A stretch of DNA of 42,098 nucleotides, from the NCBI GenBank assembly GCA_946619755.1, contig CAMOMI010000004.1, positions 1 to 42,098 on the forward strand. The letters run 5' to 3'. Of this stretch, positions 1 to 42,098 are shown piece after piece; position 1 is the stretch's first letter; every line of letters starts with the position of its first letter. The DNA is from an uncultured Clostridia bacterium (GTDB lineage: Bacteria; Bacillota_I; Bacilli_A; RF39; UBA660). Both the position numbers and the translations under genes were made by a program. Below the pieces are notes generated by a model. The model searched no databases and was not told the origin of the DNA. It saw nothing but the letters and a program-made list of their open reading frames with translations.

Positions 1-46
1 TTTGATTTTTTCTATTCCCAAATAATCGCCAAAAACACAAGATATC

Positions 47-67
47 ACAAGTTTGGAGAAAAATCTA
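47..67 (+). repeat. 21-bp imperfect direct repeat, copy 1
   Basis: ACAAGTTTGGAGAAAAATCTA; 19/21 identical to 1693-1713. Confidence 0.6.
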
Positions 68-128
68 CAACTTTTTAGCTATTTTTTGGCAATTAAAATG
101 CCGCTGACATGAAATTGAAATGAAAAAA

Positions 129-155
129 GCATAACTATGTTTGAATAATTATGCT
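129..155 (-). terminator. intrinsic terminator overlapping the stop codon of 154..954
   Basis: AGCATAA (129-135)/TTATGCT (149-155) hairpin; on the minus strand followed by TTTTTTC. Confidence 0.6.
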
Positions 156-954
156 ATTTTAAATATTCTAAACTTATTAAATATTCTTTAGTATCATCTT
201 TATAGTATTTAAGTTTGAAATAGTATCCTTCAACTGTTGGATCATCGTCTACTTCGTAACAGTTATTATTTTGTAGACAGTTTAGAGGTGTGTTAAGTAA
301 ATGTATTATTAGATAATAATTATTTCCATTTTGATATTTACTAACTGTTTTTAAATATTGACCTGCCCAACCACCACCAGATATAGTAGGTACAGTAATA
401 TCTTTATCATATGGTTCATTATCACAAGTTACAGTTTTATTAAAAAAATTACCAGCTAAAGTCTTAATTTTTTCTACATTAAAAGTATAACTATCTCCAA
501 CTTTTTGATAATAGTCTGCCGCAGGATATTTTGCATCTTTAATATGACCGATAAGTTGACTATAGACATAATTATATGCCACACTTACTTTAGTACAATC
601 ATCGGAGTATAAGTCAGTACCAATTTTTTCATTATCATAGTGAAAAGGAAACAATGCAAAACTATGTTCAACGTTGAATACTAATAATTCATCATTTATT
701 GCTTTCCTTTGTTCCGCGTTAAGTGTGACTTCTGTATAGCCACTTTCAATAGGGAACGATACAGTATTTGGTGGATTATTATCTGCATTATTGATGCTAT
801 TATTATCAATTGGAGTTTCCTTATTGCTTAATACTTTATCATAAACAATATATCCCCCTAAACATAGAACTACTAAACATAAAACAACTACTAGTACAAT
901 CAACCCACGATTCTTATTATTCTCTTGTTCCATTTTTACTCCTTTCTCTATCAT
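154..954 (-). CDS. hypothetical protein with N-terminal transmembrane anchor
   Basis: 266-aa ORF; hydrophobic segment GLIVLVVVLCLVVLCLGGYIVYD after a charged N-terminus; terminator hairpin at its stop. Confidence 0.7.
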   Translation of the reverse strand: MIEKGVKMEQENNKNRGLIVLVVVLCLVVLCLGGYIVYDKVLSNKETPIDNNSINNADNNPPNTVSFPIESGYTEVTLNAEQRKAINDELLVFNVEHSFALFPFHYDNEKIGTDLYSDDCTKVSVAYNYVYSQLIGHIKDAKYPAADYYQKVGDSYTFNVEKIKTLAGNFFNKTVTCDNEPYDKDITVPTISGGGWAGQYLKTVSKYQNGNNYYLIIHLLNTPLNCLQNNNCYEVDDDPTVEGYYFKLKYYKDDTKEYLISLEYLK

Positions 955-1075
955 GATAATAACATATTCTCATACATAATTCAACAGGCATGGAAGCACT
1001 TGACAATAAAATAAGATTATAACTTGATTATATTTTTTGGGAAGTTGGCAATATTGGCTCCGTTGAGATTATAAC

Positions 1076-1103
1076 CTGACACCCATAAAAGTGTCGGCTT
1101 TTT
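1076..1103 (+). terminator. orphan intrinsic terminator with no recognisable upstream + strand CDS
   Basis: CTGACAC..GTGTCGG hairpin followed by CTTTTT. Confidence 0.6.
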
Positions 1104-1285
1104 AAATGTTATAAAAAACCTAGTATCAGCTCTTTAATGTAGATATATCACATATTTGTGAATATATCCAGTTAGAAAGAAGTCATTCATTATTTAAACC
1201 TTTACAATTTTCAATTAAATCCGTTGATTATTATTTACAAAAACAAATTAATAATGATATATTAATATCAAAATGGAGAGTAACG

Positions 1286-1615
1286 ATGGAAAAAGAAAGA
1301 GATGCTAGAATACGTGAAATAGATAAAAGAATAGATGACTTAATTTCACACAGATCTATGTGGGCAAGTTCAGGCGGCATGGGCGGAAATATGGCCATGA
1401 AAGCTAATGATGAAATCGAAGAATTAAGAAAGGAAAAAGAAGATTTGCTAAATGATACTGATAATATTGGAATTGACAAAAAACATGCACGATTAAGAGA
1501 ACTTAATGAATTAAGAGAAACGGCTAATTTTTTGAAAAAAATGAAATATAATTCTGAAATTAAGAAAGTTGAAGAACAAATACGAGATTTCAGAAGTAAT
1601 TCTAATAAAAGATAG
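1286..1615 (+). CDS. hypothetical coiled-coil protein
   Basis: 109-aa ORF, heptad-like charged helices, GGAGAG upstream of ATG, terminator downstream. Confidence 0.65.
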   Translation: MEKERDARIREIDKRIDDLISHRSMWASSGGMGGNMAMKANDEIEELRKEKEDLLNDTDNIGIDKKHARLRELNELRETANFLKKMKYNSEIKKVEEQIRDFRSNSNKR

Positions 1616-1624
1616 TATTCTATT

Positions 1625-1649
1625 CTAACCTTTATGGGTTAGTTTTTTT
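1625..1649 (+). terminator. intrinsic terminator after 1286..1615
   Basis: CTAACC-tttatg-GGTTAG followed by T7. Confidence 0.75.
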
Positions 1650-1692
1650 ATGCTTCCTAATTTCAAATGCTTTACAACAATATAGCACTATG

Positions 1693-1713
1693 ACAAGTTT
1701 AGAGTAAAATCTA
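1693..1713 (+). repeat. 21-bp imperfect direct repeat, copy 2
   Basis: ACAAGTTTAGAGTAAAATCTA; 19/21 identical to 47-67. Confidence 0.6.
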
Positions 1714-1735
1714 TGATTATTTTTATATCTTGAAT

Positions 1736-2323
1736 TTAAAACATTTTAATTCCTTTATTTACATCTTCTATATATTCTGCAAAAACATCTTTATCATTGA
1801 TTGATTCTGCATAATCTCTATTAGTATTGTTTCCTATCGTTAAATGCCCATCAAATGTAACAAATAATCTATCGGTTTTATCAGTATTGTTTGTGGCAAC
1901 TAAATATGCCGCAATAGCAGTACCAATTAATTCATTTAAAGTATCAAATTCTACAATATTGGCACATGGTGCAAAAGCATTTTCAAAATAATAATATTTT
2001 CTATCTACGACATATAATAAGAAAATATGCCCTCCACCAATCCTTTTACCAGTGTCATCTTTAAATCCAAAAGACACAATGTGATTTTCAATATTATGAT
2101 GATCAAACCAACTTTTTTCGAGTAATACTTGATCCCCACATACACCAGATTTTCTTTCTACGGTTTCCTTTGGTGAATGAAAATAGTACTCTTCATATTG
2201 TCTTGGATCATTATACTCCCTAAATTCACCATTTTTATTCGTCCATCCATATCTAATGTTTTCGTGCATATATTTCCATAAATCATCCGGAGTTTTCAAT
2301 TTTAAAACATCTTCAAAATCCAT
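1736..2323 (-). CDS. transglutaminase-like domain protein
   Basis: Motifs KSGVCGDQVLLEKSWFDHH and GGGHIFLLYVVD...YYFENAF match a Cys-His-Asp/Asn/Glu transglutaminase-like core; GGAG RBS supports the internal ATG. Confidence 0.55.
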   Translation of the reverse strand: MDFEDVLKLKTPDDLWKYMHENIRYGWTNKNGEFREYNDPRQYEEYYFHSPKETVERKSGVCGDQVLLEKSWFDHHNIENHIVSFGFKDDTGKRIGGGHIFLLYVVDRKYYYFENAFAPCANIVEFDTLNELIGTAIAAYLVATNNTDKTDRLFVTFDGHLTIGNNTNRDYAESINDKDVFAEYIEDVNKGIKMF

Positions 2324-2473
2324 CAATCATCTCCACTCCTCTCCTTACTATAACAATATCATATTTTATCTTTCGTTTCAATTATTATTGAATATTTTTA
2401 AGTCTAAAAGATAATATTGCAAAAAACGTATAAATATGATATTTTTAAAATAAGAAAAGAAGGAGGAAACGAT

Positions 2474-2932
2474 TTGAATAATAATGAATTAAAGCCAAGA
2501 AGATGGTTGTTAGTAGTATTATTGTTAATAGCTATTGTAATAGTTATTGTTTTATTAAACAAACTAATTATTGATCATAATGAGAAGAAGCAGAATAGAA
2601 GTTCAAATGGAATGTTTGATATAATGAATAATCAGATGGAAAAAGGAAATGAAATGTTAGATAAATTTGAAATAGAATCATTTAATAGTAAATTTGAATT
2701 CCGAGTAGGACAAAATTATGGAACTTCTGTGATGAATGTACTCGATGATGTTATAACAAATAATAAAAAGAATAAAAATCATTTATTAACAGTTGTATTT
2801 GAAGATTTATCTACCACAGACCCAGAAGAAATTAAAAATGCAAAAAAGAATATTGATGAATGGACAAAATACGAAATATCAGTTGATTATGATGATAACG
2901 GCTATGTTAATAAAATAACAATAGAAAAATAG
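2474..2932 (+). CDS. hypothetical membrane-anchored protein
   Basis: Predicted TTG start at 2474 with AGGAGG upstream; single TM LLVVLLLIAIVIVIVLL; the ORF-track start at 2417 is probably too long. Confidence 0.6.
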   Translation: MNNNELKPRRWLLVVLLLIAIVIVIVLLNKLIIDHNEKKQNRSSNGMFDIMNNQMEKGNEMLDKFEIESFNSKFEFRVGQNYGTSVMNVLDDVITNNKKNKNHLLTVVFEDLSTTDPEEIKNAKKNIDEWTKYEISVDYDDNGYVNKITIEK

Positions 2933-2945
2933 AAGGGAGAAAAAA

Positions 2946-3494
2946 ATGGGAGATTTAATATATATAATCTTATTTGTCCTACTAATAATAATAGTGATTA
3001 TATTAGTAATGTATAATAAATTAGTAAGATTACAAAATAGAGTTAAAAGAAGCCAATCAAATATTGAAGTATGTCTAAATAAAAGATTTGAATTAATACC
3101 CAATATTGTCGAATGCGTAAAAGGATATTCTCAATATGAGGAATCGACGTTAGAAAAAATAACATCATTAAGAAATGACTTTAGCTCTCAAAAAAACATG
3201 AGTCTAAAAAAAGCAAGTCAAATGAATACTGAATTAAATAAATATCTAGCCATAGTTGAAAATTATCCTAATTTAAAAGCTAATTCCGAATATATGAGTC
3301 TACAAAATAAATTGAGCAATATTGAAGATGAATTACAAAGAATAAGACATATTTATAATGATGATGTTACAAGATATAATACAACAATTGAATCAGTACC
3401 AAGTAATATCGTAGCCTTTATGTTTGCCTTTAAACAAGCTGAATTATTTCAAATTGAAGATAATAAAAAAGAAAATATTAAAATTAATATGTAA
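2946..3494 (+). CDS. LemA family protein
   Basis: N-terminal TM followed by YNKLVRLQNRVKRSQSNIEVCLNKRFELIPNIVECVKGYSQYEESTLEKITSLR, typical LemA. Confidence 0.85.
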   Translation: MGDLIYIILFVLLIIIVIILVMYNKLVRLQNRVKRSQSNIEVCLNKRFELIPNIVECVKGYSQYEESTLEKITSLRNDFSSQKNMSLKKASQMNTELNKYLAIVENYPNLKANSEYMSLQNKLSNIEDELQRIRHIYNDDVTRYNTTIESVPSNIVAFMFAFKQAELFQIEDNKKENIKINM

Positions 3495-3535
3495 TTAATT
3501 TAGATATAATATGTATTATCCTTATAAAACTATAA

Positions 3536-3562
3536 CCGAACACCATAAATGCTCGGTTTTTT
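3536..3562 (+). terminator. intrinsic terminator after the LemA gene
   Basis: CCGAACA..TGCTCGG hairpin followed by T7. Confidence 0.65.
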
Positions 3563-3679
3563 TATGCTCTAATGTACTATATATGGCTATATATAGAAAA
3601 AGATGAGCAACTTTTTTGTCACTCATCATATCAAGTAAATATTATCTTTGCTAAAATGGTTTTTAATATCTAAAAATAT

Positions 3680-4183
3680 TTAAGACTCATCAAGTGGCAT
3701 TGCACATGTTAAAAAACCAACCCAATAATAACTATTACTAATTTTTTTAATTTCATTAACTAAATAATTAAAATCAGCTTCACTCAAATTTTCTTCTTCT
3801 ATATCTTCTGAATACTGAGCAATCATATTGTTTATCCTTATATAATCATCTAAACTTTCAGCTATTTTTTCAGGTTGATTCCAATCTAAATTTTCAAAAT
3901 GATAAACAGGAAGATTATTTTCATCAGTTTTTAAAATTATTGGTTCTCCACCATCTCCAACTGAATTATCGATACCTATAACTACAAAATTGTCATCTGG
4001 CCAGTTTACAATACATTCATCTTTTACTGGATTATATCTGTATCCATTTTGCCCTTTATCAATATTTTCTTCTGAAAAATAGACTACACGTCCGTATTTA
4101 AAACTTATATTTTTTAAACTCTTCATTTTTTGATAAGTGCTATCTGAAAGCTTATCTTTAACATATCTACTAATATTATTCAT
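3680..4183 (-). CDS. SMI1/KNR4 (SUKH)-like protein
   Basis: GYRYNPVKDECIVNWPDDNFVVIGIDNSVGDGGEPIILKTDENNLPVYHFENLDWNQPEKIAESLDDYI resembles the SUKH core; RBS GGAGG before M5. Confidence 0.55.
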   Translation of the reverse strand: MNNISRYVKDKLSDSTYQKMKSLKNISFKYGRVVYFSEENIDKGQNGYRYNPVKDECIVNWPDDNFVVIGIDNSVGDGGEPIILKTDENNLPVYHFENLDWNQPEKIAESLDDYIRINNMIAQYSEDIEEENLSEADFNYLVNEIKKISNSYYWVGFLTCAMPLDES

Positions 4184-4369
4184 TAATTCCTCCATTATTA
4201 TTTAATTTTTAATCTTTTAATTGCAGTGTAAACAATTATTATATTTTGTAGTGCTTACTTTTACATTGCTATTAAGAATAACATAATCATTACAGCCAAT
4301 CTTTCTTAAAATATTATATCTGATAATTGTTTAAATATTACTATATCAATTCATCAAATAAGTTAATAA

Positions 4370-4684
4370 CTATCCGTTAATACTCCTGTTTAGATTCTCA
4401 ATTTTAGTATTATAACTATCAATTTCTTTTTTTAAATCATCAGCTTTCTTTTTCAATTCATTTAATTTTTCTTCGGTTGTGATTTTTTCATCATTGATTA
4501 CTTTTGTTGTGACAATTAGCTGATTAAGATTATCTATCTCATTGTTAATGTTAATATATTCTTCTTTATATTGTAATAATTGCTTTTGTTCTTTTCTTAA
4601 ATAAACATTAATTGTTAATTGGGTTATAATTAACATAAAAATAATTCCGCTAGCAATATATAAGCGCTTTCCCCAATCATCCAT
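4370..4684 (-). CDS. small single-TM coiled-coil protein
   Basis: TM LYIASGIIFMLIITQLTINVYL followed by a long coiled coil; overlaps the stop of the upstream peptidase gene. Confidence 0.6.
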   Translation of the reverse strand: MDDWGKRLYIASGIIFMLIITQLTINVYLRKEQKQLLQYKEEYININNEIDNLNQLIVTTKVINDEKITTEEKLNELKKKADDLKKEIDSYNTKIENLNRSING

Positions 4685-5691
4685 CAGTAATACACCACCA
4701 TTCTTCCGTAATAGTTGTACCTTGTTTCAAATAAACTTCTTGATTGATATCTTGTGCTACCTCTTAATGGGTCAGAAATAATAACGTTATCATTGTTATA
4801 ACCGATAATGACGACAGCATGCTCTTGCGCCTTCCATTCAATCGTGGCACCAGTAGGTTTATAAATCCATGTCCTCGAAACATATGGTAATGCTAAATTC
4901 ATTGATGTCCAAACAATTACGGGTCTACCAATATTAACAAGCTCTAAAACTTCTGAAAGAGGCACATTATTTCGCACTATAACGCCTTCTTTAAACATAT
5001 TGGCAACATCTGCAATTGGCCTATTATATACTCCAAAAGAATCTGCATTATAAGGATTACCAATAAAACCTATATCAGGATTTCCCCCATAAGTAATTCC
5101 GTTTTCTTCATAAGGAAGAGGCTCTTTTTTAAGCTTATTAATAACATCATCTGCTGATATATTTACACCATAATAATTAAGCAAAATAGTTAGTGCCACA
5201 GATTCGCACCCAGTCGGATATTTTGGATATTGATTAATTGTTGGTACGCCACTAATTATGATGGTATTATTTTTAATTCTTTCTTTTTCCTTCTGCTCCT
5301 CAGCCAACTTTTGTTGATATTTAGTATTTAATACTTGATGTTCAGCCATTAGTGAATCTTTTTGTTCTTCTAACTGATGAATTTCTGCTGTTAATTTTAA
5401 AACTTCAGCTTTCTTTTCACCGTTTTCTTCATTAAAAACGTTAATTGTTTCGCTAATTTCTGTAATATCATCACTATCATATACATCCTCAATTTCCTTT
5501 AACAAAAAATCTCGTTTTGCTTTAATTGAAGAAAAATTAATTTTGTTACTAGCATCAACGACTCCTTCATTAATAAAAAATAGAAGTAAATCGTCATTTT
5601 CAACTTTTATTTTTTTGTTTACATCAAAAAATAAACATAATAAGATAGTTAAAATGATAAATAATAAAATTTTATTCCAAGTTTTATTCAT
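4684..5691 (-). CDS. membrane-anchored C39-family peptidase
   Basis: N-terminal TM and coiled coil, then PTINQYPKYPTGCESVALTILLNYYG (Cys) and QEHAVVIIGYNNDNVIISDP (His, Asp). Confidence 0.8.
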   Translation of the reverse strand: MNKTWNKILLFIILTILLCLFFDVNKKIKVENDDLLLFFINEGVVDASNKINFSSIKAKRDFLLKEIEDVYDSDDITEISETINVFNEENGEKKAEVLKLTAEIHQLEEQKDSLMAEHQVLNTKYQQKLAEEQKEKERIKNNTIIISGVPTINQYPKYPTGCESVALTILLNYYGVNISADDVINKLKKEPLPYEENGITYGGNPDIGFIGNPYNADSFGVYNRPIADVANMFKEGVIVRNNVPLSEVLELVNIGRPVIVWTSMNLALPYVSRTWIYKPTGATIEWKAQEHAVVIIGYNNDNVIISDPLRGSTRYQSRSLFETRYNYYGRMVVYY

Positions 5692-6331
5692 CATACCCCT
5701 CTATATTATAAAGTTTTAATTCATTATTAATATTTTTAAAAGTATATTTAAATTTATTATCGTTGTCATACTTAACATATGCAATAACACTATCATTATT
5801 ATCTACAACTTTAGTATCTTTAATTATTCCTTTAAAAAGTCCATTTCCATTATCATTTAAAGATACATAATTGTTAATTATATTAATATTACTACCAATA
5901 ATTTTATAGTCTCTTATTCCAAAATATTTACTTGTAATTTTGTATATTTCATTAATGTTTATATATTCGTCTGTCTCTTTAACACTGCCATACTTATCGT
6001 AATAAGTATGCTTATCCAAATAAACAATTTTATCACTGAATGCCTCTTTATTATTAACAATATAGTCTAGAGCAAAATTAGTTAGAAAGTCATAATTTTC
6101 AGTAAGAATCTCCGAATAATTATAACTACTATTAGGAATTAAATAATCATCTATTAGGGCAATATAGTGTTCAATGTCGTTAGAAAGAACTGAAGTATCA
6201 TCTTTGTAAAATAAATTATAATTACTAACATTATATTGATACGCAAATGAACTGCTGGTAATATATGCCATAAAAATACCTAACCCTAACAATATAACGA
6301 TTATTGCAACACTTTTATCTTTACTATTCAT
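5684..6331 (-). CDS. hypothetical membrane-anchored protein
   Basis: N-terminal TM VAIIVILLGLGIFMAYI; overlaps the downstream peptidase gene by a few nt. Confidence 0.6.
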   Translation of the reverse strand: MNSKDKSVAIIVILLGLGIFMAYITSSSFAYQYNVSNYNLFYKDDTSVLSNDIEHYIALIDDYLIPNSSYNYSEILTENYDFLTNFALDYIVNNKEAFSDKIVYLDKHTYYDKYGSVKETDEYININEIYKITSKYFGIRDYKIIGSNINIINNYVSLNDNGNGLFKGIIKDTKVVDNNDSVIAYVKYDNDNKFKYTFKNINNELKLYNIEGYDE

Positions 6332-6395
6332 ACCCATCATCCTCAAATTAATTATAGCAAACTAATAGTGATAAATCAAATAAAAAAAGACTCAC

Positions 6396-7481
6396 TTAAA
6401 AGTGAATCATTAATCCTGTAATTAATATTGATAAAATCATTGCCATGGTATTATGAAAAGCATGAAAGGATATATTAGCAAACATATTATTAGTCTTAAC
6501 ATATAAATAAGCTAAAAATCCGCCCATCGTAGCATATGGAATTGCTAGAACTAAAGCATTATATAGTGTTACTTCAGTGAATATCGTATGTAGCAAACCA
6601 AAAGCAATAGCTGATACAGCAATAAATATTTTATCATTTTTAATAAATCTTCTGATTGCTCCCCTAAATAAACTTTCTTCTACCAGTGGTGCATAAATAA
6701 TTGCTAATGGTAAAGAATACCAAAGTGGTAATGATTCGACATTTGACTGATTTACAGATGTTACACTCTTTGACAAAATAATCACTAATGTTGCTGATAC
6801 AAAATATATCAAATAAAATTTTCCCATCATTGGCAATATATGTCCAATATAAGTCTTAAAATTATCTTTAAATATCTTAAAATCTCTTCTAAGTGGATCA
6901 TTAAAAATATATAAAGTAGCAATAATTAAAATAATATAAAACAATAATCCAATAACTATCTTTAGTATTCCTTTATCAGGAATATAATCAGCCCATATAA
7001 ATTGTGAAAAATAAAATAGTATTAAAACAATTGATAATATTATTTTTTTCTTATTAACTTCTTCTTTTTTTAAAATCGGTAATTCCTTTTTGATTTCAGG
7101 ATAATCTTCTTTCCTTGTTCTTTTAGCTGATGCAATAACAATAATATTAATAATTGCAATCAATTCACTAATTGCATAAAGAGAAGTAAATAATGATGCA
7201 ATTGATATAGCAATTACTGCTCCCTTTTTCTTAAGTAATCTATCTTTATATGCTAAAAAAATAAGATAGATATTCATTAAAATTGTAATAATCGCCATAA
7301 TAAGAATGTATAAATTACCAGAATTAGTAAATAGACTAGTCATTCTTTCTTGTAATGCATCCGGATAAGATGTAATTGTCTCTAGCATTGTATCAATTAA
7401 TTTTTGCGAATTAATTATCGCAAAAAAAGCAATAATTATCTGTGTAATGCCAGATAAATAAAAATAAACTTTTCTTTTCAT
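6396..7481 (-). CDS. CPBP family intramembrane metalloprotease
   Basis: EESLFRGAIRRF, FGLLHTIF and HAFHNTMAM motifs in a multi-TM protein. Confidence 0.85.
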   Translation of the reverse strand: MKRKVYFYLSGITQIIIAFFAIINSQKLIDTMLETITSYPDALQERMTSLFTNSGNLYILIMAIITILMNIYLIFLAYKDRLLKKKGAVIAISIASLFTSLYAISELIAIINIIVIASAKRTRKEDYPEIKKELPILKKEEVNKKKIILSIVLILFYFSQFIWADYIPDKGILKIVIGLLFYIILIIATLYIFNDPLRRDFKIFKDNFKTYIGHILPMMGKFYLIYFVSATLVIILSKSVTSVNQSNVESLPLWYSLPLAIIYAPLVEESLFRGAIRRFIKNDKIFIAVSAIAFGLLHTIFTEVTLYNALVLAIPYATMGGFLAYLYVKTNNMFANISFHAFHNTMAMILSILITGLMIHF

Positions 7482-7572
7482 ATTTCCTCCTAATTATATT
7501 ATAACATTTTTTTAATTATTTTTAAAAATATTTAATTTATCTATGATATAATTAAGAAAATGGAGGTATATT

Positions 7573-9171
7573 ATGTACATAAATAATAAAATTTTAATTG
7601 GCAAAAACAACACCGAAGAATTGGCAATTATCTTAGATAAAGCTAACCGTCATGGCTTAATTACTGGTGCATCTGGTAGTGGTAAAACAATTACATTAAA
7701 AGTAATGGCAGAAAGTTTTTCAAGTGCAGGCGTTCCCGTCTTTTTAGCGGATGTAAAAGGAGATATTGCTGGAACATGCCTTCCAGGAACAAATAATGAA
7801 AAAATTGAAGAAAGACTAAAAGGATTAAGAATTGATGACTTCAAATTTAGAGGATTCCCTATTCATTTCTGGGATGTGTTTGGCAAAAAAGGTCATCCAA
7901 TAAGAACAACTGTTAAAGATGTTGGCCCAACTATTCTATCTAGAATGCTAGGACTAACTGAAGCCGGTGAAGGTGTCTTAGCTATTGCCTTTAAAATAGC
8001 TGAAGATAGAGGCTTAGAGCTTATTGATTTAAAAGACTTAAAAATATTACTAACATATATTGGTGAACACAATAAAGAGTTTATTACTACTTATGGTAAT
8101 ATTACTACCCAAAGCATTGGAGTAATTCAAAGAAATCTATTAGAATTAGATAGCCAAGGTGGTAATTCTTTCTTTGGTGAACCTAATCTAGATATCAATG
8201 ATTTTCTAAAAACCAACAATGAAGGACTGGGATATATTAATATAATGGATTGCGTTGAATTATTCAAAAGTCCTGATTTATATTCATGTTTCTTACTATG
8301 GTTACTTACAACATTATATGAAACCTTACCAGAAGTTGGTGATTTAGAGAAACCTAAGATTGTTTTCTTCTTTGATGAGGCTCATCTATTATTTGATGGC
8401 ATGCCAAGCCATATGCTAAAAGAAGTAACAGGAATTGTAAAATTAATAAGATCAAAAGGTATTGGATTATACTTTATATCTCAAGCTCCAACCGATATCC
8501 CAGATGCCATTATTTCTCAATTAGGTAATCGAGTTCAACATGCCTTAAGAGCTTATACTCCATCTGAACAAAAAATTGTTAAAACAGCTGCTAATGCCTT
8601 TAGAACAAATAAATCATTTAATACTGAAGAAGCCATTTTATCACTTGGAACAGGTGAAGCTCTAATATCTTTTCAAAATGAAAAAGGTGAACCTAATATT
8701 GTTGAGAAGTGTACTATCCTACCTCCACAAAGTATGATGGGTAGTATTGATGATGGTACCAGATTGATGGCTATGTCAAACAGCTTATTTAAAGGAAAAT
8801 ATGATATTCCAATCGATCGTGAATCAGCTTATGAAAAATTATCTTTAGAACTAGAAAATGAAGCTAAAGAAAAAGAACTAGCTGAGAAATTAAAAGAAGA
8901 AGCCAAAGCTAAAAAAGAAGCCGAAAAAGAAGCCGAAAAAAGATTAAAAGAAGAAGAAAAACAAAGAAAAGCTGAAGAAAAAGCTAAAAAAGAAAGAGAA
9001 AAAGCTATAAAAAACAGCCCATTATATAAAGTAGGTAACAAAGCTAAAAATAAAATAGTTAACAAAGCTTTAAATAAAGGCATTGATGCTCTATTTGGAA
9101 CATCCAAAAGTAGTAAAAAAACATCTAATGATAGCATTGCCAAAACAATACTTAAAAGTTTATTTAAATAA
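7573..9171 (+). CDS. HerA-like ATPase (DUF853 family)
   Basis: Walker A GASGSGKT, Walker B IVFFFDEAHLLFDG, IGLYFISQAPTDIPDAIISQLGNRVQHALRAYTP; Lys/Glu-rich C-terminal tail. Confidence 0.88.
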   Translation: MYINNKILIGKNNTEELAIILDKANRHGLITGASGSGKTITLKVMAESFSSAGVPVFLADVKGDIAGTCLPGTNNEKIEERLKGLRIDDFKFRGFPIHFWDVFGKKGHPIRTTVKDVGPTILSRMLGLTEAGEGVLAIAFKIAEDRGLELIDLKDLKILLTYIGEHNKEFITTYGNITTQSIGVIQRNLLELDSQGGNSFFGEPNLDINDFLKTNNEGLGYINIMDCVELFKSPDLYSCFLLWLLTTLYETLPEVGDLEKPKIVFFFDEAHLLFDGMPSHMLKEVTGIVKLIRSKGIGLYFISQAPTDIPDAIISQLGNRVQHALRAYTPSEQKIVKTAANAFRTNKSFNTEEAILSLGTGEALISFQNEKGEPNIVEKCTILPPQSMMGSIDDGTRLMAMSNSLFKGKYDIPIDRESAYEKLSLELENEAKEKELAEKLKEEAKAKKEAEKEAEKRLKEEEKQRKAEEKAKKEREKAIKNSPLYKVGNKAKNKIVNKALNKGIDALFGTSKSSKKTSNDSIAKTILKSLFK

Positions 9172-9186
9172 AGAAAGGAAAGAATT

Positions 9187-10074
9187 ATGGAAAAATCAAA
9201 AGTATATTTTATTAAAGAAATAAATGCCGACAATTTAATTAAAATCTATGAAGCCTTAGGAGTTAATTTAGAAGGCAAAATTGGCGTTAAAGTATCAACT
9301 GGTGAAGATGGTGCTAAAGGATATTTAAAAGCTGATTTAATTGGCCCATTCGTAAAGAAATTAAACGGTACTATCATCGAATGCAATACCGCTTATCCTG
9401 GTGCTAGAAACAATGCCGAAGAGCATTTAAAAGTAGCTGAAAAGCATGGATTTACCTCATTTGCCGATGTTGACATTATGGATGGCCAAGGTGAATTTAA
9501 AATACCTGTGAAAAACGGAAAACACCTTGAATATGATCTTGTTGGTGAAAATTTTAAAAACTATGATGCAATTGTAAACTTAGCTCACGGTAAAGGACAT
9601 GCCATGGGAGGCTTTGGAGCCAATTTAAAAAATCAATCTATTGGCATTGCCTCTAGAAATGGTAAAGCTTATATCCATAGCTGTGGCCAAACAGCTGATC
9701 CTGATAAATGTTGGACTGTTAGTTATGAACAAAAAGACTTTATTGAATCAATGGCTGAAGCCGCCAAAGCTGTCGCTGATTATCTTGAAGATAATCATAA
9801 ACCAATTGTCTATATTACCATTATGAATGCTTTATCAGTTGATTGTGATTGTGATGCTCATCAAGGTGACCCAGTAATGGCTGATTTAGGCATTGTTGCA
9901 TCATTAGATCCTGTAGCAAACGATCAAGCCTTTCTTGATATGGTATGGGCTAGTACTGATGAAGGAGCTCCAAAATTACAAGCAAGAATTGATAGACAAA
10001 GCGGAAGACACATAACTGAGTATGCTGAGAGCCTAGGACTTGGCAGCACTGATTATGAATTAATCGAGTTATAA
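9187..10074 (+). CDS. DUF362 domain-containing protein
   Basis: KIGVKVSTGEDGAKGYLKADLIGPFVKKL..ECNTAYPGARN...LAHGKGHAMGGFGANLKNQSIGIAS. Confidence 0.82.
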   Translation: MEKSKVYFIKEINADNLIKIYEALGVNLEGKIGVKVSTGEDGAKGYLKADLIGPFVKKLNGTIIECNTAYPGARNNAEEHLKVAEKHGFTSFADVDIMDGQGEFKIPVKNGKHLEYDLVGENFKNYDAIVNLAHGKGHAMGGFGANLKNQSIGIASRNGKAYIHSCGQTADPDKCWTVSYEQKDFIESMAEAAKAVADYLEDNHKPIVYITIMNALSVDCDCDAHQGDPVMADLGIVASLDPVANDQAFLDMVWASTDEGAPKLQARIDRQSGRHITEYAESLGLGSTDYELIEL

Positions 10075-10095
10075 AAAGAAGTAAGAGGTAAAAAA

Positions 10096-11553
10096 ATGAA
10101 AAAGATAGGATTTGATAATGCTAAATACGTAAAAATACAGAGTAAAAAAATAAGAGAAAGATTTAAACTATTTGATAAATTATATTTGGAAGTTGGCGGT
10201 AAATTATTTGATGATTCACATGCTGCAAGGATATTACCAGGTTTTAAAAATGATGTCAAAATAAGTATGTTTAAAGAACTAAAAGACGATTTAGAAATAA
10301 TTTTCTGCATTAATGCCGGTGATATTGAGAAAAATAAAACTCGTGGAGAATATGGTATAACCTATGATATAGAAATAATTAAACTAATTAATAAATCTAA
10401 AAAAATGGGCTTTTCTGTCAACAGTGTTGTTATAACTTTATATAATAATCAAGTAAGTGTTGATAAGTTTATAAAAAAATTAAATCGAAATGGCATTAAA
10501 ACATATATTCATACATTTACTAAAGGCTATCCAACTGATGTAGATACAATTGTCAGCGAAGAAGGATACGGAGCTAATCCATATATTGAAACAACCAAAC
10601 CTTTAATTTTAGTCAATGCCCCAGGTCCAGGATCTGGTAAACTAGCCACTTGTTTATCACAAATATATCATGAAAATAAGCATGGTATTAATGCCGGTTA
10701 TGCCAAATTTGAAACTTTTCCAGTATGGAATCTTCCTCTTAAACATCCAGTAAATTTAGCATATGAAGCAGCTACGGCTGACTTAAAAGACGTCAATATG
10801 ATTGATCCATTTCATCTTGAAAAGTATGGTATTACTGCTGTTAACTATAACCGTGATATTGAAACATTTCCTATCTTAAAAAATATTTTAAATAAAGTAA
10901 CCCAGAAAGATATTTATTCATCTCCTACCGATATGGGTGTTAATATGGTAGGATTCTGTATTAATAACAATGAAGCTGTTGAAGAAGCCTCTAAAAAAGA
11001 AATTGTTAGAAGATATTATAATGAAAAAAATAACTATAAAATGGGCTTATGTGATGAAGATACATATAAAAAAATCAAACTATTAATGAATGAATTAAAT
11101 ATTGATGAAATGTATCTAGATGTCATTAAACCAGCCCTTGCTAAAAAAGAAAAAGAAAGCTTACCGGTAATATCTATAAAAGTAGGCAAAAAGATTATAA
11201 CTGGCAAACAAACTGATTTGTTAACACCTGCCGGTACAGTCATCCTCAATGCCATTAAACATTTAAGTAAAATACCGGATGATATATACTTGTTATCGCC
11301 AAGCGTTTTAGAACCAATCTTAAAATTAAAAAAAGAAATGGGTACAGGTGATCGATTAACATTGACAGAAGTATTGACGGCTTTAAGTATTAGTTCAGTT
11401 ACTAATCCACTCGCTGCCAAAGCCATGTCATACTTAACAAAATTAAAAAACGCCGAAGCTCATGCAACTTATATCGTTACCGGTAGTGACAAAAAATCAC
11501 TTCGTGATTTAAAAATCAATTTAACTTGTGAAAATGAATTTTTAGATTATTAA
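10096..11553 (+). CDS. DUF1846 domain-containing protein
   Basis: GFDNAKYVKIQSKKIRERFKLFDKLYLEVGGKLFDDSHAARILPGF; LVNAPGPGSGKLATCLSQIYHEN. Confidence 0.88.
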   Translation: MKKIGFDNAKYVKIQSKKIRERFKLFDKLYLEVGGKLFDDSHAARILPGFKNDVKISMFKELKDDLEIIFCINAGDIEKNKTRGEYGITYDIEIIKLINKSKKMGFSVNSVVITLYNNQVSVDKFIKKLNRNGIKTYIHTFTKGYPTDVDTIVSEEGYGANPYIETTKPLILVNAPGPGSGKLATCLSQIYHENKHGINAGYAKFETFPVWNLPLKHPVNLAYEAATADLKDVNMIDPFHLEKYGITAVNYNRDIETFPILKNILNKVTQKDIYSSPTDMGVNMVGFCINNNEAVEEASKKEIVRRYYNEKNNYKMGLCDEDTYKKIKLLMNELNIDEMYLDVIKPALAKKEKESLPVISIKVGKKIITGKQTDLLTPAGTVILNAIKHLSKIPDDIYLLSPSVLEPILKLKKEMGTGDRLTLTEVLTALSISSVTNPLAAKAMSYLTKLKNAEAHATYIVTGSDKKSLRDLKINLTCENEFLDY

Positions 11554-11564
11554 AGGAGTATATT

Positions 11565-11798
11565 ATGCCTAAACTTAAAATAAAAGGTGTTTATAAACAT
11601 TTTAAAGGCGGTTATTATTTGGTTGAAGATATTGCCTATGATTCTGAAACTCAAGAACAATATGTTGTTTATCGTAAATTATATGATGATAATTCATTAT
11701 GGATAAGACCTGTGGAAATGTTTCTGAGTGAAGTAGATCATCAAAAATATCCTGATGTAAAACAAAAATATCGCTTTGAATTACAAAAAAAACTATAA
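11565..11798 (+). CDS. DUF1653 domain-containing protein
   Basis: GVYKHFKGGYYLVEDIAYDSETQEQYVVYRKLYDDNSLWIRPVEMFLSEV. Confidence 0.85.
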   Translation: MPKLKIKGVYKHFKGGYYLVEDIAYDSETQEQYVVYRKLYDDNSLWIRPVEMFLSEVDHQKYPDVKQKYRFELQKKL

Positions 11799-11811
11799 AT
11801 TTGGAGTATAT

Positions 11812-12141
11812 ATGGAAAATAAACAACCCTATCTTGACACTAGTATAAAACTATTGTTTAAAGAATTAATTGAAATATATAATATTGCTTATAAAGAATT
11901 AAAACCATCTGTTGAAAGAATCATAAAAGAAAAAATAACTAACAAAGATACTATTGAAGATTGTTTAGAAAAACTCCTAAATATTCCCACTGACGCATGC
12001 TATAAATTATTTATAAAACTATGTGACTATTATGCCAGAATAGATTTATCATCGTCACTTGAATATTTAAAAATATATGAAGAACTATATGGTGAAGATG
12101 ATATAAAAATAAAGAAAAAAGATTATAAACCAAATTTATAA
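11812..12141 (+). CDS. hypothetical protein
   Basis: GGAG before internal ATG (M13 of the ORF-track entry); no recognised domain. Confidence 0.55.
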   Translation: MENKQPYLDTSIKLLFKELIEIYNIAYKELKPSVERIIKEKITNKDTIEDCLEKLLNIPTDACYKLFIKLCDYYARIDLSSSLEYLKIYEELYGEDDIKIKKKDYKPNL

Positions 12142-12147
12142 TCTTTT
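12117..12147. terminator. bidirectional terminator between convergent genes
   Basis: 13-bp perfect hairpin AAAAGATTATAAA-CCAAA-TTTATAATCTTTT containing or abutting both stop codons. Confidence 0.8.
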
Positions 12148-12349
12148 ATTTTATATACTTATCAATATATTTGTTTAATTCCTTTTCAATTTTATCACCA
12201 TCTACCCCTTTAACTTTTTTACTAACAGTCTCCCCTAACTTATCACTAGCTTTTTTGGCTTCTTTATTTATAACTTGCTTAGCTTTTTTAATATTGTTTT
12301 TGCCAATAACATTCTCTGCTTTGCTCATTAATTCATCCAACTTACTCAT
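12146..12349 (-). CDS. small Lys-rich hypothetical protein
   Basis: ATG at 12349 preceded by GGAGG; helical Lys/Glu-rich. Confidence 0.6.
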   Translation of the reverse strand: MSKLDELMSKAENVIGKNNIKKAKQVINKEAKKASDKLGETVSKKVKGVDGDKIEKELNKYIDKYIK

Positions 12350-12452
12350 ATAATCCTCCAATCAATAAATACTATAACATAGTTTTTATAAAATTGACAA
12401 ATAAAAACAATTATGTTATCATACTGCCCTAACAAAAGGTGGGTGACTTATT

Positions 12453-13127
12453 ATGGATAAATCAGTATATTTGCATGGCATATCTGCTTATGATGATTTA
12501 TATAATCCAAGATATACTAATAGACTACTTGAAGATATTTTAAAGTCAGAAGCCTTGTTATCATTTAATAAGCAAATAAGTAAATATGGTAAGAATAGAT
12601 ATCGTGAACGTGACGGTCGAATTGGCTTTAATGGTGTTGATTATATTTCCTTATGTGATTATGAAAAAAGATATGAACGCTTTCCCGATAGACGTCATTA
12701 CAATTCGTTTCATGCTTATATCTTATATTCATTAGCTATTATTTTTCCTAAGGATAAACTATCGGTAATAACTCCAGAATTAATATGTATCGATGACGAG
12801 TTAGATTTTTTTATCGAAATGGCTCGTTGTGGATTATCTAAAACAAAGCGATATTCTGACATGGCTGATGAGGTTCAAGTAAAGGATATTATCCCTTTAT
12901 CTTTAATGTCAGGAGTAACTATTCCCCTAGATAAACTTGATAGAATATTTTATACTAGTTCAATGTATTTAGATATTGCACTAAAAGAAATAGATAAACT
13001 TGCAACTTTACTATTAAAATATGGATATGATATTCCTATCTATGACATAAAAAGCACTGAATCATTGCTAGATATTACAAATGTAAAAAGATTAGTAAAA
13101 GAATACCATAAAAAATGGAGACTATAA
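12453..13127 (+). CDS. hypothetical protein, possible ADP-ribosyltransferase-like fold
   Basis: SVYLHGIS...LLEDILKSEALLS...GFNGVDYISLCDY...DEVQVKDIIPLSLMSGVTIP suggests an H-Y-E arrangement; AGGTGGGTGA RBS region. Confidence 0.45.
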   Translation: MDKSVYLHGISAYDDLYNPRYTNRLLEDILKSEALLSFNKQISKYGKNRYRERDGRIGFNGVDYISLCDYEKRYERFPDRRHYNSFHAYILYSLAIIFPKDKLSVITPELICIDDELDFFIEMARCGLSKTKRYSDMADEVQVKDIIPLSLMSGVTIPLDKLDRIFYTSSMYLDIALKEIDKLATLLLKYGYDIPIYDIKSTESLLDITNVKRLVKEYHKKWRL

Positions 13128-13137
13128 TTATAGTCTC
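13118..13137. terminator. palindromic bidirectional terminator
   Basis: Perfect 20-bp palindrome GAGACTATAATTATAGTCTC between convergent stops. Confidence 0.65.
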
Positions 13138-13691
13138 TATATTTCTTTTAAAATAATATTTCTAACTTCATTGGTAGCTGTTTCTAAATCATCGTTAACA
13201 ACTACAAAGTCATAAAAATCTACTTCTTTTAATTCCTTTTTTGCTATCTCTAATCTTTGATTAATTTTTTCTTCTGATTCTGTTCCTCTACGGATAAGCC
13301 TTTCCCTAAGCACTTCCATTGATGGCGGTGCAATATATATAAGTAGCGCATCTGGAAATATTTTCTTTATATTGTGTGCCCCATTGACATCTATTTCTGA
13401 AAAAACATTTACTCCTTGTTTCATTTTATCTAAGACTATTTTCTTAGAAGTGCCATAATAATTGTTATTATAAACATTATATTCTAAAAACTCTCCATCC
13501 TTGATTTTCTTTTCAAATTCTTCCTTTGAAATAAAGTAATAGTTAACACCATCAACTTCCCCTTCTCTTGGACTCCTTGTTGTGGTAGATACTGAATACC
13601 ATGCATTAAGTTCGTTAATTAATTTGTTACAGATAGTCCCCTTTCCCACACCAGAAGGACCAGATATTACAATAAATTTTCCTTTTTCCAT
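13137..13691 (-). CDS. gmk: guanylate kinase
   Basis: MEKGKFIVISGPSGVGKGTICNKL, SVSTTTRSPREGEVDGVNYYFISKEEFE. Confidence 0.97.
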   Translation of the reverse strand: MEKGKFIVISGPSGVGKGTICNKLINELNAWYSVSTTTRSPREGEVDGVNYYFISKEEFEKKIKDGEFLEYNVYNNNYYGTSKKIVLDKMKQGVNVFSEIDVNGAHNIKKIFPDALLIYIAPPSMEVLRERLIRRGTESEEKINQRLEIAKKELKEVDFYDFVVVNDDLETATNEVRNIILKEI

Positions 13692-13808
13692 AAATATCCT
13701 CTCATATAATTATAACAAAATTATAATATATAAAGCAATAAAAAACCATCTTTTTAAAAAAATTACAAAATATGATATAATATAACTAATTAAAAAAGAG
13801 GTGAAATA

Positions 13809-14246
13809 ATGAATAATAAATATGATTTTTTTATTGCCGGTAAAACAAGAAATAAAGAAAATATTTTAAAAATATGCGATTTATTTGATAAATATAATAT
13901 TTCCTACTATTGCTTCCTAAAGAACGATGATACAATGAATAACTATGGAACTAATGAGCAAACCGAAGACGAAAGAATGGATGTTTTTGAATCATTAGAT
14001 TTAAAAAGTGAAATTGTTTTAAATATCTTTAATGAAGATTTAGCCAGTGAAAAGGCATCTAAAAATTTTTTATTAGTACTTCCAGCCGGTAAATCTGGCC
14101 ATATTGAAGCAGGTATTGCCTACGGCTTAGGCAAAAAATGCTACGCAATTGGCGAATACGACGCTACTGATTCATTATATAATATCTTTGAAAAGATATT
14201 CAAAGATGAAACAGAATTAGCAACCTTTTTAAAAAAATATCGCTAA
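13809..14246 (+). CDS. nucleoside 2-deoxyribosyltransferase-like protein
   Basis: FLLVLPAGKSGHIEAGIAYGLGKKCYAIGE resembles the NDT catalytic Glu region. Confidence 0.6.
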   Translation: MNNKYDFFIAGKTRNKENILKICDLFDKYNISYYCFLKNDDTMNNYGTNEQTEDERMDVFESLDLKSEIVLNIFNEDLASEKASKNFLLVLPAGKSGHIEAGIAYGLGKKCYAIGEYDATDSLYNIFEKIFKDETELATFLKKYR

Positions 14247-14256
14247 CTATTAATTA

Positions 14257-14285
14257 TTTACATAAAATATATAAAATGCTATAAT
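14257..14285 (+). promoter_or_regulatory. sigma-A-type promoter for cysS
   Basis: TTTACA-N17-TATAAT upstream of cysS. Confidence 0.7.
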
Positions 14286-14309
14286 TACATATAGAAAAAG
14301 GAGGATACT

Positions 14310-15704
14310 ATGAAATTATATAACACATTATCAAGAAAAGTTGAAGAGTTTATTCCATATGAAAAAGATAATGTAACGATGTATACTTGTGGACCTACTG
14401 TTTACCATTATGCTCATATCGGAAATTTAAGAACATATATTGCCGAAGACATCTTAGAAAAAGCATTAAATTATTTAGGCTATAATGTCAAAAGAGTAAT
14501 GAACATTACCGATGTTGGTCATTTATCAAGTGATGCTGATACCGGTGAAGATAAAATGGTTAAAGGTGCTAAACGAGAACATAAAACAGTTCTTGAAATA
14601 GCTAAATATTACACTGACTGCTTTAAAAAAGATTGTGAAAAATTAAATATAAAATGGCCAGAGACCGTTGTCCCAGCAACCTCTTTAATTGATTATTATA
14701 TTGAGTTTATCAAAGAACTAATGAATAAAGGATATGCTTATCTTGCTAATGGTAATATCTACTTTGACACAACTAAATTAGATGACTATTATAAACTAAC
14801 CAATCATAACGAAGCAGAGTTAATATCTGGTGTTAGAGATACAGTTGAAGAAGATGAAAATAAAAAAAATAAAACAGACTTTGTTTTATGGTTTACAAAA
14901 TCTAAATTTGAAGATCAAGAACTAAAATGGGAAAGCCCATGGGGATTAGGTTACCCTGGTTGGCATATTGAATGCTCATGTATCTCATTAAAGTATTTAG
15001 GTGAAAAACTAGATATTCACTGTGGCGGTGTTGATAATATTTTTCCTCATCATACCAATGAAATAGCCCAAACAGAAAGCTATATTGGCAAAAAATGGTG
15101 TAATTATTGGTTTCATGCTGAACATTTAAATGACGCTACAGGCAAAATGAGTAAATCTAAAGGTGAATTCTTAACAATTGACTTATTAGAAAGTAAAGGA
15201 TATAATCCCCTTGCTTATCGATTATTTTGTCTAGGCTCTCACTATAAAAACCAATTAGTATTCACTTTTGATTCCTTAGATAGTACTGAAAATGCCTATA
15301 ATAAATTATTAAATAAAGTAAAATCATTAAAAAAAGATAACTCTCAAATTGATCAAGAAGCATTTGATAAATATAATAATAGTTTTAAAAGTGCTTTAGA
15401 AGATAATCTAAATACATCCAATGCCCTAACTGTTTTATATGACGTTTTAAAAAGTGATATAAATGATAACACTAAATTAGCCTTAGTTGAATCCTTTGAT
15501 AAAGTATTATCATTAGATTTATTAAAAAAAGAAAAAATTGATGACGAATTATTAACTTATATAAATGAAATGATCGAAAAAAGAAAGATAGCTAAAAGTA
15601 ACAAAAATTTTGCCTTGGCTGACTCTATTAGAGACGAGTTATTGTCTAAAGGAATAATTTTAAAAGATACCCGTGAGGGTACTACATTCGAGGTGAATAA
15701 GTAA
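14310..15704 (+). CDS. cysS: cysteine--tRNA ligase
   Basis: MYTCGPTVYHYAHIGNLRTY, WHIECSCIS, GKMSKSKGEF. Confidence 0.98.
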   Translation: MKLYNTLSRKVEEFIPYEKDNVTMYTCGPTVYHYAHIGNLRTYIAEDILEKALNYLGYNVKRVMNITDVGHLSSDADTGEDKMVKGAKREHKTVLEIAKYYTDCFKKDCEKLNIKWPETVVPATSLIDYYIEFIKELMNKGYAYLANGNIYFDTTKLDDYYKLTNHNEAELISGVRDTVEEDENKKNKTDFVLWFTKSKFEDQELKWESPWGLGYPGWHIECSCISLKYLGEKLDIHCGGVDNIFPHHTNEIAQTESYIGKKWCNYWFHAEHLNDATGKMSKSKGEFLTIDLLESKGYNPLAYRLFCLGSHYKNQLVFTFDSLDSTENAYNKLLNKVKSLKKDNSQIDQEAFDKYNNSFKSALEDNLNTSNALTVLYDVLKSDINDNTKLALVESFDKVLSLDLLKKEKIDDELLTYINEMIEKRKIAKSNKNFALADSIRDELLSKGIILKDTREGTTFEVNK

Positions 15705-16390
15705 TGGATGCAATATTATACTATGGACTTCCTTTAATAGGCTTAGCGATAACCTCACTCGCTCAACTATTAATTACAACAAATTATAGCAAATATAAAA
15801 AGACTCCTTCAACTAGTCATAAAAAAGGCTGTGAAGTAGCCAGAGAAATTCTGGATAAACATAACCTTAAAAAAGTTGATGTTGTTATGGTATCGGGTAA
15901 TTTAACTGATCATTATGATCCAACTGCTAAAGTTGTGAGATTATCTGAAGATATTTATTCTGGAACAAGTATCGCTTCTGTTTCTGTAGCTGCACACGAA
16001 TGCGGCCATGCTATTCAAGATAAAATAGCCTACACTCCGATGCGTATTAGATCAAAACTAGTACCAGTTGTAAATTTTTCAACCAAGATAGGTTACTTAG
16101 TTATCACAATTGGCTTTATTTTAGGAGCCCTAAAACTAGCGCTTGTCGGTTTAATATTACTTCTAAGTATGTTAATATTTCAATTAATAACTTTACCTGT
16201 TGAATTTGATGCTTCAAGAAGAGGAAAAATCGAATTGGATGAATTGCACATCTTATCGTCTACTGAACAACAAGGCGCTGCTAAAATGCTAAGGGCTGCA
16301 GCCTTTACCTATGTTGCTTCTGTTTTATCAACATTATTAGAAATATTAAGACTTGCTTTGATGTTTGTTCCTAAAAATAACGATCGTTAA
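15704..16390 (+). CDS. zinc metallopeptidase, YugP family
   Basis: SVAAHECGHAIQDKIAYTPMRIRSKLVPVVNF; DASRRGKIELDELHILSSTEQQGAAKMLRAAAFTYVAS. Confidence 0.9.
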   Translation: MDAILYYGLPLIGLAITSLAQLLITTNYSKYKKTPSTSHKKGCEVAREILDKHNLKKVDVVMVSGNLTDHYDPTAKVVRLSEDIYSGTSIASVSVAAHECGHAIQDKIAYTPMRIRSKLVPVVNFSTKIGYLVITIGFILGALKLALVGLILLLSMLIFQLITLPVEFDASRRGKIELDELHILSSTEQQGAAKMLRAAAFTYVASVLSTLLEILRLALMFVPKNNDR

Positions 16391-16416
16391 AGAACAGTTT
16401 AACTGTTCTTTTTATT
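16389..16416. terminator. terminator between convergent genes
   Basis: AGAACAGT-tta-ACTGTTCT followed by T-rich tract. Confidence 0.75.
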
Positions 16417-17302
16417 TAAAATCCCATTTAGGAATAAAACTATCACTTTGCGTTTTACCATCTTGAATAAAGGCATGCCTAATACCAATATTCCATGCAT
16501 AGTCAATAACATCATTATAGACTAAATCACTAACTGTTTCATTTAACTCAGAATATTTACAATCTCTAACTGGTGTATATTGATTCATTATACTAATATA
16601 TATCTTGTTTTTATATTCATCATATAAATATTTAAGTATTTTTTTAGAATCATCTTCCTTTTTAGGAATAATTAAATGTCTCACAATAACCCCACTAATA
16701 ATATTTCCATCTTTATCAAAAATACATTTTGGCTTTTGCCTAACCATTTCTTTTATAGATTCTGTTGCATATTTAAAATAATCCTTACATAGTGAATATT
16801 TAATTGCTAATTCATTGCTATAATACTTAAAATCAGGCAAATAAACGTCAATAATACCATCTAACATTTTAATTGTATCGACAGTCTCATAACCACTTGA
16901 ATTATATACAATTGGAATACATAACCCTCTACTTTTAGCTAGTTTTAATCCTTCAATTATTAAAGGAATATAATGCGTTGGTGTAACTAAATTAATATTA
17001 GTTGCTCCTTTTTCTTGTAAATCAAGACATACATCACTAAATCTTTGGATATCTATCTCTACCCCATTTCCCTCTTCACTTATATAATAGTTTTGACAAT
17101 AAAGACACCTCAAATTACAATTACTAAAAAAGATAGTACCAGATCCTTTTTTGCCTGTAATTGGAGGCTCTTCCCACATATGTAAATATGCTTTAGCAAT
17201 TTTAATTTTATTCCCTGCCCTACATACTCCTAATTGTCCTTTATTTCTATTTACTAAACAATTTCTAGGACATATTTTACACTTATCTAATAATTGATTC
17301 AT
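16412..17302 (-). CDS. radical SAM protein (PflA-like)
   Basis: CxxxCxxC in SNCNLRCLYCQNY plus N-terminal CKICPRNCLVNRNKGQLGVC. Confidence 0.88.
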   Translation of the reverse strand: MNQLLDKCKICPRNCLVNRNKGQLGVCRAGNKIKIAKAYLHMWEEPPITGKKGSGTIFFSNCNLRCLYCQNYYISEEGNGVEIDIQRFSDVCLDLQEKGATNINLVTPTHYIPLIIEGLKLAKSRGLCIPIVYNSSGYETVDTIKMLDGIIDVYLPDFKYYSNELAIKYSLCKDYFKYATESIKEMVRQKPKCIFDKDGNIISGVIVRHLIIPKKEDDSKKILKYLYDEYKNKIYISIMNQYTPVRDCKYSELNETVSDLVYNDVIDYAWNIGIRHAFIQDGKTQSDSFIPKWDFK

Positions 17303-17378
17303 ACACATCACTTGAATGTATTCTACCACATATTTGCTAATTTTTAAAATATTTGCTATAATTATATTGGTGATTTGT

Positions 17379-17966
17379 GTGAAAATTTTAGATGTAAAAT
17401 TAGTTATATCTGCTGTAAGACAAAGTCAATTCCCAGAAGACAATAAAAATGAACTATTATTGGTAGGTAGATCAAATGTTGGAAAAAGTAGTTTTATTAA
17501 TGCGTTAATTAATCGTAAAAATTTTGCTAGAACATCAGCCAAGCCTGGCAAAACTCAAACACTAAATTTTTATCTAATTAATGATTTCTTTTACCTAGTT
17601 GATGCCCCAGGATATGGCTTTGCTAGTGTGAATAAACAATTAAAAGAAAAATTTGGTCTAATTATGGAAAGCTATCTTGAAGAAAGAAAAAACTTAAAGA
17701 TGGTCTTTATGCTAGTTGATTTTAGGCACAAACCAACGGAAGATGATATTCTGATGTACAATTACTTAAAACACTATAATATTCCAGTAACTTTAATCTG
17801 TACTAAAGTAGATAAAGTTAGTCGTAATCAACATGAAAAGCAAATTAGTTTAATTTCTAAAACGCTCGATATTAATAAAGAAGACTTGATTTTATTCTCA
17901 AGCGTAACTAAAATGGGCAAACAAGAAGTTTATAATAAACTAATTGAAGTATTAGATATAAATTAA
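17379..17966 (+). CDS. ysxC: ribosome biogenesis GTP-binding protein YsxC/EngB
   Basis: ELLLVGRSNVGKSSFINALINRKNFARTSAKPGKTQTLNFY; likely GTG start at 17379. Confidence 0.95.
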   Translation: MKILDVKLVISAVRQSQFPEDNKNELLLVGRSNVGKSSFINALINRKNFARTSAKPGKTQTLNFYLINDFFYLVDAPGYGFASVNKQLKEKFGLIMESYLEERKNLKMVFMLVDFRHKPTEDDILMYNYLKHYNIPVTLICTKVDKVSRNQHEKQISLISKTLDINKEDLILFSSVTKMGKQEVYNKLIEVLDIN

Positions 17967-17988
17967 TAAAATAAAAGGAGGTACGGTT

Positions 17989-19299
17989 ATGAAAATGCCA
18001 ACAGTTGCCATTGTCGGTCGCCCTAATGTTGGAAAATCAACCATTTTTAATAAATTAGTTGGTAAAAAAATCTCAATTATTGAAGACACACCAGGCGTAA
18101 CGAGAGACAGAATTTATGGCGATGTAACATATAAAAATTATAAATTCCATTTAATTGATACTGGCGGTATTGATTTAGGTAATGAAGATTTTAACAAAGA
18201 AATAATTATTCAAGCAACACTTGCTATTGATGAAGCAGATGTTATTGTCTTTATTATTGATGGTAAAGAAGAATTAAATCGTAATGATTTTGTTATTCGT
18301 GATATGCTTATGAAAACTAATAAGAAGATAATTTTAGCTGCTAATAAAATAGATAATGAAAAACGTAAGAATGACATTTATAACTATTATGAATTAGGCT
18401 TTGAAAATATCATTCCAATTAGTGGTGAACATAATCTTGGGATAACTGACTTATTAGATGAAATAACTAAGGATTTTTCTCCATATGAAAGAGAAGACTT
18501 ACAAGATAATAAAATAAAGTTCTGTGTAATTGGTAGACCAAACGTAGGAAAGAGTAGTCTTGTAAATGCTATTGTTATGGAAGAAAAATCAATTGTATCA
18601 GACATAGCTGGAACTACAAGAGATGCTATTGATACTCCATTTACATATGATAAAGAAGAGTATGTTATTATTGATACTGCTGGTATTCGTAAAAGTGGTA
18701 AAATATATGAAAATATTGAAAAATATAGCGTAATTAGGGCCATGAAAGCCATTGAAAGAAGTAATGTCTGTGTTGTAGTTATCAATGCTGAAGAAGGTAT
18801 TATTGAACATGATAAACATATTGCATCCTATGCCCTTGAAGCTGGTAAACCAATTGTTTTGGTAGTAAACAAATGGGATACGATGAAAGATATGACAATT
18901 GCCGAATACACAAAATTAATGCGAAATGAATTTCAATTCTTATCGTATGTTCCCATCGTCTTTTTATCAGCAAAAACTAAAAAAAGAATTCATACACTAA
19001 TGCCCGAAATAAAAAAAGTATATGATAATTCTAAAAAAGAGATAAAAACAAGTATCTTAAATAATGTAATAAGAGATGCAGTTATATTAAATCAGCCACC
19101 ATCATACAAAGGGAAACGATTAAAAATATATTTTGTCTCTCAAAATGGCACGATGCCACCACGTTTTGTCTTTAATGTCAATAGTAAAGGACTAGTACAT
19201 TTCTCATATGAAAGATATCTTGAAAATAAAATTAGAGAATCCTTTGATTTTGAAGGCACTCCAATAATAATTGAATTTAAGAATAGGACAGAAACATAA
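17989..19299 (+). CDS. der: ribosome biogenesis GTPase Der
   Basis: Two GTPase domains (GRPNVGKSTIFNKL and GRPNVGKSSLVNAI) plus KH-like C-terminus. Confidence 0.97.
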   Translation: MKMPTVAIVGRPNVGKSTIFNKLVGKKISIIEDTPGVTRDRIYGDVTYKNYKFHLIDTGGIDLGNEDFNKEIIIQATLAIDEADVIVFIIDGKEELNRNDFVIRDMLMKTNKKIILAANKIDNEKRKNDIYNYYELGFENIIPISGEHNLGITDLLDEITKDFSPYEREDLQDNKIKFCVIGRPNVGKSSLVNAIVMEEKSIVSDIAGTTRDAIDTPFTYDKEEYVIIDTAGIRKSGKIYENIEKYSVIRAMKAIERSNVCVVVINAEEGIIEHDKHIASYALEAGKPIVLVVNKWDTMKDMTIAEYTKLMRNEFQFLSYVPIVFLSAKTKKRIHTLMPEIKKVYDNSKKEIKTSILNNVIRDAVILNQPPSYKGKRLKIYFVSQNGTMPPRFVFNVNSKGLVHFSYERYLENKIRESFDFEGTPIIIEFKNRTET

Positions 19300-19808
19300 T
19301 GAAATATAACAAAGAGGTAATCGAATTTTTCAAAAAGCACAACATGTATGATATAAATGTTTTTGATTACTTACAAGCAAATAGTAACATGATTGACTAT
19401 CAATTTCCAGAAGAAAGATGCTTGATTGGTTGCATTTACATTCAAGATAAGAATGGTATTTTAAAAAGATTAATTATTAATATTCCATATGTTTATGATG
19501 AAGAAACAATGTTAATTAATATTCATGAAATAACTCACGGTATAGAAAACTATTTTAAACTAGGTAAAAAGTTTCGAAAAGATATTACTATCGAAACTTT
19601 GCCAATGCTTTTTGAAAAAATATATATTTTAGAACATCCATCTGAAAAATTAGAAAAATATGCCAATTATCTTGATGAATTGGCAGCCTCAAATGATAAA
19701 GAATATGGCTTTGCACTTAAAGTAAGAAATGAATTATTAGCTGCATATAATGGCGATTTAAAAAAGACAAAAAGATTAATAAAAAAATTAAAAAGAAAAT
19801 ATAGCTAG
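19299..19808 (+). CDS. putative minimal zinc metallopeptidase (HExxH)
   Basis: INIHEITHGIENYFKLGKKFRKDITIETLPMLFEKIY; TAATG overlap with der. Confidence 0.55.
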   Translation: MKYNKEVIEFFKKHNMYDINVFDYLQANSNMIDYQFPEERCLIGCIYIQDKNGILKRLIINIPYVYDEETMLINIHEITHGIENYFKLGKKFRKDITIETLPMLFEKIYILEHPSEKLEKYANYLDELAASNDKEYGFALKVRNELLAAYNGDLKKTKRLIKKLKRKYS

Positions 19809-19826
19809 CATCCGCTAGCTTTTTTC
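19803..19826 (+). terminator. intrinsic terminator overlapping stop codon
   Basis: AGCTAGC-atcc-GCTAGCT followed by TTTTTC. Confidence 0.85.
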
Positions 19827-19859
19827 TTTTTTTACATATAATAATATGAAGGGGGAATT

Positions 19860-20105
19860 ATGGGATTTTCAGATAACTTTTTTAAAAAAATAGAGAATAA
19901 GACACATGTTGATAAAGACACAATTTTAAACCTTGCTAAAAAATTACAAAATGGTAATATGAAAGATGAACAAACATTAAAAGAAGTAATTAGCACATTA
20001 TCAGATATAACAGGTAAACCAGTTACTAAAGAACAAGAAAATAAAATAATAAGTACTGTGATGAATGACGGAGTACCACAAAATATTGACAAATATTATG
20101 AATAA
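19860..20105 (+). CDS. stage VI sporulation protein F-like
   Basis: GFSDNFFKKIENKTHVDKDTILNLAKKLQNGNMKDEQTLKEVISTLSDITGKPVTKEQENKII resembles SpoVIF. Confidence 0.75.
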   Translation: MGFSDNFFKKIENKTHVDKDTILNLAKKLQNGNMKDEQTLKEVISTLSDITGKPVTKEQENKIISTVMNDGVPQNIDKYYE

Positions 20106-20117
20106 AACAAAAAAATC

Positions 20118-20146
20118 TTTACTTTAAAAAGAATCTTTGCTATAAT
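20118..20146 (+). promoter_or_regulatory. sigma-A-type promoter of the rpsF operon
   Basis: TTTACT-N17-TATAAT. Confidence 0.75.
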
Positions 20147-20150
20147 ACTT

Positions 20151-20200
20151 GCTGAGCGAAAGCTCCTTGCCTGAATAAGGCCATTAGACCATAAGGAGGT
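20151..20200 (+). promoter_or_regulatory. putative S6:S18-type ribosomal leader
   Basis: CTCCTT (20163-20168) complements SD AAGGAG (20193-20198), enclosing GCCT-gaata-AGGC and a 3' bulge CATTAGACCAT; alternative GAGC-GAAA-GCTC hairpin. Confidence 0.45.
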
Positions 20201-20206
20201 GTATGT

Positions 20207-20497
20207 ATGAGAAAATATGAAATTATGTTCATAGTAAAACCTGATTTAGAAGAAAAGGCTGTTAAAGAAACTGTTAAAAGATTAGAAAAAACATTAACAG
20301 ATAATAAAGCAGTAATTACTTTATCCAAAGAATTAGGCAGTAAAGAATTCGCATATGAAATAAAAGGATTCAAATCTGGCTTCTACTATTTATATAACAT
20401 TGATTCAAATACTGATGCTGCTGTTAAAGAATTTGACCGTATCGCATCAATCGATGAAAATATTGTTAGACATTTAATATTAAATATCGAAAAGTAG
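20207..20497 (+). CDS. rpsF: 30S ribosomal protein S6
   Basis: MRKYEIMFIVKPDLEE...; rpsF-ssb-rpsR synteny. Confidence 0.97.
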   Translation: MRKYEIMFIVKPDLEEKAVKETVKRLEKTLTDNKAVITLSKELGSKEFAYEIKGFKSGFYYLYNIDSNTDAAVKEFDRIASIDENIVRHLILNIEK

Positions 20498-20505
20498 GAG
20501 GAAAA

Positions 20506-20970
20506 ATGAATAGAGTATTTTTAATTGGTAGATTATCTAGAGATCCAGAATTAAGACACACAACAAGTGGTATGGCAGTATGCCAAATTAATGTTGCTGT
20601 AAGTCGTAGAACTGGTGCTGGCAGAGACCCAGAAACCGATTTTATAAATGTAGTTGTTTGGGATAAACAAGCTGAAAACGTATCTAGATATCTAGCTAAA
20701 GGAAGACAAGTAGCTGTTGAAGGAAGAATTCAAACAAGAAGCTACGATAATGCTGAAGGTAAGAAAACATATGTCACTGAAGTAGTTGCCAATAATGTTG
20801 AATTTTTAGGATCAGCTTCAGATAATAATCAGAAAAGCACAAGTTCCAATGAAAATCCATTTGATTTTGAAACTCCTAATGAGGAACCTGTTACAACTTC
20901 TGTAGATGATGATCCATTTGCAAGCTTTGGCGAAAAAGTAGAAATAAGTGATAATGATTTACCTTTCTAA
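20506..20970 (+). CDS. ssb: single-stranded DNA-binding protein
   Basis: MNRVFLIGRLSRDPELRHTTSGMAVCQINVAVSR; acidic tail ending DNDLPF. Confidence 0.97.
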   Translation: MNRVFLIGRLSRDPELRHTTSGMAVCQINVAVSRRTGAGRDPETDFINVVVWDKQAENVSRYLAKGRQVAVEGRIQTRSYDNAEGKKTYVTEVVANNVEFLGSASDNNQKSTSSNENPFDFETPNEEPVTTSVDDDPFASFGEKVEISDNDLPF

Positions 20971-20986
20971 AAAAGGAGGAATGAAC

Positions 20987-21205
20987 ATGGCAGAATTTCG
21001 TAAAAAAAGAAAAAAAGTATGTTATATGTGCATGGGAAAACCAGTTGATTATAAAGATATAAATGTTATTACAAAATATATAAATGATAGTGGTAAAATA
21101 CTACCAAGAAGATTTACTGGTACTTGCGCTCGTCATCAAAGACATGTAGCAGAACAAGTAAAATTAGCAAGATTCATGGGCTTTATACCATATACAACAA
21201 AATAG
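20987..21205 (+). CDS. rpsR: 30S ribosomal protein S18
   Basis: [32 protein letters not shown]; start at 20987 after AAAGGAGG. Confidence 0.97.
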
Positions 21206-21227
21206 ATATCTTTTTATCTATTTTTTT
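21203..21227 (+). terminator. weak hairpin with T-run between rpsR and rplI
   Basis: AGATA..TATCTATTTTTTT. Confidence 0.45.
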
Positions 21228-21251
21228 GATAAAAGAAAGGGTAGGAATAAT

Positions 21252-21695
21252 ATGAAAGTAATATTTATTAAAGATTTAAAAAAACAAGGAAAAGTAGATG
21301 AAATTAAAGAAGTATCAGATGGCTATGCAACAAATTTCTTAATTAAAAATGGTTATGCTGTTAAGTATACCAAAGAAAGCAATAATCGCTTAAATGAAGA
21401 TATTAAAAACAGAGAATTAAAAGAAGCCGCTGATGTTAAAGAAGCTACCAATATCAAAAATAAACTAGAAAAAGAAACAATTATATTCAAAGTTAAAACA
21501 GGTAAAGAAGGTAAAGTATTTGGTAATATATCTACAAAACAGATTGAAGAGAAATTAAAAGAATCAAACTATAATATCGATAAAAAGAAAATTATTATTG
21601 ATAATCCAATTAATAGTTTAGGCGTTCATAATATAAAAATTATCCTACATAAAAAAGTTGAGGCTAACTTAAAAATTATCTTAAAAGAGCAATAA
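21252..21695 (+). CDS. rplI: 50S ribosomal protein L9
   Basis: [36 protein letters not shown]. Confidence 0.96.
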
Positions 21696-21700
21696 TCTAA

Positions 21701-21725
21701 AAAGAAACAAAATGTTTCTTTTTTT
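21701..21725 (+). terminator. intrinsic terminator after rplI
   Basis: AAAGAAACA-aaa-TGTTTCTTT followed by T-run. Confidence 0.85.
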
Positions 21726-21736
21726 CTTCCTTATTA

Positions 21737-21765
21737 TTGAAATTTATTCTATGTTCTTGTATAAT
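21737..21765 (+). promoter_or_regulatory. sigma-A-type promoter of dnaB
   Basis: TTGAAA-N17-TATAAT. Confidence 0.75.
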
Positions 21766-21811
21766 TAATTACAAGAAGTTAAGCGTATTATGACATAAAG
21801 CAGGTGATAAA

Positions 21812-23158
21812 ATGAACAAAGGATTGCCCCATAATATCGATGCAGAAAAAGCTTTAATTGGATCTATGTTTTGGTCAATTTCATCGCTTCAAAAAGGTTG
21901 CGAAGAAGTAGAAAAAGAGTTCTTTTATTTAGAAAGTAATGCCAAAATATTTGAAGTTATTAAAGACTTATATAGTTTCCACAATCCTGTTGATGTTAAT
22001 ACAGTTACAACAGAACTTGTTGATAGAAAACTATTAAACCAAGTGGGCGGTGTTGAGTATCTATCAGAAGTAATTAATAGTGTGGCTACCGGGGCTAATA
22101 TTGAATATTACATTAATACTGTTATTAATAATTATACTCTAAGAAAACTAATAGAAACGGCAACAACAATTGAAAAGAATGCTTATGATGAGTCAATTGA
22201 TGTTAGTGAAGCAGTTGAATTTGCCGAAAGAGAAATATTAAACGTTGGTAAAACGAGAAGAACAACTGAATTCCGAAAGATAGGTGACGTTCTAACTAAA
22301 ACACAGGATGATATTGAAATGCTTGTTAAAAACAAAGGACGTATTACTGGACTTACCACTGGTTTGAGAGATTTAGATAGTGTTACAGAAGGATTGCATC
22401 CTACCCAATTAATAATAATTGCCGCTCGTCCAGCTGTAGGTAAAACTGCTTTTGCCCTTAATATAGCGGTATCTGCAGCCAAAGCAACCAAGAAAAATAT
22501 TGCTATCTTTTCCCTTGAAATGCCAGCTGAACAATTAGTTATGAGAATGATTAGTTCATTAGGTCAAGTAGACAGTAAAAAACTTCAAACAGGACGTTTA
22601 GAAAACGAAGATTATCGAAGAATTAATGAAGCTGTCAGTCAATTGTCGGATACAAATATCTATTTCCATGATGGATCATCTACTAGTGCTAGTGAAATTC
22701 AAGCAAAGTGCCGACGACTTGCCACTCAAGGAGAAGGTTTAGGATTAGTTGTTATCGATTACTTACAATTAGTTGATGCTTCAAGCAAATATGCTGGCGC
22801 TAGACAACAAGAAATTTCTGAAATATCAAGAAAACTCAAGACTATGGCACTTGAACTAAATGTTCCAGTAATTGCTTTGTCACAACTTTCAAGAAATGTT
22901 GAAAAAAGAGAAGATAAGCGCCCTGTATTAAGCGACTTACGTGAGTCTGGAGCAATTGAACAAGACGCCGATATAGTTGCCGCTTTACATGCTCCTGAAA
23001 CTGATGTACCTGTTACTGACGATTCAATTCCAACCCCAATTCAGTTGATTATTCTAAAACATCGCCAGGGACCAACAGCTACAATTGATATGTTATTTAA
23101 GAAAAAAACATCAACATTCTTATCTCTAAAAAAGGATGGTGGGACAAATGAAAACTAA
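21812..23158 (+). CDS. dnaB: replicative DNA helicase DnaB
   Basis: LPHNIDAEKALIGSMF; IIIAARPAVGKTAFALNIA; VIDYLQLV. Confidence 0.98.
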   Translation: MNKGLPHNIDAEKALIGSMFWSISSLQKGCEEVEKEFFYLESNAKIFEVIKDLYSFHNPVDVNTVTTELVDRKLLNQVGGVEYLSEVINSVATGANIEYYINTVINNYTLRKLIETATTIEKNAYDESIDVSEAVEFAEREILNVGKTRRTTEFRKIGDVLTKTQDDIEMLVKNKGRITGLTTGLRDLDSVTEGLHPTQLIIIAARPAVGKTAFALNIAVSAAKATKKNIAIFSLEMPAEQLVMRMISSLGQVDSKKLQTGRLENEDYRRINEAVSQLSDTNIYFHDGSSTSASEIQAKCRRLATQGEGLGLVVIDYLQLVDASSKYAGARQQEISEISRKLKTMALELNVPVIALSQLSRNVEKREDKRPVLSDLRESGAIEQDADIVAALHAPETDVPVTDDSIPTPIQLIILKHRQGPTATIDMLFKKKTSTFLSLKKDGGTNEN

Positions 23159-24731
23159 ATGGTCAGTAAAGACTATTTTGGTTGTTATTTTAGCTATATT
23201 AAGTATCTTTCTTGTTGGCTTTAAATTAACAATTAATAAAAATCCACAAGTAGTATATAACGTATATCTTGAAGGTGAAAAAATAGGCGTTGTTAAATCT
23301 AAAGAAGAATTTGAAAATTATATTAATAAACAAGAAGAAAATTTAAAAAACAAATATAATGTTAGTAAAATTTATACTCCTAAAGGAGTTGAAATAAAAA
23401 AAGTTACTACCTACAACAATTCTTTTGACTCTAATGAAAAGATTTATAATCTTCTAGTTAAAGAACAAAACTTTACAATAAAAGGAACAGTTATTAATAT
23501 TGAAAAAGATATATCTAATGAAGATAATAAAGAAATAGAAACTGGTAGATTAAATCTTGATACTAAAAAGGATGAAGAAAAAGAAACTAAAAAGAAAATT
23601 ATAACAATTAATGTTACCAGTAAAGATATCTTTGATGAGGCAATTATTGACATTGTAAAGGCCTTTATTGATGAGAAAGAATATAATTCATTTATGGAAG
23701 GTACGCAAAGTCCGATAGTAGATACTGGTTCAATTATAGAAAGTATTTATTTAAAAGAAAATATTACCTACAAAGAGAGCTATATTGGTGTGGATGAAGA
23801 GATTTTTACTGACAAAGCACTTCTAACAAAGTATTTACTTTATGGTACAACCAAAGAGCAGAATACTTATACTGTTAAAGAAGGCGACACCATTGAAACA
23901 ATTGCTAATGCCAATAAGTTAAATACAAAAGAATTCTTAATAGCCAATCCGGAATTTACAAGCGCTAATAACTTGCTATATGCTTCTCAACAAGTAAATG
24001 TAGGATTAATTAATCCGATAATTAGTGTTGTTGTCGAAAAGCACGCTGTTGCTGAAGAAGTAGCAAAGTATTCGACTGAAATAAAATATGATAGTGAATT
24101 AGTAATTGGCTATTCATATACCGAAAGAGAAGGGGAAAATGGTTTAGATAAAGTAACAAGAAAATATCAGTACATAAACGGTCAAGTAGCCGATGTTGCG
24201 CTAGTTAATAGTGTTGAAATTAAACCACCTGTAAGTAAAATATTGGTTAAAGGAGAACGTTATGTTCCAAATGTAGCCGATTTATCTTACTGGGCATGGC
24301 CAACAAGTACCCCATACACTATAACAACTGGTTATGAGTATCGTTGGGGATCATTCCATGCAGCTATTGATATTTATGTAGGTTGGGGTTCAGCTGTTTA
24401 TGCTGCTAACAATGGAACCGTTGCCGCTGTTGGCAATAATTGTATCAGAGGTGATACATCATGTAATGGTGGCCGTGGTAATTATGTTATAATTAATCAT
24501 AATATTGGTGGTTACTATACTCAGTATATGCATTTAGCACAAGCATACGTAAAACCAGGCCAAGTAGTATCACGTGGACAAAGAATAGCTGCTATGGGTA
24601 ATACAGGTTATGTAGTTCCAACCCCATCATATGGATCAAATTCATATGCTGGAACACACCTAGACTTTGGAGTATGGATAGGCATGCCATATCAAGGTGG
24701 CAGTACTAGAAATCCATTTAGTCTATACTAA
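23148..24731 (+). CDS. M23 peptidase with LysM and G5-like domains
   Basis: TYTVKEGDTIETIANANKLNTKEFLIANPEF (LysM); C-terminal FHAAIDIYVGWGSAVYAANNGTV...THLDFGVW (LytM/M23). Confidence 0.88.
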   Translation: MKTKWSVKTILVVILAILSIFLVGFKLTINKNPQVVYNVYLEGEKIGVVKSKEEFENYINKQEENLKNKYNVSKIYTPKGVEIKKVTTYNNSFDSNEKIYNLLVKEQNFTIKGTVINIEKDISNEDNKEIETGRLNLDTKKDEEKETKKKIITINVTSKDIFDEAIIDIVKAFIDEKEYNSFMEGTQSPIVDTGSIIESIYLKENITYKESYIGVDEEIFTDKALLTKYLLYGTTKEQNTYTVKEGDTIETIANANKLNTKEFLIANPEFTSANNLLYASQQVNVGLINPIISVVVEKHAVAEEVAKYSTEIKYDSELVIGYSYTEREGENGLDKVTRKYQYINGQVADVALVNSVEIKPPVSKILVKGERYVPNVADLSYWAWPTSTPYTITTGYEYRWGSFHAAIDIYVGWGSAVYAANNGTVAAVGNNCIRGDTSCNGGRGNYVIINHNIGGYYTQYMHLAQAYVKPGQVVSRGQRIAAMGNTGYVVPTPSYGSNSYAGTHLDFGVWIGMPYQGGSTRNPFSLY

Positions 24732-25489
24732 TGAAAGTGTGCGTCTTATCAAGTGGTAGTAAAGGAAATACTACCTATATTGAGACTAAAAATGCTAGAA
24801 TTCTAATAGATGCTGGCAATAGTAGTAAATACATTATCAATAAACTAAAAGAACTACATATTGATCCTGATTCCATTGATGCTATATTAATAACCCACGT
24901 TCATTCAGACCACGTAAAAGGCTTACAAATATTATTAAAAAGCATTAACCCACAGGTATATATGACTGAAAAAATGTACCCATACTTAGATTTTGTCACA
25001 AATTATACCTTTATTGAAGATGATCATTTTAAAATAAAAGATATGACCATCGAAGTAATCAAAACATCTCATGATACAGAAGACTCAGTTGGTTACATTG
25101 TAAATAATGAAGGAAAATCAGTCGTATATATAACTGATACCGGATATATTAATAAAAAATATTATGATATTTTATCTAACCGAAATATTTATATAATGGA
25201 AAGCAATCATGATATCGAAATGCTAAATAATGGAAGTTACCCATTTGAATTAAGAAAAAGAATTCTTTCAGATAAAGGCCACTTATCAAATTATGATTCA
25301 GCTAAATATTTAGCAAAATTCATTGGTAACAATACTAATAAAATTATCTTAGCCCATTTATCGGAAGAAAATAATAAACCTGATTTAGCTTTAGATACCT
25401 TAAAAGAAAGACTTGTTAAAGAAGAAATTGATTTTAACAATATCATTATTGCTAAACAAAATAAAGAAACTGAGTTAATTGAAATATAA
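24731..25489 (+). CDS. MBL-fold hydrolase, YycJ/WalJ-like
   Basis: MKVCVLSSGSKGNTTYIETKNARILIDAG; ITHVHSDHVKGL; GHLSNYDSAKYLAKF. Confidence 0.9.
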   Translation: MKVCVLSSGSKGNTTYIETKNARILIDAGNSSKYIINKLKELHIDPDSIDAILITHVHSDHVKGLQILLKSINPQVYMTEKMYPYLDFVTNYTFIEDDHFKIKDMTIEVIKTSHDTEDSVGYIVNNEGKSVVYITDTGYINKKYYDILSNRNIYIMESNHDIEMLNNGSYPFELRKRILSDKGHLSNYDSAKYLAKFIGNNTNKIILAHLSEENNKPDLALDTLKERLVKEEIDFNNIIIAKQNKETELIEI

Positions 25490-25502
25490 CTCAGTTTTAT
25501 TT
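25467..25502 (+). terminator. intrinsic terminator overlapping stop codon
   Basis: AAACTGAGTT..AACTCAGTTTTATTTT. Confidence 0.75.
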
Positions 25503-25529
25503 TATAAAACGTAAACATTTCTTTAACTT

Positions 25530-25558
25530 TTGCAATTTAGACAATTATATGGTATTAT
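25530..25558 (+). promoter_or_regulatory. sigma-A-type promoter of murA
   Basis: TTGCAA-N17-TATTAT. Confidence 0.6.
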
Positions 25559-25608
25559 ATATTTGAACCAAAAGAGATTTATTTCATAAAATAATGAAGG
25601 AGGTATCT

Positions 25609-26862
25609 ATGCCTAAAATCAAAATAGAAGGTGGACATAAACTATCCGGAACTATTACCATTAGTGGTGCTAAAAATAGTGTTGTTGCCCTAATACCAGC
25701 TGCTATTTTATGCGATGAAACAGTTACTATTAGCAATGTTCCTGATATAACTGATGTCGATGACCTTGAAAAAATATTAATTCATTTAAATGCTAAAATA
25801 GAACGTGAAACTGGAAAAGTAGTTATTAACTCAAGTGATATTATTAATAAAGAAATCACCGAAGATTTATCAAAAAAATTACGTGCCTCTTATTATTTTA
25901 TGGGGGCTCTATTAGGTAAATTTAATAAAGTAGATATGTATTTTCCTGGTGGATGTGCCATTGGTGCTAGACCAATTAATCTACATTTAAAAGGCTTTGA
26001 ACTACTCGGTGCAAAAATAACTGAAGAAGATAATCATTTTATTATTGAAGCAGATAAACTAAAAGGTAATAATATTTATCTAGATTTTCCAAGTGTTGGT
26101 GCTACTATTAATATAATGTTAGCTGCTGTTAAGGCTAAAGGAAAGACAATTATTGATAATGCTGCTCAAGAACCAGAAATTGTAAATATTGCTACTTTTT
26201 TAAACAACATGGGAGCTAAAATAAAAGGTGCTGGAACCAGTACTATTACAATAACGGGAGTTAAATACTTACACAGTTGTTTTCACGAAGTAATCCCTGA
26301 TCGTATTGAAGCTGGAACATACCTAATTATTGGATCATTATTAGGCCATAATTTAAAAATTGATAATATGATACCTAATCATCTTGAAGCCCTAATTGCT
26401 AAATTAACTGAAGCCGGTGTCGATATGGAGATAGGTCTAGATAATATTGTTATAAAAGAACCAAAAGAATATACCGCTACTGACATAAAAACTTTGGTAT
26501 ATCCTGGATTTCCAACTGATTTACAACAAGTAATGGTAACTTTTTTAACACAGTGTAATGGTAAAAGTTCCGTTGAAGAAACAATCTATGAGAATAGATT
26601 TCAAAATATTAAAGAATTAAGAAAAATGGGTGCTAAGGCCAAGGTTAGAAAAGATAACCGTAAAGCCAGTATTAAGGGTAAAGTAGACCTAGTTGGCACT
26701 GATGTTTCAGCTACTGACTTAAGAGGTGGAGCATCATTGCTGGTAGCGGCTTTAATTGCTTCTGGTGTAACTAATATAGACAATATTTCTTATATCTTAA
26801 GAGGATATGATAAAATAGTTGAAAAATTAACCAATGTTGGTGCTAAAATAGAAATAATATAA
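25609..26862 (+). CDS. murA: UDP-N-acetylglucosamine 1-carboxyvinyltransferase
   Basis: MPKIKIEGGHKLSGTITISGAKNSVVALIPAAIL; catalytic Cys in FPGGCAIGARPINLHLKG; ATG at 25609 after AAGGAGG. Confidence 0.97.
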   Translation: MPKIKIEGGHKLSGTITISGAKNSVVALIPAAILCDETVTISNVPDITDVDDLEKILIHLNAKIERETGKVVINSSDIINKEITEDLSKKLRASYYFMGALLGKFNKVDMYFPGGCAIGARPINLHLKGFELLGAKITEEDNHFIIEADKLKGNNIYLDFPSVGATINIMLAAVKAKGKTIIDNAAQEPEIVNIATFLNNMGAKIKGAGTSTITITGVKYLHSCFHEVIPDRIEAGTYLIIGSLLGHNLKIDNMIPNHLEALIAKLTEAGVDMEIGLDNIVIKEPKEYTATDIKTLVYPGFPTDLQQVMVTFLTQCNGKSSVEETIYENRFQNIKELRKMGAKAKVRKDNRKASIKGKVDLVGTDVSATDLRGGASLLVAALIASGVTNIDNISYILRGYDKIVEKLTNVGAKIEII

Positions 26863-26882
26863 TATTATTAAGTAGTGATACT

Positions 26883-27527
26883 ATGAAAAAAATAATTCCT
26901 ATATTATTTCTTTTTTTTATTTGTTTATTTTGTTATTATATCTATAATATTACCGAAGATGATAATCCAAATATAACAATGATAGGTGATAATATAGCAA
27001 GTAATCCCTATATTATAAAAAATAACCAAACTGACACTAGTTTTATTAATCAAGATTATCATATTAAAGATCTATTAGACACTATTAAATATAATGAAGA
27101 AATAACAATTAATAATAAATCTATATCAATTCATCTTAAATTAAAACAAGCGGATATTTTAATTATTTCTATTGGTATGAATGATATCTATTATAAATTA
27201 AATGAAAACTCTAAAGATATATATACCTATATGAATAATATAATAAATATTTATAGTGAAATTTTAGAAGAAATATCAAAATATGATTACAAAAAGGTAT
27301 ATGTATTGGGCTACTATAATATCTATGATAAATATAATGATATTTTTGTCTATACTAACTACAAATTAAAAAAGATAACTAGTAAATATAATTATACTTT
27401 TATAGATTTAAATAATTTATTTCATAATAAAACAAATTATCTAATAAATAATACTAATTTTTCACTAAATAATAATGGATATTATCAAATTTTTAAGTTT
27501 ATAGTTGAAAAATCAAAAAAAAGTTGA
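26883..27527 (+). CDS. SGNH/GDSL-hydrolase-like protein lacking catalytic residues
   Basis: ITMIGDNIAS (block I, Ser replaced by Asn), ADILIISIGMNDIY (block III), NTNFSLNNNGYYQIFKFI (block V lacking DxxH); N-terminal TM. Confidence 0.6.
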   Translation: MKKIIPILFLFFICLFCYYIYNITEDDNPNITMIGDNIASNPYIIKNNQTDTSFINQDYHIKDLLDTIKYNEEITINNKSISIHLKLKQADILIISIGMNDIYYKLNENSKDIYTYMNNIINIYSEILEEISKYDYKKVYVLGYYNIYDKYNDIFVYTNYKLKKITSKYNYTFIDLNNLFHNKTNYLINNTNFSLNNNGYYQIFKFIVEKSKKS

Positions 27528-27533
27528 TATAAT
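27505..27533 (+). promoter_or_regulatory. sigma-A-type promoter of rpmE
   Basis: TTGAAA-N17-TATAAT at the 3' end of the upstream ORF. Confidence 0.65.
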
Positions 27534-27550
27534 ATAAAACGAATTTATTA

Positions 27551-27572
27551 CTATGACTTGTATTAGTCATGG
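27551..27572 (+). promoter_or_regulatory. putative L31 leader hairpin
   Basis: CTATGAC-ttgtatta-GTCATGG hairpin immediately 5' of the rpmE RBS. Confidence 0.4.
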
Positions 27573-27588
27573 CGAAAGGAGAAATAAT

Positions 27589-27801
27589 ATGAAGAAGAAT
27601 ATTCATCCAAATTATGTTGAAGCTACTGTTACATGTGCTTGTGGAAATACATTCAAAACTAAATCTACAAAGAGCGAAATCTCAGTTGAAGTATGTTCTG
27701 CATGTCATCCTTTCTATACAGGAACTCAAAATACAACAACTAGAAAAGGACAAGTAGATAAATTTAATAAAAAATATGGATTTAATAGTGAATCAAAATA
27801 A
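27589..27801 (+). CDS. rpmE: 50S ribosomal protein L31 (zinc-binding form)
   Basis: [47 protein letters not shown]. Confidence 0.96.
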
Positions 27802-27824
27802 GACTATAAATAGTCTTTTTTTTT
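27800..27824 (+). terminator. intrinsic terminator after rpmE
   Basis: AAGACTA-taaa-TAGTCTT followed by T-run. Confidence 0.8.
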
Positions 27825-27873
27825 GACATTTTTTTAAAAAGGTATATAATATAATTCAAAAAAGGAGGAAACT

Positions 27874-28632
27874 ATGGATAAATATTATGTATTATTACTA
27901 AACAATAGCTATGATATAAATATGTATTATATATCTGCAAATAGCTGTACTATGATACCATCAGTCATCAAAAAAGAAGTCAAAGATTTAAGCAAAAAGA
28001 GAGAAATACTTTTAGATTTGGATGAATCAATAACAACTGAAGAGAACGGTTATACTTTAATCGGTAGTTTTCCAGTTATCGGTGTAATGAAAAATAATAA
28101 AATGTATGACTTAATAACCGGTAAAGAAATAAAATATGCTCCTAATCCTAAAGATATTAATGGATTAAGTTATCGTGAGAAAGGTTTAGCTAGTCCAGTC
28201 ATTACTAAAAAACTTTTAGCATGCTTAGGAGAAGAAGAAATAGCAAGATATAAAGCTTATATAGATGAAATAGAAAAACGTTCCAAAATGGTTTTTCATG
28301 GCTATAAATATGCTGAATATAGTTTATTAAAACCAACTACAATTAGTGTTGGTAATAATCCATTACTAACAATTCAATTTTTTGATGACACAATAGACTT
28401 AATAACTAAAGAAAAAATTGTTTTAGATAAAGAACATACAATTACTTCAAAACTAAGTTATAAAGAAAAACATCCTATCAGTTATGAAGATGCCGCATCA
28501 TATATGCTGTACATTGCTGATAATGGCATAAATACATATATTGATAACGTTAGATTATCTAAGGTAAATGCTATAAGCAGATATAATAATTATGGCATGT
28601 TTGGTAGCGAAAAGAAACTAATTAGAAAATAA
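27874..28632 (+). CDS. hypothetical protein
   Basis: 252-aa ORF with AAAGGAGGA RBS; upstream TTGACA-N16-TATAAT. Confidence 0.65.
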   Translation: MDKYYVLLLNNSYDINMYYISANSCTMIPSVIKKEVKDLSKKREILLDLDESITTEENGYTLIGSFPVIGVMKNNKMYDLITGKEIKYAPNPKDINGLSYREKGLASPVITKKLLACLGEEEIARYKAYIDEIEKRSKMVFHGYKYAEYSLLKPTTISVGNNPLLTIQFFDDTIDLITKEKIVLDKEHTITSKLSYKEKHPISYEDAASYMLYIADNGINTYIDNVRLSKVNAISRYNNYGMFGSEKKLIRK

Positions 28633-28734
28633 TTATCATTCTGTCAAAAATATGTCAAAAAAATTATAAATATTGACTTTAAATAATTGTTAATTTATTA
28701 TTAAATTAGATAATTATAGAAAGGAATGATTTTG

Positions 28735-29178
28735 ATGACAATTGGAATTACAAATGATCATCGTGGTGTAAAAGCAAAACATTTTTTGACAGATTATTTA
28801 TCTTTATTAGGATATACTATAATTGATTACGGAACAGACTCTGAAGAACCAGTTGATTTTCCTGATTATGCTCAAAAATTAGGAAAAGCGGTATTACAAA
28901 ATGAAGTTGAATTAGGTATTGCCATTTGTGGTACTGGAATTGGTATGAGTATTGCATTAAACAAAATGAAGGGCATTTATTGCGCTAAGGTATCAACAAC
29001 AAGTGAAGCCGCTTTATCTAAGGCTCACAATAATGCTAATGTTATAGCTATATCTGAAGAAATGGATTCTGAACTAATGAAAGAAGTAATAACTACTTTC
29101 ATTGAAACCCCATTTACTAATATAGATAGATATAAAAGAAGAAATGATAAAATAAAGGAAATTGAAGAAAATGTATAA
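28735..29178 (+). CDS. rpiB: ribose-5-phosphate isomerase B (RpiB/LacAB family)
   Basis: IGITNDHRGVKAKHFLTDYLSLLGYTIIDYGTDSEEPVDFPDYAQKLG; GIAICGTGIGMSIALNKMKGIYCAKVS. Confidence 0.93.
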   Translation: MTIGITNDHRGVKAKHFLTDYLSLLGYTIIDYGTDSEEPVDFPDYAQKLGKAVLQNEVELGIAICGTGIGMSIALNKMKGIYCAKVSTTSEAALSKAHNNANVIAISEEMDSELMKEVITTFIETPFTNIDRYKRRNDKIKEIEENV

Positions 29179-29362
29179 TTTTCTCATTTATATAATTGTT
29201 TTAGCGCTAGTAATATGGTCAATCGAAGGCATTAATATCAATAATATTTTAAAAAAAAACCATATTTATCAAGCTAGAGTATTTTATATTATTTTAGTAT
29301 TTAGTCTAACTTATCTAGCATCAAACTTTATTATTAGTTTCTTAACAAGTTTAAAACCATAA
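29171..29362 (+). CDS. DUF1146 family small membrane protein (YwzB-like)
   Basis: Two-TM 63-aa protein upstream of spoIID; pattern matches DUF1146. Confidence 0.65.
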   Translation: MYNFLIYIIVLALVIWSIEGININNILKKNHIYQARVFYIILVFSLTYLASNFIISFLTSLKP

Positions 29363-29399
29363 GAAGTAAAAATTAAGTAGTATTATGAAAGAAGGTTTT

Positions 29400-30320
29400 A
29401 TGAAAAAAATAATTGCCTTTATCTTACTATTAATTTTTATTCCTTTTTTTATTGTCCATTTTTATAATAATAACTATAAGGAAATAGAATTAAACTATAT
29501 AAATACAAGATATATTAGAGTAAAAAGAATGCCCAGTGAGGAGATTCAAAAAATTCCCCTTGAAGAATATATTGTTGGTGTTCTGGCAGGCGAAATGCCT
29601 ATTAGTTTCGATATGGAAGCTTTAAAAGCCCAAGCAGTTGCTTCACGTAGTTATGCCCTAAAAAGGATGGAATATAATAAAGATAAAGATTATGATGTCG
29701 TCGATAGTATTATGAATCAAGTATATTTAGATGAATCATATTTAAAAAAAGCTTGGGATAGTAATTATATTAAAAATATAAATAAACTAAGAAAAGCCGT
29801 CAATAGCACAATTGATGAATATTTAGAATATGATGGTAAAATCGTCGATGCCATGTTTTTTTCAACTAGCAATGGTTATACCGAAGATAGTAGTAATATT
29901 TTTAATTTTGAATGTGCATATTTAAAAAGCGTTGAAAGCCCTTGGGATGAAAAAGTTTCATCTGCTTACCTAACTAAAAAAGAAATAAACTTAACAGAGT
30001 TTTATAAAAAACTAGCTATACCATATAGTAAAAATCTTAATATTGAAATACAAAAAAGAAGTAACACAAATCGTATACTTCTTTTAAAAATAAACAATAT
30101 TACTTTTAAAGGTACAGATATATATAATAAGTTGTCTCTTAAATCAACAGATTTTTCAATTGAATTAAATGGTGAAACCGTAACTATTACAACAATTGGA
30201 TATGGTCATGGAGTAGGGATGAGTCAATATGGTGCTCTAGGAATGGCAAAAGAAGGATATACATATGACGAAATTCTAAAACACTACTACAGTAATGTTA
30301 GTTTAACAAAATTAAAATAA
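29400..30320 (+). CDS. spoIID: stage II sporulation protein D
   Basis: IPLEEYIVGVLAGEMPISFDMEALKAQAVASRSYAL; GYGHGVGMSQYGALGMAKEGYTYDEILKHYY. Confidence 0.95.
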   Translation: MKKIIAFILLLIFIPFFIVHFYNNNYKEIELNYINTRYIRVKRMPSEEIQKIPLEEYIVGVLAGEMPISFDMEALKAQAVASRSYALKRMEYNKDKDYDVVDSIMNQVYLDESYLKKAWDSNYIKNINKLRKAVNSTIDEYLEYDGKIVDAMFFSTSNGYTEDSSNIFNFECAYLKSVESPWDEKVSSAYLTKKEINLTEFYKKLAIPYSKNLNIEIQKRSNTNRILLLKINNITFKGTDIYNKLSLKSTDFSIELNGETVTITTIGYGHGVGMSQYGALGMAKEGYTYDEILKHYYSNVSLTKLK

Positions 30321-30324
30321 AAAT

Positions 30325-30352
30325 GTATAAAAAAAAATATTTTGTTAAAACT
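30325..30352 (+). promoter_or_regulatory. candidate sigma-F-type promoter of spoIIQ
   Basis: GTATA-N14-GTTAAAACT just upstream of spoIIQ. Confidence 0.4.
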
Positions 30353-30369
30353 TTAAGTAGGTGAGTGAA

Positions 30370-31005
30370 ATGATTAAAAGAAAATTAAAATTATTAGCAG
30401 TTCCGGGCATCTATGTTCTTGCATTATGTATCTTTGGTACAAGTATGTATCTTGTAGAGCGTCTATTCAACAATAATCGATTTGAAAGTATTGATAATAT
30501 GGAATATGTTGATAAAGAAATAGTTACTGACAATGAATATATTCCAGTAATTGCGCCAGAAAACACAATTTTAAAGCCATTTTTAAATGAAACTGTAAGT
30601 ATAAGTAAAACTTTTTATAACTATAATGGCGAAACTAGCGATCAAGAAAAGTCTATTATTATATATAAAGATACTTATATGCAAAATTCAGGTGTCGATT
30701 ATACATTAAATGAACAATTTGACGTTATATCTATTTTGGATGGTACAATTATTGAAGTAAGTGACAATGAAATACTAGGTAAAACAATAAAGATAAGACA
30801 TAACAATGATCTAGTTAGTACTTATCAATCTCTTGGCGAAGTATCTGTAAATAAAGATGATACCGTATCGCGTGGTCAAATTATTGGCAAAAGTGGTACA
30901 TGTAGTTTATATAGTAATGATTCTAATCTTCATTTTGAATTATCATATCAAGGAAAAAATATAAATCCTGAAGAAAGCTATAACAAAACCGAAGGTGAAT
31001 TATAG
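30370..31005 (+). CDS. spoIIQ: SpoIIQ-like LytM-domain protein
   Basis: N-terminal TM, NSGVDYTLNEQFDVISILDGTIIEV...VSTYQSLGEVSVNKDDTVSRGQIIGKSG...LHFEL; between spoIID and spoIIID. Confidence 0.85.
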   Translation: MIKRKLKLLAVPGIYVLALCIFGTSMYLVERLFNNNRFESIDNMEYVDKEIVTDNEYIPVIAPENTILKPFLNETVSISKTFYNYNGETSDQEKSIIIYKDTYMQNSGVDYTLNEQFDVISILDGTIIEVSDNEILGKTIKIRHNNDLVSTYQSLGEVSVNKDDTVSRGQIIGKSGTCSLYSNDSNLHFELSYQGKNINPEESYNKTEGEL

Positions 31006-31054
31006 GTATATGCCTTTTTTGATAATAATATAATTAATCAAAGGGGTAATTATA

Positions 31055-31318
31055 GTGAGTAAAAAAATAATCAAAAGAGTAAATGAAATTGCCGATTATA
31101 TTATTAAAAGTAAAGATACCATTAGAAATACAGCAAAAATATTTAAAGTAAGTAAAAGTACTGTTCATAAAGATATGCAAGAAAGATTAATCTTAATCAA
31201 TAAAAACAAATACCAAAAAATAAAAAAAATAATGAATGATCATATAGAAACAAGACATATAAAAGGCGGCGAATCAACAAGACAATTATTTTTACGAAAA
31301 CGTGAAGTTGCATTGTAA
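31055..31318 (+). CDS. spoIIID: sporulation transcriptional regulator SpoIIID
   Basis: IADYIIKSKDTIRNTAKIFKVSKSTVHKDMQERL...HIKGGESTRQLFLRKRE; GTG start. Confidence 0.95.
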   Translation: MSKKIIKRVNEIADYIIKSKDTIRNTAKIFKVSKSTVHKDMQERLILINKNKYQKIKKIMNDHIETRHIKGGESTRQLFLRKREVAL

Positions 31319-31361
31319 AAATATGGTAATATATGATAAAATAATAACAGAAGGTGATAAT

Positions 31362-32351
31362 ATGTTTGGGAGAGATATTGGCATTGATTTAGGTACCGCT
31401 AATGTACTTATATATATAAAAGGGCAAGGCATTGTTTTAAATGAACCAAGTGTCGTTGCAATTGACTCAGATACCAAAAGACCATTAGCTGTTGGTACAG
31501 AGGCAAGAGAAATGTTAGGACGTACTCCTGGCAAAGTAATGGCTATTAAACCAATGAAAGATGGCGTAATAGCCGACTTTGAAACCACCGAAGTAATGCT
31601 AAATTATTTTATCAAAAAAGTAAATGGTAAAAGTTTTTTTCAAAGGCCAAGAATTCTAATTTGCTGTCCTTCTAACATAACACAAGTTGAAAAGAATGCT
31701 ATTAAAGAAGCTGCCGAAAGAACCGGTGCAAAAAAAGTATTCCTAGAAATAGAACCAAAAGTCGCCGCCATAGGTGCTGGCATGGATATATCTAAACCAT
31801 CCGGTAACATGATTATCGATATTGGTGGTGGTACAACTGACATTGCTATCTTATCATTAGGTGGCATCGTTGAAAGCGCATCAATTAGGGTAGCCGGTAA
31901 TGCCTTTGACAATGATATTATTAAATACATTAAAGATAAATACAAATTATTAGTTGGTGAACGTACCGCCGAAGAAATAAAAATAACAATTGGTACGGTG
32001 TTGCCAGGAAATAGAAATGAAAAAATGGAGGTAAGAGGTAGAGATTTAGTAACTGGATTGCCTCATACCATAAAATTAACAAGTGATGAAGTTGAAGAAG
32101 CGTTAAGGGAAAGTGTTTATACAATCATTCATGCTGTAAAAGGCATTTTAGAACAAACACCACCTGAACTATCTGCTGATATTATTGACAAGGGCATTGT
32201 ATTAACTGGTGGTGGATCATTAATCGATGGCTTTAATAGTCTGCTTGCTAAAGAATTAAAAGTACCGGTTTTTACTGCCGAAAGTCCACTTACATGTGTG
32301 GCTGAAGGCACTGGTATTATGCTAGATAATATTCATATGATTGATAATTGA
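31362..32351 (+). CDS. mbl: MreB/Mbl actin-like rod-shape protein
   Basis: MFGRDIGIDLGTANVLIYIKGQGIVLNEPSVVAID; spoIIID-mbl synteny. Confidence 0.95.
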   Translation: MFGRDIGIDLGTANVLIYIKGQGIVLNEPSVVAIDSDTKRPLAVGTEAREMLGRTPGKVMAIKPMKDGVIADFETTEVMLNYFIKKVNGKSFFQRPRILICCPSNITQVEKNAIKEAAERTGAKKVFLEIEPKVAAIGAGMDISKPSGNMIIDIGGGTTDIAILSLGGIVESASIRVAGNAFDNDIIKYIKDKYKLLVGERTAEEIKITIGTVLPGNRNEKMEVRGRDLVTGLPHTIKLTSDEVEEALRESVYTIIHAVKGILEQTPPELSADIIDKGIVLTGGGSLIDGFNSLLAKELKVPVFTAESPLTCVAEGTGIMLDNIHMIDN

Positions 32352-32381
32352 TAATGATTGTGTAAACAATCATTATTTTTT
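32351..32381 (+). terminator. intrinsic terminator after mbl
   Basis: ATAATGATTG-tgtaaa-CAATCATTAT followed by T-run. Confidence 0.85.
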
Positions 32382-32444
32382 ATATTAATTACTTGCGTTT
32401 GCATAAACAAAATGATACAATGAAAAAAAGTAGAGATGATAAAA

Positions 32445-32744
32445 ATGAATAGAAAAGAACAAATATCGGATTTAAAAAAGTTGCGTGACAGTATTGATTA
32501 TTATCAAAATCATAAAGAATCGATTGATGAAAGTGGAATGCAATTAGATGATAAAACAGTATACATTTCAGTATTAAATGATTATTCAAAACATATTGAA
32601 AGAGAAGAAGAAACATTTAAAGATGCATTAAAACTAACAAAGTCTAAAAACAATGGTTATGTTGCTATGCAATATTTTCTATTTATAGTATTTATTATTT
32701 TTCTAGTTGCTTTATCATATATCATTATACGAGGGGGAATTTAA
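32445..32744 (+). CDS. hypothetical tail-anchored coiled-coil protein
   Basis: Coiled-coil body, C-terminal TM YFLFIVFIIFLVALSYIII; promoter TTGCGT-N17-TACAAT upstream. Confidence 0.65.
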   Translation: MNRKEQISDLKKLRDSIDYYQNHKESIDESGMQLDDKTVYISVLNDYSKHIEREEETFKDALKLTKSKNNGYVAMQYFLFIVFIIFLVALSYIIIRGGI

Positions 32745-32745
32745 A

Positions 32746-33378
32746 ATGAATTTGAGTGATGCTATTATCAGAAGACAAAATCTTGAAGCTGAATTAAACC
32801 AGTACTTGCAAGACCCAACTAATAATAGATCGTTGATAACTGCTACTCGTGGTAGATTATTAAGGGCACTATATGATGAATATAGTTTAGAGCCATCATC
32901 CACAAGGAGAGATGCCATTAAGGCTCAGATTGATATTGTAACAAACGAACATAAACAGCAAATAAATAATCGCTTAGCCGAAACAAAAAGAGCAAACAAC
33001 TCGATGTTTAGCCAAATTCCACAAGAACTTGGTTTAAAATTCCAAAAATTATCAACCAATATTAGAAACATCAGATCGTCAAAAACAGCCGGTGAGGCGG
33101 TAAGAAACTCGCTAATGGCGGCTGGAAATGTGGCTTCAATGGGTATATCAATTGCTAAAGCTCCGATTATAGCCGCTTTAAATTTGGGTTCTGCCGTTGC
33201 CCCAGCAGTTGGCAGAATTATTGTACAACCGCTTCAAATACCAGCCTTTATGTTTTCAAAATTGCTAAATCCAGATGGTTACTATAATGGTCAACAAATA
33301 ACAAGAATGGGTGAACTAATTGGAAGAGAGGTGGCCAATATACTAAATGCCACACGAAATGGAATAAGGAGGATATAA
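32746..33378 (+). CDS. hypothetical protein with Gly/Ala-rich hydrophobic C-terminal half
   Basis: AGNVASMGISIAKAPIIAALNLGSAVAPAVGRIIVQPLQIPAFMF; ATG at 32746 after GAGGGGG. Confidence 0.6.
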   Translation: MNLSDAIIRRQNLEAELNQYLQDPTNNRSLITATRGRLLRALYDEYSLEPSSTRRDAIKAQIDIVTNEHKQQINNRLAETKRANNSMFSQIPQELGLKFQKLSTNIRNIRSSKTAGEAVRNSLMAAGNVASMGISIAKAPIIAALNLGSAVAPAVGRIIVQPLQIPAFMFSKLLNPDGYYNGQQITRMGELIGREVANILNATRNGIRRI

Positions 33379-33663
33379 ATGATTGATAAAAGTTTAATTA
33401 ATGAAAGTTATTCATTTACAATAAAAGATGCCAATGGAAACGAAATGATTTGTGATACATTAGCATTGATAGAAAATGATAATAATCCAATAGTAATCTA
33501 TACTGATTATACAATGGATAATGAAAATAAGTTTAATTTATATGTATCAAAAGTAGTTCAAAATAATGAAGGATATACTCTTGAAGCAATAGATAATTAT
33601 GAAGATATTCCCGAAATAAAAAAAGCCCTTGATGAGATATGGGCAAAACAAAATGTAAAATAA
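33379..33663 (+). CDS. DUF1292-like protein
   Basis: FTIKDANGNEMICDTLALIENDNNPIVIYTDYTMDNENKFNLYVSKVVQNNEGYTLEAI. Confidence 0.7.
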   Translation: MIDKSLINESYSFTIKDANGNEMICDTLALIENDNNPIVIYTDYTMDNENKFNLYVSKVVQNNEGYTLEAIDNYEDIPEIKKALDEIWAKQNVK

Positions 33664-33701
33664 AAAAGTAATGGTTATTCATCAATAAAACCATTACTTT
33701 T
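33664..33701. terminator. bidirectional terminator between convergent genes
   Basis: AAAAGTAATGGTT..AACCATTACTTTT, 13-bp stem. Confidence 0.8.
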
Positions 33702-34115
33702 AAATTTAGTAAGTATTTTTTCTTCCGATACATCACCATCAATTCTTGTAGCGGCTGTTTTTTCTTCACCATTAATTACAAAAACTGTCGTTGGTGTACC
33801 TTTAAAATTGAAATAAGTCTTAAGTTCAGTTGCCTCATCATCACTAAGTAAATCAGTTTCTAAGTAATATACAGTAACTTCATATTTATTGGCAACACTT
33901 TTTAATTTAGGTTTAAAATCCATACAATGTGAACAAGTTGTTTGACTAAGTAATAATATAAAACTATCTTTATTGTCTATCTTTTCTTTTACTTCATTGT
34001 ATTTAATTTCTTTTAAATAACTTTTGTCAAGCATTTTGTCTGCTATAACCGCCCCAACTAATACCACTAGGCATATAACCACTAAAATAAGTATTCTTTT
34101 CTTCGCTCTTTTCAT
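33675..34115 (-). CDS. membrane-anchored thioredoxin-fold protein
   Basis: N-terminal TM; TTCSHCMDFKPKLKSVANKYEV (CxxC) and FKGTPTTVFVINGEE. Confidence 0.85.
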   Translation of the reverse strand: MKRAKKRILILVVICLVVLVGAVIADKMLDKSYLKEIKYNEVKEKIDNKDSFILLLSQTTCSHCMDFKPKLKSVANKYEVTVYYLETDLLSDDEATELKTYFNFKGTPTTVFVINGEEKTAATRIDGDVSEEKILTKFKSNGFIDE

Positions 34116-34146
34116 AATTACCACCTAGATATATAATAACATTATT

Positions 34147-34701
34147 TTATTTTTTTGACAAGTTTATATATTCTTCTAGAGTTAACTTATTAAAGTAAAG
34201 ATAACTGGCTATATTACCAACATATCTAAAATGCCATGGTTCATAATTATATCCAGTTACCTCTTCCATACCTTCTGGATAGCGAAGAATAAAACCATAT
34301 TTATGCGCATTTTTATGTAACCAAACTATTTCGTCAAAGTTGCATATTTCGTACTCTATATAGCATTTATTATTCCGATAAACACATACATCCACTGCTA
34401 ATCCTGTCTGATGTTCAGATGCACCAGGTGGCGCTATATGTCTAAAAGCATAATTAAATCCTTTGTCTCTAATTAGTCTATTATAAATATTATCTTGATA
34501 TTTATATGATCTATATCCGCTCATAATATCTATTTCATAACCATGCTTTAAAGCATCTAGTTTCATTAAACTAAACATTCTTTTAACTTTATTATCTATC
34601 ATAATATTATCTCTATATATACTTAATGAATTAACTAAATTATTTGGTATATAAGTCTTGCTAAGCAAGTTATCTCTATTAACTAACACGAGATAATCCA
34701 T
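34147..34701 (-). CDS. D-Ala-D-Ala carboxypeptidase, M15/VanY family
   Basis: MSGYRSYKYQDNIYNRL..PPGASEHQTGLAVDV..EPWHFRYVG. Confidence 0.92.
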   Translation of the reverse strand: MDYLVLVNRDNLLSKTYIPNNLVNSLSIYRDNIMIDNKVKRMFSLMKLDALKHGYEIDIMSGYRSYKYQDNIYNRLIRDKGFNYAFRHIAPPGASEHQTGLAVDVCVYRNNKCYIEYEICNFDEIVWLHKNAHKYGFILRYPEGMEEVTGYNYEPWHFRYVGNIASYLYFNKLTLEEYINLSKK

Positions 34702-34821
34702 AATATCACCTAACATATTGTATTCTTAAGGTAAATATTTGGTTATGGTATTTGACTATTCATTCACTTTTTGCTATCATATTAAATACTTTATATCTAA
34801 GAAATGAGGTGAATAATATCA

Positions 34822-37044
34822 ATGTTTGATCTATTTAAAAAATTATTTTTTAAAGAACAGCAAGTAAACATTATTAATATTGGTGATCTTATAAGTATTC
34901 CTGGTAGAGCTTATTTCAAAGGTGATAATGATAAATTAAAACAAATAGATATTTACAAAGAAATATATTTTAATTTACTTACAGGCAAAAATCTTTTAAG
35001 TTCAAAAGAACTATCATTTGATAATTTAGAAAAAGAAATGTTAATGAATGTTGACCTAGTACTAAATCTAATAATGAACATAGATGATAATCAATCATTT
35101 GATGAACAAATATCTGAAGAATCATTATTAGAAGAAGATACTATGACATATATAAGTAACATAGAACTTACTAAATATAAAATATATATAAAAAAATTAA
35201 TGCTATATTTAGAAGATATGCTTAATATTGAAATTAAGAGTATCGAGATGTTGATAGCCTTAAAAGAACTTCAAAATAATAGAAAAATAAAAAAGACTAA
35301 TCAATTTGTCCTAAATCAAAAAATAAATCAATTGACTTTAATTATAATAACTATCCTAAAGCAAAAAAATGCTATTAATCAAGAGATAAAAAAACAAAAT
35401 ATTAACATTGAAAAATATTACAGAGTAAATGAGACATTTAATCAAAAATTATTAGTATACTTATATAAAAAAATATTTGATATATCATTAATATACATAC
35501 CAAGAGATAGACAAGAAAGTATTACTTCATCAAAATTAGATTTATATACTAAAATTGCATTGTTAGAGAAAGAATTAGAAATTTTTTGCTATATGCATAA
35601 AGAAGAAGTCATTACTATTAAATATGAATTAGCTAACTTAAGTCAAATATCAAAAGATGAAACAAACAAACAAACTATTCTAAGTAAATTAAGAATCATC
35701 GGTGATAAACTAACAATCTTTGATACATATGGTAGAAATATAGTAACTGAGGATATTTGGTATGAGTTTTATAAAGTTAAGTTTGATACCTTAACATGTA
35801 ATTTATTATCACTTAAAAAAGTACCATTTAATACAGCTTTTAATCATCAAGAAAAAGAATATAAAAATGAATATGATTTTTATAAAAAGATAATCATGAA
35901 TAAAATAAATAGTGTTGTAATGGGAAAGAATCATAATATTGAAAAAATATTTAAACAAGATACTAAAGAAGCTATTAGATTAATAAAAATTGTTCTAAGA
36001 GATGATGAAAATAAGTTTAATCCATTGGACATTCTTTTTGATAGATATAAATTAGCAATCTTATTATCTTTAGATACCGAAGACGGTTTAAGATGTTTTT
36101 ATGAAAAATATACAATAAAAACACTTCTTAATAAGTCTGTATTATCACCAGCCATTGATTTTTGTGATGAAGTACCACTTAAAACGATATATAAAATGCG
36201 CATTGCTCATGATTATTATCAGTATTTTCCTAGAATGCATGATGATGAACTATTTTATCTATATAAACTTTTAGAAAAACATACACCAGTCGATGATGAA
36301 TATTATTTTCCAGAAGGCATTACTACCATTGGAACTGCTATCAACACAGATTATTTTAGAAAGACCTTCGCTTATAATGTCATTAATTATGAAGCCACTA
36401 ATCGTATTGTAATTATGCCATCTACATTAAAAGTAATACGTAGCAATATTTTTCTAGATACTAAAATAAAAGGCATAGTTCTAAATGATGGCCTTAAAGA
36501 ATTATGGAATGGAGCTATTAATCTTCCAGGAATAAGAACGATAACTTTACCAGCTAGTCTGAATTACACAACAAATTTGTATATTCACCAATCACTCGAG
36601 GCAATTAGCTTTAAAGATTACAAGCATTCAGGCATTTTACACAATTATGAAGAATTATTTAAACTAATTAATGATATTTACCACGTTCACTTCTTTGGTA
36701 GTGAAAGAGGCATTGTTGTTGGACCTGATAAAGTTGAACTAGGAAATGATGATAAAATTAATGTATATCGCGAGTGCGCTAAAGTTCAAATATATACAAC
36801 GATTAAGCATCTTTTCTTTGAAGAAGATGGGAAAACTATTGGATGCATCTATGATTTACCATTATTATTCAAAACTAGATATGGCAAGTCTAAAACGTCA
36901 TCATACCTACATGAAGATGAAATAGCTGAAATAATTAGTATCTTAAAAGAAAAACTCAAAGAAACAACAGGCTATGATTTGGTCTTTAATGATTCTAAAG
37001 CAAAAAAGAAAAAACGATCTTATGGATTTCATAATTATTTTTAA
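34822..37044 (+). CDS. large hypothetical protein with C-terminal LRR_5-like segment
   Basis: 740-aa ORF; TNRIVIMPSTLKVIRSNIF...IKGIVLNDGLKELWNGAI...IRTITLPASL; promoter TTGACT-N17-TATCAT. Confidence 0.6.
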   Translation: MFDLFKKLFFKEQQVNIINIGDLISIPGRAYFKGDNDKLKQIDIYKEIYFNLLTGKNLLSSKELSFDNLEKEMLMNVDLVLNLIMNIDDNQSFDEQISEESLLEEDTMTYISNIELTKYKIYIKKLMLYLEDMLNIEIKSIEMLIALKELQNNRKIKKTNQFVLNQKINQLTLIIITILKQKNAINQEIKKQNINIEKYYRVNETFNQKLLVYLYKKIFDISLIYIPRDRQESITSSKLDLYTKIALLEKELEIFCYMHKEEVITIKYELANLSQISKDETNKQTILSKLRIIGDKLTIFDTYGRNIVTEDIWYEFYKVKFDTLTCNLLSLKKVPFNTAFNHQEKEYKNEYDFYKKIIMNKINSVVMGKNHNIEKIFKQDTKEAIRLIKIVLRDDENKFNPLDILFDRYKLAILLSLDTEDGLRCFYEKYTIKTLLNKSVLSPAIDFCDEVPLKTIYKMRIAHDYYQYFPRMHDDELFYLYKLLEKHTPVDDEYYFPEGITTIGTAINTDYFRKTFAYNVINYEATNRIVIMPSTLKVIRSNIFLDTKIKGIVLNDGLKELWNGAINLPGIRTITLPASLNYTTNLYIHQSLEAISFKDYKHSGILHNYEELFKLINDIYHVHFFGSERGIVVGPDKVELGNDDKINVYRECAKVQIYTTIKHLFFEEDGKTIGCIYDLPLLFKTRYGKSKTSSYLHEDEIAEIISILKEKLKETTGYDLVFNDSKAKKKKRSYGFHNYF

Positions 37045-37045
37045 A

Positions 37046-37076
37046 AAAACACTAATAGTATAACTATTAGTGTTTT
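37046..37076. terminator. bidirectional terminator
   Basis: 14-bp stem AAAACACTAATAGT-ata-ACTATTAGTGTTTT. Confidence 0.85.
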
Positions 37077-39171
37077 ATACTTTTGTAATGCTTTTATGTT
37101 TAGCCATCATTTTCTTAATACCATATGGATGTGGGAAAGCAATCGTAATAAGTGAACCATCTACCGATACAACAACACCTTCACCAAATTCATCATGTTT
37201 AACATGATCGCCAATTTGATAATCAATGTCTTCCTTTCTAAATTTATCTTCTTTAACAAAATTAGTTACTTTATCAATAATACCTATACGATTATTCTCT
37301 GTCTCTAAATATTTACTATCTATTTCATCCATAAATCTACTTGGCATATTTAGCTGTGTATTACCAAATAGCATTCTTCTTTTAGCATTTAACATCCATA
37401 AATTCTTCTTAGCACGGGTAATTGCTACGTAGCATAGTCTTCTTTCTTCTTCGATTGCTGCAATTGTTCCTTCATTGATTGAATTATAATGTGGAAATAT
37501 TCCTTCTTCCATACCAACAATAAAAACGTTATCAAACTCCAACCCTTTTACAGCATGAATTGTCATCAAACTAACTTTATTGTTACTATCTTGATGTTCT
37601 GATACATCACTAACAATGGCTACCTCATTTAGAAAATCTGTTAAAGAAATAACTCCATATTCCTCTTCATATCCTTTAGTAATAGACTTAAATTCTTCCA
37701 AATTTTCTAACCTAATTTCAGATTCCAAAGATTTATCTCCTTCATATTCTGCCCTCATACCACTATTATTAAGAACTAAGTCGACCATTTCTGTAAGTGT
37801 AAGATTTTCACACTTTTCTTCCATATCTAAAATCATCTTTTTAAAAGTTAATTCTTTACCTGATTCAATTACTTCAAATAAAGACATTCCTTTTTCTGTA
37901 GCAATATTTGTTAAATTTTCAATTGTTTTATCACCAATACCACGTTTTGGTGTATTAATTACCCTAAGCAAACTAACATCATCATCATGATTATTAATTA
38001 ACCTTAAATAACATAATAAATCTTTAATTTCCTTACGATTATAAAAGTAAAAACTACCAACTACTCTATAAGGAATACCATTTTTTAACATTTCTTCTTC
38101 AATTAATCTCGATTGAGCATTCGTTCTATAAAGAATCGCTATATCTTCATAATTAACATTATTATCATTGTGAAGTTCTTTTATTTTTTCAGACACATAA
38201 GCACATTCCTCTTTATCACTTTCTGTCTTTATATATTTAACTTTACTACCTATATCATTATTACACCATAAGTTTTTATCTTTTCTCATTTTATTATGCC
38301 TAATAACGCTATTTGCAGCATCCAAAATATTTTGTGTTGATCGATAATTTTCCTCTAACATTATTACTTTTGCATCTGGATAATCCTTTTCAAAATTTAA
38401 AATATTCTTATAATTGGCACCTCTAAAAGCATATATTGCTTGATCATTATCTCCAACAACAAATATATTTTTATGATTGTTACATAACATTTTACTAAAA
38501 ATATATTGTGCCTCATTTGTATCCTGATATTCATCGATTAAGACATATTGATACTTTTCTTGATAATACTTTAAAACATCTGGATATTGCTTAAATAATT
38601 TAATTGGTAATGTTAGCAAATCGTCAAAATCAACAGAATTGTTGATAACTAGTTTTTTATTGTATTTTCGATATACCTCAATAATATTACTATCAAATTC
38701 AACCTTTGAATATTTTTCTGGATCCATTAATTCATTCTTTGCACTACTTATCTTGTTTCTAATTTCCCTAGCATTATAAAATTTTGGATTCAAATTTAGA
38801 TCTTTCATTATTTTTTTGACAACAGTAAGCGTATCGTCACTATCTAAAATAACAAAATTACTTTTATATCCAAGTCTTGCATAATTTTCTTTAATAATCT
38901 TAAGTCCTAATGAGTGAAATGTTGATATTTGAATACTTTTAGCATCATAACCAATTAATTTTATCTCTCTTTCTTTCATTTCTTTAGCAGCTTTATTGGT
39001 AAAAGTAATTGCTAATATATTATCACTACTAACTCCTTGTTCTATTAAATAAGCAATTCTATTAGTCAAAACTTTTGTCTTTCCAGAACCAGCACCAGCT
39101 AATACTAACATTGGTCCATTTATATGTTTAACAGCCTCTACTTGCTGCTTATTAAGTCCACTTAAATCCAT
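37075..39171 (-). CDS. pcrA: ATP-dependent DNA helicase PcrA/UvrD
   Basis: LNKQQVEAVKHINGPMLVLAGAGSGKTKVLTNRIAYLIE; YVLIDEYQDTN; VSLMTIHAVKGLEFDNVFI. Confidence 0.97.
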   Translation of the reverse strand: MDLSGLNKQQVEAVKHINGPMLVLAGAGSGKTKVLTNRIAYLIEQGVSSDNILAITFTNKAAKEMKEREIKLIGYDAKSIQISTFHSLGLKIIKENYARLGYKSNFVILDSDDTLTVVKKIMKDLNLNPKFYNAREIRNKISSAKNELMDPEKYSKVEFDSNIIEVYRKYNKKLVINNSVDFDDLLTLPIKLFKQYPDVLKYYQEKYQYVLIDEYQDTNEAQYIFSKMLCNNHKNIFVVGDNDQAIYAFRGANYKNILNFEKDYPDAKVIMLEENYRSTQNILDAANSVIRHNKMRKDKNLWCNNDIGSKVKYIKTESDKEECAYVSEKIKELHNDNNVNYEDIAILYRTNAQSRLIEEEMLKNGIPYRVVGSFYFYNRKEIKDLLCYLRLINNHDDDVSLLRVINTPKRGIGDKTIENLTNIATEKGMSLFEVIESGKELTFKKMILDMEEKCENLTLTEMVDLVLNNSGMRAEYEGDKSLESEIRLENLEEFKSITKGYEEEYGVISLTDFLNEVAIVSDVSEHQDSNNKVSLMTIHAVKGLEFDNVFIVGMEEGIFPHYNSINEGTIAAIEEERRLCYVAITRAKKNLWMLNAKRRMLFGNTQLNMPSRFMDEIDSKYLETENNRIGIIDKVTNFVKEDKFRKEDIDYQIGDHVKHDEFGEGVVVSVDGSLITIAFPHPYGIKKMMAKHKSITKV

Positions 39172-39218
39172 CATTACCTCCTTGTACCAATTAATTATAA
39201 CATAATAATTATCTAAAA

Positions 39219-39248
39219 AAAATATTAGAATTATCATTCTAATATTTT
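39219..39248 (-). terminator. terminator of the metallophosphoesterase operon
   Basis: AAAATATTAGAAT-tatc-ATTCTAATATTTT; T-run on the minus strand. Confidence 0.8.
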
Positions 39249-40251
39249 AAGCAACAATTTTAAGCTGTTTAACTTTATTTCTATCTTTACCAGCTTCATC
39301 CCAAAAGTCATTTTCTTTAAATAGTATTTCTTCAGGTTCAAAATATTGAATATTACCTTTACTATCAGACCAAATATTTAAAAAATAAGCTCCAACGGCA
39401 TTGGTAAGTCCTTGCTTCTGTTGAAATTGTGTTTTGCCACAAAAACAAGGTACCTCAATTCCTCTAATATTACGATAAACAAAAGAATAACTCTTATGGT
39501 AATGGCCTATTAATAATATTTTAGGTTTATAATTTGATTCAATTATTTCAATTCTTTTTTGTGCCTTATACGAAACAGATTGGGCTGAACCTCCACCAGG
39601 ATGATCCATAAAAATTTTGACACCATTAACATTTATAGATGCAAAATCTTGTCCTAAGTACTCCATATCAGGTCTACATCTACTTAACCATTGATTTACG
39701 GTTGCTTGTCCATTTTTATAATGAGTTTCATCATGACTACCAAGAATATATTTCGTTGTTACCCCTTCAACATATGGATACATATCAACAACATAACCAA
39801 CTTGTTCATCAAACCCATGTAAGAATTGCTGTCTTGGCTGTTCAGGCCTATTTAAATAATTACCATCGACGACATCGCCAACATGAAGTACTAGCGTAAT
39901 ACCGCGATTATATGCCTCTTCATATACCTTATTAAGTAAATGCAATTGTTGATGAATATTACCAAAATGGGTATCCGATACTACCAAAATTTCAGTATGT
40001 ATCAACTCATCCATTGTAATTCCTGGCTTAGCAGTAATAATGTTTCTAGCAAAAGTCTTTTCAAATACTAAAACATTATTTTTAACAACTGCTTCGACAT
40101 TTTTTCCATATACCCTGCATAATTCAAGTAGTCCATTAAGCTCTTTGTAATTTATATGAAATTTCTTCATAAAATCTTCAACTGAAGCTCCATTTTTCAT
40201 ATATTTATATATTCTATCAACATATTCAATACTCATATCTATACTACTCAT
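39247..40251 (-). CDS. metallophosphoesterase with N-terminal HTH-like region
   Basis: VVSDTHFG, LHVGDVVDG, LGSHDE, FMDHPGG, LIGHYHKS: all five calcineurin-like motifs. Confidence 0.85.
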   Translation of the reverse strand: MSSIDMSIEYVDRIYKYMKNGASVEDFMKKFHINYKELNGLLELCRVYGKNVEAVVKNNVLVFEKTFARNIITAKPGITMDELIHTEILVVSDTHFGNIHQQLHLLNKVYEEAYNRGITLVLHVGDVVDGNYLNRPEQPRQQFLHGFDEQVGYVVDMYPYVEGVTTKYILGSHDETHYKNGQATVNQWLSRCRPDMEYLGQDFASINVNGVKIFMDHPGGGSAQSVSYKAQKRIEIIESNYKPKILLIGHYHKSYSFVYRNIRGIEVPCFCGKTQFQQKQGLTNAVGAYFLNIWSDSKGNIQYFEPEEILFKENDFWDEAGKDRNKVKQLKIVA

Positions 40252-40264
40252 TTTATCACCCCTA

Positions 40265-41242
40265 TTATTTAGTTATTTTTAAAACTTTGCGTTTCGTATA
40301 ATCATCTTTATTTGTCTTATAGTAAACCGAATCAATTGCTCTAATGCTAAGTAAATTACCATATTTATCAGTAGTAACCGTTATATACCAAGCTCCAACT
40401 GTATTAGAATATCTCTTATCACTCATTTCTTTAGTAGTTGCACAAACGCTAGGAACTGAAATACATTTAACACTACGATAAGTCATTTTTTCCATTTGAA
40501 GTAATCCACCATATAAAAGAATATCGGGTTTATCTTCACTTCTAAAAGAATCTACCTGTTGTTGAGGTCTATAAGATACAGTATATGTTTTTTCTAGTTT
40601 TGGACTAAATACTAACATATTTACCTTATCAATCATAACATTACAAGAAGTATGTCCAAGATATATCATATCTTTTCTAATATCGCTAATTCTTTTTCCA
40701 ATATTAATTTTGTTTCTTTTTAAATGCTTTTCATCTCTAGTACCTGTAATAAAATAAGTTCTCATTCCCTCAATATATGGAAAATATTGAGTAATATAAT
40801 CAACTTGTTCTAAAGAATCTGCTAAAAAATTAGTATCTGAATAAGCATTGTCAACAGGAAACAATCCTTCAGAAATATTTCCACATAAAATAACATTTCT
40901 AAAGCCCATTTCAAAAGCTTTTAAATATATATCATTAAGTATCGTTAATTGTTGATACTTAGATCCAAGACGTGTATCAGAAATAGCTACAAACTTAAAT
41001 TCATTTCTTTCATCTGTATAAAATTGATAACTATTATCTTTATTTAATTCTCTTTCTCCATGATTAAATAAATATATATCATCATCTTTTTTCTGTATCC
41101 CAATATTAATACCTTCTTTTCTTAATTCTCTTAATAGTCCTAATACTTCATATCCTCCAAGTTCAAGTAAACGACACACTTCAGATAAACTAATCTCTTT
41201 TTCTGTCAAATTTTTAATACTTTCTAATAAATCATTATTCAT
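40265..41242 (-). CDS. degenerate metallophosphoesterase paralog (predicted pseudoenzyme)
   Basis: Collinear with 39247..40251 but motifs read ISDTRLG, LCGNISEG, TGTRDE, VFSPKL, LYGGLLQM; ATG at 41242 after GGAGG. Confidence 0.75.
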   Translation of the reverse strand: MNNDLLESIKNLTEKEISLSEVCRLLELGGYEVLGLLRELRKEGINIGIQKKDDDIYLFNHGERELNKDNSYQFYTDERNEFKFVAISDTRLGSKYQQLTILNDIYLKAFEMGFRNVILCGNISEGLFPVDNAYSDTNFLADSLEQVDYITQYFPYIEGMRTYFITGTRDEKHLKRNKINIGKRISDIRKDMIYLGHTSCNVMIDKVNMLVFSPKLEKTYTVSYRPQQQVDSFRSEDKPDILLYGGLLQMEKMTYRSVKCISVPSVCATTKEMSDKRYSNTVGAWYITVTTDKYGNLLSIRAIDSVYYKTNKDDYTKRKVLKITK

Positions 41243-41257
41243 AAAGCCTCCAAAAAA

Positions 41258-41280
41258 AGAGCACAAAAAAATTGCGCTCT
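41258..41280 (-). terminator. leader terminator/attenuator upstream of the metallophosphoesterase pair
   Basis: Minus-strand RNA AGAGCGCAA-UUUUU-UUGUGCUCU (9 bp incl. one G.U) then U7, directly followed by RBS GGAGG. Confidence 0.65.
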
Positions 41281-41334
41281 CTAATTATTTAAAGTAGTAA
41301 TAAGAATTAAACATTTAAAACAACATTTATTCAT
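41281..41334 (-). CDS. putative 17-aa leader peptide MNKCCFKCLILITTLNN
   Basis: ATG with GGGAG 7 nt upstream; TAG immediately precedes the attenuator hairpin. Confidence 0.5.
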   Translation of the reverse strand: MNKCCFKCLILITTLNN

Positions 41335-41357
41335 ATCACCACTCCCTATCATAATAA

Positions 41358-41386
41358 AATATATCAAAAAATACTCTTAAAGTCAA
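41358..41386 (-). promoter_or_regulatory. sigma-A-type promoter for the leader peptide/metallophosphoesterase transcript
   Basis: Minus-strand TTGACT-N17-TATATT. Confidence 0.55.
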
Positions 41387-41474
41387 CCCAAAAATAATCT
41401 ATAAAACTATAAAACAATAATGTATTTTTTAATCTTAAATGATATAATATAATTATTAAAAAGTGGAGGTAATT

Positions 41475-42020
41475 ATGCAGTACATTAAAGATAAAACTAA
41501 TTATGAAATAATTATTCTTAATAATCAATTCGATATAGTATCTAAATTATATTTTGTACCAAGCTATTTTGTTTGGACTTTTTCATATCAAATTACTAAA
41601 GAAAATCCAATTATCTTATCTAAAGAAGATGATAATATTTTCTATGAAAACTTAGAATGGTTAATGCATGAGTCATATAGTTTTCCTCATAACTATAGTC
41701 ATAAAACTCCTGATAAATTAATTTGGTTATCCGAACATTGCTTCAATCTACAAGATGAATATGAGTTAGACATAACACCCCGTCTAATAATAGAGAAAAA
41801 AGAAGACAAATTTCATATTTATTTTGAAAAGCCTTTTACAAATAAATACAATCTTCCAAATAATGGTGCTTCAATATCATTTGCTCCAGCTGGGAATGGT
41901 TTTTTAAGCAAAAATAATAGCGCTGGTACAACATTTCAGGATGATTTGATAACAGTTTTCTATTATACCTTAAATAATCAAAAAATAAACAATAATAAAA
42001 TAAAAAAGAAAAAAGCATAA
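41475..42020 (+). CDS. hypothetical protein
   Basis: ATG at 41475 after GGAGG; 181 aa, no recognised domain. Confidence 0.6.
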   Translation: MQYIKDKTNYEIIILNNQFDIVSKLYFVPSYFVWTFSYQITKENPIILSKEDDNIFYENLEWLMHESYSFPHNYSHKTPDKLIWLSEHCFNLQDEYELDITPRLIIEKKEDKFHIYFEKPFTNKYNLPNNGASISFAPAGNGFLSKNNSAGTTFQDDLITVFYYTLNNQKINNNKIKKKKA

Positions 42021-42029
42021 CCATGCTTT
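42012..42029 (-). terminator. terminator of the minus-strand tRNA, embedded in the + strand CDS 3' end
   Basis: AAAGCAT-ggtt-ATGCTTT then TTTCTTTTTT on the minus strand. Confidence 0.7.
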
Positions 42030-42045
42030 AAAAAACATACTATAA

Positions 42046-42098
42046 TGGTGCCGCTTGGCAGAATCAAACTGCCCTCTGAAGCTTACCATGCTTCTGTT
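42046..42098 (-). tRNA. tRNA-Thr (anticodon GGU), 3' partial, truncated by window end
   Basis: Minus strand: GAAGC-ATGGTAA-GCTTC anticodon arm, GGCAG-TTTGATT-CTGCC T-arm, acceptor AAGCGGC-A-CCA. Confidence 0.85.

Follow-up and report, generated by a model that had tools for sequence, protein, structure and literature searches.

Why should a bacterium keep, next to a metallophosphoesterase that has most of its active-site residues, a second copy in which nearly all of them have been replaced? The question is raised by two neighbouring genes, here called A and B, in the 42,098-nucleotide stretch of DNA from an uncultured Clostridia bacterium that was analysed as a whole and is referred to as the window. 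The answer that we favour, with a probability of about 0.65, is that A and B constitute a paired live and dead enzyme under the control of an attenuator, an estimate in which a nuclease substrate is not included. The two open reading frames, already recognized in the preliminary description of this DNA, were confirmed on the minus strand, where the order is promoter-like site, 17-codon leader ORF, terminator-like hairpin, B and A:

39247..40251, minus strand: gene A, putative catalytic winged-helix metallophosphoesterase of 334 aa (Pfam match, 7/8 DP1-type active-site residues)
40252..40264, minus strand: B-A junction with a AGGGGTGAT-like ribosome-binding site for A (sequence, spacing in relatives)
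40265..41242, minus strand: gene B, degenerate paralogue of 325 aa, a putative pseudoenzyme (homology to A, signature, dN/dS, model)
41247..41251, minus strand: ribosome-binding site of B, GGAGG (sequence)
41252..41280, minus strand: terminator-like hairpin with a 9-bp stem, a 5-nt loop and a U-tract, directly before the ribosome-binding site of B
41281..41334, minus strand: leader uORF of 17 codons (MNKCCFKCLILITTLNN), its stop adjoining the hairpin
41335..41348, minus strand: extended Shine-Dalgarno sequence of the uORF (TAGGGAGTGGTGAT), which can pair with the 3' half of the uORF
41358..41386, minus strand: promoter-like site of the B-A transcript, TTGACT-17-TATATT, with TG before the second hexamer (consensus match)

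The start of B is the ATG at 41242; an alternative, longer TTG start (41266) falls within the terminator-like hairpin. Since a BLAST comparison of A with B gave 31% over 221 aa and a profile-profile comparison aligned them over 323 columns with a probability of 100, the two proteins are judged from their sequences to be homologous over their whole length, N-terminal region included, and the end-to-end alignment noticed earlier is borne out. In the predicted models, both begin with a helix-turn-helix region with a beta hairpin, which we read as a winged helix, followed by the phosphoesterase domain; an HTH_Mga match was also found in the B half of a fused B-A protein (L079).

The eight active-site residues listed for PolD DP1, namely D360, H362, D404, N450, H451, H497, H560 and H562 (PMC10721889), were taken as the reference active site. 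On re-reading of the sequences, the motifs first reported for the two proteins proved correct, these being DTH, GDVVDG, GSHDE, DHPGG and GHYHKS in A, and DTR, GNISEG, GTRDE, FSPKL and GGLLQM in B. The window's A retains seven of the eight DP1-type residues, with Asn replaced by Ser at residue 172, so that its designation as intact holds for the motifs otherwise but not for this one metal ligand. At this position, where the GNHD/E motif normally has Asn, 75 of the 80 A copies have Ser and 5 have Asn, compared with Asn in 18 and Asp in 6 of 24 single-copy relatives; seven residues are present in 74/80 A copies and all eight in 5/80, and the single-copy homologues have eight (18/24) or seven (6/24). 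In two A copies (L007 in G011 and L115 in G086), motifs III and IV are separated by an additional insert relative to other A copies, with the motif letters mostly retained. In Pfam searches, A scored above the curated cut-offs with Metallophos_2 (PF12850, 2.8e-9, 37.6 bits, cut-off 27) and Metallophos (PF00149, 9.2e-9, 36.4 bits, cut-off 21.5), as expected for a calcineurin-like metallophosphoesterase, and B gave no match.

The window's B has lost seven of the eight canonical residues and kept one, in agreement with the initial observation that nearly all its metal ligands are gone. Among 82 B copies, 67 have none or one of the eight, and the motif-I His is missing in every copy that covers that position. 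Because deeper B copies (e.g. L008, L081, L104, L105, L107, L141-L143) retain parts of motifs II, IV and V, the loss of ligands probably went stepwise. Most B copies have in common the signature D-x-R, G-N, GxxDxxH, TYTxSY, RSEDKP and GG-LQM, with Arg, Asn, Lys/Thr, Ser/Asn, Gly and Leu at the former ligand sites; no alternative metal ligands are evident in B, and the replacing residues do not appear to rebuild a two-metal site. The structural model of B (P0002, pLDDT 84) shows a phosphoesterase fold matching DP1, Vps29, MJ0936 and LpxH, so that B has the calcineurin-like fold but neither the metal ligands nor the catalytic His, and it is very probably devoid of phosphoesterase activity.

A scan of loci in one genome per species rendered 55 with A, one of which (L080) ends at a contig end and was left out of the 54 testable ones. 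In 54/54 of these, a count that overstates the evidence because it comes from related, non-independent sequences, B either immediately precedes A in the same orientation or forms the N-terminal part of a fusion with it; absence or frameshift of B in relatives, which the preliminary description regarded as an argument against a maintained pair, is thus not what was found. Both proteins are fused into one chain of ca. 590-743 residues at 15 of the 54 loci, and in the split pairs of relatives the stop of B and the start of A overlap or lie at most 19 nt apart, a spacing that suggests translational coupling. The natural fusions favour the heteromer proposed earlier, and in all likelihood B and A act together in this form. 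(Rows L032 and L042 of alignment A3, which read through the stop codon of B, were used for modelling only.) In the family of the window, as counted from a table and fetched stretches, 51 of 388 genomes match; 46 of the 51 have the pair, which is fused in 26, and the remaining five have single-copy homologues, no lone B being found among the 51. The distribution, across dozens of uncultured gut bacteria, is therefore patchy, and the function of the pair is not a core one.

In a tree built by a quick method, all A copies form one group (SH-aLRT 92) and all B copies another (SH-aLRT 100), with the single-copy homologues outside both, and because A and B are each one group they would have arisen by one duplication. 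Two of the single-copy homologues (L147 and L149, in G148 and G113) have a full set of ligands, belong to the window's own family and score near both A and B; it is possible that they stand in for the state before the duplication. The distances among A and among B copies are correlated (0.96; maximum in permutations, 0.33), and the A tree requires a minimum of seven switches between the fused and the split state. The dN/dS values obtained with the Nei-Gojobori method (own script; several dS near saturation) were 0.01-0.31 for B, close to those of A (0.01-0.30), which indicates that B is under purifying selection, and neutral evolution of B, another outcome contemplated at the outset, is not observed. 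Pairing, dN/dS, tree and distance correlation agree in presenting B as a dead paralogue that is kept with a live one. A single B copy, that of L006 (G032:C3:22405-23367), has an in-frame TAA (105 + 229 aa), next to an intact A; decay, recoding or a sequencing error could account for it.

What A cleaves is a separate matter. The top PDB fold match of both models is DP1, followed by MJ0936, LpxH, Mre11/SbcD, Vps29 and the Pol epsilon B-subunit, with Rv0805 also among the matches, and a sequence search of the PDB with the A profile matched DP1 (E 0.0014) and MJ0936 only. A is nevertheless not a member of the PolD DP1 family, with 29.5 bits against a profile cut-off of 445, and no SbcD model appears among its NCBIfam matches; the one SbcD-like match, to a phage family, is weak (0.011). 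The model of the fused B-A protein has a pTM of 0.64 and an unreliable interface. A and the single-copy relatives alike match phage exonuclease families, and we give even odds to A being a nuclease, that is, a phosphodiesterase acting on nucleic acid in the manner of DP1 or Mre11. Because the fold similarity around the metal site extends to LpxH, Vps29 and cyclic-nucleotide enzymes, the fold does not fix the substrate.

It could also be the case, with a smaller but not negligible chance, that A cleaves a small nucleotide or another phosphodiester, that B is a ligand-sensing subunit using the old active-site pocket, and that a neighbouring nucleotidase of the HAD/NT5C type takes the product. 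An HAD/NT5C-like gene is indeed found directly upstream on the same strand at ca. 23 loci (e.g. L034:3208-3852 and L071:1585-2088), the genes falling into two divergent clusters with weak mutual similarity; LpxH, the phosphodiesterase MJ0936 and Rv0805 are among the fold matches, and the pocket-motif positions of B are strongly conserved. However, both halves retain the winged helix, DP1 leads the fold matches and the sequence matches of the A profile, the single-copy relatives match phage exonuclease families, and no HAD gene was found beside the window's pair. The surroundings are otherwise not conserved across loci, the most widespread neighbour cluster besides the pair being present at 13 loci only, and a link with pcrA, whose co-localization had been mentioned as possibly meaningful, was rejected, pcrA being a chance neighbour. 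In the window, two further ORFs near the pair (34822-37044, plus strand, 740 aa; 41463-42020, plus strand, 185 aa) have no Pfam match, and the L31-Firmicutes ribosomal protein leader at 27551-27581, plus strand (Rfam RF03156), is an ordinary element.

The single-copy homologues L116-L118, from outside the family, sit among genes whose translations read as NrdG-, dUTPase- and HNH-like. Because of this context and the phage exonuclease matches of the single-copy homologues, a phage origin is likely, not proven. Phages themselves rendered one distant single-copy homologue, in Halorubrum virus BLv36, and carriage of the pair by plasmids was not found.

The region preceding B has the layout of a short ORF with a ribosome-binding site that ends at a terminator before the gene. 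The window's leader folds with z = -6.8, and its promoter-like site is a consensus match in a region where the count of such sites is no higher than in shuffles. Hairpins with a U-tract ending at most 45 nt from the start occur in 39/52 pair leaders, compared with 23/241 other genes; when a uORF that ends there is required as well, the counts are 32/52 compared with 2/241. Both the start and the stop positions of the uORF are conserved, the peptide is not, and pairing between the uORF ribosome-binding site and the 3' half of the uORF is favoured (mean z -1.9, 31 leaders); RNAalifold gave no consensus structure on the gappy leader alignment. The sequence TAGGRAGTGRT was rejected as a new element and is read as an extended Shine-Dalgarno sequence, since it recurs without the uORF and terminator.

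These features make it likely that the leader uORF acts as an attenuator. A less interesting explanation is that the hairpin before B is only the terminator of the upstream gene, the uORF being accidental. Intergenic terminators are common, and at some loci the gene upstream is indeed encoded on the strand of the pair, but the window has a divergent upstream gene, and its leader follows a promoter-like site. Moreover, 34/50 B genes have a hairpin that ends 12-24 nt ahead of the start, as do 3/248 others (three pair genes listed there left out), and, besides the comparison of uORFs given above, the uORF ends at the hairpin in 31 of the 38 leaders that have one, against a mean of 1.6 and a maximum of 5 in shuffles; the explanation is accordingly improbable.

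The complete layout also occurs before one short RelA/SpoT-like gene, in the relative G030 (L178/L190), where a uORF, MSKIILFIIVASTTCIQ, ends at a hairpin. Terminator-like hairpins were detected before the start of other short RSH genes as well, by script in L191, L192, L196 and L201 and by eye in L197-L200. The short genes of L178/L190 and L191-L201 encode ca. 480-515 aa and have the hairpin just before the ribosome-binding site; none of the full-length Rel genes examined was found to be preceded by such a hairpin. A uORF-terminator leader common to the pair and the short RSH genes is a lead, not a result.

In the mechanism that we propose, catalytic A and its dead paralogue B would form one obligate heteromer, which would go back to one duplication of a single-copy phosphoesterase with a winged helix, similar to those encoded in phage-like loci. 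A would cut nucleic acid as a DP1/Mre11-like phosphodiesterase, and B, the structural, nucleic-acid-binding half, would have replaced one of the two subunits of an ancestral homodimer, so that the heteromer has only one active site; the conserved Asp-x-Arg of B may replace the metals. Expression of B-A would probably be set by ribosome-mediated transcription attenuation: since the uORF ends at the terminator just before B, a ribosome paused near the uORF end would block the terminator, and B-A would be made. Translation stress is a tentative candidate for the inducer, at somewhat below even odds. The complete proposal, a translation-stress-induced live/dead nuclease domesticated from a phage-type enzyme, with a switch common to the short RelA/SpoT-like enzymes of the same bacteria, is speculative and has perhaps one chance in four.

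Adjacency of the genes, synthesis of B first, patchy distribution and tight control would also be expected of a toxin-antitoxin-like pair in which B restrains a harmful nuclease A as its inhibitor, but one-chain fusions in many lineages, the paralogy of B and A, their co-inheritance with matching trees and the lack of a PADLOC match make this quite unlikely; an anti-phage defence system was rejected for want of a PADLOC model match. That B is a functionless, decaying duplicate, to which its lost ligands and the in-frame stop in one distant copy might point, is dismissed almost entirely by its constant pairing, low dN/dS, full length, in-frame fusions to A and own conserved residues, which support the maintained live/dead pair favoured from the beginning over a decaying pseudogene.

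Among known systems, Mre11/SbcD shares with A the superfamily and the metal-ligand pattern and is among the fold matches, but the neighbour clusters identified for the pair include no recurrent Rad50/SbcC-type gene. Mre11 works with two active copies, unlike a live/dead pair. Archaeal PolD DP1 resembles A in phosphoesterase fold and active-site residues, and the eukaryotic polymerase B-subunits are descendants that lost the nuclease residues (PMC6355029), as B did. A and B have, however, a winged helix where DP1 has an OB domain, no polymerase partner was noticed, and active and dead copies stand here side by side in one genome, often in one chain. CPSF73/CPSF100 and INTS11/INTS9 likewise consist of an active nuclease and a paralogue without metal ligands (PMC7980224); they differ in their unrelated metallo-beta-lactamase (MBL/beta-CASP) fold, in being separate chains in the published complexes, and in serving eukaryotic RNA 3'-end processing. 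As to the leader, a short ORF with a downstream RNA structure is found in hflXr of Listeria, where a terminator precedes the gene (PMC6310831), and in toiL-topAI of E. coli (PMC12121999). The layout of ribosome-mediated attenuation in hflXr is that of the pair leader, which by analogy might work alike; toiL differs, since it works via translation and Rho, with no intrinsic terminator. Unlike both, the pair leader has no visible RLR-type arrest motif and no conserved leader peptide, its uORF stop codon itself adjoins the hairpin, and a phosphoesterase pair would be under control.

We therefore regard A and B as the live and the dead member of an enzyme pair within a bacterial family of winged-helix phosphoesterases; the heteromer, the substrate and the inducer are inferred. 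No description of such a bacterial pair was found in the literature searched, queries for pseudoenzymes with phosphoesterases included; what was already known are eukaryotic live/dead nuclease pairs (CPSF73/100, INTS11/9) and phosphoesterases lacking catalysis in polymerase B-subunits. Here, a single-copy active enzyme, its duplication, stepwise loss of ligands, co-inheritance and repeated fusion would be seen in one bacterial family and one tree, and because the whole evolutionary course is visible there, the purpose of a dead subunit becomes directly testable in a bacterial pair. The conserved attenuator-like leader, in turn, offers a way to learn under which conditions the machine is required.
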